Assembly: GCA_018817385.1 (NCBI GenBank)
Contig: JAHIUA010000043.1
Coordinates: 62,001 to 126,000 of the forward strand
From: Pseudomonadota bacterium
GTDB lineage: Bacteria > Desulfobacterota > Desulfobulbia > Desulfobulbales > Desulfocapsaceae
Direction of reading: 5' to 3'
DNA length: 64,000 nt
Shown: positions 1 to 64,000 of the stretch, piece after piece
How the letters are laid out: each line of letters starts with the position of its first letter
Position numbering within the stretch: the stretch's first letter is position 1
The notes under the pieces: model-generated
Databases searched by the model: none
Told to the model about the DNA's origin: nothing
The model's input: the letters and a program-made list of their open reading frames with translations, nothing else
Position numbers and translations under genes: made by a program

Positions 1-394
1 GATTCTTGGCTATCTCCATATTGATATCCATGTCAAAGGCAGAGAGGAAGGCTGTGCTATTGAGTCCCTGGCAGAGGACAAAGTCATAGTGCTCTTTCAG
101 GGTTTCCAGGCGATTAATCAGTTCTTCAAGAAAGAACTTGATTCGATCTTCGGCAATAAAATTTTTTACCTCTTCTGCCTGGAAACCATAACTCTCTTCA
201 TAGTCCATGCCTGGGCAGTAGCGACTGAGGATGAGAGCGATGTCGGGGTCCTGGTTCTTATCAGTATCAATGACGGGACGGAAAAAAGCCACTCGGCCCA
301 TGGAGCGGGTGAGGATCTCCATGATGCCCATGGTGATGACAAGTTTTCCGGCTTCAGGTTCGAGGGAGGCAACGTAGAATGTATTTGATTGCAT
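1..394 (-). CDS. pta: Phosphate acetyltransferase, N-terminal part (cut by window edge)
   Basis: Reading the minus strand from the ATG at 392-394 gives an open frame of 131 codons that runs off the left edge without a stop. It begins MQSNTFYVASLEPEAGKLVI, which resembles the N-terminal P-loop (BioD-like) domain of long Pta enzymes, where the usual beginning is a hydrophobic strand followed by a Gly/Lys loop. Pta interconverts acetyl-CoA and acetyl phosphate in the cytoplasm for substrate-level ATP formation with acetate kinase. The catalytic PTA domain would lie outside the window, so the call rests on the regulatory domain only. A bacterial cobyrinate/dethiobiotin synthase-type domain protein is the alternative. 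No strong ribosome binding site precedes the ATG. Confidence 0.72.
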   Translation of the reverse strand, partial: MQSNTFYVASLEPEAGKLVITMGIMEILTRSMGRVAFFRPVIDTDKNQDPDIALILSRYCPGMDYEESYGFQAEEVKNFIAEDRIKFFLEELINRLETLKEHYDFVLCQGLNSTAFLSAFDMDINMEIAKN

Positions 395-483
395 GGCAGA
401 GAGTTCTTGGTAGGGGGGACAGAGGTTCTTTTAGAAGTTGATCAGGAGATTTATCTGAATCCTGTTCAATATTTCATTCATCC

Positions 484-635
484 GTAACTATTCAGGTAAT
501 GGCCAATAATCGGCAAACAATCGCTCTGTAACTGTTTAGCAGTGCTTGAGAGTCGTTCAGTCAGGACTTCGAAGGATATTCGTGCTCTTCGAGAAGACCT
601 GACTGGACGAAGATGGAGTGCTGCTGAATAGTTAC
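484..635. mobile_element. GTAAC-ended MITE, copy 1 (152 bp, complete)
   Basis: The element starts GTAACTATTCAG and ends with the exact reverse complement CTGAATAGTTAC, giving perfect 12-bp terminal inverted repeats. The interior folds on itself: the half from AGCAGTGCTT through CGTTCAGTCAGG pairs with CCTGACTGGACGAAG through AGTGCTGCT. It is flanked by ATTCATCC and ATTTATCC, a 7/8-matching 8-bp direct repeat. Related copies lie at 37038, 51997 and 56959. GTAA ends and 8-bp duplications are typical of the IS66 family, so an IS66-mobilised non-autonomous element is inferred. It carries no coding potential. Confidence 0.85.
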
Positions 636-1092
636 ATTTATCCTACGTTAAATACCAATCCTCTTGCAAGACTTTTACACCTTTTCCTTTATTAGTTGAA
701 TACTTGTGTCTGAGGCAAGGGGAAAGGACTCTTTTTGGCGAAAATATATCTGCTTCCATGGCGCAGGGTCTTCGCTGTTGCTGGAATGGTTTGCCGTATC
801 CCCCGGCAGCTGGTTGCCTGATCTCTTGGCAGGAGTTGAAGAATGAATGAAAACGGAAGATGGACTTGCGTTTCCGGCCTCAGGGAAATCAGGGTGATTG
901 CCGCGCAGCGAGCTGTTGCAAGGGTCTGTCCAGGTGTCTCATTTTTGGGCACTTTGTTCCTGTCTTTTTTTTGATACTGCACAATAATCAGGCAGGAGGG
1001 CGTTTTGTATTTCTGCTGGGATTGGCGCCCAAGCTTTTTATTATGCGTAAAATGGAAGTGTTAGCATTGTTTGGTGAGTGGCATAGCCAAAC
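636..1092. other. Intergenic, no gene recognised
   Basis: Between the repeat and the sigma-54 promoter I see only short overlapping open frames on both strands without ribosome binding sites or recognisable motifs. The 3' part probably holds activator-binding sites for the ZraR-like regulator, but I could not identify a convincing repeated site. Confidence 0.5.
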
Positions 1093-1108
1093 TGGCATGT
1101 CAAATGCA
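1093..1108 (+). promoter_or_regulatory. Sigma-54 promoter of the zraP-like operon
   Basis: TGGCATGTCAAATGCA has the invariant GG (-24) and GC (-12) separated by exactly 10 bases, close to the consensus TGGCAC-N5-TTGC. It lies 44 bases ahead of the SHOCT-protein ATG, and the neighbouring regulator at 3825 is a sigma-54 activator with an intact GAFTGA loop. In E. coli zraP is driven by a sigma-54 promoter under ZraR, so this placement agrees with family knowledge. Confidence 0.78.
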
Positions 1109-1151
1109 AAAAGAAGGTAGAATCGAGAAGAGAAGACAAGGAGGAGAGACA

Positions 1152-1415
1152 ATGTTTCGCCATGGAATGACTGGTGGCTGGTGGTGCGGGACGGGAGGTT
1201 TTTTTCCGGGCCCTTTGGGAATGTTGGCCAGCATTCTCTTCTGGGGACTGCTCATCTATCTGGCGGTGAAGATTGGCCAGTCGATTTTCTTCAGTGGTCA
1301 AAAGGGAGAGAATCTACACAACGATAATGCCCTGGACCTCCTCAAAAAACGCTATGCACTTGGTGAAATTAATCAGGAGGAATTTGAGAAAATACGAAGA
1401 GAGATACGTGAGTGA
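1152..1415 (+). CDS. Small membrane protein with SHOCT domain
   Basis: This 87-residue protein has a Trp/Gly-rich N-terminus (residues 1-20), one transmembrane helix (about 22-45) and a C-terminal SHOCT domain of about 27 residues, with the ALDLLKKRYALGEINQEEF pattern. SHOCT domains are short helical modules, usually at protein ends, thought to mediate oligomerisation. The ATG at 1152 is preceded by GGAGGAGAG; a longer frame from 1071 would include the sigma-54 promoter and is rejected. It is the first gene after that promoter and probably belongs to the envelope-stress response with the ZraP-like gene 62 bases downstream. The exact function is unknown. Confidence 0.85.
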   Translation: MFRHGMTGGWWCGTGGFFPGPLGMLASILFWGLLIYLAVKIGQSIFFSGQKGENLHNDNALDLLKKRYALGEINQEEFEKIRREIRE

Positions 1416-1477
1416 AAAGGATGTTGCGAATAAATCGAAACATCCAGTAGATAAACCTATTAAAGAGGAATGCGACA

Positions 1478-1969
1478 ATGAAATTGAAACGAAATATGAG
1501 TGTAGCCGTTATTGCCCTTTCACTGCTGGCAGGCGTTGCTTTAGCAGCCAACAGTACTGACACTTCGAGCGGAGATACCACCACTGGTCCCGGATATGGG
1601 ATGATGGACGGGCAGGGGCCGTATTATTATGGGATGCATAACAGGCATGGGAAAGGCATGAGAGGTCAGGGCTGTCTCATGAATGGGGGGGAAGCTGGCA
1701 TGGGTCAGAAAGGCATGATGGGTCAGGGCCTTGGCATGAATCGCGGTGCTGGGATGCTGGATCCAGCTCTGCTTGAGAAACGTAATCAGTTTCTGGATGC
1801 CACCGTAGATCTGCGCAAGCGGATCCATGATAAACAGTTTAGCTATATGGAGGCCAGTCGAGATTCAGCGCTGACTCAGGGGGAATTCCAGAATATGGGA
1901 AAAGAACTCTTCGCTCTGCGTCAGGAGCTCCAGGCTGAGCGCCAGAAGTTTTTCCCAATAGAACAGTAA
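1478..1969 (+). CDS. zraP: ZraP/Spy-like periplasmic metal-stress protein
   Basis: The 163-residue product has a signal peptide ending near VALA-A (residues 1-23), a low-complexity Gly/Met/His/Tyr region (about 35-92) holding more than a dozen methionines, and a C-terminal helical hairpin (about 95-160) of the type found in ZraP, CnrX and Spy. Members of this family are periplasmic metal-binding chaperones; in E. coli ZraP binds zinc and damps ZraS signalling. The Met-rich insert suggests soft metals such as Cu(I) as well as zinc (inference). An intrinsic terminator follows directly, and a matching kinase and regulator come next, as in the zraP-zraSR locus. GAGGAATGCGACA ahead of the ATG supplies the ribosome binding site. 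Confidence 0.85.
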   Translation: MKLKRNMSVAVIALSLLAGVALAANSTDTSSGDTTTGPGYGMMDGQGPYYYGMHNRHGKGMRGQGCLMNGGEAGMGQKGMMGQGLGMNRGAGMLDPALLEKRNQFLDATVDLRKRIHDKQFSYMEASRDSALTQGEFQNMGKELFALRQELQAERQKFFPIEQ

Positions 1970-1997
1970 GGATCGCTTGAACCTTCCCTTGGAGATG

Positions 1998-2039
1998 AAA
2001 GGTCGTGTCCCGTATCGGATGCGGCCTTTTATCTTTTTT
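1998..2039 (+). terminator. Intrinsic terminator after zraP-like gene
   Basis: A 13-base arm AAAGGTCGTGTCC pairs along its full length, counting G-U pairs, with GGATGCGGCCTTT across a 6-base loop. A T-rich run ending in TTTTTT follows. It separates the abundant periplasmic protein from the kinase gene, so the kinase is expressed by partial read-through or its own promoter. Confidence 0.88.
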
Positions 2040-2116
2040 GATCTCTTGTTTTTTGTCGTATGTGTTACAGTGGAAAAAAACTCCAATCAGGAGAAGAGAA
2101 TGACATTTTCGATCCC

Positions 2117-3832
2117 ATGATCCCTTCTGCGAACCAACCATTCAGGTTTTCACGACCTGCTCTGGCCCTCATCCTTGCCAGCTCTCTGCTTGCGGTTATT
2201 CTTGCTGTGACCACAGTTCGTAATCTGAATCGCGAACAGCGTCTCCTGGAAACTTTTTTTTTCCAGGAAGGCCTGACCCTTATCCGTTCTTTTGAGGCCG
2301 GGGCCAGGACTTCCATGCGGCACTACATGACTGGGACAAATCCCCTCAACACACTGGTTGAAGAGACGGCAAAAGAGGAGAGTGTTGCCTATATCCGTAT
2401 CCTCCATGAAACCGGAGAGCCGGTTGCAGAATCAGGTGATCTTCCTCCAGCCATGGGTGCTGAAGATGTACAGCGTATTTTGTCAGCCCAGGAACCGGTT
2501 ACCCGACTTCTCAAGATAGAGGGGAAAAGTATCTTTGAGGTAGCCCGTGTTTTTGAGCCCCTTCCTCCCCTCTTACCCAGGGGGGGGAGAATGCACAAGT
2601 ATGCGCAGAAGTGGCAGGAAGAAGAGGAAAAAAAAGGGCAGCAGCTCATTGTCGTGGGCCTGGGAACCAGTGAGTTTGAGGGTGCCAGAGAGAAGGATAG
2701 AGTGAACGCCTTGTTCATGGGGGCGGTCCTATTTTTACTGGGAAGTGCCGGCCTCTATTTTCTTTTTCTCTATCAGAGTATACGGGTAGGAAATTCAACC
2801 CTTGCCAACATGCGCCTCTATACGGAAAATGTGATCGAAAGCATACCGGCCGGGCTTATCACTTTGAATGGCCAGGGAACTGTTGTCTCCTGTAACAGGC
2901 GTGCGGAAATGCTTCTTTGCCGCGGCCTTCAGGAATTGCAAGGGATGGCTCTGGGAGACCTTTTTTCTTCCTTGCCCTCCGGACTGCTTGAGGAGCAGAA
3001 ACTGTTCATGGAGAAGAATGTACTCTGCCATGACAGCAATGGGGAAACTATTCCTGTCAAACTCAGTACGTCTCCCCTTCTCGATCATGATGGGCAGAGC
3101 AATGGCCTGGTGATTGTTCTCAGAGATATGCGGGAGATCCAAAAGATTGAGCAGCAGCTTGAGCTCTCCAGGCGTCTTGCCTCTCTGGGAAAAATGGCTG
3201 CAGGTGTTGCTCATGAGATCAGAAATCCTCTGGGGACCTTGCGTGGTTTTGCCCAGTATTTTGGCAACGAGGCAGGCGAGGGGACGGATGGGAAAAAGTA
3301 TGCCGAGCTTATGGTTTCTGAAGTGGATCGTTTGAACCAGACCATATCCAGTCTCCTCCAGTTTGCCAGGGCGCGTGAACCGCAACGCATGCAGGTCAGA
3401 GCTGTAGACCTGTTCGGCAAACTTGAAAGTCTGGTGGCTGCCGATTTTGTAGCCGCAAATATCACTTATTATCAGGATTATGATTCTGGACTATTTCTGT
3501 TCGCAGATCCTGATTTACTCCTGCAGGTCCTACTGAATCTTGTGAAAAACAGTATCAGTGTAACGGCTGCGGGAGGCGAAATCCATTTGACCGCCCGTCG
3601 CCAGGGCCAAGGAGTGCAAGTCGAAGTCAGCGACACAGGGCAGGGCATGACAGAGGAAGAACTGGAGAAACTTTTTGATCCTTTTTTTTCTACCCGTAAA
3701 GATGGCACTGGCCTCGGCCTGGCTGTAAGTCATCAGATAGTTGAACAGCATAATGGCTATATCGAAGTGGAGAGCAAACGTGGTCAGGGGACGACAATGA
3801 AGGTCATTTTACCGGGAGAAAACAGTGACTGA
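2117..3832 (+). CDS. zraS: ZraS-like sensor histidine kinase
   Basis: About 571 residues. A first membrane helix (about 13-35) and a second (about 200-225) bracket a periplasmic sensor region, followed by a PAS domain, a HisKA domain with the phosphoacceptor in GVAHEIRNPLG (His366) and an HATPase domain ending in DTGQGM and DGTGLGLAVSHQ. This is the ZraS/HydH architecture. Its regulator overlaps the 3' end by 8 bases, so the two are co-translated. The start is uncertain: the frame is open from an ATG at 2060, but a good AGGAGAAGAG at 2088-2097 lies too far from the ATG at 2117 and fits an ATT at 2105 better. The sensed signal is probably envelope zinc or related metal stress, by analogy only. 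Confidence 0.85.
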   Translation: MIPSANQPFRFSRPALALILASSLLAVILAVTTVRNLNREQRLLETFFFQEGLTLIRSFEAGARTSMRHYMTGTNPLNTLVEETAKEESVAYIRILHETGEPVAESGDLPPAMGAEDVQRILSAQEPVTRLLKIEGKSIFEVARVFEPLPPLLPRGGRMHKYAQKWQEEEEKKGQQLIVVGLGTSEFEGAREKDRVNALFMGAVLFLLGSAGLYFLFLYQSIRVGNSTLANMRLYTENVIESIPAGLITLNGQGTVVSCNRRAEMLLCRGLQELQGMALGDLFSSLPSGLLEEQKLFMEKNVLCHDSNGETIPVKLSTSPLLDHDGQSNGLVIVLRDMREIQKIEQQLELSRRLASLGKMAAGVAHEIRNPLGTLRGFAQYFGNEAGEGTDGKKYAELMVSEVDRLNQTISSLLQFARAREPQRMQVRAVDLFGKLESLVAADFVAANITYYQDYDSGLFLFADPDLLLQVLLNLVKNSISVTAAGGEIHLTARRQGQGVQVEVSDTGQGMTEEELEKLFDPFFSTRKDGTGLGLAVSHQIVEQHNGYIEVESKRGQGTTMKVILPGENSD

Positions 3833-5189
3833 AAAAAGAAAAAAACGGATTCTCTTGGTCGATGACGATGTGGCCCATCGAACCATGCTCAAGGTGAATC
3901 TCTCTGGCAAGCACTTACAAATATTTGAAGTCGATGATGGGGATCAGGTCATCCCTTTTCTTGAGGAGGAAGAGAGTGACCTGATTCTCCTCGATATGAA
4001 GATGGCGCGTATGGATGGGCTGGCCACCTTGAAGGCCCTTCAAGAGACGGTATATTCAGCAATACCGGTGATTGTCCTCACTGCTTTTTCTTCTGTTGAG
4101 ACCGCTGTCAAGGCGATGCGTGTGGGGGCCTACGACTATGTGGCCAAGCCTGTCGATCTTGAGGAATTAAGACTGGTGATTGAGAGGGCGCTGGGTTTTC
4201 AGGAGATGAAGGAAGAAAATGAACGCTTGAAAAGGCGGCTTGAGAAACAATTTTCCTTCGCCAATATGATTGGCAGCAGCCCGGCCATGGAGGAGCTCTT
4301 TAAGACCCTGGAACTGGTGGCCCCCTCCGATGCCACGGTCCTGATCACCGGGGAATCGGGAACAGGAAAGGAACTGGTCGCCAGTGCCCTGCATCAGCAG
4401 AGCAGACGCCAGAGCTTTCCCTTTGTCAAAGTCAACTGTGCAGCCCTCAATGAAAATCTCTTGGAAAGCGAATTGTTCGGCCATGAGGCCGGAGCATTTA
4501 CCGGGGCGGTTGGTCAACGAAAGGGACGATTTGAACAGGCCGATAAGGGAACTCTTTTTCTTGATGAAATCGGAGACATGAGTCTGCCGACTCAGGCCAA
4601 GATCCTCAGGGTGTTGCAGGAAGGGGAATTGGACAGGCTGGGAGGAAATGAAACTATCAGGGTGGATGTGCGGCTGCTGGCAGCCACGCACAGGAATCTG
4701 CAGGAGATGATTGAAGAGGGAACCTTCAGACAGGACCTTTTTTTCAGACTCTCAGTGGTGCCGCTTGAGTTGCCACCGCTGCGAGAAAGGAGGAAAGATA
4801 TTCCAGATCTGCTCACGCTCTTTCTCGATCGCTACACAGAGAAAAACAGGAAGGATATAAAAGGCTTTCATCCGGAAGTGCTGCGTATTTTTCTCACCTA
4901 TGAATGGCCAGGGAATATTCGTGAGCTAGAAAATACGGTGGAACGGGCTGTTATCCTCTGTCCCGGCGAGCAGATCACCGTCCGGGAGTTGCCTTCGCAA
5001 CTGTTAGCCGAAGGAGGGGGTGCAGAGACGCCCCATGTAACGACACCTCTCACCCTTCGTGAAATGGAACGGGAGATGATCCGGGCTACCCTTGCCCAAA
5101 ACAGAGGAAACAGGAGTAAGACAGCCAAAATATTAGGCGTTGCCCGTCAGACCCTCCTCAATAAACTCAAAGACTATGATATTCTCTAG
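3825..5189 (+). CDS. zraR: ZraR-like sigma-54-dependent response regulator
   Basis: The 454-residue NtrC-family activator starts at a GTG inside the end of the kinase gene. It has a receiver domain with acidic pocket VDDD (12-15) and phospho-acceptor Asp57 in LILLDMKM, an AAA+ domain with Walker A GESGTGKE, an intact GAFTGA sigma-54 contact loop, Walker B TLFLDEIGD, and a C-terminal Fis-type helix-turn-helix (KTAKILGVARQTLLNKL). Such proteins hydrolyse ATP to open sigma-54 promoters from upstream sites. The sigma-54 promoter at 1093 is its obvious target. Confidence 0.9.
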   Translation: MTEKRKKRILLVDDDVAHRTMLKVNLSGKHLQIFEVDDGDQVIPFLEEEESDLILLDMKMARMDGLATLKALQETVYSAIPVIVLTAFSSVETAVKAMRVGAYDYVAKPVDLEELRLVIERALGFQEMKEENERLKRRLEKQFSFANMIGSSPAMEELFKTLELVAPSDATVLITGESGTGKELVASALHQQSRRQSFPFVKVNCAALNENLLESELFGHEAGAFTGAVGQRKGRFEQADKGTLFLDEIGDMSLPTQAKILRVLQEGELDRLGGNETIRVDVRLLAATHRNLQEMIEEGTFRQDLFFRLSVVPLELPPLRERRKDIPDLLTLFLDRYTEKNRKDIKGFHPEVLRIFLTYEWPGNIRELENTVERAVILCPGEQITVRELPSQLLAEGGGAETPHVTTPLTLREMEREMIRATLAQNRGNRSKTAKILGVARQTLLNKLKDYDIL

Positions 5190-5290
5190 GTTCTGGCCAG
5201 GTACTGAAACTGACCCTGGCCAAAAGGTTGCGTCTTTCCCCTCTTGCATTGCTTTTCAGTCTTTTGCGAAGGGAGAGCCTGCCGGTGCGA

Positions 5291-6100
5291 TTATTTTTTT
5301 CCCCCGGTCTTGATGCTGGCGGAAGGGGCGAAACGCCCGTTTTTGAGAAAGAAGCAGGTCTGGGCAACGACATCCGGGGCATTCATGATAAAGGGATGGG
5401 ATTCATGTACCACCAGAAAATCGGTCATTCCGGCAAGTTTCGCCTGCTCTACCCCAACCTTGCCGTCATCAGGGCCGGGAATGATTTTGCTGAGCCAGAA
5501 ATCGAAAAAGGCATGACGGTCTCCGGTGATGATTCCCAGGGGAAATTCGGCAGGACCCAGTCGGTTGGGCAGAGAGTGACTGTCTGTGCTCAGTTGTTGC
5601 CCTGCCGGGCCGTTGAGCCAGTCATAAAACCACCACTCTTTCAGGGTATCGGTGGCAGTGCTTCCCCGGTTAGGCGGGCTGAGCATGACCACCTTGCCCA
5701 GGTTCTGTGGACGAGAGGTGGCCAAGAGTTGGCGAACGATAATGCCTCCCAGAGAGTGGGTGACGAAGTGAATAGCAGACGGGTTGAAGTGGTTGCAGCT
5801 CTCTATAGCCTTGGGCAGGCTGGTGGCTGCTATTTCTTCTATGCTGAGGTCAGTGGATGGATAGTCAAGGTTCACCGTGCAGTAACCTGCAGCGTTCAGT
5901 CCCTCCTCCATCTCTGTCATGGCGCGATGGCTGCGTGCCATGCCATGGAGGAGGATGACACACTCTCCATTCCTTTGTTTGGGACAGGTAGTGAAAAGTG
6001 TGGTCTCTCCGGCAAGCGGGGATGCCGACAGTAAGAAGAGAAGCAGAACAGAGAAAAGAGAGGAATTCCACCAGGAAATTCCCCAACCGTTTCCGGACAT
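5291..6100 (-). CDS. Exported alpha/beta hydrolase, lipase-like
   Basis: A 269-residue protein with a signal peptide (about 1-33: charged start, hydrophobic core SVLLLFLLSASPLAG). Lipase motifs are visible: oxyanion-hole HGM in ILLHGMARS, nucleophile elbow THSLGG (Thr in place of the first Gly of GxSxG, a common variant), and a late His in HESHPFIMN that can complete the triad. Members hydrolyse lipid or acyl esters in the periplasm or outside the cell. The ATG at 6100 was chosen because the signal peptide begins there; a longer frame to 6205 runs into the palindrome at 6156. The substrate cannot be told from sequence. Confidence 0.8.
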   Translation of the reverse strand: MSGNGWGISWWNSSLFSVLLLFLLSASPLAGETTLFTTCPKQRNGECVILLHGMARSHRAMTEMEEGLNAAGYCTVNLDYPSTDLSIEEIAATSLPKAIESCNHFNPSAIHFVTHSLGGIIVRQLLATSRPQNLGKVVMLSPPNRGSTATDTLKEWWFYDWLNGPAGQQLSTDSHSLPNRLGPAEFPLGIITGDRHAFFDFWLSKIIPGPDDGKVGVEQAKLAGMTDFLVVHESHPFIMNAPDVVAQTCFFLKNGRFAPSASIKTGGKK

Positions 6101-6155
6101 GGCACCGCACCCCTTGCTTATCCCAGTGGAATAGGTCAACGAACCTATGCAATAT

Positions 6156-6264
6156 AATAAGCGTTGAGAAGTGTGCCAGGTGTTCGTGATCAGTAGAGTC
6201 AGCAATATATCAGTATGCTGACTCTACTGATCACGGACAGATGGGATGCTTCTCAACGCTTATT
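6156..6264. repeat. 109-bp imperfect palindrome at the end of guaA
   Basis: The outer arms AATAAGCGTTGAGAAG (6156-6171) and its exact complement (6249-6264) enclose 13-base unpaired stretches on both sides. Inside these lies a perfect 20-bp inverted repeat (6185-6204 with 6216-6235) and an 11-base loop. The right arm contains the guaA stop codon. There is no T-run, so it is not a standard terminator. It could be a palindromic mobile element or a transcript-stabilising hairpin. Confidence 0.9.
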
Positions 6265-7810
6265 CCCATTCGATGGTGGCTGGGGGCTTAGAAGAGATAT
6301 CGAGAACCACCCTGTTTACTCCCCGTACCTCGTTGATGATCCGGTTAGAGATGGTCCCTAAGAGTTCATAGGGGAGTTTCGACCAGTCTGCGGTCATGGC
6401 ATCTTTGGAATCAACAGAGCGGAGGGCAATCACGTTTTCATAGGTGCGTCCATCACCCATGACACCCACAGTCTGAATGGGCAGAAGGACAGCAAAGGAT
6501 TGCCACACTTTACGGTACCATCCGGATTTTTTCATCTCTTCGAGAACAATGACATCGGCCTGACGTATGATATCCAGTCGTTGTTTGGTTACTTCCCCCA
6601 TGATCCGAATACCCAGACCCGGTCCGGGGAAGGGCTGACGATAAATGGCCTCTTCAGGCAGTCCAAGCTCCAGGCCCAGAAGGCGGACTTCGTCTTTGAA
6701 GAGTTCGCGCAGGGGTTCGATCAATTCCAGTTTCATCACCTCGGGCAGACCGCCCACGTTGTGATGGGATTTGATGGGGGCCTCTCCCATGAAGGAGACG
6801 GATTCAATGACATCGGGATAAAGAGTTCCCTGGGCCAGGTAATTGACCTCTCCCAGTTTTGTCGCTTCTTCTTCAAATATCTTGATAAAGCCGAGTCCTA
6901 TCCGTTTCCTCTTGACCTCCGGGTCGACGATTCCGTCCAGTTCAGAGAGAAAAAAGTCGGTGGCATTAACATCTATGACCTTCAGTTTCGACTTTTCGCG
7001 GAAGAAGCGAAGGATGGCCTCGCTTTCTCCGATGCGCATGAGGCCGTTGTTGACATAGATACAGGTAAGTTGGTCACCGATGGCCCGATGCACCAGAGCT
7101 GCGGTTACCGAGGAGTCGACGCCGCCGGAAAGGGCGCAGATCACCTTGGAGGGACCCACTTTTCCCCTGATTTCTTGAATAGTGGACTCGATAAAAGAAC
7201 TCATGGTCCATCTCGGGCTACAGTTGCAGATCCCGAAGATAAAGTTGCGCAGTACATCAGTGCCAATAAGGGTATGAATAACCTCAGGGTGAAACTGGAC
7301 AGCAACAAAGGGTTTAGTGGTATGACGAAGGGCGGCGTTGGGAGAATGGTCACTGGTGGCAGTCACCTCAAATCCAGCAGGAACGACCTCGATTCTGTCA
7401 CCATGGCTCATCCAAACCTGGTGGTGAATGGCATCCGTGGCCAGTCCGGCGAAGATTCCTTCGGTGTATTGGACGCTGAGGTCAGCCTTACCGAATTCTC
7501 TCTTTGTCGCTTGCTCCACTTTGCCACCGAGCTGCTGGATCATCAGCTGGGCCCCATAACAGATTCCGAGAATCGGTACGCCCAGATCAAAAATGGCAGG
7601 GTCGGAAAGGGGGGCGTCGTTATCGTAAACAGAGCGTGGGCCACCGGAGAGGACAATGCCGGTGGGGTGCATGGCCTTGATTGTTGCCAGTGCTGTGGTA
7701 TAGGGGTGGATCTCGCAGTAGACCTTCTGCTCGCGTATCCGTCTGGCAATAAGTTGGGTGGTCTGAGAACCGAAGTCAAGAATCAGGATTTTTTCATCAT
7801 GGATGTTCAT
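6260..7810 (-). CDS. guaA: GMP synthase (glutamine-hydrolysing)
   Basis: The 516-residue protein carries the class I glutamine amidotransferase domain (FGSQTTQLIARR near the start, nucleophile Cys in GICYGAQ, His/Glu in QFHPEV), the ATP-pyrophosphatase domain (P-loop LSGGVDSSV) and the conserved dimerisation tail ending PPATIEWE. It converts XMP to GMP with glutamine and ATP, the last step of guanine nucleotide synthesis. It lies 83 bases downstream of guaB on the same strand, the usual guaBA order, although a terminator-like hairpin sits between the two. Confidence 0.97.
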   Translation of the reverse strand: MNIHDEKILILDFGSQTTQLIARRIREQKVYCEIHPYTTALATIKAMHPTGIVLSGGPRSVYDNDAPLSDPAIFDLGVPILGICYGAQLMIQQLGGKVEQATKREFGKADLSVQYTEGIFAGLATDAIHHQVWMSHGDRIEVVPAGFEVTATSDHSPNAALRHTTKPFVAVQFHPEVIHTLIGTDVLRNFIFGICNCSPRWTMSSFIESTIQEIRGKVGPSKVICALSGGVDSSVTAALVHRAIGDQLTCIYVNNGLMRIGESEAILRFFREKSKLKVIDVNATDFFLSELDGIVDPEVKRKRIGLGFIKIFEEEATKLGEVNYLAQGTLYPDVIESVSFMGEAPIKSHHNVGGLPEVMKLELIEPLRELFKDEVRLLGLELGLPEEAIYRQPFPGPGLGIRIMGEVTKQRLDIIRQADVIVLEEMKKSGWYRKVWQSFAVLLPIQTVGVMGDGRTYENVIALRSVDSKDAMTADWSKLPYELLGTISNRIINEVRGVNRVVLDISSKPPATIEWE

Positions 7811-7830
7811 TGTCGTCTCGCATTGATAAA

Positions 7831-7867
7831 AGAAAAAAAGGAGGCCATAATGATAGTATAGCCTCCT
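7831..7867 (-). terminator. Terminator or attenuator between guaB and guaA
   Basis: On the minus strand AGGAGGC pairs with GCCTCCT around a 15-base loop, which itself can form ATA/TAT pairs, followed by a run of seven T. It is a full intrinsic terminator inside the expected guaBA operon, so guaA may be transcribed by read-through. Confidence 0.72.
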
Positions 7868-7893
7868 GTCTTCTAAACCGAATCGGAAAAAGG

Positions 7894-9357
7894 CTACGCA
7901 GTTCGGTAGTTGGGAGCTTCCTTGGTAATAATGACATCGTGGACATGAGATTCACGGAGTCCGGAGGCGGAAATCTTGACAAAAACGGCTTTCTGACGCA
8001 GGTCTTCAATGGTGGCAGCCCCCACATAACCCATACCGGAACGGAGTCCGCCCAGAAGCTGGTAGATGATATTGGCCAAGGGACCGCGATAGGGGACTTT
8101 GCCTTCGATCCCCTCAGGGACCAGCTTTGACTGGCTGGAGACTTCCGACTGGAAGTAACGGTCGGAGGAGCCCTTGCGCATGGCGCCCAGGGAACCCATT
8201 CCTCGATATCCCTTGTAGGTTCGTCCCTGATAGAGGAAGGTGTCACCAGGTGTTTCGTCGGTTCCGGCAAAGAGGGAGCCGATCATGATTGCATGGGCTC
8301 CGGCGCCGATGGCCTTGGTCAGTTCTCCTGAATACTTGATGCCTCCATCGGAGATGATGGGGATATCATATTTCGAGGCAGCTGCGACGCAGTTCTTGAT
8401 AGCAGTCATCTGGGGGACACCTACACCGGCGACGATGCGTGTGGTACAGATAGAACCTGGACCAACACCTACTTTTACGCAGTTGGCCCCTGACTTGATC
8501 AAGGCCTCGGTCCCTTCATAACTGGCCACGTTGCCGGCGATTATTTGCAGGCTAGGAAAAGTGGCCCTGATCTGTTCCACGGCCTGCAATACTCCCTGAG
8601 AGTGGCCATGGGCAGAGTCGATGACAACCACATCGGCGCCGGCATTCACCAGTTTCTGGGCATTGGCTTCAATGTTTGGACCAACGCCTAAGGCTGCCCC
8701 AACAAGTAATCGGCCTAGATTATCTTTGGCAGCCAGGGGATACTTTTTGATCTTTTCAAGATCCTTGATGGTAATCAGGCCACTGAGCTTTCCCTTATTA
8801 TCTACCACCAGCAATTTTTCGATGCGGTGTTCATGGAGCAGGGCCTTGGAGTGTTCCAGGCTGATTCCTACCTTGGCCGTTACTAGGTTCCTGCTGGTCA
8901 TGACATCACTTACCCGCAGGTCAGAATCAGAGACAAATCGCAGGTCACGATTGGTAACAATGCCAACCAGGTCACCATCTCGGAGAACAGGGAGGCCAGA
9001 GATCTTATACTTGGCCATAATCCGTTCCACTTCGGCTACAGATTGATTTTCCTCGACGGTGATCGGATCAACAATCATTCCTGATTCCGATTTTTTGACT
9101 CGCTCAACCTCTTTGGCCTGGTTGGTGATGGACATGTTTTTATGGATAATCCCGATGCCGCCTTCTCGGGCCATGGCTATGGCTGTACGATGTTCGGTGA
9201 CGGTGTCCATGGCCGCACTCACCAGCGGGGCATTCAGGCTCAGATTGTTGGTCAGTTTGGTGGTAAGAGAGACTTCGTTGGGAAGTACCTTGGAGGCCGA
9301 AGGAACCAAGAGCAAATCGTCAAAGGTCAGGGCTACTTCTATGGTATCAGGTAACAT
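7894..9357 (-). CDS. guaB: Inosine-5'-monophosphate dehydrogenase
   Basis: The 487-residue enzyme oxidises IMP to XMP with NAD+, the committing step to guanine nucleotides. The TIM-barrel is interrupted by a tandem CBS (Bateman) module (about residues 95-200: [14 protein letters not shown] and [12 protein letters not shown]). The catalytic Cys loop [13 protein letters not shown] and the flap region near [12 protein letters not shown] are present. The start [16 protein letters not shown] fits the family and has AAAGGAA just upstream; a frame extended to 9381 has no such site. It is transcribed divergently from yciO. Confidence 0.96.
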
Positions 9358-9541
9358 GAGAGTTCCTTTATCAGGTATCAAAAAAAAGTGGTTTACGGTA
9401 ACGAACCCATGGGGCGAGCAGGTTATAAAGAGTGTCTAATATGTTAGCATGTCGCCGGTAAAGATCAAAATTGTTTTCAGAAAAAGATGGTTTTGCTTTC
9501 CCCGTCTATCTATGCTCTATTATAAGAAAAGGAGAATAGAT

Positions 9542-10153
9542 ATGTTGCTTGAAATAAACCCAGAAAATCCCCAACAGCGACTGATCCAACAGGTTGTGAA
9601 ACGCCTCAAGGAAGGTGCTGTTATCTGTTATCCCACTGACACAGGTTATGGTATTGGCTGCGATCTCTTCTGTCAGAAAGCTGTTAAAAGGATCATCCAG
9701 ATGAAGAGCAGGGCAAAGGATAAACCTTTTTCCTTTATGTGCTCCGACCTCAAAAATATCAGCAACTATGCCCATGTCTCTAATACAGCGTACCGGTTGT
9801 TGAAGAAAAATTTGCCCGGTCCTTACACCTTTGTTCTGCCTGGAACCAAATTGGTTCCCAAAACCATGGCCACAAAACAGAAGACCGTGGGGATCAGGGT
9901 ACCAGAAAATCCCATTTCCAGGATGCTCCTGGAAACATTAGGAAACCCTATTGTCAACACCTCGCTGCCCAGTGAAGAGGGGGCCGTGCCATTGGCAGAC
10001 CCCTATGAAATTGACTGTCTTTTTGGAAAACGGGTGGATCTCATTATTGATGGAGGAGAGGTCTACTCTGATCCTTCCTCTCTCATCGATCTCACCGGAG
10101 ATGTTCCTCTGGTCCTGAGAGTAGGTCAAGGCAATGTGAATCCTTTCCTCTGA
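9542..10153 (+). CDS. yciO: YciO-type YrdC/Sua5 domain protein
   Basis: 203 residues covering one YrdC domain. The start (NPENPQQRLIQQ), the YPTDTGYGIGC loop and the PFL C-terminus match E. coli YciO rather than TsaC/YrdC. YrdC domains bind nucleotides and RNA, and TsaC makes threonylcarbamoyl-AMP for tRNA; YciO itself is a paralogue with weaker or uncertain activity, so I do not assign t6A synthesis. The ATG at 9542 follows AAAAGGAGAATAGAT, a strong ribosome binding site, and a longer frame to 9449 is rejected. Confidence 0.88.
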   Translation: MLLEINPENPQQRLIQQVVKRLKEGAVICYPTDTGYGIGCDLFCQKAVKRIIQMKSRAKDKPFSFMCSDLKNISNYAHVSNTAYRLLKKNLPGPYTFVLPGTKLVPKTMATKQKTVGIRVPENPISRMLLETLGNPIVNTSLPSEEGAVPLADPYEIDCLFGKRVDLIIDGGEVYSDPSSLIDLTGDVPLVLRVGQGNVNPFL

Positions 10154-10230
10154 TTTTTCCATATCCTTTTATTTGCAGCAACGAAAAGGAGAGGAAGCGG
10201 CTTTCCAAGCGTCGCTACCCTCTGATCTTG

Positions 10231-10524
10231 TCAATTCTTAATGCCTGTCTCTTTTATGAGCGCCTCTTTTAGCGATTTGCTCATGGTGAAGTGAATGGTT
10301 TTTCGCTCCGGAATGTTCATAATGGTGCCGGTCTTCGGGTTTTTGGTACAACGCGCCTTGCGTTTGCGTACAGCAAAACTGCCAAACCCCCTGAGTTCTA
10401 TCCTGCGTTCTTCTTTCAGGGCGATTTCCATGGTGTTGAGCATGATCTCCAGGGCAGTGCTTACGTCCTGTTTATTGAGGGAAAGTTCAGTGGTTACTTC
10501 ATTAACAAGTTCTTTTTTTAGCAT
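10231..10524 (-). CDS. HU/IHF family DNA-binding protein
   Basis: 97 residues with the complete HU/IHF fold: dimerising N-terminal helices, the signature RIELRGFGSFAVRKRKAR (about 41-58) and the DNA-intercalating arm NPKTGTIMNIPERKTIHF. The RIELRGFGSF form is closest to IHF-beta or the deltaproteobacterial HU variants. It bends and compacts DNA and, if IHF-like, assists sigma-54 activation by looping, which would suit the sigma-54 systems in this window (inference). It lies downstream of rpsA, as ihfB does in enterobacteria, but separated by a terminator. Confidence 0.92.
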   Translation of the reverse strand: MLKKELVNEVTTELSLNKQDVSTALEIMLNTMEIALKEERRIELRGFGSFAVRKRKARCTKNPKTGTIMNIPERKTIHFTMSKSLKEALIKETGIKN

Positions 10525-10560
10525 GATGATATTGTACTACCTGACGGATAATGGTGAGCT

Positions 10561-10609
10561 ATAAAAAAAAGGTTGTTTTACCAGAGAGTGATCTTCCGGC
10601 AAAACAACC
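10561..10609 (-). terminator. Terminator after rpsA
   Basis: On the minus strand a 12-base arm GGTTGTTTTGCC pairs with GGTAAAACAACC (one G-U pair) over a 15-base loop and is followed by eight T. Confidence 0.9.
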
Positions 10610-10637
10610 TGTTGGTTTAGGGCAATAGGTTGAAGGA

Positions 10638-12389
10638 TTACTTCTCCTCGGCAGCACCTTCTTCTTTGGCTTCGCTCTCTCCACCGGCAGCGGCTTTGAG
10701 GAGATCGCCAAAGGTTGAAGGAGCGGCAGCTTCTGCCTCTTTCTTCTTCTTGGCGTAGTTCTCGGCAGCACCTTCTTCTCCGTCTTCCTCCAGAGTCTTG
10801 ATGGAGAGACCGATCTTTCTGTCTTTGGCTGATACGTTGATGACGATGGCCTTTAAGGTATCGCCTACCTGGTACATGCCGACAGGGGTTTTGATCTTGT
10901 CTTTGGAGATTTCAGAGACGTGGACAAGGCCTTCAATTCCTTCTTCCAGCTGAACAAAGACACCAAAATCGGTGACATTGGTGATCTGTCCCTCAATGAT
11001 GGTTCCGGAAGGATAGTTGTTGTAGGCTGCCTGCCATGGGTCGGGCTCAAGCTGTTTTATTCCCAGAGAGAATCGCTCGTTTGCCTTGTCGATCTTGAGG
11101 ACAACTGCCTGGATGGTCTCTCCCTTGGAGTATTTCTCAGAAGGATGCTTGATCCGTTCGGTCCAGGAGAGATCGGAGACATGGATGAGTCCGTCGATGC
11201 CCTCTTCGATCCCGATAAAAATACCGAAATCGGTGATATTTTTGACCTTGCCCTCAATGACGGAGCCGACAGGGTAGTTCTCGGTAACCAGATCCCAGGG
11301 GTTGGGAAGCAGTTGCTTCATACCCAGAGAGATCCGTTTGGTCTCTGGCTCGATGTTGAGTACCATGATCTCTAACTCGTCGCCCACGGTAACCATCTTC
11401 GATGGATGGCGTGGTTTCTTGGACCAGGTCATTTCAGAGACATGGATCAGGCCTTCGACACCCTCTTCCAGTTCGACGAAAACACCGTAATCCGTAATGG
11501 AGACGACCTTACCGGTGGTTTTCTCGCCAACGGGGTAGCGCTCAGCGACAGTGGCCCATGGATCAGCCTTGAGCTGTTTCACACCGAGAGAGACCCGGTC
11601 ATGTTCTTTGTCGTATTTGAGGACTTTGACCTCAAGCTCCTGGCCAACTTTATACAGTTTGGCCGGATGGGAAACGCGTCCCCAGGAGAGGTCGGTGATA
11701 TGGCAGAGGCCATCCATGCCGCCCATATCGATGAAAAGGCCGTAATCGGTGATATTGGTAATGGCTCCCTTGATGATCTGTCCTTCCTCAAGGATGGAGC
11801 GCATTTTCTCGCGAAGTTCAGCCCGGGCATCTTCAAGGATGGCGCGACGGGAAATAACTACGTTGTTGCGCTTGCGGTTGAACTTGAGAATCTTGAAATC
11901 GAAGGATTCCCCAATGAGGGCATCGAGATCTTTGACCGGGCGCAGATCGATCTGAGAGTAAGGGAGGAATGCAGGGACGCCGATATTGACAGACATACCG
12001 CCCTTGACACGGCTTTCCACTTTCCCTTCAATAGTACCGTCTTCTTCCTGAATTTTGGCAATGTCTTCCCATACTTTGATGGCAATTGCCTGTTCCCGTG
12101 ACAGCAGGAGCCCGCCCTCGTCCTTGCGGCGTTCTACAAATACTTCAAATATGTCGCCGATATTGATCTCGGCTCCTTCTTCCAGCTGGAACTGGGACTT
12201 GGCGATGTAGCTTTCAGCCTTGTCTCCTACATCAACAAGGACATAATCGTCCACAGTACCGATAATGGTACCCATGGTCACGTCTCCGACTTTGACCACT
12301 TTGTTGTTTTCTTCCATTTCGAAGAGTTCTGCAAAACTCAACTCTTCGCTGCTGTTGTCCTGGGTTGTTTGTTTAATTTCCTCTGTCAT
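10638..12389 (-). CDS. rpsA: 30S ribosomal protein S1
   Basis: About 583 residues with six S1 RNA-binding repeats; the later repeats share patterns such as ITDYGLFIDMGGMDGLCHIT, ITDYGVFVELEEGVEGLIHV and ITDFGIFIGIEEGIDGLIHV. S1 binds mRNA and helps load it on the 30S subunit. E. coli S1 is 557 residues; the extra length is a low-complexity Ala/Glu/Lys tail (last 40 residues). I start at MTEEIKQTT (12389), which looks like the normal S1 beginning; the frame is open to 12473 but the extra 28 residues look non-coding. No clear Shine-Dalgarno is present at either start, as is common for S1 genes. Confidence 0.95.
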   Translation of the reverse strand: MTEEIKQTTQDNSSEELSFAELFEMEENNKVVKVGDVTMGTIIGTVDDYVLVDVGDKAESYIAKSQFQLEEGAEINIGDIFEVFVERRKDEGGLLLSREQAIAIKVWEDIAKIQEEDGTIEGKVESRVKGGMSVNIGVPAFLPYSQIDLRPVKDLDALIGESFDFKILKFNRKRNNVVISRRAILEDARAELREKMRSILEEGQIIKGAITNITDYGLFIDMGGMDGLCHITDLSWGRVSHPAKLYKVGQELEVKVLKYDKEHDRVSLGVKQLKADPWATVAERYPVGEKTTGKVVSITDYGVFVELEEGVEGLIHVSEMTWSKKPRHPSKMVTVGDELEIMVLNIEPETKRISLGMKQLLPNPWDLVTENYPVGSVIEGKVKNITDFGIFIGIEEGIDGLIHVSDLSWTERIKHPSEKYSKGETIQAVVLKIDKANERFSLGIKQLEPDPWQAAYNNYPSGTIIEGQITNVTDFGVFVQLEEGIEGLVHVSEISKDKIKTPVGMYQVGDTLKAIVINVSAKDRKIGLSIKTLEEDGEEGAAENYAKKKKEAEAAAPSTFGDLLKAAAGGESEAKEEGAAEEK

Positions 12390-12588
12390 GGGGTTTGCTC
12401 TTCTTGCGGCCCGAAGGCCAGGTGTTGAGGTTTTAGGGGTATCGATGCTGTGGTTATGAGTCAACTCGCTCATTCATCGACCAATAAAAGCAAGGGGGAT
12501 TACAGTCCAACACTGTAGCCTCCTGTGGATAAAAATTATAATTTATAGCAAAAGAAAAATGGAAAGACAAGAACTTCTTGGTGGGGAG

Positions 12589-12627
12589 CAAAAAAAAAGA
12601 GCACGGTCCAGGCTGGAGCCGTGCTCT
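12589..12627 (-). terminator. Terminator after the 83-residue orphan
   Basis: GAGCACGG and CCGTGCTC form a perfect 8-bp stem with a 12-base loop; on the minus strand it is followed by eight or more T. Confidence 0.92.
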
Positions 12628-12643
12628 GGAAAAAGATAAGGAC

Positions 12644-12895
12644 TCAGTCTCGGATTTCGTTGGTGAGAAAGTTGATGGCCTCTTTGTCGATTAAGCCATA
12701 TTCAACGGAGAGTAAGATGCCATTTTTTTTGTTGGCAAACCACCATCTCCGGCATGGCTTGCCGTCAATGAAGAGAGCAAGTCGGTTTGTGATGGCAATG
12801 AGACCCAGCTTTTTCGCCAGCTTGGTGATTGTTTTTCCCTGTTTTTCGAACTCTTTTGCGGAATGGACACAGAGCGAAGGCGTTTCTTTTTTCAT
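12644..12895 (-). CDS. Small protein of unknown function (83 aa)
   Basis: The frame begins MKKETPSLCVHSAKEF after AGGAGGATTACC, an ideal ribosome binding site, and ends at a strong terminator, so it is very probably translated. The protein is Lys-rich and soluble, with a KLAKKLGLIAI segment and a Trp-Trp pair (RRWWFANKK) that could be a small nucleic-acid-binding or beta-barrel surface. I recognise no family. It lies downstream of a CBS-domain gene on the same strand (75 bases between them) and upstream of rpsA. Confidence 0.75.
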   Translation of the reverse strand: MKKETPSLCVHSAKEFEKQGKTITKLAKKLGLIAITNRLALFIDGKPCRRWWFANKKNGILLSVEYGLIDKEAINFLTNEIRD

Positions 12896-12970
12896 GGTAA
12901 TCCTCCTGATTGAGTGGCGGGATACTGTGGAAATTGTTTTTTTGAGAGATCTCTTTTGTGAAGCGACCGG

Positions 12971-13420
12971 TCAGCCTATTAAGGTTCGGATGATGTCTTT
13001 TTTACCTATGATACCGACAAGTTTTTCCTGGTCCAGGACGGGAAGGGTGTGAATGTTCTCTTCAGCCATGATGGTCGCGAGTTCGTCCAAGGGGGTATCC
13101 GGGGTGACGTTTCTCGGCGGACCGCTGCAGATATCTCCTACTTTGGTTCCGGCAATCTTTTTCATCTCTGCTTCCATTTTTTCCGGATTTTCCAGATAGA
13201 AAACTGAATCGAGAATAGTGATCACCGTGGGGATGTGAAGTTTTTTGGATTGGTCGATGAGATCGTTTTCGGTGACGACTGCAATCACTTTGCCTGCATC
13301 GTCTACTACCGGAACGCCATTAATAGTATGATCGGTGAGGAGCTTTGCCAGTTCTTTCACTGAGGCCTGACAGTGAATTGTTATAACGTTTCGACTCATG
13401 ATGTCGCGAGCTTTGAGCAT
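12971..13420 (-). CDS. CBS-domain pair protein
   Basis: 149 residues made of two CBS domains: DIMSRNVITIHCQASVKEL...NGVPVVDDAGKVIAVVTENDL and VGDICSGPPRNVTPDTPLDEL...HTLPVLDQEKLVGIIGKKDI. Stand-alone Bateman modules bind adenine nucleotides and act as energy sensors or regulate partner proteins. The ATG at 13420 follows AAAAGGAGAAAAC. The insert between the two domains contains a helical stretch that is common in deltaproteobacterial versions. The target is unknown. Confidence 0.88.
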   Translation of the reverse strand: MLKARDIMSRNVITIHCQASVKELAKLLTDHTINGVPVVDDAGKVIAVVTENDLIDQSKKLHIPTVITILDSVFYLENPEKMEAEMKKIAGTKVGDICSGPPRNVTPDTPLDELATIMAEENIHTLPVLDQEKLVGIIGKKDIIRTLIG

Positions 13421-13563
13421 GTTTTCTCCTTTTGAAGTGGGCAAAACTGTAGCTGGAGTCTATGGGGAAAATACCCGAACCCCTATGATGAAATCATACC
13501 ATACTCCTGAGCGAATCTCAAAACTTTGCATTCGAAAAAGAGAAGTGGAGGTGGCTGTGCCTG

Positions 13564-15663
13564 TCAGCGGGGAAAAGCGGCAGCGACGCCGCCATCTACC
13601 GGCAGAGTAGCACCTGTGGTGGGGGTCAGGGTGGAGGCGAAAAAGACCACTGCATTTCCCACATGATCAGCAAGGACCTCGGTCTTGAGCAGATTTCTCT
13701 CCCGGTAATAGGCCTTCAGGCCTTCGGGGTCGAGGTTGCGGGAGCGCATTCTGTCAGGACCGATGACATCCCAGAGTCCGGAAGAGATGTTGTGATCATC
13801 AAAGATGGCATCGGCATTGATCATATTGACGCGAACATTATAGCCGGCAAGTTCCATGGCCGCAATTTTTCCCAGCTGGTGGGCCCCTGCCTTGGAAGAG
13901 GAGTAGGCACCAAAGGCGGCCCCTGGGGAAAAAACGTTTTTGGAGCTGTTAATAATGATGTGCGCTGGAGCCTTGCCAAAGGTGGCCTGTCTGCGAAAGA
14001 CAGGAATGGCTGCTTGGATGACCTGGAAGACACCCATGGTGTTGACCTCTGTCACCTGTCTGAACTTTTGTTCGTCCAGGTCTTCCAGGGTGGCCACATG
14101 GGCCAGTCCGGCATTGGGGACCAGGATATCGAGGCCGCCGCATTCTTTGATGATGGTTTGGATGCCACTGACGACAGACTTTTTGGCGGTCACATCCATA
14201 ACCAGGGTCCCAATTCTGTGGCCAGGAAATTCCTGGCCAAGAAGTGCGGAGACCTGATTCAGGCGATCCTCATTCAGGTCAGTGAGATAGACGTGAGCGC
14301 CGGCTGCCAGAAGTTTTCTCCCAATTCCGCAGGCAATGGCTCCGCCGCCGCCGCTGACCATGGCCACCTGTCCGGCAAGGGGGAGGAGAGAGGTCTTGTC
14401 CAACTTGGCCTGTTCCAGGCTCCAGTACTCCATGTCAAAGATATGGGACTGGGCCAGTTCCTGGTAGGGACCTATATGGCTGGCTCGACGTTTCGCCAGG
14501 AGGGTATGTTCGGCAATATCTCCAGCAATGGTGGCTGCTTTTTCCGTGCCACCAGCAGTGATAAGTCCAAGCCCCGGGACCAGAATGACCCTGGGTTTGC
14601 AATCCAGACGAATGCGCTCTACGCCCTTGGCGGTCACCTGCGCCTTGAAATAGTCCTCATAGGCATTCTCATAGGCAGCGAGCGCGGCCGCGGTGGTGTG
14701 GCGTATCTCTTCTTCATCACTGCTTTGAGGGGCCAGCCAGAGGGGGTGGTTTTTGGTACGAATGACATGGTCGGGGGTGAGGACACCGCTTTCATAGCGA
14801 GCCTGGGCTCCTTCTTCCTGGAGGCAGAGGAGGATCTCTGTGTTCTGGCGAAGCTGGAGGTAAAAGGGGTGGTAAGTGCCTCCTCTTTCGATGGTCAGTG
14901 CGCCCCGCAGTAGTGGCAGGAGTACTTCTGCAGCTGTTTGTCCGCCAGTGGAAACAATCACTGGGCTGGAACCGGGTTGATGGGAGGCGATGTACTCTTC
15001 TGCCAGGGTGACGTAGTGGATCATTCTGCTGTAGGCAAGATCCCCACTCTCGGCAAAGGTGAAAATGCCGTGGTTGAGGAGGATGATGGCCTCGATTTCC
15101 GGTTGCCTCTCGTAGAGTTCCGCCACTTTTTTTGAGAGGGGGAAGCCGGGCATGATCCAGGGGAGAATTCCTATTTTATCTCCCAGTACTTCCCGGAGCC
15201 GATCTTCGGGGTGGGCCATGTTGGTCAGGGAGACGATGGCGTCGGCGTGGGTGTGGTCGATAAATTTATGGGGCAGAAAGGCGTGAACCAGGGTCTCAAT
15301 GGAGGGGTTGGGTGCACAGGCATCGAGCATATGGGTCCTGAACTGGTTGACCATTTCTTCATCACTCAACTGATCAAGGCGGCGAAGCCGTTGCAGGTAG
15401 TTGAGGTCCAGGGCTGGGAACCCCTGGGGCTCAATGGAACCGAGGTCCCAGCCACTTCCCTTGATAAAAAGAACATCGCACTCCTCTCCAAGCAGAGTTT
15501 TTATCTGTGACTTGACTGAGGTGTTTCCACCGCCGTGCAGGACCAGATCTTCCTCTTGACCAATGAGGCGAGAGGTGTAGGTACGCATGGCAAGATCTGG
15601 GTTGCACCCCTGCTGGGCTTGGAAAAATGAAGCGGCTTCTGCTGCTGAATATCTGTTTTTCAT
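13564..15663 (-). CDS. Bifunctional aldolase/short-chain dehydrogenase
   Basis: About 699 residues. The N-terminal 400 are a class II aldolase (RhaD/FucA-like) domain with the metal-binding HTHADAIVSL and the GGGNTS phosphate loop; the C-terminal 250 are a short-chain dehydrogenase with a glycine-rich dinucleotide site (VSGGGGAIACGIGRK), NAG (VPNAGLAH) and the YSSSKAG catalytic Tyr/Lys. Proteins of this fused family include rhamnulose-1-phosphate aldolase/lactaldehyde dehydrogenase, so sugar-phosphate cleavage with oxidation of the aldehyde is likely, but the substrate is not shown. I use the ATG at 15663 (MKNRYSAAEAASFF, family-like); a GTG at 15696 overlapping the preceding stop is possible. 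Confidence 0.88.
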   Translation of the reverse strand: MKNRYSAAEAASFFQAQQGCNPDLAMRTYTSRLIGQEEDLVLHGGGNTSVKSQIKTLLGEECDVLFIKGSGWDLGSIEPQGFPALDLNYLQRLRRLDQLSDEEMVNQFRTHMLDACAPNPSIETLVHAFLPHKFIDHTHADAIVSLTNMAHPEDRLREVLGDKIGILPWIMPGFPLSKKVAELYERQPEIEAIILLNHGIFTFAESGDLAYSRMIHYVTLAEEYIASHQPGSSPVIVSTGGQTAAEVLLPLLRGALTIERGGTYHPFYLQLRQNTEILLCLQEEGAQARYESGVLTPDHVIRTKNHPLWLAPQSSDEEEIRHTTAAALAAYENAYEDYFKAQVTAKGVERIRLDCKPRVILVPGLGLITAGGTEKAATIAGDIAEHTLLAKRRASHIGPYQELAQSHIFDMEYWSLEQAKLDKTSLLPLAGQVAMVSGGGGAIACGIGRKLLAAGAHVYLTDLNEDRLNQVSALLGQEFPGHRIGTLVMDVTAKKSVVSGIQTIIKECGGLDILVPNAGLAHVATLEDLDEQKFRQVTEVNTMGVFQVIQAAIPVFRRQATFGKAPAHIIINSSKNVFSPGAAFGAYSSSKAGAHQLGKIAAMELAGYNVRVNMINADAIFDDHNISSGLWDVIGPDRMRSRNLDPEGLKAYYRERNLLKTEVLADHVGNAVVFFASTLTPTTGATLPVDGGVAAAFPR

Positions 15664-15688
15664 AGTCGGATTAATTGAAAATATAGTT

Positions 15689-16405
15689 TCAGCCACTGTA
15701 GGCGTTGATTTCTGCCATCAGGGTGCCGAAGAGTTCTTCGTATTGGGGAATGGCCTTGCGCAGGACGGTGACCAGTTGCGGGACCTCCCGGTCATTGACC
15801 ACCAGGTTGGCTGAGTTGGCTAAGGCTTCGAGGTCATAGAGGGTGGAGAATTCTGGGCCAATGAGGATGTAAAAGATGAAACGCCGTTTCTGCATTCCCA
15901 TGCCGCACATGAATTGGTGGAAAAAGGAGTCGTTCAAGTCCGTTTCTTCGAATTGGCAGTGGAAAATTACACTCGCATAGTTGACGAACTGCATCTTTTC
16001 TATGGCTTCTTCTGCAGATTCGGCAAAGGTGGGTTGATAGCCGATGCTTTCTACGGCCTCTGCCACCTGGTCACGTTCCGCACCACTCTGGATCAGGATT
16101 AACGATTGGGGGATGTCTTCAATGACTTCTTTTTCTTCAAAGACGCCCTCTTTGAGCCAGCTGATATCCGGTGGTGCTGGTGGCTTTACTTTCGGCTTTA
16201 TTTTGCTGTTGGTGGATTGTCCTTTATGGGGCGAAGCTCTCTGCTCCGTAGCTGTGGTGAAGCTCTCTGCATTGACAAAAATAGTGTTTTCGCATTGAGG
16301 GCACTTGAGGCGTACAGACTGTTTGGGGGGCAGTTGCTGGACACTTGTTCTGATTTTGTCGCTGATTTTCAGCAATTTTGTACAGTGGGGACAGGTTATG
16401 GTCAT
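15689..16405 (-). CDS. Zinc-ribbon protein with receiver-like domain
   Basis: 238 residues. The first 45 form a zinc ribbon with two CxxC pairs (CPHCTKLL and CPQCENTIF), of the kind labelled MJ0042/zinc-finger. A Pro/Lys-rich linker (about 60-90) joins it to a C-terminal domain of about 130 residues that looks like a degenerate response-regulator receiver (SLILIQSGAERDQVAEAVES start; VIFHCQF where the phosphorylated Asp strand would be). Phosphorylation is therefore unlikely. It follows pilT by 51 bases on the same strand, suggesting a role with type IV pili or surface motility. Function not established. Confidence 0.7.
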   Translation of the reverse strand: MTITCPHCTKLLKISDKIRTSVQQLPPKQSVRLKCPQCENTIFVNAESFTTATEQRASPHKGQSTNSKIKPKVKPPAPPDISWLKEGVFEEKEVIEDIPQSLILIQSGAERDQVAEAVESIGYQPTFAESAEEAIEKMQFVNYASVIFHCQFEETDLNDSFFHQFMCGMGMQKRRFIFYILIGPEFSTLYDLEALANSANLVVNDREVPQLVTVLRKAIPQYEELFGTLMAEINAYSG

Positions 16406-16456
16406 TGCGGTCCTCTTTGGGGCTATCCGGCTGGAAATAATTTAATTTTTCGCAGG

Positions 16457-17626
16457 TTACCAGCGATTCTCATCCTCTTCCGGCTCCATGGCCAGTCCAC
16501 TGAGGGTGGAAGTTGCTTCTCCACGTGTGGCCTTGATGGTATCAAGACCTCGAGAGATCTCATTCTTGTAGGAGCAGTAGTTAAGGGCCGTTTCTTCGGT
16601 AATAACTTCTGATTCGTAGAGTTCGAGGATGTGCTGGTCAAAGGTACGCATATCCATAGCCGATCCCTGCTGAATGACTTTGTAAAAAGTTTTTTCTTCT
16701 GTTTCACCGTTGATAATCAGGTCCTTGACCCGCAGGCTGGTACAGAGGATCTCCATGGCTGCCGTCCGGCCTCCTCCGATTTTTGGCAGCAGGCGCTGTC
16801 CCACGACCCAGCGAATGGTATCTGTCAGACGGTTGCGGATCTGCGGCTGTTCTTCCTGCTCAAACATACCCAGGATTCTGTTGATGGTCTGTCCGGCATC
16901 GATGGTGTGCAGGGTGGAGAGGACCAGATGGCCTGTTTCTGCAGCGGTGAGGCCAATTTCCATGGTTTCCCGGTCACGCATCTCACCGACCAGAATGACT
17001 TTGGGCGCCTGGCGCAGGGCTGCCCGCATGCCAATGGGGAAGGTACTGAAATCGTTTCCCAGTTCCCGTTGATTGAAGGTAGCTTTGACATGGGGGTGAA
17101 CATACTCAATGGGGTCTTCCAGGGTCACTATGTGGACAGAACGATCCATGTTGATCTTATGAAGCAGTGCTGCCAGGGAGGTTGTTTTACCGCTGCCGGT
17201 GGCACCGGTAAAGAGGACAAGACCGTTGAGCTCTGAAGCCATTTTGTTGAAGGCACTTGGAAAGTTCATTCCTTTAATGGTTGGAATGGAGGTTTCCAGT
17301 TTTCTCAGTACCGTGGTGAAATACCCTTTCTGGGTAAAGATGTTGACCCTGAAGCGGACCTTTTCTCCCAGAGAGTAAGAGAGGTCGCAGGAACCGTTTT
17401 CAATGAGATCACGTAACAGCCGTTTGTTGTTGCCGATCAGGTTCAGGGCAAAAACTTCGGCCTGAAAAGGAGTAAGCTCCTTCACCGGCGGAGAGACATC
17501 TACCGGCATCAGGACACCTGCTGATTCGACTTGCAGGGTTTTCCCCACCGTAATATTGAGATCGGAAACATCATCGTAGGACGCAAGCATCGCTGTAATC
17601 CAATAATCTAGTTCGGTCTGTTTCAT
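16457..17626 (-). CDS. PilT/PilU-type pilus retraction ATPase
   Basis: 389 residues with an N-terminal PAS-like domain (to about 110) and a secretion ATPase core: Walker A GATGSGKTTSLA, the Asp box IVTLEDPIEYVH, Walker B KVILVGEMRDRETM and the His box HLVLSTLHTIDA. PilT hexamers depolymerise type IV pili for twitching. The usual AIRNLIRE C-terminal motif of PilT is absent, and the tail is instead a long acidic extension, so a PilU- or PilT2-like accessory role is possible. No other pilus genes are nearby apart from the zinc-ribbon protein. The ATG at 17626 follows CCGGAGGAAATGC. Confidence 0.88.
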   Translation of the reverse strand: MKQTELDYWITAMLASYDDVSDLNITVGKTLQVESAGVLMPVDVSPPVKELTPFQAEVFALNLIGNNKRLLRDLIENGSCDLSYSLGEKVRFRVNIFTQKGYFTTVLRKLETSIPTIKGMNFPSAFNKMASELNGLVLFTGATGSGKTTSLAALLHKINMDRSVHIVTLEDPIEYVHPHVKATFNQRELGNDFSTFPIGMRAALRQAPKVILVGEMRDRETMEIGLTAAETGHLVLSTLHTIDAGQTINRILGMFEQEEQPQIRNRLTDTIRWVVGQRLLPKIGGGRTAAMEILCTSLRVKDLIINGETEEKTFYKVIQQGSAMDMRTFDQHILELYESEVITEETALNYCSYKNEISRGLDTIKATRGEATSTLSGLAMEPEEDENRW

Positions 17627-17675
17627 GCATTTCCTCCGGAAAAAATGTTACACGCCTCTTCATTTTCATAGTATA

Positions 17676-17693
17676 TTGTCATGAAAGTGACAA
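17676..17693. promoter_or_regulatory. Inverted repeat in the pilT-ilvD divergent region
   Basis: TTGTCA-N6-TGACAA is a perfect dyad lying midway between the divergent pilT-like and ilvD genes, with an AT-rich stretch following. It is a candidate operator; no regulator is identified. Confidence 0.45.
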
Positions 17694-17741
17694 GGGAATC
17701 AATATTTTTTTATTAATTAACTATAGATAGGGTGAACGTAT

Positions 17742-19580
17742 ATGACAAATCCTCTACGCAGTGCCACCACCACTGAGGGTCGAAGAATGGCTGGAGCCCG
17801 TAGTCTCTGGCGGGCTAACGGGATGACGGAAGAGCAGTTTGGCAAACCGATTATCGCAATCGTGAATTCTTTTACCCAGTTTGTTCCTGGCCATGTCCAT
17901 CTTCATGAAATTGGCCAGCACCTGAAAAAGCGGATTGCGGAACTGGGCTGTTTTGCTGCCGAATTCAATACCATTGCCGTTGATGACGGCATTGCCATGG
18001 GACACGCAGGGATGCTCTATTCACTGCCATCTCGAGAACTTATTGCCGACAGTGTAGAGTATATGTGTAACGCCCATACCGTGGATGCCATGATTTGTAT
18101 CAGTAACTGTGATAAAATCACCCCGGGCATGCTTATGGCTGCCATGCGTCTCAATATTCCCGCTATTTTTGTCTCTGGTGGGCCCATGGAAGCAGGTGTG
18201 GACGGCGACAAGCGTTATGATCTTGTGGATGCCATGGTCATGGCCGCCGATCAGTCGGTCAGTGATGCAGAGGTCAGCGTTGTTGAACGCTGCGCTTGTC
18301 CTACCTGCGGTTCCTGCTCCGGAATGTTCACAGCCAATTCCATGAATTCCCTGAATGAGGCCCTGGGTATGGCTCTTCCCGGTAATGGGACTATTGTTGC
18401 CACCCACGGAAACCGGTTTCAACTCTTCGAAAGGGCGGCAAAGCGAATTGTTGAGATGGCCGATGCCTGGTATACCCATGGTGATGGTTCTGTCCTGCCC
18501 AGAGGGATAGCTACCCGGGCGGCCTTCCTCAATGCCATGACCCTTGATATCGCCATGGGCGGGTCCACCAATACGGTCTTGCACCTCCTGGCCATTGCCA
18601 ACGCGGCAGAGGTCGATTTTACCATGGCGGATATTGATGCCCTTTCCCGGAAGATTCCCAATCTGTGCAAGGTCGCTCCGTCTTCTCACTATCACATGGA
18701 AGATGTGAATCGTGCCGGTGGCATTGTCGCTATTCTTGGAGAGCTGAATCGGGCAGGCTTGATTGCCAGTGATGTCAGCCGGGTGGAAGGGGAGAGCCTG
18801 AAAGAAATTCTTGAAAAATGGGACATCAGGGGAGAGGGGTGTACTGAGGAGGCCCGCCAGCTGTATCTCAGTGCTCCGGCCCAGAGGGGACGGAACCTGG
18901 TGATGGGATCGCAGCAGGCTATGTACACAGAAGCGGATCTGGATCGTAGCAAGGGCTGTATTCGTGACCTGGAACACTGCTATAATAGGGATGGTGGTCT
19001 GGCGGTCCTCTATGGCAATATTGCCGAGGACGGTTGTGTCGTCAAAACTGCCGGCGTCGATCCCTCGGTTTTTCATTTTACCGGCACAGCCAAGGTGTTC
19101 TCTTCCCAGGACGCTGCCTGTGATGCCATCCTTGATGGCAGTATCAAGGCAGGTGATGTCGTAATTATCCGTTACGAAGGCCCCAAAGGTGGGCCTGGGA
19201 TGCAGGAGATGCTCTATCCCACATCATATCTCAAGTCGGTTCATCTCGGTAAAGAGTGTGCTTTGATTACAGATGGGCGCTTTTCCGGGGGAACCTCCGG
19301 TCTTTCAATTGGCCATGTCTCTCCGGAGGCGGCTGCCGGCGGTGCCATCGGTCTGGTGGAAGATGGGGATCAGGTCGAAATCGATATTCCGGGACGAAAG
19401 ATCAACGTCCTTATCTCCGCTGAAGCGCTGGAACAGCGGCGGCGGCAGGAGATGGAAAAGGGGAAAAAGGCCTTTTGTCCTGTCGGCCGTCATCGCCCCT
19501 TGTCGCAGGCCCTGAGGGCCTATGCTCTGCTGGCCGCTTCAGCAGACAAAGGGGCGGTCAGAGTTCTGCCTGAGGAGTAG
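17742..19580 (+). CDS. ilvD: Dihydroxy-acid dehydratase
   Basis: 612 residues, the normal length of the E. coli-type enzyme. It dehydrates 2,3-dihydroxy-isovalerate and -methylvalerate in valine, isoleucine, leucine and pantothenate synthesis and uses an Fe-S cluster. Cluster cysteines are visible in [10 protein letters not shown] and [17 protein letters not shown]; the carbamylated-lysine region [13 protein letters not shown] and the C-terminal [12 protein letters not shown] are present. AGGGTGA precedes the ATG. No ilvB/ilvC neighbours are present, so it is an isolated biosynthetic gene here. Confidence 0.97.
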
Positions 19581-19951
19581 AGGGGGGGCTTTACAATGCC
19601 TTGAGTGAGAAGTGAATCTGTTACTCGATGTCTGCTTAGAGGAGGTTGTTTGGCAGTCTCACAGGCTCACTCTTCTCCCCTAACTCCTCGTTACCATAAT
19701 GATAATTTACGGAATATCAAATAGATGCATTGAAGGACGTTTCCTGTCGGGTACCTGGAGGGCCATTTGTGGGTGCCATGGCTGAGATGGAATCTATCGG
19801 CCATGGAGAGCCATTAACAAGCTTGTCTGTGTCTGTCCGTCTTTTTTGTGCATAATGATATTGACACATGTCTATATCTTCTGTAAATTAATTTTATTAT
19901 TATGCCACTGAGGGATTTGTTTTTAATATATTTTTTTGCGAGGGTGATGTT
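19581..19951. other. Intergenic between ilvD and coiled-coil gene
   Basis: No open frame with a ribosome binding site. Apart from the sigma-70 promoter near its 3' end, I see only a weak pairing between TGAGTGAGAAG and CTCACTCTTCTC that might act as a terminator without a T-run. Confidence 0.5.
19861..19889 (+). promoter_or_regulatory. Sigma-70 promoter of the coiled-coil gene
   Basis: A perfect -35 TTGACA, a 17-base spacer and TAAATT as -10 lie about 60 bases ahead of the ATG at 19952. Confidence 0.65.
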
Positions 19952-20776
19952 ATGAGTAAAACTCAGGTTATCATTGCCTTGGTTGTTCTCTGTTTACTGG
20001 GAATAATCTGGGGCTCGGTTCAGGACAAAAAAAGCCAAGGCTTGGAAAAAGAGTTGGAGGCTTTAAAAGGGCAGTTGACTACGACTGCACCGGGAGCTGA
20101 CGAGGCAACAATCAGCCAGGCGGATCTCGAAGGGCTTCAGGCTCAGAATAAAGGATTGCTGGAAGACACTGCAATCTTAAAGCAAACTATTGTTGATCAG
20201 CAGGCAGGAATTTCAGGGTTGCAGCAGCAACTGGCAGAGGCTGTAAAGAACTCACAGGCAGCAGAGATGCTTCAGGCTCAGTTGACTAAACGTACAGCTG
20301 ATGTGAAAAAGCTTATGGGAACTATTGCCACCATCAAGGCCGAACTTGAGGATAAAGTTGCTGCCCTGGCAGCAGCAGAAGAGACGCAGCGTGGACTGGA
20401 AGAGGTGAAAAACACCTTGGCCAATACTGTGGATGAATACAGTGCCAAGAGCCAAAAACTTTCAGCAGAGGTTGAAGAATACGGACTGCGTGTCCGTTCT
20501 TTGGAAAAGGCTCTGGAAGAGAGGACAAAGCTCCTGCTCAGCAATCAGGAAGAACTGGCTCGGACCAAGTTGAACATGAATGTCCTGCTCTCTAAGATAG
20601 GAGCCCAGAACAACTCACTGGCCATCCTTGAAGAGACTCGTGTCGCTTTGACCAAGGAACTGGCAGAGAAGTTTTCGACCATCGAGGATCTTGAGCGTCA
20701 ACTCAGTGCCCAGGTCACCGTTGAAACGGTGATTGAAGGCCAGGGTCACGCTGAGGAAGCTCCTGCTCAGCACTGA
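19952..20776 (+). CDS. Membrane-anchored coiled-coil protein
   Basis: 274 residues: one N-terminal membrane helix (TQVIIALVVLCLLGIIWGSV, about 4-23) followed by an almost unbroken coiled coil from about residue 28 to 255, with heptad Leu/Ala spacing and many Gln, Glu and Lys. The helix is probably an uncleaved anchor, so the rod would project into the periplasm (inference). Long exported rods of this sort act as envelope spacers or scaffolds. I recognise no specific family. It has its own sigma-70 promoter and a strong terminator, so it is a single-gene unit. Confidence 0.82.
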   Translation: MSKTQVIIALVVLCLLGIIWGSVQDKKSQGLEKELEALKGQLTTTAPGADEATISQADLEGLQAQNKGLLEDTAILKQTIVDQQAGISGLQQQLAEAVKNSQAAEMLQAQLTKRTADVKKLMGTIATIKAELEDKVAALAAAEETQRGLEEVKNTLANTVDEYSAKSQKLSAEVEEYGLRVRSLEKALEERTKLLLSNQEELARTKLNMNVLLSKIGAQNNSLAILEETRVALTKELAEKFSTIEDLERQLSAQVTVETVIEGQGHAEEAPAQH

Positions 20777-20795
20777 TTTCTTTTCTCTTACAAGT

Positions 20796-20837
20796 AAAAG
20801 GCTGATCATGTCCTGACGGGCATGATCAGCCTTTTTT
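20796..20837 (+). terminator. Strong intrinsic terminator
   Basis: AAAAGGCTGATCATG and its complete complement form a 15-bp stem over a 10-base loop, with the T-run at the base of the 3' arm. The following 256 bases to the LysR gene hold nothing I can identify. Confidence 0.96.
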
Positions 20838-21093
20838 GTTTAGGGCTCACCCAACATAAAGAGCATTCTGCCATCCCCACTCAAGATGGAGCAAAGCGAT
20901 TGTTAGTGCTATAAGCCTCGACATGAGCCTGCTGGTTGTCTCCGATAAAATCATGTTTCGAACTGTTCATAGTTTCCCCTTCCCATCTCTACTGATCTCC
21001 CTTTACGTAAGCCCTCAGCCAGCTAACTCTATAGGGTCAAGTGACCTGAGAGATGAAATCTGGTCTCGATTTTCTGTCTGATGACCTCACTGC

Positions 21094-21975
21094 TTATGTC
21101 AAACTCTCGATAAAGGCCTTGCAGAGCGGTGAGAGGCTGAGCTTCTTGCGGGTGATCAGGTAAAATGGACGTTGTATTTGTATGCCGTTAATGGCAACGG
21201 TCGCCAGGGCTCCGGAGCGGATGTCTTCCTCAACGGCACGGGAAGAAAGAATAGCAACGCCGATTCCTGCCTTCACTGCCTCTCGAATGGCTTCGGTGCT
21301 TCCAATTTCAGCGACTATTTTTCTTTTCGCCGGATTCAGTCCATGTTTTTCAAGGAGTTCTTCTGTTACCAGCCGGGTTCCTGAGGAGTGGTCACGGATA
21401 ATGAAGTCGACTTCAAGCAGTTGTTTCAGGCTGATCTCTTTTTTTCCCGCCCAAGGATGTGTTGTTGGAACGGCAATGATGAGATCATCCTGAAAGAGTT
21501 GTTGCCAGGAGAGCCCAGGCTCTTTCCATCTGGCTCCCACCACGCCCATCTCCAGTTCTCCGGAGAGGATCTCCGCGCCAATGGTCTTGGAACCGGCAAT
21601 GCGCAGAGAAATGCTGATATTCGGGTGTTCTTTTTTGAACCTTCCAATCTCTTTAGGCAGGATATAGGTTCCGGGGATGGTCCCTGCGCCCATGCGTAAT
21701 CGTCCGCTCAGCATGCCTGCATACTGATCAAGGGCCTGTCTCGTCTCTTCCAGAAGGTGCAATGCTTTGACAGCATAGGAGTAGAGGATGGTTCCTGCCT
21801 CGGTGGGTCGTATCTCCTTGCCCAGTCGGTTCAGAAGGAGTTGTCCTGTCTCTTCTTCCAGAGAACGAATATGTTCGGAGACAGTTGGCTGAGAGAGCAG
21901 GAGTATTTCAGCTGCCCGGGTGAAACTCTTCTGTTCAATGACTTTGCAATAAACTGCAAGTTTGTGGGTATCCAT
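21094..21975 (-). CDS. LysR regulator linked to selenium metabolism
   Basis: 293 residues with an N-terminal winged helix (MDTHKLAVYCKVIEQKSFTR, then LLSQPTVSEHIRSLEEETG) and a LysR substrate-binding domain. It is divergent from yedF with 163 bases between, the arrangement known for the selenium-metabolism-associated LysR subgroup. These regulators normally bind T-N11-A dyads in the shared intergenic region and respond to a small-molecule inducer; such a dyad is present at 22036. The frame is open far upstream to 22245, but the family start is at 21975. The inducer is unknown. Confidence 0.85.
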   Translation of the reverse strand: MDTHKLAVYCKVIEQKSFTRAAEILLLSQPTVSEHIRSLEEETGQLLLNRLGKEIRPTEAGTILYSYAVKALHLLEETRQALDQYAGMLSGRLRMGAGTIPGTYILPKEIGRFKKEHPNISISLRIAGSKTIGAEILSGELEMGVVGARWKEPGLSWQQLFQDDLIIAVPTTHPWAGKKEISLKQLLEVDFIIRDHSSGTRLVTEELLEKHGLNPAKRKIVAEIGSTEAIREAVKAGIGVAILSSRAVEEDIRSGALATVAINGIQIQRPFYLITRKKLSLSPLCKAFIESLT

Positions 21976-22035
21976 TGGCGTCCTCGGATGGAAGATGGGA
22001 AGTGGATTGATAAAAGTGATGAGAATTTTCGTTAA

Positions 22036-22061
22036 ATAGTGATTACCTATTTGACTCATAG
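22036..22061. promoter_or_regulatory. Tandem LysR-type operator
   Basis: ATAG-N7-CTAT-N7-ATAG gives two overlapping dyads with an 11-base period, centred on the -35 region of the yedF promoter. Such dyads are typical LysR recognition and activation sites. Confidence 0.6.
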
Positions 22062-22079
22062 GTCCTGTCAACTTACTAT
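22051..22079 (+). promoter_or_regulatory. Sigma-70 promoter of yedF
   Basis: TTGACT, a 17-base spacer and TACTAT precede yedF by 59 bases. The -35 overlaps the LysR dyad array. Confidence 0.6.
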
Positions 22080-22138
22080 GTTTTGAGTTTCTTTCACAGT
22101 GAAGAGTTACGCAATATTTAAAAGGGAAAAGGGTTGCG

Positions 22139-22753
22139 ATGAAAACACTCGACTGCAAGGGACTCAACTGTCCCGAGCCTGTCTTGCGGGCTAAGGCCTT
22201 TCTTGAGCAGGGAACAGCTGAGCCATTTATAGTTGTTGTAGACAACGAGGCTTCCAGAGAAAATGTCCTCCGTTTTGGCCGGAGTCAGGGCTGTGAGGTG
22301 CGTGTTGCTGCAGGAGGAGATGGAAGTTTTACCATTAGCCTTGTTCCCGGCCACGACCAAAGTTCCGGAGAACGCTTCGATAAGGCCGATTATGGTTGTG
22401 AACTAGGTACTGGCCGAAACATGGTCTATGTCATCTCTTCCAACAGCATGGGGCAGGGGAGTGACGAATTGGGATGGGCCCTGCTCCAGACCTATGTGAC
22501 CACCATCGCCGAGGTCTCGCCGCTTCCCTCCCATATTTTACTTTATAACGGAGGGGTAAAACTTGTCACTACCAAGGGCAAGGCCCTGGAGGCCCTGCAG
22601 GCTCTGGAAAAGAAAGGGGTGATCATCTGGTCCTGCGGCACCTGTCTTGAGTTTTTCAAGCTTGAAAAAGAACGTCAAGTGGGCAGTATTACCAATATGT
22701 ATGATATCATGTCCACCATGGCCTCAGCCGGTAAACTGGTCAGCCCCTTTTGA
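22139..22753 (+). CDS. yedF: Selenium-metabolism protein YedF (TusA-DsrE fusion)
   Basis: 204 residues: an N-terminal TusA/SirA domain (1-75) with the sulfur-carrier motif LDCKGLNCPEPV (reactive Cys11) and a C-terminal DsrE-like domain (about 95-204) that has a Cys pair in WSCGTCLEFF. Fused YedF proteins co-occur with selenocysteine and selenouridine pathways and are thought to carry selenium or sulfur. Its presence with the LysR subgroup suggests that the host makes selenoproteins, although none is encoded here. The Fe-S protein gene follows after 80 bases. Confidence 0.9.
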   Translation: MKTLDCKGLNCPEPVLRAKAFLEQGTAEPFIVVVDNEASRENVLRFGRSQGCEVRVAAGGDGSFTISLVPGHDQSSGERFDKADYGCELGTGRNMVYVISSNSMGQGSDELGWALLQTYVTTIAEVSPLPSHILLYNGGVKLVTTKGKALEALQALEKKGVIIWSCGTCLEFFKLEKERQVGSITNMYDIMSTMASAGKLVSPF

Positions 22754-22833
22754 GCTGACCACTGAAGTGTGGCCTGCGGTGGATGTTGTTGGCATAAGCA
22801 GTTTCTTCTTTCTGAAGTGGGATATCTTTGATC

Positions 22834-23964
22834 ATGGCTCAAGAAAAATATCTTCCTCCCATTGCTCGAATCGCCGAGGATTGTGTGAACTGCGGCATCT
22901 GTGTTCAGGAATGTGCCTTTCTAGAGGAGAAAGGTTCTCCTAAACACCTGGCCGAGGAATGGCTGGCTGGAAGAGGTGGGGGCTTTCCCTTTGAATGTAA
23001 TCTCTGTGGCCTGTGTCGCGGGGTATGTCCTGATGATCTCGATCCGTCAGCCATGATTCTTGCCATGCGCCGAGAATTGGTGGCTCGAGGAGAAGGTGAC
23101 TTGCGTCAGCACAGGACTCTGCGAGCCTATGAAAAACGAGGCACCTCTTCGCTCTTTTCCTGGTTTTATCTCCCTGAGAATTGTAAGACGATTTTTTTTC
23201 CAGGCTGCGCCCTGCCTGGAAGTCGTCCCCATGTCTTTACCTCCCTGTTCCAGTTGCTGCAGGAATTGCTTCCAGATCTTGGTCTCGTCTTCGACTGCTG
23301 TACGAACCCCTCTCACGATCTTGGCAATGAGGCCCATTTTAAGAAAACGTTTGGAGAATTGTGTGATATTCTCCTCCGTCACTCGGTACAAAAGGTGTTG
23401 GTGGCCTGTCCCAGCTGTTATCGGCTTTTTGAGGAACACGGGGCAGGGCTGCGTGTCGGTATGATCTATGAAGAGCTTGGCCAGGCAGGCAGAATTTTCA
23501 GGCAGGAGAGGAGGCAGGTGACCGTTCATGATCCTTGCGGAGTCCGGTTCTCGGGAAAAGTACAGGACAGTGTGCGGGAGATTTTACGACAATCAGGTCT
23601 GGAGGTGAGGGAGATGGCCCACAGCCGAGCTACCTCGTTCTGTTGCGGAGAAGGGGGGGCAGCAGGTTTTCTCCGGCCCGATTTTTCTCGGGTCTGGACT
23701 GATAAACGGGTGGCAGAGGCCAGCGCCATGCAGGTCGTCAGTTACTGTGCCGGCTGTACCAGTTCCCGTGACCGGAGGGCGGGAAGCGCTCATCTTCTTG
23801 AGCTTCTCTTGAATCCCGAATCCGCACTGGAGGGAGGGGCCAAGGTGAGCAAGGCCCCCTTTACCTATTGGAACAGGTATCGTTTGAAAAAACGTCTGCA
23901 GCGGCAGTTGCAGGGCGGAGTTTGCGGTTCCAGGCAGGAGCTGTCAGGAAAAAAAGTGTCTTGA
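22834..23964 (+). CDS. HdrB/GlpC-like Fe-S oxidoreductase with two CCG domains
   Basis: 376 residues. The N-terminus has a two-cluster ferredoxin (CVNCGICVQEC and CNLCGLCRGVC). Two cysteine-rich CCG domains follow: FFPGCALPG...FDCCTNP...ACPSC and VHDPCGVRFSG...CCGEGG...CAGC. In heterodisulfide reductase HdrB and relatives such domains bind a noncubane [4Fe-4S] cluster that works on disulfides. The normal first-domain Cys-Cys-Gly reads Cys-Cys-Thr, a small departure. It probably passes electrons to a thiol, or possibly a selenium-sulfur, substrate because it sits directly behind yedF (inference). The ATG at 22834 is weakly preceded by GTGGGAT; a TTG two codons earlier is possible. Confidence 0.82.
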   Translation: MAQEKYLPPIARIAEDCVNCGICVQECAFLEEKGSPKHLAEEWLAGRGGGFPFECNLCGLCRGVCPDDLDPSAMILAMRRELVARGEGDLRQHRTLRAYEKRGTSSLFSWFYLPENCKTIFFPGCALPGSRPHVFTSLFQLLQELLPDLGLVFDCCTNPSHDLGNEAHFKKTFGELCDILLRHSVQKVLVACPSCYRLFEEHGAGLRVGMIYEELGQAGRIFRQERRQVTVHDPCGVRFSGKVQDSVREILRQSGLEVREMAHSRATSFCCGEGGAAGFLRPDFSRVWTDKRVAEASAMQVVSYCAGCTSSRDRRAGSAHLLELLLNPESALEGGAKVSKAPFTYWNRYRLKKRLQRQLQGGVCGSRQELSGKKVS

Positions 23965-23972
23965 AAGGCTAG

Positions 23973-24626
23973 TTATTCGTCGTTGTGGTCCATAAGAATC
24001 CGGTTAACCTTGGTCCCTGCCTTCCAGAGGCCATCCACCATCTGCTCCAATTTTTTTCCCTTTAGCCGCAGAGTGAGGAGCTGCCGATCCGGGCTGAAAT
24101 TTCTCAAGACGGTGATGGCTATCAGCTCTATATCAAATTGTTTGCAGATATCGATGACCGTATAGATGGCCGAACTGTCCTTTCCAATCTCTATTTCGAC
24201 CCGTGCCCCTTCCTCACCACCACCTAAGATCTCGACAAAGGCCCTGAAGATATCTGACTCGGTGATGATCCCGACAATCTTTTGGTCTTTAAGCACCGGA
24301 ACAGCCCCTATCTTGAATTTCCGCATGAGGATAGCAATGTCTTCCAGGGGGTCCATGGGGTCGGCAGTGATGGGAGTTGTTGTCATAAACGAGGAAACCT
24401 TGGCCTGGGCTGCCAGTATCCGCTCATGCGGCTTCAGCGAAGAGTCCATGGCGGAGGGGAGTGCTTTTTGGATATCCGTTTGGCTGATGATGCCCATCAG
24501 TTTCTCAATCTCCACCACCAGCAGATGGCGGAAATTGTGTTCAGCAAGGATCGCCTGTGCCTCGGCAAGAGATGCATCCTGATCGACGCTAATGAAATCC
24601 TGCTGCATCCACAGTTTGACAAACAT
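23973..24626 (-). CDS. CBS-pair protein with ACT-like tail (AcuB type)
   Basis: 217 residues: two CBS domains (residues about 1-60 and 75-135, both ending in the ...IVGIITESDIFRAF pattern) and a C-terminal domain of about 75 residues (VEIEIGKDSSAIYTVIDICK) with the alternation of an ACT domain. This is the layout of AcuB-like proteins. It likely senses adenine nucleotides and perhaps a small ligand. An excellent AAGGAGGAAAAACA sits ahead of the ATG at 24626. It lies 13 bases downstream of the FapA-like gene, so both are probably one transcript. Confidence 0.83.
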   Translation of the reverse strand: MFVKLWMQQDFISVDQDASLAEAQAILAEHNFRHLLVVEIEKLMGIISQTDIQKALPSAMDSSLKPHERILAAQAKVSSFMTTTPITADPMDPLEDIAILMRKFKIGAVPVLKDQKIVGIITESDIFRAFVEILGGGEEGARVEIEIGKDSSAIYTVIDICKQFDIELIAITVLRNFSPDRQLLTLRLKGKKLEQMVDGLWKAGTKVNRILMDHNDE

Positions 24627-24639
24627 TGTTTTTCCTCCT

Positions 24640-26304
24640 TTATAAATCGGTTGCAATGAGGGTGTTTCCATCATTGCTGAGCAGGAAACGGATGGCTTTG
24701 AGATCCTGTTCCACCGTTTTGCAGGCCTTGCCGATCTGCAGGTGTGTTCCGGCAAAAATAGTGTTGTGGACGATGATCGAAATTCCCCTGAGATATTTCA
24801 AGCCAATCTCAGGTTCATCGAGACTGGTTCCGGGCGCGAGGTTGAGTTTGTGGAGGTTATAGTTCATGGTACGAATGGATTCTTGCAGCGCCTGACGGTG
24901 TGGCCCTTTCGTTTGTTGTCCGTGGCGCTGCAGCCAGAGCTGGAGCTCCTTTTCAAGAGTATGCAGCTGGGAGTGCAGTTGGATGTAACGAACATAGCGC
25001 TCCGGTTCTATACCGGCACCAAGGAGGGTTGGAGGGGCATTGCTTGAGCCCACCGATCCCAGGCTGATGCTGCCGCCGCTCAAGAGCAGGCCGGCCATGA
25101 TCTGACTATCTTCGTGGCCGTGGATGTCTCCATCGGCCATGATTTCGGAGTAATATGCCTGTTTGCGGATGATTACTCGGCCTCCACTCCTGAGATGTCC
25201 CAGTTCCATGAAGAGGAAATCTGCATCTCCCCGTACCTGGATCTTACTGTCCTTGCCGATGATTCCTTCTTTGATAATGAGATTCCCCTGGCAATGGATA
25301 GAGGCGGATCTGACACTACCGTTGATCAAGAGGTCTCCAAGGGTATGGACCTCAAAACCGGAAAGGACGGAACCGCTGATTTCAACGGCATCTTTTGATT
25401 CAATATTGCCGGTACTGAAATCAATATCGCCGGAGATAATCTGTTTGGCACAGACCTTAATACTGTTTTCATTGACCAGAGAGAGAATACCGGAGCGGAG
25501 AGCCCGAATGACACCATTGGCCTCATCATATTCTGCATCTTCGGAAACAGTAACGGGAATGTCCTTTCCTGCCTGTTGGGGGATCTCTGCTCCGAGAACA
25601 TTGATCCCAGGAGTACCAGCAGTAGCCGGGATTTTCGTGGCAATGACCTGCCCTTCTTTGACCCCCACGAACATCTTCCGTTCCCGAAAGTCGATTTTTC
25701 CGTTTCCCAGGATCTTTCCGGGAAATGGCCCTATTTCAATATCAAAGCGAAGAAAGCTGTCTCTGCCATCCAGCGGAAGAATGCCCCTGGCCACGGTCTG
25801 GGCCGAGAGGACTGCCTGTTCGTGATCACATCGGTGCACAAGCTCCTGGAGGTACTTCGAATCAAGACCAACCTGTATGCCGTTATCTCTCAGAATCTCA
25901 AAAAGGCGTTCGCCTGTCAGGTTGTGGCCGCCGGGAACAGATGGATAGAGGGTAATGGCTGCCTCCATCTTGTCTTCTGCTATGGAGAGAAGAGGAATCA
26001 GTGACACCGAGAGGGTCTCCGTATCAGCCCCCCTTTGTCTGGAGAGGAAGGGATAACCGTCAACAGTGGCCGCAAGACTGGTATTGTCTGCCGATAAAAC
26101 AGTATGGGGTCCTTCCAGGAGGGTGTTTTTTCGAGGGGAGGCGGTTGTTTTCTTGACCAGATTTACCAGGCACTGATCCTTTCGAACCAGCTCGGCGGAC
26201 TCAAAAGAAGGGCTTTCCTCCTTATCATTGCTGATGATCCCGGTGCGGAAGAGGATGTCCGGGCAAAGGTGCTGGGAATCAGAAGAGGGGAAGGGGGCAG
26301 TCAC
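24640..26304 (-). CDS. FapA/DUF342 family polymer protein
   Basis: 554 residues starting at GTG just after the stop of the upstream gene. The central 300 residues form the FapA right-handed beta-helix, with successive ISGSVLSGFEVHTLGDLLI and VNGSVRSASIHCQGNLIIK-like rungs, and the last 120 residues are a coiled-coil cap. FapA proteins are widespread in motile bacteria; in Vibrio one controls glucose-dependent flagellar signals, but the general function is poorly known. A PilZ gene and a PilT-type gene elsewhere in the window point to surface behaviour (inference). The first 100 residues show no recognisable domain. Confidence 0.85.
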   Translation of the reverse strand: MTAPFPSSDSQHLCPDILFRTGIISNDKEESPSFESAELVRKDQCLVNLVKKTTASPRKNTLLEGPHTVLSADNTSLAATVDGYPFLSRQRGADTETLSVSLIPLLSIAEDKMEAAITLYPSVPGGHNLTGERLFEILRDNGIQVGLDSKYLQELVHRCDHEQAVLSAQTVARGILPLDGRDSFLRFDIEIGPFPGKILGNGKIDFRERKMFVGVKEGQVIATKIPATAGTPGINVLGAEIPQQAGKDIPVTVSEDAEYDEANGVIRALRSGILSLVNENSIKVCAKQIISGDIDFSTGNIESKDAVEISGSVLSGFEVHTLGDLLINGSVRSASIHCQGNLIIKEGIIGKDSKIQVRGDADFLFMELGHLRSGGRVIIRKQAYYSEIMADGDIHGHEDSQIMAGLLLSGGSISLGSVGSSNAPPTLLGAGIEPERYVRYIQLHSQLHTLEKELQLWLQRHGQQTKGPHRQALQESIRTMNYNLHKLNLAPGTSLDEPEIGLKYLRGISIIVHNTIFAGTHLQIGKACKTVEQDLKAIRFLLSNDGNTLIATDL

Positions 26305-26316
26305 GAATAGCTCATA

Positions 26317-27231
26317 TTAGATCGGTCGGATAAGGGCCTTCAACCAGGTGCGGCAGGCTGCCAGTTGTTTTCTTTTGAGGAGTATGGAAAATATTTGCGA
26401 GGCTGCTTCAGCGAAGCTCATGCACTTTGCCTGGTGTATCTTTCTGCAATAGAGGAGGTGAAATCCAGCAGAACTTTCGACAACAGGACTTATTTCTCCG
26501 GGGCGTAGGCTAAAAAGGACCCTGTCCAGTTCCTCGCACAGTTCCCCGGCCTTGATGCTACCGAGATCGCCTCCGTCTATGTTGATGCTGAATCGTGAAT
26601 AGCATTTTGCCTCCTGACTGAAATTTTCTGGATTACGGCAAAGCCTGTGACGGATGGCAGTTGCCTGCTCCAGTGCCGGATCAGTCAGGTTTGGGGAGGA
26701 GGGATCGGAAAAAAACAGGAGATGGTCAACACTGCGCCGTTCCGGTTCCATAAAGCTGTCTTTATGGTGGCGAAAATATTCTCGTATCTAAAATGGATCG
26801 ACAGACTGGACGCTGGATGCTACTTGCGTCAGCACGGCTTCCACCCTGAGATCATTGTTCAGGGCGGTGAGATAATCAGTATAAGAGAGTCCATTTTCCC
26901 GGAGCAGGGTATGAAAGTCCATTTTTTCACGATATTCGCCAATAATTGTCTCCATTGTTCGCAGGAGGACAGGCTCGGGTACGACGACGTAACAGGCCTC
27001 ATCGGAAGAGAGAATGAGTTGATGGAGGAGCATTTCCTGGCTGGCCAGCTGATAGGTGCAAAGATATTCCTTCTCAGTCAGCTCGCTTGAGTTTTTTTGA
27101 TAGTCGATCATAGCGAACTTCATAAGGTGGAAAGAAAGTGCCGGCGTAATCTTGGTTGGTTTTTTTCCCGCAAACATAGGCGTCTCAATGGTGGAAGTCT
27201 GACCACAATCAACATCCTCATTTTTATTCAT
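26317..27231 (-). pseudogene. NifM-like parvulin isomerase, interrupted by an in-frame amber codon
   Basis: Minus-strand frame from the ATG at 27231 codes for a NifM/SurA-like N-terminal region (ITPALSFHLMKFAMIDY through LRVEAVLTQV) and ends at TAG (26788-26790). The same frame resumes at once, IREYFRHHKDSFMEPERRSV, and continues into a PpiC rotamase domain (GDLGSIKAGEL...PVVESSAGFHLLYCRKI) to 26317. Parvulins of this type have a SVT-x-x-(E/D)-(V/I)-R-x-Y-(Y/F) segment at exactly this point, so the stop replaces one residue and nothing else is missing. It is a fresh nonsense mutation, a sequencing error, or a read-through codon. NifM assists nitrogenase Fe protein folding, but no nif genes are nearby, so a general parvulin role is possible. 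Confidence 0.8.
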
Positions 27232-27914
27232 TGTATCGTATTCGCTGTGGGAAACAAAATTTTTCTGGCGTTTGTAAAAAAACCGTTGAAAAAAAAGAAT
27301 GTTCATGGGCTTGCAGGCTTGCTTGAGGCTGGTAGACGTAGGGCTGGTCAGTCTTTGCGGAAGAGAGGTGGCTGCCGAGTACAATGCTGCCAGCCCCCGG
27401 TCTCGAGCCAGGGAAGGATGCTGGAGTTCCTTCTTGCCTCTGCAGGTTTTGTATCGTATCCTGTTCAGGAGGGAATCTTTTTTGTGGTCAAGGGAGAAAA
27501 GAGAGGCGGAAAGGGCACAGGATATGGCTGCTAAAGCCGGGGCCAGTCATGAGAGGGAATGGTCGTTTCTTTGAGTGCTTGCTTGTCGTGCTTACACTGG
27601 TCATGGCCGCAGCTGCAGGCCGGCCTTGCTCGGCATAAAGAGGGAGGAGGCCTGTTACTGCAACCTTACAAAAAGGATCGGGCTCTGTTGTGATCGGTGT
27701 CGGAGAATTGTTTCAGGGCCTGGAGCGTGGCTTTTGTCCAGGAAGGTTTTTTGCTTGAAACAGAAAAGGTCAAGAAACTGCTGAAGGGCTGGGGAAGGAA
27801 AGCGTTTCCACGAAGTCGCAGGGGCTGGCTCAACCTGCTGGGGCCAGAGGAGGCGGATACCTTGACAGACGGCCGGTTATCCTCTTCTTGACTCCTCGAT
27901 TTTCTGGGGTGTTT
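27232..27914. other. 683-bp gap, no gene supported
   Basis: Three overlapping plus-strand frames of 60 to 145 codons occur, one with a signal-peptide-like stretch (CLLVVLTLVMAAAAG) that stops at once. None has a ribosome binding site together with a complete domain, and the minus strand has no frame above 60 codons. A decayed gene is possible. I cannot name one. Confidence 0.45.
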
Positions 27915-28250
27915 TTAATGAACTTCCCATATGTCATCTTCCTTGGGTTCGTGCTCCATGACCATCTCGGTCCAATCCCAGGGAACATTATCAATGAATG
28001 CCCCTACGATCGTGGTCAGTCCGTCCTTTGTTTCCCATTTTTCCTGGGCCTTCAGCTTGAAGCTTTGACCCCGGCCGGATATAACTACCTTAAAGAGACC
28101 ATCTTTGGCATGAAGTTTTCTCGGGATGTCTGTGATACAAATACCGAATCGTGATATATCTCTGATGGTTCCGGAGCAAAAACCTGCTCGATCGGAGATG
28201 TCTACTTTCATACCGATCATACTACTGCGGACGTATTTTCGTTGTTCCAT
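27915..28250 (-). CDS. PilZ-domain protein
   Basis: 111 residues forming one PilZ domain. The N-terminal EQRKYVRS provides the R-x3-R c-di-GMP arm in a slightly altered form, and DISRFGICI is the second binding motif (D/N-x-S-x-x-G). Proteins of this kind are cyclic-di-GMP receptors that alter motility, pili or surface polymers. It lies upstream of the NifM/FapA/CBS operon on the same strand but 683 bases away, so co-transcription is doubtful. The output partner is unknown. Confidence 0.8.
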   Translation of the reverse strand: MEQRKYVRSSMIGMKVDISDRAGFCSGTIRDISRFGICITDIPRKLHAKDGLFKVVISGRGQSFKLKAQEKWETKDGLTTIVGAFIDNVPWDWTEMVMEHEPKEDDIWEVH

Positions 28251-28715
28251 ATCTTCTCCGTATGGGGGAATAAGGAATTATCTATTGCCAGGAGATATTA
28301 CCTCATTCTTGAAAGAATATCATGTTCTGTAAAGGATTCAAAGATGATAGTTGCCTGTTTCTGTGTAGGTAATTATACCTATAAGGGGCGCAGGTCCCTG
28401 TTGACAAAGGCATTGGCTGCGATCTCCTGCAGGAAGTCGCAGCCAGAATGAGTTGCTCTGACGGGTTGTAGGTTCAGAGGAGAGGGATGTCATCTCCGCT
28501 CTTCGGAAGTTATCAAAAAACTACTGAGTATTCTGAGGTGCAATATGGAGGACTCGAGGAGTGATCTTCAATTATATAATCCTTGGTGTATCTCTGCGAC
28601 GCCTGTGCCTCCAGGGAAGCGGGCCAATCCCACCAGATCTCTCTTTACTCTATGGTTCTGCATATCTGGTTTTGAGTGTGCCCTTACTTGTCTGAATTGA
28701 CTGGTATAATTATTG
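28251..28715. other. Divergent intergenic region with sigma-70 -10 element
   Basis: 465 bases between PilZ and cardiolipin synthase genes. No frame with a ribosome binding site was found. A perfect extended -10 (TGGTATAAT, 28702-28710) lies only five bases ahead of the cardiolipin synthase ATG. GGCTGCGATCTCCTGCAGGAAGTCGCAGCC at about 28411-28440 forms a hairpin without a T-run. Confidence 0.5.
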
Positions 28716-30194
28716 ATGTTTGTTGAAATCTCTTCTCTGCCATTCGCCTCCTGGTGGGCGCTCCTTAATATTTTGGGAGTGCTGTTTGGAGTCTTTTATG
28801 TCTTACTCCATCCTCGAGAACCGAGGAGTATGTTGGCCTGGATCTTGACTTTTTTGTTTGTGCCCATCTTCGGAGTTGTCCTTTTCTTTCTCCTCAGTGA
28901 ACCGAAGCGGAATCGTGCCCGACGTCGCCTGACCAGGAAGCGAAGGGGCATGAACCCGGAATTGGGAAAAACCGTTGGTGCCTTTCGTCGGATTCATGCA
29001 CCTGTGATCGAGGAAAATGGATTCCCCCCTTCCCTGCGTAAATTTGTAAAACTTGCGACTCGAATCAATGATCGCCAGCCCCCTACTGGTGCCAATACTG
29101 TCGAAATTTATCATGATCGAGGCCCTGATGCCTGGCAGGCCCTGCTGGAGAGTGTAGCATCTGCCAGCCATCATGTTCACCTGGAGTACTTTATTTTTCG
29201 GGCCGACAGAAGTGGTGAAGAGTTGGCCAGGCTGCTGATGAAAAAGGCAAAAAATGGTGTGTCCTGTCGTCTTCTTCTGGACCATCTCGGTTCCTGGGAC
29301 CTACCTCTGTCCTTTGTTGATCGTCTTCGCAGTTCTGGCGTCCAGGTCGCCTGGTTCATGCCGGTGCTTCCGTGGAGAGGCCCCCGTTGGCGCTTCCATT
29401 TCAACTTTCGTAATCATCGGAAAATTGTCGTTATTGATGGGCAGGTGGCCTTTACCGGCAGCCAGAATATAGCGGATGAGTATTTTCGTAGCGATACCCC
29501 TTCCGGGCTCTGGATCGATACTCATCTCCGCCTTACCGGTCCTGCGGTCTATGAGCTTCAAGAGACATTTATTGAAGACTGGTACTATGCCACTGGAGAT
29601 GATATTTTTGCAGAACACTATTTTCCGTCTCTGCAGGAACAAGAGCATTCCCACGGCCAGATCGTTCAGGTCATTCCCTCTGGTCCAGACTCTGACGCCG
29701 GAATCATGCATCATCTCCTCCTGGCAGCCATCTCAGCAGCGGATTATTCCGTTGTCCTTGCCACCCCTTATTTTGTTCCGGATCAGGCCATGGTCCTGAC
29801 CCTTGAAGCTGCGGCCTTGCGGGGGGTGCGGGTCAGGCTCCTGTTGCCGGAAAAATCAGACCATGGTCTGGCCCTTTGGGCTGGGCGCAGTTATTATCAG
29901 GAACTGACAGAGAGTGGGGTCGAGATCTCTGAGATGGGGCCAGCCTTTCTCCATTCCAAGGTGGGGGTCATAGATCAACTCTGGGGCCTGGTTGGTTCTG
30001 CCAACATGGATCAGCGCAGTTTTCATCTTAATTTTGAAATCACCACTGTCCTTTATGAATCATCCAGTCTTTTGCAACTGGAGCATTGTCTCGTCGATCT
30101 CATAGATCACTCACAACGCAGCACTGCCCCTTTCTGTGGGCTGTGGCAACGGCTGAAGATGGGGGTTGCCCGTCTTGTCTCTCCTCTGTATTGA
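28716..30194 (+). CDS. cls: Cardiolipin synthase (phospholipase D type)
   Basis: 492 residues: two N-terminal membrane helices (about 10-35 and 42-65) and two phospholipase D HKD motifs (HRKIVVIDGQVAFTGSQN near 235 and HSKVGVIDQLWGLVGSANMD near 420). The enzyme condenses two phosphatidylglycerols, or transfers phosphatidyl groups, to make cardiolipin in the inner membrane. No Shine-Dalgarno precedes the ATG, and the -10 element is almost adjacent, so the message may be leaderless. The spacing to the next gene (93 bases) permits co-transcription. Confidence 0.93.
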   Translation: MFVEISSLPFASWWALLNILGVLFGVFYVLLHPREPRSMLAWILTFLFVPIFGVVLFFLLSEPKRNRARRRLTRKRRGMNPELGKTVGAFRRIHAPVIEENGFPPSLRKFVKLATRINDRQPPTGANTVEIYHDRGPDAWQALLESVASASHHVHLEYFIFRADRSGEELARLLMKKAKNGVSCRLLLDHLGSWDLPLSFVDRLRSSGVQVAWFMPVLPWRGPRWRFHFNFRNHRKIVVIDGQVAFTGSQNIADEYFRSDTPSGLWIDTHLRLTGPAVYELQETFIEDWYYATGDDIFAEHYFPSLQEQEHSHGQIVQVIPSGPDSDAGIMHHLLLAAISAADYSVVLATPYFVPDQAMVLTLEAAALRGVRVRLLLPEKSDHGLALWAGRSYYQELTESGVEISEMGPAFLHSKVGVIDQLWGLVGSANMDQRSFHLNFEITTVLYESSSLLQLEHCLVDLIDHSQRSTAPFCGLWQRLKMGVARLVSPLY

Positions 30195-30287
30195 GTATTG
30201 TTTCTTGGCATATCCCTTAAAGTGATTATTGTTCCCAGATGTTGGCGGATGTTTGCTTGCACAACGTCAGCTGGGAGGGTGCTAGCC

Positions 30288-32510
30288 ATGGGAAAAATCA
30301 TTCTAGTCTTGCTGATCACCTTCTTTTCTTTGCCTGGCAGGACAGATGGACAGGAGCCGAGAGATCTGATGAAAGGAGAAAATGAGATGAGGGTGAAATT
30401 TGACCGGCAAGAGGGCAATCATCTGCGCCATGAAAAGAGTCCCTATCTGCAGCAGCATACCTCTAATCCGGTGGACTGGTATCCATGGGGAGAAGAGGCC
30501 TTGATCAGGGCCAGGACGGAGGACAAACCAATTTTTCTCTCCATCGGTTATTCCACCTGTCACTGGTGTCACGTGATGGCCCACGAGTCCTTTGAAAATC
30601 AGGAAGTGGCCGACTTTCTCAATCACTATTTTATCTCCATCAAGGTGGATCGTGAAGAGCTTCCCGGTATCGACCAGATTTACATGGCAGCCACCCAGGC
30701 CATGACCGGCAGTGGGGGCTGGCCCATGTCCCTTTTTCTCTTTCCCGATACCAGGCCTTTTTACGCCGGTACCTATTTCCCTCTCCAAAGTGCTTACGGT
30801 CGGCCTGGATTTCTGGAACTCTTGCAGCTCATTCATACGGCCTGGCTGAAAGATCGAAAGAGCCTGAGCCTGTCTGCGGAGAAGGTGACGGCGTACATTC
30901 AAGAGAACAACCCGGACAGTGGTCGATCTCTTACCAGGTCCTGGATGGAGAAGGGCTTTGCGCAGATAAGAGACAGCTATGAACCAAAGTATGGTGGTTT
31001 CAGTCAGGCTCCAAAGTTTCCACGGCCGGTGGTCATGGACTTTCTCTTCCATTATTACAAGTCCAGTGGACAGGGAGAGGCACGAGATATGGCCCTTTAC
31101 ACCCTGGAGCAGATGGCGGCCGGAGGGATGTATGACCATGTCGGTGGAGGGTTTCATCGCTATTCAGTGGATGGCCAGTGGCGGGTACCTCATTTCGAAA
31201 AGATGCTCTACGATCAGGGCCAATTGGCCTCCATCTATCTTTCTGCTTTTCAGTTAAGTGCTGATCCCAGGTATAAAAAGACGGCTAGTGAGATTCTCGA
31301 CTACGTGTTGCGGGATATGCAGGACCCTGGGGGTGGGTTTTATTCAGCAGAGGATGCCGATTCAGTCAATCCTTATGATCTCGCTGAGCATGGAGAAGGC
31401 GCCTATTATCTCTGGACCGAAGAGGAGATCAATTCCCTGCTCACCGGGCAGGAAGCCACCTTGTTACGGGCCTATTATGGGGTGAAAAGAAATGGGAATG
31501 CTCTCCATGATCCACAGAAGGAATTTGTTGGCCGCAATATCCTTTATCAGGCCAAGGACTCGGCCCAGATAGCAAGGGAGGGGCAGGTGAGTGAGGAGGC
31601 GCTCGAGGAATATCTACGCAAGGGCCGGGCCAAGCTCCTCAGCCAACGGAAAAAGAGAATAGCGCCTCACCTGGATGACAAGATTATCACCGCCTGGAAT
31701 GGCCTGATGATCTCAGCCCTTGCCAGGGCAGCAGTGATTCTGGAGGAGGATCGTTACCTCTTGGCCGCCCAGCGGGCTGCTGATTTTATCCTTAAAAATC
31801 TAGTTGTTGGCGGAGAGCTGAAGCGACGCTGGCGAGACGGAGAGGCCCGTCATCCAGCCGCTTTAGATGATTACAGTTTTCTGATCCAGGGGCTGCTTGA
31901 CCTCTACCGGGCAGAGCATGTCCCATCCCGCCTGGTTGAGGCCATGGACCTGAGCGAACAGCAGATTGCCCTCTTCAGCGATGAAAAAGGGGGCTTTTAT
32001 GACACTCCTCAAGGCGCAGGTCTGCTGGCCAGGATGCAGGCAGCCTACGATGGGGCCGAGCCTTCAGGAAATTCCGTGGCTGCCCTCAATTTTCTCCGTC
32101 TGGGAAGCCTGACCGGGAAGAAGCAATGGAGTGAGCTTGGCAAAAAGAGCATCGAGACCTTTGGCAAAACCCTCGAGGCCTATCCAGCGGTCATGCCCTT
32201 GATGCTTACAGCCATGGATTTCCAGCTGGATAAACCCAGGCAGATCGTCATAGTTGGAGAGGCGGATGGAGAAGATACCAAGGGGTTGCTTCGTGAGGTT
32301 CATTCTCGTTACCTGCCCCATACCATTCTCCTGTTAGCAGATGGTATGGAAAATCAGGCCTTTCTTGAAAAAAACCTCCCCTTCTTAGCGACGGTGGTGA
32401 AAAGTGAGGGGCGCGCTACGGCCTACGTCTGCGAGGACTTTAGCTGCAAGATGCCGGTGAATACGCGCCAGGCCTTGGCCAAACTTCTCGATGGAAAACC
32501 TGAACGCTGA
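30288..32510 (+). CDS. DUF255 thioredoxin-fold protein (YyaL/Spata20-like)
   Basis: 740 residues. An N-terminal thioredoxin-like domain carries the family signature [13 protein letters not shown] and the CxxC in STCHWCHVM; an (alpha/alpha)6 barrel similar to N-acylglucosamine epimerases fills the rest ([27 protein letters not shown]). Biochemical role is unknown for the family. Two starts are credible: ATG 30288 with GGGAGGG and a hydrophobic leader ([15 protein letters not shown]), or ATG 30387 with AAAGGAGAAAATGAG directly before the conserved domain. I report the longer, possibly exported form. Confidence 0.88.
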
Positions 32511-32541
32511 CAGCTGGTTCTCTCTAGCTTTGTCTGGGACC

Positions 32542-33072
32542 TTATTTGGGGGCGTATTTGTAGAGTTTTCTCTGTAGGGTTCTTCTGTGGATACCCAGTT
32601 TTTTGGCGGCGCAGCTGATGTTGTCATCACAGTCAGTGAGCACTCGCTGGATATGTTCCCATTCAACTCTGGCCAATGATGGGGGCAGGATCTCCTCGTT
32701 GAGATTTTCCAGTTCCAGGCTCCTGTCGTTGGAGAAGGCCTTGAGGATTTCGTCAATATCTGCGGGCTTGGCAAGGTAGGCGATAGCCCCAAGGCGGATG
32801 GCCTCGGTGGCCGTGGCAATGGAGCCGTAACCGGTGAGCACGACGATCCTCATTTTTGGGGCAACAGTCAGGGCGTCCTTGATCAGAAGGAGGCCACTTT
32901 TTCCAGGCATCTTCAGGTCGATCACAGCCATGGTCGGCTTTTCCTTTTCGGTGATGGCCATGGCCTCGTCGTAGCAGGAGGCGGTAGTTGTGATGTAGCC
33001 CCTGCGGATAAAGGCCCGGTTTAAGCGTTCTCTGAAGAAATCCTCGTCATCAGCCAGTAGAATTTTTTCCAT
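32542..33072 (-). CDS. regA: RegA/ActR-type response regulator
   Basis: 176 residues: receiver domain with LLADDEDFF and phosphorylated Asp in MAVIDLKMPGKSG, then a short linker and a Fis-type helix-turn-helix (CAAKKLGIHRRTLQRKLYK). This two-part form without an AAA+ domain is the RegA/PrrA/ActR type, which globally switches genes with redox state. It follows its kinase by four bases, so the pair is one operon. The likely target nearby is the divergent cytochrome gene at 34808. Confidence 0.88.
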   Translation of the reverse strand: MEKILLADDEDFFRERLNRAFIRRGYITTTASCYDEAMAITEKEKPTMAVIDLKMPGKSGLLLIKDALTVAPKMRIVVLTGYGSIATATEAIRLGAIAYLAKPADIDEILKAFSNDRSLELENLNEEILPPSLARVEWEHIQRVLTDCDDNISCAAKKLGIHRRTLQRKLYKYAPK

Positions 33073-33076
33073 CAAC

Positions 33077-34444
33077 TCACTCCGTTCTCTTTATATTCGT
33101 GTAGTTTTTTCTTATCATCTCCAGAGCAAGGGTCAGTGTTACCCTGGTCCCTTGCTCTGATTGCAGTTCTATGATGAGGTCGCCGCCAAACTGTTCGGCC
33201 ATGCTCTTGGCAAGGAAGAGGCCAAGACCGAGTCCTGAATCCTTGGTGGTGAAGAATGGTTCGGTCACCTGGCTCTCTAACTGTTCCTCAATGCCTGTTC
33301 CCGGATCGCATATTTCCACCCCCAGATGCTCATATGTTGTAAACCAGCGCATGCTCACTTCCTCGGGGGGCGAGGAGGCCTCAAGCCCGTTTTTGACCAG
33401 TCCTTTGATTGTTCGGCACAGTGAACGAAAAGGCATGGTGATTTGTAAGTCCTCCGGTTCTATCGTTACCCGGAGTCGTCGGCGATCCTCTTCCTTGATC
33501 TCTTCAAGGATCTGGCTCACTGCCTCTTGAATCGGGAATTCTCTGATCTCTTCCCCCAGATGCTCGCCGGCCCCGGCTGCCATTTGATAGAGGATTTCCT
33601 TGCAATCCGCGACCTGCCTTCTGATCAGCAGGGCATCATCGAGGAGTTCTCCGCTCTCGCCATGCTCTTTCAGATAGTGGATCATCTCGCAGGAGACCAC
33701 GGCAACTGTGCTGAGGGGCGTGGAGAGTTCGTGGGCTGCTCCTGCCGCAAAGGTGGCCAGGGAGGCCAAGCGTTCGTGGCGTTCCCGTTCCTTTTCCAGG
33801 GACTGGATCTTGATTCGATGTTGGGTGAGGGCTTTTTGGGACTTGCTGACAAAAAAGACTATGAATATCGAGGTGACGATGAAGGCACCACCCATTCCCT
33901 TGAGTTGCAGTTGGATGGAGTCGGTGAGATTGTCGATTAACTGGAGATCGTTAGCATCTTTGGGGATGTGTGGTTCGGAAAGGGCAGAGATGAAGGACGG
34001 CGGAAAGTAGAAGAGCAGGCTGTAGCAAGCTATGGTGGTGGCGGTGATCAGCCAGGAGCATTTTTCCTGGAGAATGAGGGCCCCAGTGACGATGTGTATC
34101 AGATAGAGAAAGACAAAGGGGTTCATGGCCGCACCGGTGACATGGAGAAGACCGGTGAGGAAAACGGTATCCATCAAGAGGATGAGTAAAATAAGCTGGT
34201 TGGAGACTGGGGCATTGATTTCGTGCCGAATATGAAGATAGATGTTGCTGGCCCCTTCAAAGAGGATGATGGTGGAGACAGGCAGGAGGGGGATATCGAT
34301 ATCCATAACCAGCCATACTGCGATTATGAGAACGATCTGGCAGAGGACTGCGCCCCAGCGCAGGGCCAGCAACCAGGGTAAGGTCACATTGACTTGTTCT
34401 TTCTGGGCGTTACGAATGAAAGATTTGAGATTGGGGAAGAGCAT
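33077..34444 (-). CDS. regB: RegB/PrrB-type redox sensor kinase
   Basis: 455 residues. Six membrane helices occupy about 30-220; the periplasm-proximal GAAMNPFVFLYLI matches the quinone-binding GGxxNPF heptad of RegB in modified form. HisKA has AAGAAHELSTPLSTVAVV, and the HATPase domain shows VKNGLEAS, DPGTGI and TKDSGLGLGLFLA. RegB autophosphorylates under reducing conditions and is inhibited by oxidised quinone. The start at 34444 (MLFPNLKSF) fits the family; the frame is open to 34546. The gene is divergent from a split-Soret-like cytochrome. Confidence 0.88.
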   Translation of the reverse strand: MLFPNLKSFIRNAQKEQVNVTLPWLLALRWGAVLCQIVLIIAVWLVMDIDIPLLPVSTIILFEGASNIYLHIRHEINAPVSNQLILLILLMDTVFLTGLLHVTGAAMNPFVFLYLIHIVTGALILQEKCSWLITATTIACYSLLFYFPPSFISALSEPHIPKDANDLQLIDNLTDSIQLQLKGMGGAFIVTSIFIVFFVSKSQKALTQHRIKIQSLEKERERHERLASLATFAAGAAHELSTPLSTVAVVSCEMIHYLKEHGESGELLDDALLIRRQVADCKEILYQMAAGAGEHLGEEIREFPIQEAVSQILEEIKEEDRRRLRVTIEPEDLQITMPFRSLCRTIKGLVKNGLEASSPPEEVSMRWFTTYEHLGVEICDPGTGIEEQLESQVTEPFFTTKDSGLGLGLFLAKSMAEQFGGDLIIELQSEQGTRVTLTLALEMIRKNYTNIKRTE

Positions 34445-34807
34445 AGGGCACCGGATGTACTCCTTGAAAAGGGCCAAGGGCCTGGAGTCCAGGAAAAACC
34501 GGGCAGGCCTGCCGTCAACTTCGCAAGTGGGAGTGGCAGTCCGCACGTATTGTTATTGTAACTGACGAAATACAGTTTAGGCGTTCCTGTAACAAAAGTA
34601 AAACAAAATCTATACCTTATCCGTTGTTTCTGGGAGGGTGCCGGCACTTTCTACAATGTTTTTCAGGGGATGCGACAATATGCCACATTGTGGTGCTTGC
34701 TGTTTTCGGTTATCTTTGTTGTAAGTGAGGTCTGATTGGAGTTGGCTGAGCTGGATGCGTTGGTCTTGGCCAATAATCGTACAACCAGTATGTGGAGGAA
34801 AGACATT
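34445..34807. other. regB-cytochrome divergent control region
   Basis: No gene. A partial dyad TGCGACAATATGCCACA (34671-34687) resembles the loose GC-rich half-sites of RegA/PrrA binding sequences, and CCACATTGTGG overlaps it. No clear -35/-10 pair was found for either direction. Confidence 0.4.
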
Positions 34808-35608
34808 ATGGAGAAACCGGATAAAAATTGTCATAGCTTATCTCGCCGGAAGATGATGATTGGTACTGCAGGGATCCTTGCTGCAGGTACTGCTCTCACG
34901 CAATTTGGTGGGATATTGAAGTCGGCTCAGGCCAAAGGTGGGACTAACGAAAAGTGGCCATGGCCCTATGAAAAACTTGATCCGGGCAAGACTGCTGAGA
35001 TCTGTTACGAGGAGTGGTACAGGGTGTTTTGTGGTTGTGCAGTAATCAACTCTGTTTTTACTCAGTTGGCGGAAAAAGTTGGAGAGCCGTATGCCTCCTT
35101 CCCATCCGATGCCTTTGTATTTCTTGAAGGCGGTATGGTTGGCTGGGGTACGGTTTGTGGTTCGCCGGCTGGCGCCAATATCGTTGCCAACCTGATCATT
35201 GGTCCCCGTATCGCCGGTGCCCCGGAGGGGCACCAGATTGCCAATGACCTCATGGAATGGTATTCCAGGGCCGATATGCCTATTTTTAAACCGGCAACAC
35301 CACGCATTGCCATCGATAAAATTGTTACCACCACCAGTGACTCTCCACTCTGCCACGTGTCCGTTGGTAAGTGGATGGAGGCCTCAGGGCACCCCCTGAA
35401 GAGTGCTGAAAGAAAAGACCGTTGTGCCAGGGTTGCGGCGAGCACTGCCTACCGGCTGGTGGAGTTGCTCAATGACTGGAAGGACGGCAAGTATGAGACC
35501 ACCGCAGAGTTTTCTGCGGTGAAAGAGCATGGCATTACCGGTCAATATAACTGCGGTGAATGTCACGATAACGTCCCAAGCCCTCCCATGCCGACAGAGA
35601 AATCTTGA
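34808..35608 (+). CDS. Tat-exported split-Soret-type cytochrome c / C_GCAxxG protein
   Basis: 266 residues. The N-terminus has a Tat signal (LSRRKMMIGTAGILAAGTAL, cleaved near AQA). The mature domain has the C_GCAxxG_C_C pattern (CGCAVINSVF, GGMVGWGTVCGSPAGA) and a single c-type heme site CGECH at the C-terminus. This arrangement is that of split-Soret cytochrome c of Desulfovibrio, which is described as binding two hemes per subunit; only one CxxCH is seen here. GGAGGAAAGACATT is an ideal ribosome binding site. It lies divergent from RegB/RegA, so redox control is likely (inference). Confidence 0.78.
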   Translation: MEKPDKNCHSLSRRKMMIGTAGILAAGTALTQFGGILKSAQAKGGTNEKWPWPYEKLDPGKTAEICYEEWYRVFCGCAVINSVFTQLAEKVGEPYASFPSDAFVFLEGGMVGWGTVCGSPAGANIVANLIIGPRIAGAPEGHQIANDLMEWYSRADMPIFKPATPRIAIDKIVTTTSDSPLCHVSVGKWMEASGHPLKSAERKDRCARVAASTAYRLVELLNDWKDGKYETTAEFSAVKEHGITGQYNCGECHDNVPSPPMPTEKS

Positions 35609-35626
35609 GGCGGTTCCTCATAACCG

Positions 35627-35713
35627 GGCTCTTTTAGGGCCTTCCGGTGCCGCTGGGTGATTGTCTGTTTCTCATGGACAGATGTTCCAAGTGGGGCCGG
35701 AAGAGCAAGAGCC
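35627..35713 (+). other. Structured 3' untranslated region
   Basis: GGCTCTT and CTTCCGG pair in the same order with CCGGAAG and AAGAGCC near the far end, and a small TGTC/GACA stem sits in the loop. It lies between the cytochrome stop and its terminator. It could protect the message or be processed to a small RNA. Confidence 0.45.
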
Positions 35714-35721
35714 TTCTCCTG

Positions 35722-35770
35722 AAGGGTTGAAATCGGATGCGAAAGCATCTGGCTTCAACCCTTTTTTTTT
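35722..35770 (+). terminator. Terminator after the cytochrome gene
   Basis: AAGGGTTGAA pairs with TTCAACCCTT, and GATGC with GCATC, about a GAAA tetraloop, with 10 T at the end. Confidence 0.95.
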
Positions 35771-36108
35771 GCTGATTGGGAAGGGATGGAAGGGGGCTTT
35801 ATCGCAATAGTGAAAGACAGGTCCGTCTGGAGGTGCCGTGCCATTGTTTATGCCATGGGGATAGTAGCTGTATACTTGGAAACACCTTGAAAAATGTCGA
35901 GAGGGAGCGTATCCTCAAATGGGTTTATGCATCTTAAGGGGGAAAGAGTGTAGCCTATTTCAATGCTTCGGGTTACATTATCTTTGGATGGATACAGTGT
36001 TTGAAGAAAGATAGTAAAATGAGACCTGGTTGTCATAAAAACATGGCGTTGAGCCATTTTGCTGTCCCGTGCAGCAGTTAAGGGCTCCGGTTTTGTTAGG
36101 TAGGAAGG
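35771..36108. other. Leader of the CDF exporter gene
   Basis: 338 bases with no supported gene. ATGGCGTTGAGCCAT (36042-36056) is a small hairpin ahead of the exporter start. I looked for a metal-sensing (NiCo) riboswitch and saw no match that I could defend. Confidence 0.4.
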
Positions 36109-37026
36109 ATGAAGAAAAAAGAGAGTGAACTGGAGGCCAGTGAGCGCAATCAAAAGGGACTGCTGGCTATTCATGTGGGCCTTGCTGCAAACGCATTGTT
36201 GGCGGTGTTAAAGGCCACCATTGGGGTTGCCGGTCATAGTCCGGCTCTGCTTGCCGATGGGATCAATTCCACCTCGGATGTGGCCTATGGGGTGGTGATG
36301 GCGATTTTCATGAAACTCTCGGGAAAACCGGCTGATCATGAACATCCTTATGGTCATGATCAGATGGAGAGTATTGCCGCTGTGGTGGTTGGGGCCTTTG
36401 TTGTTACTACCGCCATCGCTATTTTCTGGAACTCGGTGAACGGGGTCTATGAAATACTCTCCGGGGCAGGTGATTTTGCCGGGGCATCCGGAGTCGCCCT
36501 CTGGGTCGCTCTGGGCGCAGCCTGTCTCAAACTCTGGTTGACCTTGTGGACCAGTAAGATCGGGAAAAAGATTAAAAACAGTGCGGTGGAAGCGCTGGCC
36601 CATGATCATCGCAACGATATCTTCTCGGCCTTGGCTGCTGCAATTGGTATCTTCTTTGGCCGTATGGGCTTTCCTTGGGTGGATCCCTTGGCAGGGGCTG
36701 TGGTCTCCTTGATTATCCTCTATACCGGGGTGGATATCCTGCGTACCTCCTCAGCAGATCTCATGGATACCCTGCCAGGCAAACAACTGGGCAGGGAAAT
36801 TCGCGAGCTATTGGCATCGGTGCAAGGGGTAAAGTGTGTAGAAGAGGTTCATGCCCACCGGTTTGGTCCTTATCTGGTGGTCAATATCACCATAGGAGTG
36901 GATGGTAGTCTGAGCGTGACTGAAGGGGATAGGATTGCCACTGGGGCTGAGGAGATTCTCTTGCGTGAGATTGAATTTATGCGCCGGGTCTATGTCCATT
37001 ACCATCCGACGCCCCCCTGTGAATAG
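36109..37026 (+). CDS. Cation diffusion facilitator (CDF) metal exporter
   Basis: 305 residues, six membrane helices (about 20-215) plus a cytoplasmic ferredoxin-like domain (about 225-300). Metal-site motifs are seen in helix II (DGINSTSD) and helix V (HDHRND), the HxxxD/DxxxD patterns of CDF proteins, and HEHPYGH follows helix II. These transporters expel Zn, Fe, Mn, Co or Cd against protons; sequence alone does not settle the metal, though the FieF/MamB-like subgroup is closest. AGGAAGG precedes the ATG. Only 11 bases separate the stop from repeat copy 2. Confidence 0.92.
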   Translation: MKKKESELEASERNQKGLLAIHVGLAANALLAVLKATIGVAGHSPALLADGINSTSDVAYGVVMAIFMKLSGKPADHEHPYGHDQMESIAAVVVGAFVVTTAIAIFWNSVNGVYEILSGAGDFAGASGVALWVALGAACLKLWLTLWTSKIGKKIKNSAVEALAHDHRNDIFSALAAAIGIFFGRMGFPWVDPLAGAVVSLIILYTGVDILRTSSADLMDTLPGKQLGREIRELLASVQGVKCVEEVHAHRFGPYLVVNITIGVDGSLSVTEGDRIATGAEEILLREIEFMRRVYVHYHPTPPCE

Positions 37027-37037
37027 AATTACTCATT

Positions 37038-37245
37038 GTAACTATACAGGTACTGCCGAATTTTTTTTGGCAAACAACCGCTCTAGTACTTTTACCCCAA
37101 GGGGGGACTGCACATTGAGTGCCGGCTTACCGTTCATCACCGGTGGCAGCAGTGCTTTCTATGCGTTCAGTCAGGACTTTGAAACATACTGGTGCTCTTC
37201 GAGAAGAGCTGAATGGACGAAGAGGGAGTGCTGCTGAACAGTTAC
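37038..37245. mobile_element. GTAAC-ended MITE, copy 2 (208 bp, with internal insert)
   Basis: Ends GTAACTATACAG and CTGAACAGTTAC match copy 1 with one base change each. The body has about 56 extra bases between the CGCTCT and GCAGTGCTT blocks. Flanks TACTCATT and AACTCGTT are a 6/8 match. The 3' hairpin half (CGTTCAGTCAGGACTTTGAA...GAAGAGCTGAATGGACGAAG) is conserved. Confidence 0.85.
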
Positions 37246-37270
37246 AACTCGTTTTGCTCCTTCGCTGGTC

Positions 37271-37762
37271 TCAGACCTTCTTGAAGCGGCTGGCTGGAGC
37301 CGAACAGATAGGACAGTTAGCCGGGGCATTGCCTTCCATGATAAAGCCGCAAAAGCCGCAGACATGATACGGAGTTTTCAGGCCACTGTTTTTATCAAGG
37401 TTCTTTTTTAGGCTGAGGTGTTTGCGTTGAACCTTGGCTGACTGGGAAAAGGCGTAGTGCATGGCCTTTTCACCACCATCCTCTGCTATTTTTGCAGCCC
37501 CTTCATAGTGGTTGATGAGATCGGGGATCTCTTCTCCAAAGGCAGTCTGACAGTTCTGAGTGTTTTTACCGGTCTGCCCCCGGAGCTGGACGAGGAGGCG
37601 GCATGCCTGGGCTTCTTCTGAGACAGCGATTGCCTGGAAAAGTCTGGCCAGTTGGAACTCACCGTCCTGTTGTGCCCGCAGGCTATAAATTTTTTTCCGT
37701 ATGGCGGCCCGGGAAATTTTGACAAAGGCCTCTTCTATTTGCTGACGGGTTTGGACATCCAT
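37271..37762 (-). CDS. Rubrerythrin-like protein with degenerate di-iron site
   Basis: 163 residues: a four-helix ferritin-like domain (1-120) and a C-terminal rubredoxin domain with CGFCG and CPIC (about 134-163). Rubrerythrins reduce peroxide with a di-iron centre. Compared with the Desulfovibrio vulgaris protein, most iron ligands are altered: the first helix Glu is Ile (AFVKISRA), the ExxH of helix B is EEAQ, and the last ExxH is VQR. Only one or two ligand Glu remain. The rubredoxin Fe site is intact. It may therefore be a structural or electron-transfer variant. It is a stand-alone gene beside a metal exporter. Confidence 0.82.
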   Translation of the reverse strand: MDVQTRQQIEEAFVKISRAAIRKKIYSLRAQQDGEFQLARLFQAIAVSEEAQACRLLVQLRGQTGKNTQNCQTAFGEEIPDLINHYEGAAKIAEDGGEKAMHYAFSQSAKVQRKHLSLKKNLDKNSGLKTPYHVCGFCGFIMEGNAPANCPICSAPASRFKKV

Positions 37763-37936
37763 TAGTTCTATTCAGGCTGAGGTGGAAACTGCTACGGCTG
37801 AAGGCGACGATTGTAACTTGCAGATGGCTAATCCTTAATTTTTTTTTTGCTCCGTTCATCAGGCCCTTTGCCTGATTTCTCACGGGAATTGGCGGATTAT
37901 CTCCTCGCAACTTTTGACTATTTTACCATGTAAAAA

Positions 37937-38845
37937 TCATCCTCGCATCTTTTTTGCCCCCAATCCCCAGAATCGCTGACTCAGGCCAACCCCGAAGAAG
38001 ATAAACAACGCCGCAAGGTATTGAAACGAGGTGAAGGATTCCCGAAAGATCAGCCAGCCGAGTAGCATGGTAAACAGGGGGATGAGGTTGACATAGATGG
38101 AGGCCTTGCCTGCCTCCATAGAGGAGAGGGCGAAGTTATAGCATCCGTAGGCCATAATGGTGATGGCCAGCCCCAGATAGACGATGGCGACTGTGGGGAT
38201 CAGGAGCAGGGATTCGGGGAGGGGGACCTGGGGCAGGGCCAGGAAGGGAGTAAAAAAAATGGCCCCCACCCAGGCCTGTACAGCGGTGAGGAAAAGCGCC
38301 GGATAGCGGGAGGTCAAGCTTTTGACCGAGATCGTGTAGACAGTGGCGCAGACCATGGCCAGAAATTCATAAAAGTTTCCCAGCAGGGGATCAGGAGCAT
38401 GTTCTGTGGCTGTCGCTCCCAGGCTGAGTGCAATACCGCCTGCCATGGCCAGAAGGAGTCCCAAGAGGTTCTGCAGTGAAAATTTTTCCGCGAGAAAGAG
38501 GGCTGAGGCCACGGAAATTAAGAGGGGAAGCATGGTGGTGATGACCGAAGCTTGAGAGGCTGTGGTGTTTTTCAGGGCATGGGCCTCGAAAATGAAGTAT
38601 AAACAGGGTTCACTGAGGGCCATGAGTCCCATGAGCTTCCAGTCCTGTCTGCGGATGCGGATCTTCCGAAATCGAGGCAGAAAAAAGAGAAAGGCCAGAG
38701 ATGCCACTGCCATCCGGCCGAATATCACGACCATGGGATGGTAATCGACAAAGGCCACCTTGAGAGCAATGAAGGAACTCCCCCAGAGAAACATGGCCAG
38801 TACCAGACAGAGGACTGGCAGAAATTGGGAGTTCGGTGCTTTCAT
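37937..38845 (-). CDS. EamA/DMT family transporter
   Basis: 302 residues with ten predicted membrane helices in two EamA repeats; the first begins LCLVLAMFLWGSSFIALKV (the classic W-G/S-S-x-F motif) and the second near VYTISVKSL. Such proteins export amino acids, nucleobases or other small metabolites; the substrate is not predictable. The C-terminus is short and basic (RFWGLGAKKMRG). No regulator gene is adjacent. The stop lies 174 bases past the rubrerythrin-like gene's start. Confidence 0.88.
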   Translation of the reverse strand: MKAPNSQFLPVLCLVLAMFLWGSSFIALKVAFVDYHPMVVIFGRMAVASLAFLFFLPRFRKIRIRRQDWKLMGLMALSEPCLYFIFEAHALKNTTASQASVITTMLPLLISVASALFLAEKFSLQNLLGLLLAMAGGIALSLGATATEHAPDPLLGNFYEFLAMVCATVYTISVKSLTSRYPALFLTAVQAWVGAIFFTPFLALPQVPLPESLLLIPTVAIVYLGLAITIMAYGCYNFALSSMEAGKASIYVNLIPLFTMLLGWLIFRESFTSFQYLAALFIFFGVGLSQRFWGLGAKKMRG

Positions 38846-39155
38846 GGGAAAGGGTTTGACGTTGTTATGAAAATGCTTATTAATAAGTGAAATTCTCAGT
38901 TGATTGCTCTTGGGAGCTGAGTTCAGGTAATCATGAATTAAGAGTACTTGAATAATTTTCGCTGATCCCTTATGGCGTGGAAGGTACTTGCCTGAACTGG
39001 TTATCTGTCGTTAAAACATAGAAAATGAATTGTGACTATACTCGATAAGAGGCGGTCACCTTAAACTTTTCTCTGAGGAAGTCAAGAAGGTTTCCCATGT
39101 GAAAAATCTTTCTTTGATAGGGTACGCCAGCCTTAAAAGAGGCTGAAAAATAGAA
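38846..39155. other. Intergenic upstream of the 813-aa gene
   Basis: No gene seen. GTTCAGG and CCTGAAC (about 38922 and 38991) form a distant inverted pair. TGTGACTATACT near 39033 offers a weak -10. Confidence 0.4.
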
Positions 39156-41597
39156 ATGAAAAGAAATTCTTGTCCGTTGCAGCAAAAGGTTATTGTTTTT
39201 TTACTTGTTTCACTCCTCTCCTGGATCTTTCCCCTGATTGCAACAGCTGGAGCTTCTGCTAAAGGATATTCTGTGACTCTGGAGGCCTTCCGTCAGGTGG
39301 CATGTGAAGATGAAGAACTCTTTCACTATAATAAAGATATTATCAAAGCACTGGATTACACCAATATGCGTGTCCTCCGCTCCTTTACTCAGTTGCCCTG
39401 CATTTCGGCCCAGGAGATAGTGGATGTCCTGAGAAGACTGGTTACTGCCAAAATAAGCTTTGAAGACCAACTCCTCCTTGAGCGCTTTGTTACCTTGGAA
39501 GGAGCCGATGTGGTGTCGAGCTGGCAGTTTCTGAAACAGCTGGACGGGTTGAGCTATAGCGCCGGTAGAGTGATGATGGCCTTTCAGTTTGTCGATGTCA
39601 TAACGGCTCATGATCTCCTGGCCTATGTCGATCGCATTGGAGGGATGGCCGAACCAGCTGGTTGGGCCCTGAAGGCCTTCCTTGTCCTCCCCGGGCAGAG
39701 CAGGAAAAGTGTAGCGCAAGGCATGGATCTGTTGGAGGCGATGAGTGAAAGGCAGCAGTGGGCCATGGAACAGTGTTGCAAGATTCCTGGGATGAACGCC
39801 TATAAGGCTTTGGAAAATATGTCCTATATCCGCGGCTTGGCCAATACTGATGCCTGGAATGCACGGGGACTGTTCAAGCAGGATATCGATCCCGAGGTAG
39901 CTTTTTCCTGGCTCAAAGATTATTTCAGTCTGCCCCAACAGAGGGAAGAAGAACTGTTTTTTAGTTTTTCTCCGGCAGACAAGGCCATCCTCCTCAAAGG
40001 CTTTGCCGAGGCTTCCGATTATTTGACATGGAAGATCAATGACCTGCACTCAGTGACTGATCTGCAGGGGCGGGAGATTTCTGCCGGGGTACTCAGCAGT
40101 TACTCGGCTTCCTTTATGGACCGAATCTGGAAACGTCTGGATGGGAAGGTACGGAGCCAATATGGGACAGCCTTTTATGAGGCTCTGCACAGTGGCAATA
40201 AGGGCGCGGCCATTGCTGTTCTGCGCAAGGCCACAGACCGTGCCCGTGTCCAGGTAGCCTATGATACCACTACCGCCAATATCTATATCTTGCTCTCCAA
40301 GGGCAGTGAACTCTACGATTCTTCTTTTCGTGATATTTTAGTCCCTGTCCTTAAAAGTCGTATTGAAGAGCACTTTGCGGCCAATCTTCTCCAGTTTCTT
40401 CTGGCCGTTGACCCGGAGAACAATCATGTCTCTGATTTTATTATCAGTCTGGCCCAGCGGGGGAAACTGGCGACCTTTTTTCCCCAGGATTCCGAGGAAC
40501 AGAAACGGGTCCTCGACCTGGTAACGAATTCGGCCTTTCAGGATGAAAACAGCCTGATTCTCTTTTCCGCCACCTTTATGACACTGCTGCAGAATATCGA
40601 GCCGGCGACCCGCACCTATCTCATCGGTAAGATGCTCACTGCCATTCGCGATGGGAATACTGTCTTTACCACTCAGCTGCGGGTTATTCTTCAATATTAT
40701 AAGCAGTATTATTCTGACTTTGTTGGTGACGTGGATAAGTCTCGGATTAATTTGATGATGTTTGATTACGGGGCCATACCCTTGGAATTGTATACCCGCA
40801 CTGCCTTTGCAGAGTGGAAGGCAGACAATCGTCTCTCCAGCCTTTCGGTCTTCCATAATGATGATGACGGCAAGCAGTCCTACCTCTCCAACTGCGCCTT
40901 TCTGATTAAGCAGGGATACCAGCCGCGATTATCGCGTGGCTTTAACCTGCATGCCTACTCGGCTGTCACCGGAGAGGCTGCAAACCTGCTCCGTAATTTT
41001 TCCGCTTCTCCAAGTAAGGTCATGAGCTCTTTATTTGTCCTCCAAGGCAGAAAACCGGTGGTCATTGACTGGGTGAAACGGATCAATGGGATTGAGGTCT
41101 CTCACTCTGTTTTTGTCTTTCAGGGGGAAGAGGTACAGATGGAGCTCTTGAAACAGTTTCTCAAGGGGGGGCATGAAATGTTTGCCCAGCGTGGACATTC
41201 TTATTGGCGCAAGGAACAATTGATAGAGCCTATCACCAAGCTTTTGGAAAGTGGTGCGGTTACAGAAGAGGATCTCCTTGTCAAACAACGCTTTATGAGT
41301 ATTGGTTCTTGCGGTGGTATTCGTGCCTATTCCGAACTGGCCACCACGTTCAAAAATAATGTCGATATCCTGGCCACTGTGGGGACGGGTAAGGCCGTTA
41401 TTAATAATCCTTATAACGAATTTCTTTTTGAGGCTGTTGCCGAAGCCAAGGTCGACTTGACCTGGGATGATGTGGCCAGACGTTCATCCGGCATTTTTAC
41501 GCAGGGTCTGGGTGAGGATTACTTGCAACCAGGCTCTTTGCCTGCCATTCTGCACAAGATCATGGACCAGAAAAAAATCGATCATGCCTTTGATTAA
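39156..41597 (+). CDS. Large exported protein: helical repeats plus caspase-like C-terminal domain
   Basis: 813 residues. Signal peptide at about 1-35 (VIVFLLVSLLSWIFPLIATA). Residues about 75-260 show tandem helical repeats of roughly 32 residues, each with a W/A-rich helix and F-x-x-(L/I/V) at the unit border. Residues about 575-790 look like a clan CD (caspase/gingipain) fold: FHNDDDGKQSY, later strand VFVFQGEE, then His681 in AQRGHSYW and Cys719 in MSIGSCGG, 38 residues apart as in that clan, followed by TVGTGKAVINNP. I recall similar RGHSY/GSCGG pairs in unnamed bacterial proteins but cannot verify them here. Peptidase activity and target are inference. It overlaps holA by 14 bases. Confidence 0.72.
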   Translation: MKRNSCPLQQKVIVFLLVSLLSWIFPLIATAGASAKGYSVTLEAFRQVACEDEELFHYNKDIIKALDYTNMRVLRSFTQLPCISAQEIVDVLRRLVTAKISFEDQLLLERFVTLEGADVVSSWQFLKQLDGLSYSAGRVMMAFQFVDVITAHDLLAYVDRIGGMAEPAGWALKAFLVLPGQSRKSVAQGMDLLEAMSERQQWAMEQCCKIPGMNAYKALENMSYIRGLANTDAWNARGLFKQDIDPEVAFSWLKDYFSLPQQREEELFFSFSPADKAILLKGFAEASDYLTWKINDLHSVTDLQGREISAGVLSSYSASFMDRIWKRLDGKVRSQYGTAFYEALHSGNKGAAIAVLRKATDRARVQVAYDTTTANIYILLSKGSELYDSSFRDILVPVLKSRIEEHFAANLLQFLLAVDPENNHVSDFIISLAQRGKLATFFPQDSEEQKRVLDLVTNSAFQDENSLILFSATFMTLLQNIEPATRTYLIGKMLTAIRDGNTVFTTQLRVILQYYKQYYSDFVGDVDKSRINLMMFDYGAIPLELYTRTAFAEWKADNRLSSLSVFHNDDDGKQSYLSNCAFLIKQGYQPRLSRGFNLHAYSAVTGEAANLLRNFSASPSKVMSSLFVLQGRKPVVIDWVKRINGIEVSHSVFVFQGEEVQMELLKQFLKGGHEMFAQRGHSYWRKEQLIEPITKLLESGAVTEEDLLVKQRFMSIGSCGGIRAYSELATTFKNNVDILATVGTGKAVINNPYNEFLFEAVAEAKVDLTWDDVARRSSGIFTQGLGEDYLQPGSLPAILHKIMDQKKIDHAFD

Positions 41598-42972
41598 CCG
41601 TTCAGAATTACCCGCCTTCCTTCAGCAAGTGAAGAAGGGAAGCTATCCGCAACTCTACCTCTTTTTTGGAGAGCGCTATCTCTGCCGAGAGGCAGCAGAC
41701 AGTCTGCAGCAGGCATTGCTAGCCTTGCCGGCCGGCGGTTCGGTTAACTCCATAGATGGGGACAGGGAGGACAGCAGCAGGACCCTGGGGCAGATCATGA
41801 ACTTCAGCCTCCTGCCAGGTCTGCAGATCCATCGGGTCACTGACAGCAGGCTTTTTCACTCAAAAAATACAGCATCAGCCCTCTGGAACAAGGTGGCATT
41901 GGCTCATGCGGAAAAGAAGGAGGCCCGTTGTTGCCGGCATCTCCTGGCCTTTATAGCACTGGCTGGACTTTCCGCCAATGATGGTCTTGAGGGAATAGAG
42001 GCCGGGCAGTGGCAGAACCTTTTTGGCTTTTCCCGGCCCCAAGAGAGCCTGGTCTGGGCCGATGAACTGCTGGCTGCTGCTGGCCCGCAGCAGGTGGTAT
42101 CCGGTGGAGATATAACCGGACGCTACAGAGACGCTTTTACCAAAGGCGTTCCTCCCTATAATATCCTTTTGCTCACCGCCGAGGCGGTAGATAAACGAAA
42201 ACAATTCTTCACCTTTATCAAAAAAGAGGGAGTTGTGGTAGACTGTTCCATAGACACCGGATCAGGAGCTGCTGCTCAGAAAGGACAGAAGGCCATCCTC
42301 CAAGAGCTGGTACTGAAGAGTCTTGGTGGATTAGGCAAAAAAATGGGACCACGGGTCTTGGACATTTTCTTTGAGCGGGTGGGCTTCCATCCCGTTGCAG
42401 TGGTGATGGAAACGGAAAAGCTGGCCCTGTCAGTGGGAGACAGAGAGCTTATTACCGTGGAAGATCTTGATGCCATGGTGGGAAGAACCCGTGAGGACGC
42501 ACTATTTGAATTGACTGATGCCTTTGGCCAACAGCAGACCGGTCGAACGTTGGTCATTTTGCATCGGCTCCTGGAAAATGGTATCCATGGGCTGGCTATT
42601 CTGGCGACCCTGAGAAACTATCTGCGTCGACTCCTTATTTTTCGTTCTCTGCAGCTCCAGCCGGAACCGCAATGGCAGTCGGGAATGAATGCGCAACAGT
42701 TTCAGGGCAGCTATCTGCCCGCATTGAAGCAGCGTGGAGAATGGAAAGAGTTGTTGCAAGGCCATCCTTATGCCCTGTTCATGAGTTTTAGCAAGGCTCA
42801 GGGATTTTCTTGTGCCCAGTTAAAGAACTGGTTCGGGTTGCTGCTTCAGGCTGAATATCGGTTGAAGGGTGCCCCTTTGCCCCAGGAACTTGTACTGGAA
42901 GAGCTTTTGTTGAGCATGTTCGCAACGGCTAAGCGGAACAGAAGAGAAATATCGAAACGACAGGGATATTGA
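41584..42972 (+). CDS. holA: DNA polymerase III subunit delta
   Basis: 462 residues, longer than the usual 340 because of an insertion at about 90-150 (VALAHAEKKEARCC...). The N-terminal AAA-like fold begins YPQLYLFFGERYLCREAADS and the C-terminal region has REDALFELTDAFGQQQ and LLRNYLRRLLIF-type helices known in delta subunits. It opens the beta clamp in the clamp loader. The ATG at 41584 lies inside the end of the preceding frame, indicating translational coupling with the exported protein, an odd partner for a replication gene. Confidence 0.85.
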   Translation: MPLINRSELPAFLQQVKKGSYPQLYLFFGERYLCREAADSLQQALLALPAGGSVNSIDGDREDSSRTLGQIMNFSLLPGLQIHRVTDSRLFHSKNTASALWNKVALAHAEKKEARCCRHLLAFIALAGLSANDGLEGIEAGQWQNLFGFSRPQESLVWADELLAAAGPQQVVSGGDITGRYRDAFTKGVPPYNILLLTAEAVDKRKQFFTFIKKEGVVVDCSIDTGSGAAAQKGQKAILQELVLKSLGGLGKKMGPRVLDIFFERVGFHPVAVVMETEKLALSVGDRELITVEDLDAMVGRTREDALFELTDAFGQQQTGRTLVILHRLLENGIHGLAILATLRNYLRRLLIFRSLQLQPEPQWQSGMNAQQFQGSYLPALKQRGEWKELLQGHPYALFMSFSKAQGFSCAQLKNWFGLLLQAEYRLKGAPLPQELVLEELLLSMFATAKRNRREISKRQGY

Positions 42973-43100
42973 AAAAAAGTAAAATCATCCTTATTATAAG
43001 AATAGAGCAATAACTGGGGCGACGGTTCTCTGTTTTTTTTCTCCCCTCTTCCATGATGTGAGGAGTGGAGTACATGTGAGAACAATGGATTGTATGGTTT

Positions 43101-43403
43101 ATGAGTGAAAAAAAAGGATCAGTGGCAACCAGAGACAGGACTCAGGTGCGAGAGCCTGCTCTGTATAAGGTTTTGCTCCATAATGACGATTATACTTCCA
43201 TGGATTTTGTAGTGGCTATTTTGGAAAATGTTTTTAGAAAAAATCCTTCCGAGGCAAGCTTGATAATGATGAATGTTCATCAGGAGGGGGTCGGGGTAGC
43301 CGGAATTTATACCCGCGAGATCTGTGAAACAAAAGTGGCAATTGTTCACCAGCTTGCCAAGCAGAATGAGTATCCGCTGCGGTGCTCCATTGAACAGGTG
43401 TAA
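43101..43403 (+). CDS. clpS: ClpS adaptor
   Basis: 100 residues with the N-degron pocket motifs YKVLLHNDDYTSMDFVV and the helix VHQEGVGVAGIYTREICETK. ClpS delivers N-end-rule substrates to the ClpAP protease in the cytoplasm. It precedes clpA by 109 bases, the normal order. The Asp pair of the pocket and the Met of DYTSMDFV are retained. Confidence 0.95.
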   Translation: MSEKKGSVATRDRTQVREPALYKVLLHNDDYTSMDFVVAILENVFRKNPSEASLIMMNVHQEGVGVAGIYTREICETKVAIVHQLAKQNEYPLRCSIEQV

Positions 43404-43512
43404 TCGCAGGACAGCTGGATACTCAGGAGAAGGAAATTTTTTTTGAATGTATTGAACGAGGTAGAAACAGGTCTGAATTTTACTGCTAACCCTTTAACGG
43501 GTGATTAATGAT

Positions 43513-45768
43513 ATGTTAAGTAAACCATTGGAATTAGCCCTGGTCAGGGCCATTCGAGAGGCAAAGAGTTATAATCACGAGTACGTCACTGTGGAGCATA
43601 TGCTCTACGGTCTCCTCCATGATGAACTGGCAGAGTATATCATTAAAGAATGTGGAGGCTCCGCCGAAAATCTGAAAAAGCGGCTGGAGTCTTTCTTTTC
43701 TGGGGAGCTGCCCACTGTTCCCGCCGGAGATCCTGCCCAGACTGTGGGGTTTAACCGTGTCCTGCAGCGGGCTGTGGCCCATGTTCAAAGCTGTGGCAAG
43801 AAAGAGGTGGACAGTGGTGATGTGCTGGTTTCCATTTTTTCCGAAGCCGAGTCGCATGCCGTTTATTTTCTCGGCTCCGAAGGGCTGGGGCGTATGTCTG
43901 TGGTGGAGTTTATATCCCATTCTCTGCCGGATGATTTGCAGAAGGAGCCTCTGCCCCGAATGCCGCCCGGACCAGCCGGGGGCAAGGATGTGGACAAAGA
44001 TGAGAAAATTCTCCAGGAGTTCACCGTCAACTATGCCAAAAGCGCGGCCAAGGGTAAGCTTGATCCCCTGATTGGTCGCAAGAACGAAGTGAAGCGGATG
44101 ATGCAGGTGCTCTGCCGGCGGAAAAAAAATAATCCCCTGCTGGTGGGTGAGCCAGGGGTAGGGAAGACCGCCATTGCTGAAGGGTTGGCCCTGCTTATTC
44201 ATGCCGACAAGGAGGCCCGGGCTGCAGAAGAGAAACCTTTGGTTCCGGATCTCCTCCAGGATGAGGAAATCTTGCTCCTGGATATGGGCAGTCTGGTGGC
44301 TGGAACCAAGTATCGAGGAGATTTTGAGAAGCGGCTGAAGGGCGTGATTGCAGCCGTTGAACGGAAGGGTAATGCCATCCTGTTCATCGACGAGATGCAC
44401 ACCATCGTCGGCGCAGGAGCCACCAGCGGTGGTTCCATGGATGCTTCCAATCTCCTCAAACCAGCTCTGCAGGCAGGGACCCTGCGCTGTATCGGTTCCA
44501 CTACATACGAAGAGTATAAGAATCATATCGAAAAGGATCGGGCTCTGGCACGCAGGTTCCAGAAGATCGATGTCGAAGAACCTTCTGTGGAGGATACCAC
44601 TCGTATCCTCCAGGGCTTGCAGTCCCGTTACGAAGATCATCATCGGGTTTCCTATTCCCGCACTGCTATTCGGGCAACAGCTGAGCTTGCCGAACGCTAT
44701 ATCAATGACCGTTTTCTGCCGGATAAGGCCATTGATGTCATGGACGAGGTGGGTTCTGCCTTTCGCATGGCCGGTAAACTCGATAAGATCGTCAAGGTGC
44801 GGGACGTTGAGAACGTGGTCTCACGCATGGCCAGGGTTCCTGCCAAGAGTGGCTCCCGTGCTGAGCTTGTTTCCCTGCAGGAATTGACGGCTTCGATGAA
44901 GCAGGTGATCTTTGGTCAGGACCAGGCCATTGAGGCCGTGGTTACGGCCGTGAAACGATCGCGTGCAGGCCTCGGCAACCCTGATTCTCCCACGGGCTGT
45001 TTCCTTTTTGCCGGACCGACCGGGGTGGGCAAGACAGAGGTGGCCAGGCAGCTGGCAAACAAGCTTTCCGTTCACTTTGAACGTTTTGACATGAGTGAGT
45101 ACATGGAAAAACATGCGGTGGCCCGTCTCATCGGTGCCCCTCCTGGCTATATTGGTTTTGAACAGGGAGGCCTGCTTACCGAGGCCGTTCGTAAGCATCC
45201 ATACTGTGTCCTCCTCCTCGATGAAATCGAAAAGGCCCATCCCGATATCTTTTCTATTCTCCTTCAGGTCATGGATCATTCCACCCTCACTGATAACTCC
45301 GGTCGGAAGGCAGATTTCCGCAACGTCATTATCATGATGACCACCAATGCCGGTGCCCGTGAAATGTCCAGTGCGCCCATTGGCTTTGTGGCTGAGAAAA
45401 AGGGGCGGGAGCAAAAGGCGGTCAAAAATCTCTTTTCACCTGAGTTTCGTAATCGTCTGGATGCTATTATCTCTTTTTCAGTCCTTGAACCTAAGGCCGT
45501 GGAAAAGGTGGTTGATAAACTGATCGTGGAATTGCAGGCGCAGCTTGGCGAAAAAAAGGTCTTTGTCTCTCTCACTGCCAAGGCTCGTTCCTGGTTGGCC
45601 AAAAAAGGGTATGATCCCGCCTTTGGTGCCAGGCCTATGCGCAGGCTGATTATGAAGGAGATTGGTGATGTTCTCACCGATGAGATCCTCTTCGGTCAAC
45701 TGGTTTCAGGAGGAAAGGTGACCGTGGGGCTGCGTGAAGACAAATTGACGTTTACCTATAAGAACTGA
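43513..45768 (+). CDS. clpA: ClpA ATPase subunit of ClpAP
   Basis: 751 residues: double Clp_N repeat (1-140), first AAA+ module (Walker [10 protein letters not shown]; Walker [10 protein letters not shown]), second AAA+ module (Walker [10 protein letters not shown]; Walker [14 protein letters not shown]) and a C-terminal D2-small domain. It unfolds substrates delivered by ClpS and passes them to ClpP, using the IGF-type loop of the family. The frame is open to a GTG at 43501, but [14 protein letters not shown] is the normal beginning and I start at the ATG. No clpP is in the window. Confidence 0.95.
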
Positions 45769-45777
45769 GTTCATCTC

Positions 45778-46161
45778 ATGTTTTCAGAGATGGTTCATGA
45801 TCTCGAACATGGCATCTTCCCCGATCTTGGTTTGTTACGTGGAAGATGCCATGCTGCTGTGACCAAGAAACTGGCTTTGGTTCGTCTTCCTCCTGCCTAC
45901 TGGGAGAGTGACCCCAAGCGCAATCCCGATACCAGGCACCTGCTGTGGGCAATTCTGCTGCTCCATGATCTGGATCTGTTTGAGGTGATCAAGGGAATCA
46001 TCCTCATGGAGGAGGCAGAGGGGAAAGGGCTTTCGGCAGAGGACTTCTGGACAAACAGCGTCGAGGAGTTCCTGGCCCTGGCTCCAGATCTCCACTTTAA
46101 AGCACTCCTGCAGGAGCAGGTGGCCTGGGTTGAAAAGGGGCCAGAGGGGAGTCATAAGTGA
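45778..46161 (+). CDS. Small conserved-looking protein after clpA (127 aa)
   Basis: An acidic, mostly helical soluble protein with many Leu and Glu. It starts nine bases past the clpA stop, so it is in the clp operon. I recognise no family. Patterns such as AYWESDPKRNPDTRHLLWAIL and the hydrophobic LHDLDLFEVIKGIIL suggest a compact helical adaptor. The first part of the gene holds a perfect 13-bp inverted repeat (45808-45820 with 45841-45853, 20-base loop), which would fold the message just after the start. Confidence 0.65.
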   Translation: MFSEMVHDLEHGIFPDLGLLRGRCHAAVTKKLALVRLPPAYWESDPKRNPDTRHLLWAILLLHDLDLFEVIKGIILMEEAEGKGLSAEDFWTNSVEEFLALAPDLHFKALLQEQVAWVEKGPEGSHK

Positions 46162-46311
46162 TGTGCAATGCATCGAAGACCATCTTCTCCGACACGTTTT
46201 GTTTCAGTCTTCCACCGTTAACCTCGAAAAATGATGCAGGTCCTGGCTAAAAAAGGTACATTCCTTTATCTGGTTTGTATTATTATCCTTTTTCCTTGAC
46301 CTTCCTTTCTC

Positions 46312-48423
46312 ATGGTTACACTGGGTGTCGCTCTGTTGCTTGCCGCCGGCCTGCTGGTGGCAAAAATTTGTCAGCGTCTCTATATGCCTTCGGTCACCGG
46401 TTATATCCTTGCCGGTATGCTCCTTGGGCCCAGTGGCTTTGATCTTATCAACAGGCAGTCCATCGGTTCCAATCTCGATCATTTTACCCATATTGCCCTT
46501 ATGCTTATCTCCTTTGGCATCGGAGAACATGTAGAGCTGAAGAAGCTACGCGAGCATGTGCGAAGTGTGGCCTGGATCGGTGGGTGTGAAGCCCTGTGCG
46601 CCTTTGTCTTTGTCTCTGTTGCTGTTTTTGTGACCGTCCATTTTACAGGAATGGACCTGGACGGCTGGCAGCTGCGCGATCATCTTGCTATTTCCCTCCT
46701 TCTCGGTGCCGTGGGCCTGGCCACTGCACCTGCCGCTACTCTCCTGGTTATACGTGAAGTGAAGGCCTCAGGGTCGTTTACCGCCACACTCCTGGCCATT
46801 GTTGCCATAGATAATGGTCTGGCCATCATGATATTCGGCTTTGCCATCTCCATAGCCCATCATATCATGGGGCAGTTGGGGGATCCTTTTTACCTGGTAA
46901 TTTTTAAAGGATTTGTTGATATCGGTCAATCCCTGCTCCTGGGTATGTTCACTGGAATGTTGCTCGACCTGGTCCTTCGCAAACTGAAGAGTCAGGGAGA
47001 GATGATGACAGGAGGCCTGGCTCTGCTCCTGCTCTGCAGTGAACTTGCACGCTATCTCGAACTTTCTTCTCTGCTTGCCGGAATGGCTGCCGGCGTTATC
47101 CTGGTTAACAGGGCCGAGCGGGATGTTCGGATGTTCAGGGCCCTGAACAGTTTTGAGCCGCCAATTTATGTCCTCTTTTTTACTTTGGCCGGGACCCATC
47201 TCGATATCAAGGCCCTGGGAGCAGCAGGTATCCTCGGGACCATTTACTTTCTCGCTCGTATCGCGGGCAAGATTAATGGCGTGGCCTTGGGAGCCCGTAT
47301 TGCTGCGGCTCCCCAAGCTGTTCTGCGCTATCTCGGTTTTGGCCTGCTGCCCCAGGCAGGGGTCGCCATCGGTCTTATCTTTCTTATCTCCAGTGATCCG
47401 ATTTTGAGCGAATATGCCTCAATAATTACCCCTGTAGTCCTCACCGGTGTCTTGCTCTCAGAGTTGATTGGTCCCCTGGCCGTCCGTTTTGCCGTGGACA
47501 AGGCTGGGGAGGCCCATGGCCTGAACGAAGAAAAGAGCAGAGAGGAGAACGGACTTTCGCCTCTGAAAAATGACCTCCGTCTCCGTTCTGCCGAGGGAGT
47601 GGAAATTCTGCCCTGGACCTGGGAAAAATTGAGTCCCCAGATTCCATCTCAAGGTGTCGTTGTGTTCGGAGCTGCCCATTATATCATTGTCAGTGGTCTT
47701 GCTCGTTTTGCAACTATTTTTGCTAACTATTACAGGTGCTTGCCTATGGCGGTGCGGGTTGTGCAACCGGAGGCGGTTGTCCCCGCAAGACTTTTTCAGA
47801 AGGAACTGGAAGAGGTGGCGAGCATGGGCTATCCCCTGGCTACTGAACTGGTACCAGATTCTTCCGTTGCCTCGGGCCTTGTGGCTGGTGTCGAGTATAA
47901 TGCGGCCAAGATGGTGGTACTCGGGTATCCCCTGCATGGGACGGTGAGCAGTTTTCATGAAGTCCTGGAAACGGTTGCCGGTCATGTGAGCTGTCCGGTG
48001 GTGGTGGTTCGTTTTTTTGGAGTACTGCATACGGAAAGGATTCTTATTCCGGTGGTGAGCCTTGAAGATCTGGAGGATGTCTATCCGGTGATGATGGCCT
48101 TGGATCTTATTGGAGAACACCAGATGAAGCTCATTTATCTCCTCCATTCCGGCGAGGCTGACAGTCTTCTCAAAGCGAAGGAGGCAGAGGTGAATCAATG
48201 GCTGAGCGAAAGGGAGCAAAAGGTAGATTTGTCGGTCAAGGTAGTGGTTACTGATTCTAGAGTGGAGGCTATTCTCGAGGAATCGGAAGGATATGACCTG
48301 GTGGTCATGGGGGCCACCAGGACCCAGGTCATCAAAAAGTTTTTCTTCGGTTCTCTTGCCGATACTGTCTCTAAAAGGCTGCAGAAAACCATGCTCATCG
48401 TCTATATGCCGGACAAGGTATAA
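46312..48423 (+). CDS. CPA2 cation/proton antiporter with universal-stress domain
   Basis: 703 residues. The first 400 form twelve or thirteen membrane helices of the Kef/NapA type (VTGYILAGMLLGPSGF; DNGLAIMIFGFA with the transport Asp). The last 230 are cytoplasmic and resemble a tandem of universal stress domains, with the ATP-site region VVMGATRTQVIKKFFFGSLAD near the end. Such fusions link Na+ or K+/H+ exchange to nucleotide sensing at the inner membrane. The ion is not predictable. There is no clear Shine-Dalgarno (CTTTCTC precedes the ATG). Confidence 0.88.
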   Translation: MVTLGVALLLAAGLLVAKICQRLYMPSVTGYILAGMLLGPSGFDLINRQSIGSNLDHFTHIALMLISFGIGEHVELKKLREHVRSVAWIGGCEALCAFVFVSVAVFVTVHFTGMDLDGWQLRDHLAISLLLGAVGLATAPAATLLVIREVKASGSFTATLLAIVAIDNGLAIMIFGFAISIAHHIMGQLGDPFYLVIFKGFVDIGQSLLLGMFTGMLLDLVLRKLKSQGEMMTGGLALLLLCSELARYLELSSLLAGMAAGVILVNRAERDVRMFRALNSFEPPIYVLFFTLAGTHLDIKALGAAGILGTIYFLARIAGKINGVALGARIAAAPQAVLRYLGFGLLPQAGVAIGLIFLISSDPILSEYASIITPVVLTGVLLSELIGPLAVRFAVDKAGEAHGLNEEKSREENGLSPLKNDLRLRSAEGVEILPWTWEKLSPQIPSQGVVVFGAAHYIIVSGLARFATIFANYYRCLPMAVRVVQPEAVVPARLFQKELEEVASMGYPLATELVPDSSVASGLVAGVEYNAAKMVVLGYPLHGTVSSFHEVLETVAGHVSCPVVVVRFFGVLHTERILIPVVSLEDLEDVYPVMMALDLIGEHQMKLIYLLHSGEADSLLKAKEAEVNQWLSEREQKVDLSVKVVVTDSRVEAILEESEGYDLVVMGATRTQVIKKFFFGSLADTVSKRLQKTMLIVYMPDKV

Positions 48424-48819
48424 AGAGTGCGCATTCAGAAACGGCTCTTTTAGCCGAACGCTTCGCTATGCACAAATTCAGTCTTCGCAATATCAAACAG
48501 ATAGCTGTGTTTCAATTTTGTCCGTGCCTTTATTGAGAACAAAATATCTCATTTCTCCTGCTATGCCCCGTTTATCTCTTTTTCCCTAAAACCGGGGCAG
48601 AGCTCTGTGTATGCCGAAATTCGGTTGCTTTTTGGTGAAAAAATGAAAAAACCTTGTCCATTTTGATTCTATGGTAGTAATACTGTAAATAATATCAATA
48701 GGAAACAAGAGACAGGCCTGTCTGCCTTCCCTGCAGCTTGGATGTTGTTTCCCGGTGATTTTCTGACAGGTTACCCGCAAGTCATCTGTTTTCCTGTTGA
48801 CTCTTCTTCTGTGACGGCA
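48424..48819. other. Intergenic before the ExeA-type ATPase
   Basis: No gene. TGCCCCG and CGGGGCA (48561 to 48601 region) make a hairpin without a T-run, possibly ending the antiporter message. TTGTCC and TAATAC around 48656-48685 are a weak candidate promoter for the next gene. Confidence 0.4.
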
Positions 48820-49986
48820 ATGTATACAACATATTTCGGCCTCAGGGAAAAACCCTTCTCCATTGCCCCGGATCCCCGCTATTTTTACATGAGCGAGCTC
48901 CACAGGGAGGCCCTGGCCCAGCTCCTCTCCGGGATCTCCAGTGACGGCTGTTTCATCCTTTTGACCGGGGATGTAGGCACTGGCAAGACCGCGATCTGTC
49001 GCTGTCTTTTGGAGCAGATTCCGGATAACACCGATGTCGCCCTGATTGTTAATCCTCGTCTGACGGTTCTCGAACACCTTAAAACGCTTTGCGATGAACT
49101 GAAAATCCCCCTCGGCGAGGGGGAGCGGGATTTGGGTTTCTATCTGGACAGTCTCAAGGACTATCTCCGGGACGCCCATGGCAGAGGAAGGAATACCGTG
49201 TTGCTTATTGATGAGGCGCAATGTCTCAGCGTTGAGCGTTTGCTACAGCTCATTCTTCTAAGCAAACTGGAGAGCGATGGAAAAAAACTGTTGAAGATCA
49301 TCCTGGTGGGACAGGCTGAATTGAGACAGATCCTGGAAAAAAACGAATTTGATCAACTCAGTGACTGTATCGCCTCCCGTTACCATCTCTTGCCCCTGGA
49401 ACGTGTCGATGTCTTTGCTTACATCAGCCATCGTCTGGCAGTAGCCGGCAACAAAGAAAAGATCTTTTCTGAGACGGCTCTTTCTAGTATTTATGAGTTA
49501 AGCCTAGGTGTTCCCCGTCTGATCAATGTGCTTTGTGATCGGGCTCTGCTCAGGGCCTATGAGGAGGAAAAGGGTCTGGTCGATGGGGAGAATGTTGAGC
49601 AGGCGGCGAAGGAAGTATTTGGAAATGGAGGGGCCAGGAGGGAGAAAAGGTCACTGTCGTCCATGGGGATGCTGGTTTTTCTTCTTTTTCTCCTTGCAGC
49701 CGGGGCTGGCGCTGTCTTTTTTTACAGCCGGCTTCCCCTGCCATCGATGCTGGAGGGTGAAAGGGGGCTGGCAGAAAAGTGGGAAGCTGGCTCTCTTCCT
49801 CTACCTGCTGAGCAGGCCATCGCTCCTCCCACTCCTGCCTCTTCTCCCCGGATAAAGGAAGAGGCAAGGGAGATTGAGCAAGAGAGCCGAAAGTCGGGAA
49901 AAGGAGGAGCGGTGGCGGAGAAACCTGGGTCGGAAGAACGAACTGGAGCAACGATACGCATAGTTCCCCTGCAGATCAGCGACTAA
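48820..49986 (+). CDS. ExeA/GspA-type AAA ATPase with periplasmic tail
   Basis: 388 residues. AAA domain (1-270) begins MYTTYFGLREKPFSIAPDPR, the standard ExeA start, with Walker A GDVGTGKTA and Walker B VLLIDEAQ. A membrane helix (about 285-305) follows, then a Pro/Glu/Lys-rich periplasmic tail of about 80 residues without the usual peptidoglycan-binding domain. ExeA uses ATP to place the type II secretin through the cell wall. The missing peptidoglycan domain and absence of gspB or other secretion genes make this an atypical member. The frame is open to 48742, but the family start is at 48820. Confidence 0.85.
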   Translation: MYTTYFGLREKPFSIAPDPRYFYMSELHREALAQLLSGISSDGCFILLTGDVGTGKTAICRCLLEQIPDNTDVALIVNPRLTVLEHLKTLCDELKIPLGEGERDLGFYLDSLKDYLRDAHGRGRNTVLLIDEAQCLSVERLLQLILLSKLESDGKKLLKIILVGQAELRQILEKNEFDQLSDCIASRYHLLPLERVDVFAYISHRLAVAGNKEKIFSETALSSIYELSLGVPRLINVLCDRALLRAYEEEKGLVDGENVEQAAKEVFGNGGARREKRSLSSMGMLVFLLFLLAAGAGAVFFYSRLPLPSMLEGERGLAEKWEAGSLPLPAEQAIAPPTPASSPRIKEEAREIEQESRKSGKGGAVAEKPGSEERTGATIRIVPLQISD

Positions 49987-50371
49987 GCGCAGGAATCCTG
50001 ATTCGTCTTGGCTGGTTTCTGCGCCTGGAGAGGTGTATGGCAGGCCCAGCAATCAGTACTATGAATTTTATGGAGGCGTTTTCCCCTTGGAGGGATCAGC
50101 CAAATGAACAGTTACAGGAGCCTTTTGGGACCACATCGCAAGGATAATTGAGTTTGCACAGGGAGCAGAACAGAAAACGACGGCCGAAGTTCGAGGCTAT
50201 AGTCTCTATGAGGGCTGGCCTGAAACAGTCTGGTGAGAAACTGAAAAAAGAATGGGGGGCTGAGCTTCTGATCAAGCCTCCTATGCCTCATTCCCCTTCC
50301 CTGTCTGTAATGTTGACGACAGGGCTTGTGGGGGGCTATCGGCAAGCCTTTGTTGGCCAGGTGAAACTGTT
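49987..50371. other. Intergenic before rmuC
   Basis: 385 bases. A 75-codon frame at 50148-50375 has no start context and no motif, so it is not called. No repeat or terminator stands out. Confidence 0.4.
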
Positions 50372-51901
50372 TTGACTTTTTTTGACGGCCGATTTTATTT
50401 CTGGTTTACGCAGCAGTCTTCCGCCACTCAACTGCTGGTGAGTGGCGGGGCGGCCTTTGTCTGCGGGGTGGTTTTTGCAAGTCTCTTGCTGTGCTTGTTC
50501 TTTCGTATGCGAATAAACAGTGTGTTGGAACGACAGGCTGTCATAACAGGTCTTGAAAAAATAGGATTGGAGGAGCGTATCACGGCCGGTGTTCTGGTAC
50601 GGGACAATCTTCGTCAGCAGTGTGAGCGACTGACCATTGAAAAAGCGACTCTAGGAGAAGAAAATCGTACCCTTTTCAAAGAGCTCAGTTCGGCCCAGGG
50701 ACAGCTGGAGCAGATGAGTCATCTCCGCAGTGAAAACGAAGGACAGAGAAAACAGATTTTGGAGCTCCAGGAACGGGATGCAGAGCAGAGAAGTGGCAAT
50801 GCCCGCCTCCATACGCAGATAGAGCAGGAGAAACTACGATCTGAAGAAAAACTGACCCTGCTTGGGCAGGCCAGGGAGCAGTTGCGTCTCCAGTTTGCCG
50901 AACTGGCCCAAAACATTCTCGAAGAAAAAAGTCTCCATTTCAGCAACCACAGCCAGGAAAAAGTTGGAAACCTGCTTGCCCCCCTCCATGAACAATTGTC
51001 CTCTTTTCAGAAAAAGGTGGACAGTATCCATATCAGTGAGACGAAGGATCGGGCAAGCCTGCAACAGGAGATAACGTCATTACGGATACTGAATCAGCAG
51101 ATCAGTAAAGAAGCGATCAATCTCACCAGGGCCTTGAAAGGGGACAGGCGGGTGCAGGGGCATTGGGGGGAGATGGTTTTGGAACGGGTCCTGGAGCAGT
51201 CGGCCCTGCGCAAGGGAATTGAATATGAAACGCAAGTCGTGCTCCGTGATCGGGAAAATCGTCTGCAGCGACCTGATGTAATCATCCATCTGCCTGATGG
51301 GCGGGATGTCATTGTTGACTCAAAGGTCTCTCTCTCTGCCTGGGAACGGTATGTGAACTGTGATGAGGAAGACCAAAAAACGTCTTTTCTCCGTTCTCAT
51401 GTCGGGGCAGTACGGGAGCATGTCAGACTTTTGGGGGAAAAGGATTACGGTTCCTTGAATGGCGTACGTACCCTGGATTTTGTCCTTATGTTTATGCCTG
51501 TGGAGGAAGCTTTTATCAGTGCCTTTCAGGCAGATGATCGATTGTTCGGCGAATCTGTAGCCAAAAAGATTATCCTGGTCAGTCCCACCACCCTCCTGGC
51601 GACTCTCAGGACCATTGAGAGCATCTGGCGTTCTGAGCAGCAGAGTCGAAACACCAGAGAAATCGCAGAACGGGCAGCAGCACTCTACGATAAATTCTGT
51701 TCCTTGGCCGAAGATATGGAGCGGATGGGGAAACAGATGCATGCGCTGCAGGCCAGTTATGAGAGTGCCATGCTCCGCTTAACACGGGGACGGGGAAATC
51801 TGATCTCGCAGGTGGATCGATTTCCCCGGCTTGGGGTTAAGGTCAAAAAAACACTGCCTCCATCTATCATGGATCAGGCCGATCTTCAGGGCTCTTCATG
51901 A
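50372..51901 (+). CDS. rmuC: DNA recombination protein RmuC
   Basis: 509 residues: one N-terminal membrane helix (about 20-45), a long coiled coil (about 50-260) and the RmuC nuclease-like core (GHWGEMVLERVLEQSALRKG, RPDVIIHLPDGRDVIVDSKVSL, FMPVEEAFISA). RmuC is a putative PD-(D/E)xK nuclease that limits inversion at short repeats, an apt neighbour for repeats. The start TTG at 50372, preceded by AGGTGAAAC, is the only one that keeps the membrane helix. Confidence 0.92.
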   Translation: MTFFDGRFYFWFTQQSSATQLLVSGGAAFVCGVVFASLLLCLFFRMRINSVLERQAVITGLEKIGLEERITAGVLVRDNLRQQCERLTIEKATLGEENRTLFKELSSAQGQLEQMSHLRSENEGQRKQILELQERDAEQRSGNARLHTQIEQEKLRSEEKLTLLGQAREQLRLQFAELAQNILEEKSLHFSNHSQEKVGNLLAPLHEQLSSFQKKVDSIHISETKDRASLQQEITSLRILNQQISKEAINLTRALKGDRRVQGHWGEMVLERVLEQSALRKGIEYETQVVLRDRENRLQRPDVIIHLPDGRDVIVDSKVSLSAWERYVNCDEEDQKTSFLRSHVGAVREHVRLLGEKDYGSLNGVRTLDFVLMFMPVEEAFISAFQADDRLFGESVAKKIILVSPTTLLATLRTIESIWRSEQQSRNTREIAERAAALYDKFCSLAEDMERMGKQMHALQASYESAMLRLTRGRGNLISQVDRFPRLGVKVKKTLPPSIMDQADLQGSS

Positions 51902-51996
51902 AAGAGGAGGAACGGAAGGAGCAGGAGAGCAAAGGAACAAGAGTCCAGGTGCCGGTCACAGTTCCCTCTCCTCGTTTAATTTATGGACATTTTTTT

Positions 51997-52148
51997 GCGG
52001 CTATTCGGGTGATGGCCAACAACTGGCAAGCAACCCCTCTGTACCTGTTCGCCAGTCCCTTATATGCGTTCGCTCAGCACTTCGAAGCATAGTCGTGCTA
52101 TTGGAGAAGCCCCCCATGGTCGAAGAGGAAGTGCTGCTGAAGCGTTAG
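51997..52148. mobile_element. GTAAC-ended MITE, copy 3 (152 bp, diverged)
   Basis: It has exactly the same length as copy 1 and aligns end to end; GTGATGGCCAACAACTGGCA and AGGAAGTGCTGCTGAAG retain the consensus, but the ends have decayed to GCGGCTATTCGG and CTGAAGCGTTAG. It is flanked by ATTTTTTT and TTTTTTTT (7/8). It lies between rmuC and the hybrid kinase, and the kinase frame opens inside it. Confidence 0.8.
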
Positions 52149-52213
52149 TTTTTTTTATCATTTGTGGTCATGAAACTGCTGTTTCTGGCCAGTTGTCTAC
52201 ACGAGCATCCGCC

Positions 52214-55200
52214 ATGCGTTCAATTCGTTCCAGACTGGTCCTCACCTTTGGGGCCTGCATGATACTCATCCTTGGTGTTGTCGTTGCCTTCGCTGCATTG
52301 AAGCTGCGTAGTCAGGCTATAGCCAGTGCCCAGTGCCATATTCAGGAGACAGTCCGCAATACGACCTGTCGCTGTAAGGCGGTGCTCGATCAGGGAATCA
52401 TTACCGCCAAAATACTCGCCGCTGCCCTTGATGGCATGCAGATTTCCTCACCCCGGGAGATGAGCGGGGCAATGAAGGGTATCCTGAAAAATGCCATGGC
52501 TGAGAATCCTACTCTTGTTGCTACCTTTGTCTGTGAGCGGCAGGCTTCTCTGCTCGAAAAGGAAAAGGAGGGAAATGAGGGTGGAGATTGCTGGCTCTTG
52601 CTCCGCGATTCTTTACAGGGACGTCATCCCCGCTCCCTGTCTCAAGGAAAAATTCTTCAAAAACAGTGGGGTCTGGAAACTCTCGACACAAATAAAGTGG
52701 TGGTCACCGATATTTTTTCATTTCCCCTGACCGAGAAAGAGGAGATGGTTTTCGCTGTTTTGGTTCCCCTGGGAGAGGGTGAGACGGGGAGAGGGATGGT
52801 CGGTGTCCTCCTTGCTGCCGCTCCTCTGCAGCGGATTCTTGAGGATGTGGGAAGTTCTTTTGTCAATAAGAATACCAAACTTGCTCTCTTTTCCTGGTAT
52901 GGCACCATTGCTGCCTCGGCAGGCATGCCTGATATGCGGGGAGAGGGGATGGATACCCTTCGTCCTGCCTGTGCTTTCAGTCTGGTTGACCTCCAGGCCG
53001 GAAAGCAGGTTCGGCTGGTGGAAGATGATGTTATCGGATTCCGGGTCCCTGTTTCGCTCACTGAAGTGGATACCCCATGGTCACTGGGGATGCGCATTCC
53101 CCGCAATGTAGTCCTGCAGGAAGCAGATACGATGGTGCGGGAGTTGGTCAGCGTGGGAGCGGTCCTCGTTTTCTTGGCCATATTGATCATAATCTATGCA
53201 GCCTCTCAGATTGGTGATCCCATTTGTAAACTTTCCGAGATTACTCGACGTGTGGCCAAGGGAAATCTGGATCAGGAAATTCCTGTTTTCGGCAGAGATG
53301 AAATCGGTACCCTGGCTGAAGATTTTCGGGTCATGCTTACCAGGAGAAAGGAGATCGAAGGAAAGTTGTTACAGCAGCAGCATAATCTTTCGGTCATATT
53401 TGAAAAAGCTCCGGTGGGGATGGTCCTTTTTAATTCTGACCTGCGGGTGATGGCGATTAACCGGGAGGCAGCCTCCCTCATAGGCTGTCGGGCAAGTATG
53501 GTCAAGGACAGACTTCCCGGTGAACTGTTGCAATGTGCCTCACTCTTCGGCACGGGTTGTGGCTGTGGCGACAGCGATCTCTGTGCCGCCTGCCTGATTC
53601 GCAGTACTCTCGGAGAGGTTATCCGTACGGGGCAGGCCGTTCATGGGCGCGCGGGGCGCTTCGTTCAGGAAAGTGGTTCCGGAAGACGTTCATTATGGTT
53701 GGAGATCAACGCCGATTCCATAGAGGTGGAAGAGAAATTGCAGGTGATTCTCACCGTTGTCAATGCCACAGCCCATCATACAGACCACGAGAAACTTGAA
53801 GCCAACGAAAAACTGCTCACTACTCTCCTCGACAGGTTGCCTGTGGGGATGGTACTGATCGATGCCTGCAATCATACCATCAGCCGGGTGAATCCCTATG
53901 CCACCTCCATGATTGGTACCTCGGCAGGAGAGATTCTGGGAATGACCTGTCATCATTATATTTGTCCTGCCGAACGGGGAAAATGTCCCATCACCGATCT
54001 GGGTAAGGAGGTGGAAGAGACGGAACGTATCCTCCTTACAGCCCTTGGTTACGAAATCCCCATTATCAAAACTGTGGTGCCGGTGACTCTGGAAGGAACA
54101 GAGTATCTGCTGGAGGTTTTTGTTGATATCTCGGATATCAAGGAGATGGAGAGTGCCCTGCGCAGGGCGAAACAGGCCGCCGAATCATCGCTTGAGAGTG
54201 CCGAAGGCTATGCCGCTGAACTGGAGATAGCCAACAGGGAGCTGGATAAGGCCCTGATTGCAGCTCGTCAGGCCAGCGTTGCCAAATCAGAATTTCTGGC
54301 AAATATGAGTCATGAGATTCGCACTCCCATGAACGGCATCATCGGCTTTACCGATATTCTTATGGGGATGAAACTCCCAGAACAGCCCCATGAGTTTTTG
54401 ACCATGATCAAACACTCGGCAGATAGATTGCTTCGCTTGGTAAATGATATCCTCGATTTCTCCAAGGTTGAAGCTGGCCATCTGGATCTCGAATGCCGTG
54501 ATTTTACTTTTCGTTCGTTTCTGGATGAAGTCCTCTCTGTTTTCTGGGTACAGGCCAGAGATAAGGGCCTGAATCTCCTGTGGCAGGTTGATGAAGATGT
54601 TCCCGCTCGTTTATGTGGTGATTCTGGGCGGCTGGGACAGATCCTGATCAATCTTGTCGGCAACGCTATCAAATTTACTGACAGGGGAGTGATAGAAGTC
54701 GCTGTTCACCTGCAGAGCCAGGAACAGGGAGAGGTCAAGCTCCATATTACGGTCAAGGATAGTGGTATTGGTATCCTTGCTGAAAAACAGGAGGAGATCT
54801 TCGAAAAATTTGCCCAGGCCGATGGTTCGCATACCCGGAGATATGGTGGAACAGGTCTGGGACTGGCTATCTCAGGAAAACTGGTGGCTCTTATGGGTGG
54901 GCGAATCTGGGTAGAGAGCAACACAATGGTGACAGGGCCGGCAGGAGAGAGTTCTTCCCTGGCTGTCCCCGGTTCTCTCTTTCATTTTACCGTAGCACTG
55001 AGCGAGCCCCTTTCCCTTGCTGCAGTGGGGGAAGCTGTTGCAGGGGAGGGGGAGCAGAGGCTTTTCACGGGTTTTCCTGCGGTCCTGCTGGCTGAAGATG
55101 ATGAGATAAGCCGTCTTTTTGTTGAGGAGCTGCTGAAGGCCCAAAAGTGCCGAGTAGTGTCTGTGAAAAACGGTCAAGAGGCACTTGATGTCCTGAAAAA

Positions 55201-55444
55201 GGATCAGATCGATATCGTTCTCATGGATATCCAGATGCCAGAGATGGATGGAATCCGGGCCGTCAGACGGATCAGAGAGGGAGAAAAAGAGAGTGGCCAA
55301 CATATTCCCGTTGTTGCTCTCACAGCCCACGCCAGGGAAGAACAGCGTAACGAGTATCTGTTCGCTGGAATGGATGATTATCTGGCCAAGCCTCTGGATG
55401 TGGCAGAGTTATTGGCTGTTATGAAAAAGTACCTTGAGGGATAA
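52214..55444 (+). CDS. Hybrid sensor histidine kinase with two Cys-rich PAS domains
   Basis: 1076 residues: membrane helix (10-32), periplasmic sensor (35-310), second helix (about 315-340), HAMP (340-390), PAS-1, PAS-2, coiled coil, HisKA ([15 protein letters not shown]), HATPase ([20 protein letters not shown]) and a C-terminal receiver ([10 protein letters not shown]; phospho-Asp in [13 protein letters not shown]). PAS-1 holds [20 protein letters not shown] and PAS-2 holds [16 protein letters not shown], clusters of Cys that might bind metal or sense redox state. No receiver partner is adjacent. The frame is open to 52064, but those 50 residues are read from the MITE, so I start at 52214. 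Confidence 0.9.
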
Positions 55445-55659
55445 TAGGAATCATTATTGTCTTTACAAAGGGAGGGAAAAGAAGCATAGTATAGTCTATA
55501 AAAATTGCTTGGAAAGATTTCAAGCCGTCGTCAGAAAATAACAGAGTCAGAATACTGCCCGGAACGGCATAAGGAGCCGTGAGGAAATGGATAAAAACGG
55601 CCGTGTTGTTTCGTGACGGTTCCTGAACAGAAGCAGTCAGAAGAAAGTGGAGGAGAACT

Positions 55660-56103
55660 ATGTGCCAGGAAGTGAGAAGAACATGCAGTTGTGGGCAGAA
55701 GGATGCAACATTTCATCTTCGCGATAATGTCATGGGGCCAGAGGTGATTGAGCGACTCCTGTGTCCCTCCTGTTCCGCGGAACAACTCCATGACCCGGAA
55801 ACAATGGTGGACGATAACGGCTGGGTTATTGAGTATGACATGGATATCGCCAGGATGTTTGCCATCAGCAAATTGGCTATGAACCCCGCCCATGTGAATC
55901 CTCAGTTTGTTTTTGATCACGGGTATGCCAACTGGCGTGAAATGTACCCCGGTGAAACGAGAGACATTGTCGATGAGCGGGCGGAGATTATCGCCATGAA
56001 GGAAAGGAACCCCAAAGAATATTTGAGCACCATTAATTCCTGGGCCGTTGCCCGGATCAAACGCTTGAAGGCGGCGGGTTGGCGGAAGGCTCAGCTGGCT
56101 TGA
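55660..56103 (+). CDS. Zinc-ribbon-like protein of unknown function (147 aa)
   Basis: The N-terminal 45 residues hold CSCGQKDATFHL and LLCPSCS, two Cys pairs able to bind zinc. The rest is helical with conserved-looking WVIEYDMDIARMFAISKL, NPQFVFDHGYANWREMYP and a basic C-terminus (RIKRLKAAGWRKAQLA). GTGGAGGAGAACT is a strong ribosome binding site, and a terminator follows the stop, so it is a real single-gene unit. I do not recognise the family. A regulatory or redox role is only a guess. Confidence 0.75.
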   Translation: MCQEVRRTCSCGQKDATFHLRDNVMGPEVIERLLCPSCSAEQLHDPETMVDDNGWVIEYDMDIARMFAISKLAMNPAHVNPQFVFDHGYANWREMYPGETRDIVDERAEIIAMKERNPKEYLSTINSWAVARIKRLKAAGWRKAQLA

Positions 56104-56121
56104 GAAAGATGGGGCAGTTTG

Positions 56122-56158
56122 AAAATGGTCGAACGGAGCACTGTGAGGCCATTTTTTG
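56122..56158 (+). terminator. Terminator after the 147-aa gene
   Basis: AAAATGGTC pairs with GGCCATTTT, including one G-U pair, ahead of six T. Confidence 0.7.
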
Positions 56159-56292
56159 TTTGAACCTCTGAGTGTGATCCCTATTCGATTCTCTTTGCTT
56201 TCAGGTCCGCTTCCTGTGGCTGTTGCTGACAGTGATCGCCTCCGGTAAGATCTCCACGGTCAGCATAGATTCGTATGTCGTCGACGATACTG

Positions 56293-56336
56293 TCAAAAAG
56301 ACGAATAGCAGAGGCGGTATCATAATCGCCTCTGCT
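56293..56336 (-). terminator. Terminator of the 106-aa gene
   Basis: AGCAGAGGCG and CGCCTCTGCT form a perfect 10-bp stem over a 10-base loop; on the minus strand the T-run CTTTTTG comes 7 bases later, so efficiency may be modest. It lies directly behind the stop at 56341. Confidence 0.72.
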
Positions 56337-56340
56337 GTGC

Positions 56341-56661
56341 TCAAACCTTGGCCCCGAATTTCTGCTTGGTGGCGACCTCAATGGCAAGATCCGTCCTCGC
56401 ATTCATATCCATAGGTCGATCCTTTTTTTTGCACCAGAGCGGGAAGGTTTCGGGATCAATAAAGACCTTCATGACCACATCTCCTCCAGCCTCAACCTGC
56501 TCGACCATTTTTTCTGCCCTTTCCAGCCAATCTTTATGGCTTTTGGGGAGGAGGTGGCCATCGGTGAACATACCCAGGAGTTTTTCCCAGTCTTCTTCTT
56601 TGTACCAGACTATGGCCTGGATGGTTGGGGTATGATTTTCTGATTTCTTTTCGTCTTTCAT
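56341..56661 (-). CDS. Small soluble protein of unknown function (106 aa)
   Basis: Begins MKDEKKSENHTPTIQAIVWY after AAAAGGTACCCTT. The protein is acidic with several Trp residues and the segments EEDWEKLLGMF, HKDWLERAEKMVEQVEAGG and VMKVFIDPETFPLWC, which suggest an alpha/beta sandwich resembling small stress or dehydrogenase-associated proteins. No family is recognised. It has its own terminator. The convergent neighbour is the 147-aa zinc-ribbon gene. Confidence 0.72.
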   Translation of the reverse strand: MKDEKKSENHTPTIQAIVWYKEEDWEKLLGMFTDGHLLPKSHKDWLERAEKMVEQVEAGGDVVMKVFIDPETFPLWCKKKDRPMDMNARTDLAIEVATKQKFGAKV

Positions 56662-57047
56662 AAGGGTACCTTTTGTAAAGAGTCATTTTGTCTTGATCTG
56701 CTTGCGAGTGGCAGCCGGCAGAATTTGTGGCATCAGCGATTTTGAGCGATATGGTAGCAGATCCCTTTTTAATAAAACACTTTTTTTTCCATCTTCGTTT
56801 GCCTTTCGTCGTTTGCCTGGATAAGCTTCAGGGGGATATTGTCTATTGGCCGGCTGAGGAATAGCTGAAAGAGAATTCGAGCTCTCAGTAAGGGGTGAGT
56901 CAGGCTGGACCAGGAAAAGTGGTAGTTGTCATGGCGCTGGGCAGAGGTAAGATAACAGGGAACTGTTCAGGTAATGGTCAATAATTGGCAAACAATCGCT
57001 CTGTAACTGGTTAGCAGTGCTTTCTATTCGTTCATTGTGGAGGGAGT
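56662..57047. other. Intergenic with repeat fragment
   Basis: Apart from the truncated MITE (56959-57034) and the budA ribosome binding site I see no gene. The stretch at 56757-56800 is A/T-rich and probably supplies the promoter of the 106-aa gene, with no clear -35/-10. Confidence 0.4.
56959..57034. mobile_element. GTAAC-ended MITE, copy 4 (5' half only)
   Basis: GGAACTGTTCAGGTAATGG through GCAGTGCTTTCTATTCGTTCA matches the left half of copies 1 and 2, then homology stops 14 bases ahead of the acetolactate decarboxylase ATG. The right half has been deleted. Confidence 0.8.
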
Positions 57048-57830
57048 ATGAAAAGGGTAATCTGTCTGGTCGTTTTTTTTCTAGGCGTTTCCATGGCCTT
57101 TGCAGCAGGGTCCGCCTCGGAAGAGAACGACAGTCTCTTTCAATATTCGACCATCAATGGGCTGCTTAATGGCTTCTATGATGGTGATCTGGACTTTGTC
57201 ACCCTGGCTGCCAATGGTGATCTGGGTTTAGGGACCTTCAATCAGATGGATGGAGAAATGGTGGCTCTGGATGGTCGTTTTTATCAGATCAGGATGGATG
57301 GGATCGCCTATCCGGTACCTCCTGGACAGAAAACACCGTTTGCCGTTGTTACCCATTTCGACGTTGACCAGACTGCTGTCCTGCCGGGTAATCTCGATTA
57401 TCCGGGCCTGCAGCGGGAATTGACCCGCCTCTCTGTGAACCGTAATCACTTTTATGCCTTTCGTATCCAAGGCTGTTTTACCAGGATAACAGTCCGTTCT
57501 GTCCCGGCCCAGAGTCCGCCTTATCGGCCACTTGCCGAGGTAGTCAAGGAACAGGCCATATTTCAGTACCAGGATGTGGCAGGGACTCTGGTGGGATTTT
57601 ATACCCCTGATTACATGAAAGGCTTAAATGTGCCTGGCTATCACCTCCATTTTCTCAACCAGGATCGGACTCGCGGCGGCCATGTCCTTGCGTTGCAGAC
57701 AGGAGTGGGGAAGATTGAGATAGACGAAGTCAGCGAAATCATGATGAGTCTGCCCCATTCTCAGGCCTTTGCCGCCATGGAACTGGCCAGAGATCAAGGG
57801 GACGAGCTGGAACAGGTGGAGAAGCAATAG
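57048..57830 (+). CDS. budA: Alpha-acetolactate decarboxylase with signal peptide
   Basis: 260 residues. The enzyme turns alpha-acetolactate into acetoin. The catalytic Zn ligands are present as His199 and His201 in GYHLHFLN and His212 in RGGHVL; NGLLNGFYDGDL, GLGTFNQMDGEMVALDG and YPVPPGQKTPFAVVT are family hallmarks. A signal peptide (MKRVICLVVFFLGVSMAFAA, cut near residue 20-21) is added, so the enzyme appears to act in the periplasm, unlike the usual cytoplasmic enzyme. GGAGGGAGT precedes the ATG; the truncated MITE abuts the leader. No acetolactate synthase is adjacent. Confidence 0.92.
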   Translation: MKRVICLVVFFLGVSMAFAAGSASEENDSLFQYSTINGLLNGFYDGDLDFVTLAANGDLGLGTFNQMDGEMVALDGRFYQIRMDGIAYPVPPGQKTPFAVVTHFDVDQTAVLPGNLDYPGLQRELTRLSVNRNHFYAFRIQGCFTRITVRSVPAQSPPYRPLAEVVKEQAIFQYQDVAGTLVGFYTPDYMKGLNVPGYHLHFLNQDRTRGGHVLALQTGVGKIEIDEVSEIMMSLPHSQAFAAMELARDQGDELEQVEKQ

Positions 57831-58327
57831 CGATTTCATGCTGCTCCTGGAGGGAGAGATGAGGCCAGGTGGGTTTTCTTATCGGCTGTCGGCGTCTGGG
57901 GGGGGCCCGGGCAAGGGGTGTTGCAAGAGCGCTTGCCTCGCATGTGGACCAGGGAGGACGTACAGAGGGCCGTTTCTTCATTCTGGGCAAGCGGACCCGC
58001 AGCCGAAGCTGGCTATCAGAATTCTATATAGTCGTAGTCAAGCACCTGATTGTCGTTGTCGCCAAGGGAGTGTTTGCGAAAATAGAGCATTCTCTCAATG
58101 GTTGGCTTTACAGATCTGAGAATGCTCTTTTTCCCAAACTCTTCGTTATTTCAAAAAATAATGCTCTCAATATTAAATAGATGGCGGCCCTTATTTTTTA
58201 GAAATGCCTCGGTGTTGGATAAAATGCCTATTCTCGGATCAGCTTCAGGTGGGATACAGTGTGGGGGGGCTTCTGTTGTTTCAGGCGATCCCCTTGCCAA
58301 GACATTCTGTCGAAGGTGCTGTGAAAG
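57831..58327. other. Intergenic, no supported gene
   Basis: 497 bases. A 103-codon frame (57869-58180) has no ribosome binding site and extends through the budA terminator, so I do not call it. There is a G/C tract GGGGGGGCCCGGG at about 57899. The last 190 bases hold the unidentified promoter of the kinase gene. Confidence 0.45.
58084..58132 (+). terminator. Terminator downstream of budA
   Basis: AGAGCATTCTC and GAGAATGCTCT form a perfect 11-bp stem about a 23-base loop, followed by five T. Confidence 0.85.
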
Positions 58328-59887
58328 ATGAAGATATCAACCAGGCTTTTTCTCTATATTTCCACCTTACTCATTCTCACCACTGTCGGCATGGGCTATG
58401 TCTCTGTGCGTGATGAGCGCGTCCGGCTGATGAGTGAGGTGAGAGCACAAGGCAGGACATTAGCCAGCATCTTGGCCACAACATTTAAGTATTACCATAT
58501 GGGGGATCAGCAGCAGCGTATCGGGGAATTAATTCACGCAGTGATGCCACATGGGCAAGATGTCAATAACCTGTTGATCAACATTTATGACCGCCAGGGC
58601 GATCGTATGGGATTTTCCTTTGAGCATGGGATAAACAAAACTGCCCCCCATCAGAGCATAGAATTCACTGGCATCATAACGGGAAGCCGTGAAGAACTGA
58701 TTCAAGATGGCTCGTCTGCCTACTTTTCAGTAATCTCTCCGATTGTAACCAGTGGTGGAGAATTTCAGGGCGCTGTGGAAATTTTACTTTCTCTTGATCA
58801 AGTCAACCAAAACCTGGCAGGGCTCGTGCAAAAATTTATTGTTTTTGTCCTGTTAACCGCTTTGTTACTTGGGGCACTTATCTATTTTATCAGTCGTTGG
58901 AGTATTTCTCTGCCCATTGCCAAACTGCAAGAGGCGGCAGAGAAATTGGGTCATGGGGATCTTGGTTTGAGGATTGAAAAAAGTGGCGTTCGAGAGCTGG
59001 ATGATTTGATAGAAGAGTTTAATCGCATGGCCTACAACCTTGAACAGCAAAATAAGACAAGAGAAGAGTTGTTTACTGAAAAGATTGATCTCGAGAGGAA
59101 ACTGCGGCACACAGATAAACTTGCTTCCATTGGTCAGCTGGCCAGCGGTCTGGCCCATGAGATCGGTACTCCTCTAAATGTGATCAGCGGTCGAGCGGAA
59201 CATCTTCTGGGCAAGATAAGTGGAGAGCATCCTGGCGCTGAAAATCTAAAGAGTATCATCCGCCAATCGGAGCGGATTACAAAAACGATGCAGCAGTTAC
59301 TGGCTTTTTCCAGAAAATCTGCTGCCCATTTTGCTGAAATAAATTTTGAAAAGGTCATTCAGGAGGCATTTTCACTCTGTCAGTTACGGCAGCGGCCAAC
59401 AGATCCTCAAATAAAAATTGAATTGAACCTCTCTGAACAGAACATGATGGCAGATGAAGATGGTATGCGCCAACTTTTTGTGAATCTGATGTTGAACTCT
59501 TTCCATGTCTTGTCAGCTGGTGGCACCATACGAGTGAAGAGCACAGAGGATACCCAAAATGGCAACGGAATCATTGTCGCCTATGAAGATAATGGACCCG
59601 GAATTTCGCTGGATATCAGGCAGAGAATTTTTGATCCTTTTTTTACCACCAAGGATGTGGGAGAAGGGACGGGGCTTGGCCTGTATATAGTGACAAATAT
59701 CGTCCAGGAGCATCAGGGGCGGATAGAGATCGCCACTGATTTTGACCAAGGAACACGAATCATTATCCATTTTCCCCGTTCTCCGCGAAGCCCGCAGCCA
59801 CAGTCAGATAATGGCGTAACAGGGCCCTTAGGGTCTGTACGTGAACAACCTGTCCAATCCTGCAACGTATCTTCGGGTCATCTTTGA
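58328..59887 (+). CDS. Membrane sensor histidine kinase of the thiol-redox cluster
   Basis: 519 residues: membrane helix (6-26), periplasmic sensor with sCache-like pattern (30-165), helix (about 168-190), HAMP (190-245), HisKA with [19 protein letters not shown] and HATPase with EDNGPGIS and [14 protein letters not shown]. The native protein should end around [12 protein letters not shown]. Residues 501-519 are encoded by the MITE at 59828, which supplies the present stop. The likely partner is the sigma-54 regulator at 62988, beyond five redox genes. The signal may be envelope thiol or oxidant state (inference). Confidence 0.88.
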
Positions 59888-60011
59888 ATGCGACGCAATC
59901 ACAAAATCCTCAATAGCCCTCCTACGCCTGCGGTTTTGTTCAACCGCCGCATCCAAACCTGGCCCAAATCTAAGCATAATATCAGCGAGGTTATTCCCTC
60001 ACAGGCCCTAA
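59828..60011. mobile_element. 184-bp MITE with 24-bp TIRs
   Basis: TTAGGGTCTGTACGTGAACA at the left edge and its relative at the right (reverse complement TTAGGGCCTGTGAGGGAATA) match at 19 of 24 positions over the whole arm. TA dinucleotides flank the GGGTCTGT/ACAGGCCC core at both sides, compatible with an IS630/Tc1-type TA target (inference). It has no open frame. It overlaps the 3' end of the kinase and lies upstream of the phased GTCC array. Confidence 0.72.
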
Positions 60012-60053
60012 GGTGTCATCCCCTCTGAGCCAACGGTTCAACTGGGATATTTT

Positions 60054-60087
60054 GTCCCGCTGTGTCCTTTTTTGTCCCACCTCGTCC
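60054..60087 (+). promoter_or_regulatory. Phased GTCC array, candidate upstream activator site
   Basis: GTCC occurs at 60054, 60064, 60074 and 60084, exactly one helical turn apart, with TTTGTCCC repeated 20 bases apart. It is centred about 145 bases upstream of the sigma-54 -24 element, the normal place for activator enhancers. The regulator at 62988 is the obvious ligand (inference). Confidence 0.62.
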
Positions 60088-60211
60088 TCCTTGGAGTGTC
60101 GCCATAATCTTCTAAGAGACTATCTTGGCGCAACGAGTGATGGAGCGGTAATCTCCTGTCCTGCCTGGGCCTGGTAATATCTTTTTCCTTGATACTCTGC
60201 TGTTCTTGCTC

Positions 60212-60228
60212 TTGGCATAGCTCTTGCT
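60212..60228 (+). promoter_or_regulatory. Sigma-54 promoter of the dsb-tlpA operon
   Basis: TTGGCATAGCTCTTGCT has GG and GC 10 bases apart and an intact TTGC block. It is an almost ideal -24/-12 element, 65 bases ahead of the dsbB ATG. Confidence 0.85.
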
Positions 60229-60293
60229 CCATTCAAGGAAATCTGATCGCTTTCCCATCCCATCCCATCACTCAACTGTGGAGAACCTCTTCT

Positions 60294-60731
60294 ATGTCTC
60301 AGACTGATCAAACGGCCAATACAAACTGGACCCTTCTTTTCCTCTGTTGGCTGGTAGTCAGTGTGTCAATTACGGGAAGTGTCTTTTTTAGTTATGTCAT
60401 GGAGTTTGCTCCCTGCGTTTTGTGCTGGTATCAGAGAATATGTTTGTTCCCTTTGCTTCTTATCATAGCAGCAGGGCTTTTTCCCCTTGATAGGCGGGTT
60501 GTGAGGTATGCACTTCCCCTCGCCATAGCAGGGTGGCTGACGGCATTCTATCACACCTTGCTCTATTCCGGGATTATTCCGGAGAGTATCCAACCATGCG
60601 CTCAAGGAGTTTCGTGTACAGAAGAATATATAAAACTCTTTGGTGTTCTGACCATACCAATGCTTTCTTTACTTTCCTTTTCAACAATAATTGCCCTGTT
60701 ACTTATCTTCAAAAGGAGGATGTCTAAATGA
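60294..60731 (+). CDS. DsbB/BdbC-type disulfide oxidoreductase
   Basis: 145 residues with four membrane helices. The two DsbB cysteine pairs are CVLC (41-44, in PCVLCWYQR) and CAQGVSC (102-108). DsbB reoxidises a thioredoxin-like partner and passes electrons to quinone. The ATG at 60294 follows GGAGAACCTCTTCT; the longer frame to 60189 crosses the sigma-54 promoter. Its stop overlaps the start of the next gene (ATGA), so it is co-translated with its DsbA-type partner. The short loop and pairing with a membrane-anchored DsbA resemble the BdbC/BdbD pair. Confidence 0.9.
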   Translation: MSQTDQTANTNWTLLFLCWLVVSVSITGSVFFSYVMEFAPCVLCWYQRICLFPLLLIIAAGLFPLDRRVVRYALPLAIAGWLTAFYHTLLYSGIIPESIQPCAQGVSCTEEYIKLFGVLTIPMLSLLSFSTIIALLLIFKRRMSK

Positions 60732-61381
60732 AATATCTGATATTTGCAGTTTCGAGTCTTGTCTTGATTTTTGTGTTCGTTTTTGGCAGTTCTTATTACA
60801 AAGGACAGCAGGCTGAAAAATTTGGTTTTATGGCCAAAGAAAACGCAGCAACTTTTGTCAGAGAGCATTCACAGGCACTCGGCAGTGCTGAGGCGAAGGT
60901 CTATATCGTTGAGTTTATGGACCCAGCATGTGAAACCTGTGCAGCTTTTGCCCCTTTTGTTAAGCAGATGATGGCCGCCAATCCCGGCAAAATTAGGCTT
61001 GTCCTTCGCTATGCTCCCTTTCATGATGGCGCTGATTATTTTGTTACGATTCTGGAGGCATCAAAAAAACAGGGGAAATACTGGGAGACTTTGGATATCA
61101 TGTTTAAATCGCAACCATACTGGGCCAGTCACGCGAACCCTCAACCGCAACGAATATGGCAATTCCTGCCTCAGGCAGGACTCGACATAGAGCAACTCAA
61201 AAAAGATATGGATGATCCTGCAATTGCAAAACGTATTGAACAGGATCTTGCCGATGCCAAAACGCTTCAGGTTCACAAGACACCAGGCTATTTTGTTAAT
61301 GGGAAACCTCTGCAAACCTTCGGTTATCAACAATTACAGGAATTGGTTCAGTCTGAGCTCAGGGCGATGTATCCGAATTAA
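60728..61381 (+). CDS. Membrane-anchored DsbA/BdbD-type thiol oxidase
   Basis: 217 residues: an N-terminal membrane anchor or signal (4-21), then a thioredoxin fold with active site CETC (68-71, in MDPACETCAAF) and the cis-Pro loop KTPGYFVNG. DPxCxxC with the helical insert is the BdbD/Ecm form of DsbA, which introduces disulfides outside the cytoplasm. ATG overlaps the dsbB stop, and AAAAGGAGGATGTCT serves as the ribosome binding site. Compared with E. coli DsbA the active-site dipeptide ET is unusual (normally PH). Confidence 0.9.
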   Translation: MKYLIFAVSSLVLIFVFVFGSSYYKGQQAEKFGFMAKENAATFVREHSQALGSAEAKVYIVEFMDPACETCAAFAPFVKQMMAANPGKIRLVLRYAPFHDGADYFVTILEASKKQGKYWETLDIMFKSQPYWASHANPQPQRIWQFLPQAGLDIEQLKKDMDDPAIAKRIEQDLADAKTLQVHKTPGYFVNGKPLQTFGYQQLQELVQSELRAMYPN

Positions 61382-61417
61382 TTAACGCTTTCCCCATGAA
61401 TTTTATCAGAGGTCATA

Positions 61418-61924
61418 ATGAAAAAAATAGTCCTGATTCTCTTGCTCTGTTGTTGCGCCGTGGTCCTTGCTTCCTGTGGGCAAGCACCAACCGTGGCTGA
61501 GGTTGGCAAACCGGCTCCGGATTTTACCCTGGTGGACAGGAAAGGGAAAACCTGGACCCTCTCCGAACTGAAGGGACAGGTGGTTTTTGTGAATTTTTGG
61601 GCCACCTGGTGTCCTCCCTGTCGTGAGGAGATGCCTTCAATGCAAAGGTTGCACACAATGCTCCCGCAAGATAAATTTAAAATGCTGGCGATACTCAATA
61701 GTGATGATCCTGCATTGGCGGATAGTTTTGCCGCAAAACTAGGCATTACCATGCCAATTCTTGATGACCAAGCCAATACGGTTGGTCCGAAATATGGACT
61801 GACCGGAGTGCCTGAGACTTTTATAGTTGATAAGCAGGGTGTGCTCCGAGAAAAATTTATTGGTCCTGCTCGCTGGGACTCTCCCGGGTATATACAAATG
61901 CTGACGAAATATATTAACCAGTGA
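61418..61924 (+). CDS. TlpA-like thioredoxin lipoprotein
   Basis: 168 residues. The signal ends in a lipobox LASC with Cys20, so the protein is a membrane-attached lipoprotein. A TlpA/ResA fold follows: GKPAPDFTLVDRKGKTW, WCPPC active site (64-68), LKGQVVFVNFWA strand and GVPETFIVDKQG cis-Pro loop. TlpA proteins are reducing thioredoxins for cytochrome maturation or thiol repair in the envelope. Placed beside DsbA and DsbB it gives both oxidising and reducing branches in the same operon. The stop overlaps the next start (ATGA). Confidence 0.92.
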   Translation: MKKIVLILLLCCCAVVLASCGQAPTVAEVGKPAPDFTLVDRKGKTWTLSELKGQVVFVNFWATWCPPCREEMPSMQRLHTMLPQDKFKMLAILNSDDPALADSFAAKLGITMPILDDQANTVGPKYGLTGVPETFIVDKQGVLREKFIGPARWDSPGYIQMLTKYINQ

Positions 61925-62094
61925 TGACCAGGAAAAAAGTCAGAGTGGTGAAAAACGACCAGATTCGGATAGTTCCCTTTGCGGCGATATTTTTTTTCCT
62001 CCTCCTTGGGGCTATCGGAATCAGTTTAGGAGAGCCATCACGGGTCCTTGAACAGGCAACGCAAATTTGTCTGTCCTGTATAGGGATAGGCTAG
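61924..62094 (+). CDS. CXXC micropeptide (CD1871A-like)
   Basis: 56 residues from an ATG overlapping the tlpA stop: a basic N-terminus (MTRKKVRVV), one membrane helix (about 17-34), a GEPSRVLEQATQ linker and the ending CLSCIGIG with CxxC at 49-52. The pattern of a small anchored protein ending C-x-x-C-x-G-x-G between a TlpA gene and a 4Fe-4S membrane protein is what I remember as the CD1871A CXXC family. The function is unknown. The CxxC is on the same face as the TlpA and DsbA active sites if the N-terminus is cytoplasmic, suggesting a relay step. Confidence 0.83.
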   Translation: MTRKKVRVVKNDQIRIVPFAAIFFFLLLGAIGISLGEPSRVLEQATQICLSCIGIG

Positions 62095-62097
62095 CGT

Positions 62098-62988
62098 ATG
62101 GATCGCATTCGTCGATGGGTCCAGGCCCTGTTCTTTCTTATTACAAATGGGTACTGGAATTTTCCGCTTACGAGGGGCATATACCAGGGGCCGCTCAAGG
62201 TGATTTGTTCGCCAGGGCTTAATTGTTATTCCTGTCCAGCTGCTACAAGCTATTGTCCCCTTGGTGCCTTGCAGCAACTCATTGCCGGGGTTCGCTTATC
62301 CCTTGAGAACGGCCAGTTCTTTGTCGGCTTTTATGTTGTGGGTGCCATGGGCGCCATCGGGAGCTTTGTTGGCCGCATGGTTTGTGGCTGGGCCTGTCCA
62401 TTTGGTCTTTTTCAGGAGCTGCTCCATAAAATCCCTTCACCAAAGTTTGCTGTCTGGCGACCGCTACGCTACTTGAAATATGCTCTCTTGCTTTTTATGG
62501 TTATCCTCCTGCCCCTCTTTGTGGTTGATGAATCCGGCTTTGGCCACACATGGTTTTGCAAGTATTTATGTCCCGCAGGCACCTTAGAGGCTGGATTGCC
62601 GATGCTTCTTCTCCAGCCTGCTCTGCGAGCAAACCTAGGTCTGCTCTTCTTGAATAAGCTTTTTTTTCTTTTTCTTTTTGTTGCTTGGTCTGTTGTGGCC
62701 AGTCGGCCTTTTTGTCGAACTGCTTGTCCTCTTGGGGCTTTTTATGGCCTGTTCAGTAAAATAAAACTGGTCAAGTTGCGCCTGGATCCTGAAAAATGTA
62801 CCCATTGCCAAGCCTGTCATGCCGTTTGTCCCATGGGGGTGCGCTTTAATGAATCCCCTGATGATATGGACTGTATCTCATGTCTTGCCTGCAGTAAGGC
62901 CTGTACCTTTAACGCCATCAATCTTGAAGTCGGAGGGGTATCTCTTACAGGTCAAGCCCCTCAACGGCTGAGGAGAATTCACCCATAA
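62098..62988 (+). CDS. NapH-like membrane ferredoxin
   Basis: 296 residues with four or five membrane helices. Cys motifs are CYSCPAATSYCPLG (about 43-58), CGWACPFGLFQE (about 97), CKYLCPAG (about 156), CRTACPLG (about 206) and two ferredoxin clusters at the end, CTHCQACHAVCPMG and CISCLACSKACTF. Related NapH/NosR proteins move electrons from the quinone pool across the membrane. In this operon the acceptor could be the TlpA/CXXC pair. Its start is three bases past the micropeptide stop, and its stop overlaps the next ATG by one base. Confidence 0.88.
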   Translation: MDRIRRWVQALFFLITNGYWNFPLTRGIYQGPLKVICSPGLNCYSCPAATSYCPLGALQQLIAGVRLSLENGQFFVGFYVVGAMGAIGSFVGRMVCGWACPFGLFQELLHKIPSPKFAVWRPLRYLKYALLLFMVILLPLFVVDESGFGHTWFCKYLCPAGTLEAGLPMLLLQPALRANLGLLFLNKLFFLFLFVAWSVVASRPFCRTACPLGAFYGLFSKIKLVKLRLDPEKCTHCQACHAVCPMGVRFNESPDDMDCISCLACSKACTFNAINLEVGGVSLTGQAPQRLRRIHP

Positions 62989-64000
62989 TGCCCATGGACG
63001 AACAGACACATCTCAATGTTCTTGTGGTTGAAGATGACCAGGATATGCGTGAATTCATCGAAGAAATTCTCGCAGAGCAGGGCTATATCGTGACCACGGT
63101 GGCAAATGGAAAAGAGGCCTTGGCAAGATTGGAAGAGGTTGCCTTCCCTGTGATTGTCTCAGATCTTAAAATGCCGGTTATGGACGGTATTACCTTGTTG
63201 GAAGAAATAGGTGCGAGAGATATTTTCAAACCTTTTGTCATTCTGATCACCGCATTTGGTGATATTGATGATGCAATTACATTGATTAATCGTGGCGCCT
63301 ACGATTATATTATTAAGCCTTTTAAAATGGAACAGCTCCTTATCTCGGTTAGGAAGGCGGCGGCTGAGTTGGCAATGCGGCGCAAGATTGAAACGTTGGA
63401 GCAGATTAGCAAGGGCCGTCACAGTCTCCATGATCTGATCGGCAAGAGTCCCTCCATGCACAAACTTTTTCGTTTTATTGAGAAAATTGCCGATACCTCC
63501 GGAAATGTTCTCCTTGAAGGGGAGACCGGCACCGGGAAAGAAGTTATTGCCAGGGCCATTCACCAGATTTCCACCAGAAAAGAGAAACCTTTTGTGCCGG
63601 TTAACTGTGCTGCCATCCCGGAAGGGCTCTTGGAGAGTGAGCTGTTCGGGTATGTCAAGGGGGCCTTTACGGATGCCGCTTCCGACAAAAAAGGATTGTT
63701 TGTGGAGGCGGCTGATGGCACGATTTTGTTGGACGAAATTGGTGAAATGCCCGTGGCTATTCAGGCCAAGATATTACGGGTCTTGCAGGACAGACAGATA
63801 CGACCAGTTGGCTCGAATGTCTTTCATCCTGTCGAGGCTCGGATTCTGGCGGCAACAAATAAAAACTTAAAGGAAGAGGTTGCTGGCGGACGTTTCAGGG
63901 AAGATCTTTATTACAGGTTGAATATTTTTAAAATAGAAGTGCCTCCGCTCAGAGAACGCCGGGAGGACATTCCTCTCTTGATAAGAGAATTCTTGAACCG
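62988..64000 (+). CDS. Sigma-54-dependent response regulator (3' end outside window)
   Basis: 337 codons are seen. Receiver domain: VVEDDQDMRE, phospho-Asp in VIVSDLKMPVMDG, and KPFKM. AAA+ domain: Walker A GETGTGKEV, VKGAFTDA in place of the standard GAFTGA (residues 225-230), Walker B TILLDEIGE and RLNIFKIEVPPLRERRED. The second Gly-to-Asp change in the sigma-54 contact loop is unusual but found in some natural activators. ATG overlaps the ferredoxin stop; an ATG at 62994 is an alternative. It is the likely partner of the kinase at 58328. Confidence 0.9.
   Translation, partial: MPMDEQTHLNVLVVEDDQDMREFIEEILAEQGYIVTTVANGKEALARLEEVAFPVIVSDLKMPVMDGITLLEEIGARDIFKPFVILITAFGDIDDAITLINRGAYDYIIKPFKMEQLLISVRKAAAELAMRRKIETLEQISKGRHSLHDLIGKSPSMHKLFRFIEKIADTSGNVLLEGETGTGKEVIARAIHQISTRKEKPFVPVNCAAIPEGLLESELFGYVKGAFTDAASDKKGLFVEAADGTILLDEIGEMPVAIQAKILRVLQDRQIRPVGSNVFHPVEARILAATNKNLKEEVAGGRFREDLYYRLNIFKIEVPPLRERREDIPLLIREFLN

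Follow-up and report, generated by a model that had tools for sequence, protein, structure and literature searches.

Is the protein encoded at 39156-41597 of the window (the whole stretch of 64,000 nucleotides analysed here) an exported cysteine peptidase of the caspase type, and to which family does it belong? A preliminary description of this DNA, made from the letters alone, had proposed an exported 813-residue protein that combines N-terminal helical repeats with the His-then-Cys pair of the clan CD peptidases. Our analysis leads us to place it in an undescribed family of cysteine peptidases, exported and probably periplasmic, whose catalytic domain is clan CD-like and of which the Desulfobulbales proteins form one branch; to this reading we assign a probability of roughly 60%.

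Results

Architecture of the gene product

The open reading frame begins with ATG, runs without an internal stop and specifies 813 amino acids. The following features precede or enclose its C-terminal domain.

39156..41597, plus strand: coding sequence of an exported protein with a C-terminal His/Cys alpha/beta domain, 813 aa
39156..39254, plus strand: signal peptide-like segment, residues about 1-33, with low AF2 pLDDT
39306..39980, plus strand: seven alpha-hairpin repeats of about 32 residues (alpha-solenoid), residues about 51-275
39981..40760, plus strand: all-helical middle region in the AF2 secondary structure, residues about 276-535
40311..40331, plus strand: LYDSSFR motif, residues 386-392, identical in 78-79 of 79 sequences at each position; aligned by hhalign with LYTSS in Azospirillum relatives

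Both the export and the 32-residue repeats that had been read from the letters were upheld by comparison with orthologues. The N-terminus is signal peptide-like, and 69 of 78 orthologues have a hydrophobic stretch there. When 79 aligned sequences were combined into a profile, its autocorrelation had a single strong peak at an offset of 32, which stood 4.75 SD above the other offsets, and the AF2 helix pairs between residues 51 and 275 recur with a period of 31-34 residues. For the whole protein, the AF2 model had a pLDDT of 85 and a pTM of 0.75.

Distribution in the phylum and searches against known families

The gene is present as a single copy in its own genome. Full-length relatives with 36-84% identity were found in the Desulfobulbales, the cable bacteria (Electrothrix and Electronema) included, and of 194 genomes of this order, 94 carry a member of the family. 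Across a phylum-wide sample of 395 genomes, matches came from the Desulfobulbales only; the weak matches outside this group (E 0.09-1), such as a CoaBC-like flavoprotein with GVCGGIAAYK, were rejected as chance. No relatives were found among viral contigs and phages.

Searches of Pfam, NCBIfam, PADLOC and PDB sequences with the protein or the profile of its C-terminal domain returned nothing meaningful, and hmmscan matched none of 51 family members to the C11, C14, C25 and CHAT profiles (PF03415, PF00656, PF01364 and PF12770, respectively). Comparison by hhalign with same-phylum alignments of C11, C25, CHAT and C14, and of GTPases as a control, scored no better than comparison with shuffled columns, and the sub-domains, each with 100 column shuffles, likewise gave no signal for clan CD or GTPase alignments. 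In a benchmark, hhalign found the C25-CHAT and CHAT-C14 relationships at about 95% and missed the relationship of C11 to other families of clan CD; given that this relationship is missed too, the profile comparison is short of power. Our literature search gave no paper that names the RGHSY/GSCGG motif or caspases in Desulfobulbaceae. By its sequence, the protein is outside any known family.

Conservation of the His/Cys pair

The residues of interest in the C-terminal domain lie in four short segments.

40860..40871, plus strand: D569-D570-D571-G572 where beta1 meets alpha1, a predicted S1 pocket or metal site; the Azospirillum relatives keep D569, D571 and G572
41190..41204, plus strand: RGHSY, residues 679-683, with candidate catalytic His681 just past a strand
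41304..41318, plus strand: GSCGG, residues 717-721, with candidate nucleophile Cys719 ending the next strand
41382..41411, plus strand: GTGKAVINNP, residues 743-752, in the loop past the following strand

His681 in RGHSYW and Cys719 in SIGSCGG are 38 residues apart, as the preliminary description had noted, and every one of the 79 aligned orthologues has precisely this spacing. Cys719 is the only one of the 7 cysteines that is invariant in the 79 sequences, and His681 shares invariance with only one other of the 13 histidines, His298. Judged from the alignment, the conservation of the pair is far above chance, and the invariance of Cys719 and His681 is what a catalytic pair shows. Two of the 79 sequences read GACGG at the GSCGG position. 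The flanking stretches that had been pointed out together with the pair, FHNDDDGKQSY upstream and VGTGKAVINNP downstream, are also present, and within them D569-D570-D571-G572 and S575, and G743, G745 and N750, are invariant among the 79 orthologues. In clan CD, the dyad is a His followed by a Cys, each of which ends one of two adjacent strands, and His-Gly is usual but not universal; here RGHSY has Gly before and Ser after the His in 79 of 79 sequences.

Pseudo-enzymes exist in clan CD, for example the pseudo-orthocaspases (PMC6426788). An inactive caspase-like scaffold that binds an envelope partner would be consistent with such cases, and also with the helical platform that makes up most of the protein. 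If this were so, decayed dyads would be expected somewhere, whereas none of the 79 sequences departs from His681, Cys719 or the acidic loop, and His681, Cys719, D569 and D571 also recur in the distant relatives described below. We therefore consider an inactive scaffold quite improbable.

Predicted fold of the C-terminal domain

40758..41573, plus strand: C-terminal domain of alpha/beta type (residues 535-806), predicted to be a clan CD-like peptidase domain

AF2 prediction of residues 535-806 from a 51-sequence input gave a pLDDT of 88.1 and a pTM of 0.88. The model runs from beta1 (559-566) and alpha1 (570-585) through a short beta2, two helices, a beta hairpin (637-654) and a helix to a strand (675-679) followed by His681, and then through a helix, a strand (712-719) ending in Cys719 and a further helix to a strand at 736-741. 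His681 and Cys719 thus sit at the C-terminal ends of successive strands, which is a statement about the order of elements in the model and not about spatial adjacency. The caspase/haemoglobinase fold of clan CD has a sheet of strand order 2-1-3-4 with helices on its flanks. In the C11 peptidase PmC11, a hairpin is inserted after beta2, and His and Cys end the next two strands (PMC4357240). The element order of our domain, with its inserted hairpin, is as that paper gives for clan CD and PmC11, which supports the clan CD-like reading.

Ranking of 1000 Foldseek candidates by VIA-align placed the gingipain RgpB at the top (Z 8.0, 183 residues, rmsd 4.1), and caspase-3 (4jr0; Z 7.4, 176 residues), BtC11 (6n9j; Z 7.2, 171 residues) and caspase-8 (Z 7.2, 174 residues) were also among the best matches. 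Small GTPases tied with clan CD in Z, with most of their rows covering fewer residues (about 130-150), and PH0156 tied likewise. Because Z-scores of 7-8 are also seen for unrelated Rossmann-like folds, and because GTPases tie, the clan CD fold that this model suggests is likely but not proven. The caspase-like fold expected in the preliminary description therefore stood in part: the alpha/beta domain, the placement of His and Cys after successive strands and the matches to RgpB, caspases and C11 agree with it, but the scores are shared with small GTPases and no profile reaches clan CD. Foldseek runs with the full-length model and against viral structures gave generic Rossmann or GTPase folds, which were set aside.

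The many small GTPases in both the Foldseek and the VIA-align results would follow if the C-terminal domain were a Ras-like GTPase that has degenerated, a reading that the Foldseek ranking might imply. Yet the domain has neither the P-loop GxxxxGK[ST] nor NKxD, its loop past beta1, with the sequence DDDG, would repel phosphate, the protein has a signal for export, and the GTPase alignments have lower coverage and give no hhalign signal, so that we regard a GTPase origin as highly improbable. A generic fold match, in which GTPases and PH0156 tie with clan CD, would also suit another kind of Cys/His enzyme (amidase, transferase, thioesterase-like or phosphatase-like) that is built on a Rossmann-like sheet and uses the same dyad without cleaving peptides. 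The lack of a profile link to peptidases agrees with this, and the GSCGG and GTG loops, together with three invariant Asp residues, could bind a small ligand or a metal. We think this unlikely, since the order of the His strand and the Cys strand, the larger coverage by clan CD structures and a motif context like that of C25 speak for a peptidase.

Distant relatives on Azospirillum plasmids

The unnamed bacterial proteins with the same pair, which the preliminary description had mentioned, do exist. A composite query was built on an RGHSYHV/GSCGGY pattern that we take to occur in Bacteroidota; we treat it as a lead and not as evidence. Against plasmids, this query matched only Azospirillum, in hypothetical proteins on four plasmids (E 2e-13 to 4e-16); the C-terminal domain of the window protein gave only insignificant matches to plasmids. 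Three of the four proteins were analysed in full (WP_012977853.1, WP_109333566.1 and WP_246457325.1). Like the window protein, they look exported, with a signal peptide-like N-terminus, and carry LYTSS, FYDDPDGR.[ST]F, RGHSYH, GSCGG and IG...N. They differ from it in length (631-738 aa), in a His-Cys spacing of 23, in a distance from DDPDG to His that is about 40 residues shorter, and in having little N-terminal similarity beyond the LYxSS region. In two of these loci, short tandem repeats (GETPTRSGI / GETPARGT) lie between the helical part and the C-terminal domain (L265, 4135-6351; L267, 4327-6351).

The C-terminal domain profile of the window family aligned with the Azospirillum proteins over 152-168 columns (E 1e-4 to 1e-6), and the full-length profile aligned the LYxSS region (E 8e-6). 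Some controls equalled the Azospirillum hhalign scores; these were weak hits, the best of 395 genomes picked with the same profile, and aligned over no more than 94 residues. Because these controls scored as high, and because the composite query itself held the RGHSY/GSCGG stretch, the comparison was repeated outside the motif. For the part of the C-terminal domain upstream of it, the Azospirillum proteins scored 22.6-29.5, where the highest control reached 25.4, and for the N-terminal part 25.4-32.1 against 26.4, at co-linear positions; in each case two of the three exceeded all 250 controls. D569, D571, G572, R679-Y683, G717, C719-G721, G745, N750, W770, Y789 and P792 are invariant in all 54 aligned sequences, Azospirillum included. 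Addition of the Azospirillum sequences to the hhalign searches still gave no link to known families.

Gene neighbourhood

The usual order is the gene followed directly by holA, clpS and clpA, with a variable gene upstream.

41587..42972, plus strand: holA-like gene (DNA polymerase III delta; Pfam DNA_pol3_delta_C, 5.4e-11), conserved downstream neighbour, which overlaps the gene's end with its start codon
43101..43403, plus strand: clpS-like gene, conserved neighbour across Desulfobulbales, named from its translation and its place before clpA
43501..45768, plus strand: clpA (TIGR02639, above cut-off), conserved neighbour by synteny

At about nine loci, cable bacteria among them, the gene is elsewhere or holA was not seen. 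Given that cable bacteria and some others carry the gene elsewhere, and that an exported protein would not meet the cytoplasmic ClpAP, the linkage to holA, clpS and clpA probably marks a genomic address and does not reflect a functional partnership.

Several other details of these regions were recorded. In six loci, mostly of cable bacteria (L064, L066, L075, L077, L078 and L083), no holA was found beside the gene; in L066 the gene comes after an FtsW/RodA-like gene and before a GHMP kinase. A 127-aa open reading frame directly after clpA in the window (45778-46161) is kept in several Desulfocapsa-type loci and has no Pfam match. Further upstream, at 34736-35608, lies a gene that resembles split-Soret cytochrome c, with an NCBIfam score under the cut-off, and whose product has a twin-arginine-like N-terminus.

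Discussion

Proposed mechanism and significance

If the protein is a clan CD-like peptidase, Cys719 would be its nucleophile and His681 the base, roles suggested by the order in which they occur, by their invariance and by their places on the strands. In clan CD, residues at the start of alpha1 line the S1 pocket, and the basic-P1 enzymes MALT1 and TbMCA2 have Asp365 and Asp95 there, respectively (PMC4357240). D569 and D571, being invariant in both branches and placed at the beta1/alpha1 junction, may accordingly shape an S1 pocket that takes Arg or Lys in P1, or else bind calcium. The N-terminal solenoid might gate the enzyme and select its substrates, as the helical arms of separase and the TPR-CHAT proteases do, and the likely role of the protein would be to cut envelope proteins in a limited and specific way, or to process itself, as opposed to bulk degradation. 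Cysteine peptidase activity with a strict P1 preference is a mark of clan CD and would be a candidate property here. We offer with considerable doubt the broader proposal that a clan CD family, widespread but undescribed, has its caspase-like protease gated by an alpha-solenoid in the periplasm. Its members would be regulated proteases in the manner of separase or TPR-CHAT, active outside the cytoplasm and possibly engaged in the sensing or processing of envelope proteins.

Should the dyad be active, the protein would represent a clan CD peptidase family that is absent from the curated libraries searched, common in sulfate-reducing and cable bacteria and with relatives in the Alphaproteobacteria. 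It would also place a helical solenoid with a caspase-like domain, a layout known from separase and TPR-CHAT, outside the cytoplasm.

Comparison with known clan CD systems

The preliminary description had regarded a caspase-like enzyme as new for the Desulfobacterota. This does not hold for the class as a whole, since C11, C14, C25 and CHAT families occur across the phylum, and C11, C14 and CHAT in the same genome. What appears new is the family itself, which has no Pfam, NCBIfam or PADLOC model, and the joining of an exported solenoid to this domain. Among the known families, a C14 gene adjoins a C11 gene on another contig of the same genome (C68, 13827-16239; L101, L119 and L220), and one C11-family protein (L098) has Ser in place of the catalytic Cys and is a probable pseudo-peptidase.

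The TPR-CHAT proteases consist of N-terminal helical repeats and a C-terminal caspase-like domain. Separase cleaves the kleisin subunit of cohesin, an activity that one would not expect from a bacterial protein that is exported. In its predicted layout, the window protein resembles separase (C50), with N-terminal helical repeats ahead of a C-terminal caspase-like domain; the separase domain is described in PMC4626109. Unlike separase and TPR-CHAT, it is exported, has no CHAT profile match and has repeats of 32 residues that are unmatched to TPR; separase was compared through Pfam scans only.

With the clostripain family C11 (PmC11 and BtC11), the protein has in common the hairpin after beta2 followed by the His strand and the Cys strand (PMC4357240). 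It differs from C11 in giving no profile match, in its His-Cys spacing (38, where the C11 members compared have 46-58), in having no Asp two residues before the Cys, and in its C-terminal part. Two C25-family proteins of the phylum (L123 and L124) carry AGHSAID, a motif context (YAG-H-SAID) like that of the window protein. The gingipain family C25 provides the best structural match by Z and coverage, in RgpB. C25 shows no sequence or profile similarity to the window protein, which has an N-terminal helical solenoid and its own acidic triplet at beta1/alpha1; gingipains are nevertheless likewise exported and have His and then Cys after successive strands, and some C25 proteins of the phylum, like the window protein, have His-Ser in place of His-Gly, with the Cys 34 residues on.

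What the first reader, a model, noticed from the sequence alone, without database searches (positions are those of the whole stretch)
58328..64000. Kinase and sigma-54 activator bracket a complete membrane thiol/disulfide and Fe-S relay
Seen: kinase, then a sigma-54 promoter, dsbB, dsbA, tlpA lipoprotein, a 56-residue CXXC micropeptide, a NapH-like ferredoxin and an NtrC-type regulator, with overlaps of 4, 1 and 1 bases at three of the five junctions. Known: DsbA/DsbB oxidise, TlpA reduces, NapH-like proteins transfer quinone-derived electrons. Inference: the kinase senses envelope redox or an oxidant and switches on a unit able both to make and to break disulfides, with the micropeptide linking the ferredoxin to TlpA. 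I do not know of a described system with this composition.
Basis: partly seen in the sequence, partly recalled or inferred. Interest (0 to 1): 0.8.

Follow-up and report, generated by a model that had tools for sequence, protein, structure and literature searches.

The report
Iron-sulfur wire with selenium-capable thiol micropeptide
A tiny membrane protein ending in a two-cysteine motif is almost always encoded beside a membrane iron-sulfur protein in many anaerobic bacteria, and together they may carry electrons across the membrane to keep proteins outside the cytoplasm reduced.

Summary
The genes are as described. The core is a two-gene module: a CD1871A-family micropeptide ending in CxxC-[IVLM]-G-x-G and a distinctive NapH-like Fe-S membrane protein. 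Searching by peptide gave a NapH-like gene beside it in 63 of 64 loci; searching by the Fe-S protein, best 80 loci kept, gave the peptide in the cluster in 80 of 80. In one family the first Cys of CxxC is an in-frame UGA in 11 of 17 copies, with a SECIS-like hairpin in 11 of 11: probably a new selenoprotein. The partner has six cysteines, predicted outside, that E. coli NapH and YccM lack. TlpA is adjacent in 46 of 80 named loci. CcdA/DsbD was not found in 33 of 47 module genomes, and is missing more often with than without the peptide in the window's phylum (23/62 versus 27/235). I infer an Fe-S route reducing extracytoplasmic thiols in place of CcdA/DsbD. The kinase/sigma-54 bracket is local to one genus; in two relatives that pair precedes a ccm operon. 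A 2025 preprint already reports the TlpA/CxxC/4Fe-4S operon in gut Clostridia.

The parts
58328..59887 (+). sensor histidine kinase, 519 aa
   Evidence: PF00672, PF00512, PF02518; orthologue in 8 of 93 family genomes, own included
60212..60228 (+). sigma-54-type promoter-like site
   Evidence: pattern match; same position in 5 of 14 family cassettes, own included
60294..60731 (+). DsbB/BdbC-type disulfide oxidoreductase
   Evidence: PF02600 47.5 bits, cut-off 22.1
60728..61381 (+). DsbA/BdbD-type oxidoreductase, CETC
   Evidence: PF13462 78.4 bits, cut-off 23.2
61418..61924 (+). TlpA/ResA-like lipoprotein, CPPC
   Evidence: PF00578 102 bits; ResA model NF002854 112 bits, below cut-off 170
61924..62094 (+). 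CXXC micropeptide, 56 aa: basic N-terminus, one hydrophobic helix, C-terminus ...EQATQICLSCIGIG
   Evidence: NF040920 34.6 bits, cut-off 32; second copy in the same genome
62098..62988 (+). NapH-like polyferredoxin, four membrane helices by my reading, 18 conserved cysteines
   Evidence: PF12801, PF00037; alignment A2; comparison with E. coli NapH and YccM
62988..64000 (+). NtrC-type sigma-54 activator (continues beyond the window)
   Evidence: PF00072, PF00158; full gene L003 4988-6340

Best explanation
The micropeptide and the NapH-like protein form a two-subunit membrane electron-transfer unit. Electrons from the cytoplasm (ferredoxin) or from quinol enter the two cytoplasmic [4Fe-4S] sites, pass an inner-side cluster bound by Cys96/100/206/210 and a second, outer-side cluster bound by Cys43/46/53/158, and reduce the CXXC (in some lineages UXXC) at the peptide's outward C-terminus. 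The peptide then reduces an extracytoplasmic redoxin, often the neighbouring TlpA. It thus works like CcdA/DsbD but with Fe-S clusters instead of a membrane thiol relay. In the window this unit shares an operon with DsbB/DsbA under a probable sigma-54 promoter; the same kinase-regulator pair precedes a ccm operon in two relatives, so here its likeliest job is thiol management of secreted proteins such as apocytochromes c. Shown: gene pairing, cysteine conservation, UGA/Cys exchange with SECIS-like hairpin, association with missing CcdA/DsbD in the phylum sample, promoter conservation. Inferred: cluster ligation, topology, direction of electron flow, TlpA as acceptor, cytochrome link.
For: Pairing found from both sides: 63 of 64 peptide loci have the NapH-like gene on the same strand, 61 directly downstream within 49 nt, one at 315 nt, one upstream; 80 of 80 NapH-like loci have the peptide in the cluster, 78 adjacent and 2 about 2.1 kb downstream. 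UGA at exactly the first Cys in 11 of 17 copies of family f28; SECIS-like stem 6/6 pairs in 11 of 11 against 1 of 6 Cys copies; tRNA-Sec over 65 bits in 10 of 11 UGA genomes, and not over the cut-off in 3 of 5 Cys-only genomes, present in the other 2. Ten membrane-domain Cys invariant in 72 sequences, six of them absent in E. coli NapH and YccM. TlpA adjacent in 46 of 80 named loci, 37 of 48 in L129-L176; 56 near hits against 6 in 698 kb farther off (the profile was built from such neighbours). Neither PF02683 nor PF13386 in 33 of 47 module genomes; phylum sample 23/62 versus 27/235 without PF02683, Fisher p 1.1e-5. Kinase-regulator pair before CcmE-F-H, an ABC ATPase, CcmB and a CcmC-type gene in L211; similar ORFs by eye in L213, with PF01578 hits there.
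Against: No experiment. In the phylum sample most copies have no TlpA beside them (4 of 63 adjacent, own included; 8 of 63 in a wider span), so the acceptor is unknown there. 39 of 62 peptide genomes, the window's own among them, also carry PF02683 proteins. Fisher's test ignores phylogeny (in 9 of 27 families all sampled peptide genomes lack PF02683). For L129-L176 I have no baseline of clostridial genomes without the module, many are MAGs of untold completeness, and 13 of 47 do have PF02683. Clostridia have no cytochromes c as a rule (recalled), so a cytochrome role cannot be general. Cys154 is Ser in three of 24 diverse sequences and Cys37 is shifted in two. AF2 confidence is low at the outer cysteine loop in both models, middling at CXXC and low behind it; no coordinates were returned, so docking and clusters are unproven. 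Of the two UGA-type loci seen with wide flanks, one (L065) has a TlpA-like neighbour that lacks CXXC and the other (L063) has none. Sec insertion itself is unproven.
Confidence: 0.5

Rival explanations
1. Same complex, opposite direction: the peptide's CXXC takes electrons from envelope thiols and the Fe-S protein passes them to quinone or ferredoxin, an anaerobic thiol oxidase next to DsbB.
For: NapH-like proteins are described as serving reductases or oxidases (PMC8238504, passages); DsbA/DsbB lie in the same operon.
Against: DsbB already provides an oxidase in the window; the commonest redox neighbour in the named loci is a TlpA-type protein; genomes with the module lack CcdA/DsbD, a reductant source, more often.
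Confidence: 0.15
2. The peptide is a structural subunit: its two cysteines ligate or help assemble an Fe-S cluster of the NapH-like protein, or bind a metal or persulfide, without thiol exchange.
For: Near-obligate pairing and short conserved C-terminus; CXXC is also a common metal and cluster motif (recalled).
Against: The partner alone has 18 conserved Cys, enough for four clusters plus two; exchange of the first Cys for UGA with tRNA-Sec present fits a catalytic thiol better than a ligand.
Confidence: 0.2
3. The module feeds a sulfur-compound or other respiratory redox step (for example polysulfide or organomercury/arsenic chemistry), and TlpA/DsbA are only operon neighbours.
For: The genus group includes a record titled Desulfocapsa sulfexigens (L097 = L196; sulfur disproportionation recalled); downstream ArsR, SaoE-like permease, MbdU-like protein, two thioredoxin-like and two CcdA-like genes.
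Against: The pair is also in clostridial and Acidobacteriota records, and in many phylum loci beside housekeeping-type ORFs.
Confidence: 0.12

Closest known systems
TlpA / CxxC / 4Fe-4S three-gene operon of gut Clostridia (bioRxiv 2025, PMC12637426; section 8 read whole, other passages)
   Same: same three proteins, CxxC gene between TlpA and 4Fe-4S in all instances but one; redox role suggested, and reduction of extracellular or cell-surface targets raised as a possibility in its discussion
   Different: reported as a biomarker operon without mechanism or experiment on it; in the parts I read no selenocysteine form, outer-side cysteine set, CcdA/DsbD comparison, DsbAB or sigma-54 context
CD1871A family CXXC protein, NCBIfam NF040920
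   Same: the micropeptide is a member (34.6 bits, cut-off 32)
   Different: the search shows a family name only; the UGA forms score 18.9-22.5 bits, below the cut-off
NapH / YccM and flavinylated NapH-like proteins (PceC, NosR-type; PMC8238504, passages)
   Same: the two inner-side CX3CP motifs and two ferredoxin sites; membrane electron transfer to the outside
   Different: six extra cysteines on the predicted outer side, no FMN-binding domain found in the operon proteins, a CXXC peptide in its place
DsbD / CcdA
   Same: proposed job: reductant for extracytoplasmic TlpA-type redoxins
   Different: no PF02683 match in the NapH-like protein; Fe-S instead of membrane cysteine pairs

Membership tests
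CD1871A family (NF040920) | score over curated cut-off 32 bits | tested here: met
   34.6 bits, residues 27-56
NapH (TIGR02163, NF007013) | score over curated cut-off (213 / 234 bits) | tested here: not met
   66.7 and 57.2 bits
NapH / YccM superfamily | two CX3CP motifs plus two Fer4 sites | tested here: met
   Cys96/100/206/210 and seven of eight ferredoxin Cys columns shared by all six aligned sequences, E. coli NapH and YccM included; the last ferredoxin column is offset in YccM and L063
Flavinylated NapH-like system | FMN-binding domain in or beside the protein | tested here: not met
   no such Pfam match in the seven operon proteins; genes outside the operon not tested
DsbD/CcdA | PF02683 or PF13386 membrane domain | tested here: not met
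   NapH-like protein has neither
TlpA/ResA redoxin | AhpC-TSA/Redoxin fold with CPPC, lipobox | tested here: met
   PF00578, PF08534; CPPC and LASC seen in the translation
TlpA/ResA redoxin | ResA subfamily cut-off 170 bits | tested here: not met
   111.9 bits
Bacterial selenoprotein (family f28 homologues, not the window copy) | in-frame UGA at a Cys position and SECIS-like hairpin | tested here: met
   11 of 17 copies UGA, hairpin 11 of 11 against 1 of 6 Cys copies
Bacterial selenoprotein (family f28 homologues) | Sec machinery in the genome | tested here: inconclusive
   tRNA-Sec over 65 bits in 10 of 11 UGA genomes; SelA/SelB/SelD not searched
Bacterial selenoprotein (family f28 homologues) | selenium incorporation shown | not testable with these tools
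   needs 75Se labelling or mass spectrometry
Two-component system driving a sigma-54 operon | kinase, NtrC-type regulator, -24/-12 site, rpoN | tested here: met
   dependence itself not testable here

The most novel reading that the evidence does not exclude
A further class of transmembrane thiol-reductant supply, beside CcdA/DsbD: a multi-cluster Fe-S wire coupled to a C-terminal CXXC/UXXC micropeptide, widespread in strict anaerobes and able to replace CcdA/DsbD, with the peptide a new and unusually small selenoprotein family.
Probability: 0.4. Interest if true: 0.85.

Novelty: new variant of a known kind. Interest (0 to 1): 0.62.

Why it matters
How strict anaerobes without CcdA/DsbD keep TlpA-type proteins outside the membrane reduced is, as far as I know, unclear. 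This module gives a concrete, testable candidate in sulfate reducers and gut Clostridia, the latter already noted as a clinical biomarker operon. A roughly 50-residue selenoprotein whose Sec exchanges with Cys at one fixed position would also be an unusually simple system for studying Sec against Cys.

Tried and rejected
Two-component linkage as a general feature: rejected; in L129-L176 hits to an OmpR-type response-regulator profile were 15 in 346 kb near and 13 in 271 kb far. Solved structures: by sequence the membrane part matched nothing, the listed best stretches lie in the ferredoxin part; by fold no match with E <= 0.001 for the NapH-like model; viral fold library none with E <= 0.001 for the read-through model. 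RNA families at gathering score and tRNAs in the window: none. Paper searches: CD1871A (0 papers), CXXC small membrane protein with TlpA, TlpA/4Fe-4S/CXXC/NapH (1 paper, the preprint), selenoprotein UxxC (22 papers, 15 listed), CcdA/TlpA/NapH (11 papers, 10 listed), TlpA ferredoxin operon Desulfocapsa. Not done: tree-corrected test of the CcdA/DsbD association, a clostridial baseline, PF13386 in the phylum sample, search for SelA/SelB, complex prediction of TlpA with the peptide.
Full report
OBSERVATION. All reported genes, junctions and the sigma-54-like site are in the sequence. The window is G000:C93:62001-126000 of a 5.38-Mb genome. Its genus group holds a MAG titled Desulfocapsa sulfexigens (L097 and L196 are 5456-base contigs with the same gene layout, taken to be the same). 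The regulator, cut by the window, is complete in L003. The genome has one rpoN match.

CORE MODULE. The micropeptide is an NF040920 (CD1871A family) member. A second copy in the same genome also lies before a NapH-like gene, near ORFs that look like parA/parB and without a TlpA hit beside it. In 297 genomes of the phylum 62 hold the peptide at E <= 0.001, 36 of them over the family's cut-off; it rings in 0 of 14 control genomes. Of the 64 loci (two of them the window genome's own) 63 have a NapH-like gene on the same strand: 61 directly downstream within 49 nt (start codons chosen by script), one at 315 nt, one upstream; one orphan copy, L046, has none. Record titles include Desulfobulbaceae, Deltaproteobacteria, Acidobacteria/Acidobacteriota, many clostridia, Spirochaetaceae and Adlercreutzia. 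77 of 80 had the peptide adjacent by pattern (75 upstream, 2 downstream); L167 has it adjacent with a three-residue tail, and L134 and L155 have it about 2.1 kb downstream. The two sets overlap in part (L097/L196, L098/L202, L099/L208 and L117/L083 agree in contig length), and one scan pattern is the outer cysteine motif, so the scan favours this subtype.

THE PEPTIDE. I collected 162 distinct peptides with a motif expression that already asks for CxxC and a following Gly, so those are built in. Within that, at least 152 end CxxC-[IVLM]-G-x-G (94 IGIG, 22 IGVG, 17 IGLG, 12 VGIG, 6 MGIG, 1 LGVG), and a Glu stands 12 residues before the first Cys in 157 (one, ending AGF, looks like a chance hit). 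Positive N-terminus, one hydrophobic helix and a short C-terminus suggest an outward C-terminus (inference).

SELENOCYSTEINE FORM. In family f28 (24 genomes) 17 matches were found in 16 genomes at E <= 0.01; in 11 the first Cys codon is TGA. All 11 have a stem GGGGTC with GATCCC, GACCCC or GACTCC and loop GGGT starting 18 nt after the UGA, six of six pairs; of six Cys copies one keeps six pairs. All 11 read GTC (Val) at a codon that four of six Cys copies read as ATC (Ile), which keeps the stem. Stem changes are on one side only, and single-sequence fold energies were not far outside shuffles (fractions 0.005-0.19). The review PMC13188914 gives 16-37 nt to the apical loop and a G in one of its first two positions (passages), which this fits. 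tRNA-Sec at 67 bits or more is in 18 of 24 genomes, in 10 of 11 with UGA (G299, 89% complete, is the exception), and not in G308, G309 and G278 of the five Cys-only genomes, while G061 and G310 have it; weaker matches below about 47 bits occur in all 24 and in control genomes and look like ordinary tRNAs. That review, which says it covers 119 selenoprotein families or subfamilies, does not contain NF040920 or CD1871A (find). I take this as probable, not proven, selenocysteine; the window's own copy has Cys.

THE NAPH-LIKE PARTNER. In 72 sequences (the window and 71 of the 80 named loci; nine were left out) Cys37, 43, 46, 53, 96, 100, 154, 158, 206, 210 and eight ferredoxin Cys are invariant. 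In a more diverse set of 24, Cys43, 46, 53, 96, 100, 158, 206 and 210 stay invariant, while 37 and 154 do not. E. coli NapH and YccM keep 96, 100, 206 and 210 but lack the other six. With four helices and the positive-inside rule (my reading) those six lie outside: four for a second membrane cluster, two possibly a thiol pair. AF2: 296 aa, mean pLDDT 81, below 50 at 37-42 and 44-48. An artificial read-through of L123 (titled Acidobacteriota) gave mean pLDDT 85 with a confident peptide helix at 4-22; the block holding CXXC averages 72, and 46-61 and 98-104 are below 50. No coordinates were returned, so contacts were not measured. No solved membrane homologue was found.

PARTNERS. TlpA is adjacent on the same strand in 46 of 80 named loci (37 of 48 in L129-L176, 9 of 32 in L097-L128), and in 4 of 63 phylum loci (8 of 63 in a wider span). 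56 hits lie near and 6 in 698 kb farther off (the profile was built from such neighbours plus the window's TlpA). DsbB-DsbA-TlpA-peptide-NapH is complete in 14 of 17 family copies of this type (L196 is cut by the contig end, L198 shows no DsbB hit, L199 none of the three).

CCDA/DSBD. 34 of the 47 genomes holding L129-L176 lack a PF02683 match, and 33 of these 34 also lack PF13386. Completeness is not told for these genomes, and I have no baseline of similar genomes without the module. In the phylum sample, 23 of 62 peptide genomes and 27 of 235 others lack PF02683 (Fisher p 1.1e-5, uncorrected for kinship; PF13386 not tested there). The window's genome has both routes (3 PF02683 matches).

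REGULATION. The kinase has orthologues in 8 of 93 family genomes at E <= 1e-60, all in the genus, own included. In four (L003, L194, L204, L209) it precedes the cassette with the sigma-54-like site between; the regulator follows in three, and the contig of L209 ends first; L196 has only a short regulator-like ORF there. The site also occurs in L195 without a kinase hit, and the other nine of 14 cassettes lack it at that position (random 306-base pieces reach two mismatches or fewer in 45 of 2800, and L207 has such a hit elsewhere). In L210, L211 and L213 kinase and regulator are neighbours without the cassette. In L211 they precede CcmE, CcmF, CcmH, an ABC ATPase, CcmB and a CcmC-type gene; L213 shows similar ORFs by eye with PF01578 hits. 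Large CcmF-type frames (656 aa) were found in G319, G321 and G322 only of 11 genomes searched; the four cassette-bracketing genomes, the window's among them, have only 285-290-aa frames. So the cassette sits within a pair that in relatives accompanies cytochrome c maturation; this is my reason for naming apocytochromes as likely clients here. A UGA-type copy, L065, lies among ORFs rich in CxxCH.

LITERATURE. PMC12637426 (2025 preprint; section 8 read whole, other passages) reports the TlpA/CxxC/4Fe-4S operon, in six species of Clostridia and one Firmicutes, as novel and as a predictor of immune-related adverse events, suggests a redox-homeostasis role and raises reduction of extracellular targets. 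PMC8238504 (passages) describes NapH-like proteins with FMN domains and DsbD systems. I found no worked-out mechanism for the present module in searches; subscription papers are mostly not covered.

VERDICT. Confidence in the reductant model 0.5.

Noticed in passing
L003 6705-12375 (beyond the window, G000:C93 126705-132375): Downstream island: thioredoxin-like lipoprotein with GGPC, CcdA-like, MbdU-like protein (NF045648, minus strand, 330 bits, below cut-off 600), ArsR, SaoE-like permease, thioredoxin, second CcdA-like; all but the MbdU-like gene, which was not searched, lie in the same order in L194.
   Followed up: partly
L211 10965-16999: ccm operon behind the kinase-regulator pair, in place of the redox cassette.
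   Followed up: partly
clusters 1 and 2 (e.g. L093, L071): A small MTH1187/thiamine-binding-like ORF (named from recall) lies just upstream of the peptide in 15 of 64 phylum loci, and an XTP/dITP pyrophosphatase-like ORF (named from recall) nearby, mostly downstream, in 13.
   Followed up: no
L134 and L155, end of the NapH-like gene: These NapH-like proteins carry an extra Cys-rich C-terminal tail, and their peptide gene lies about 2.1 kb downstream.
   Followed up: no
L046 (G196:C70): Orphan Cys-type peptide gene without a NapH-like gene beside it; the same genome has a UGA-type copy elsewhere (L193).
   Followed up: partly
window:57048-57830: Alpha-acetolactate decarboxylase with signal-like N-terminus (PF03306, 270 bits), upstream of the kinase.
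   Followed up: no
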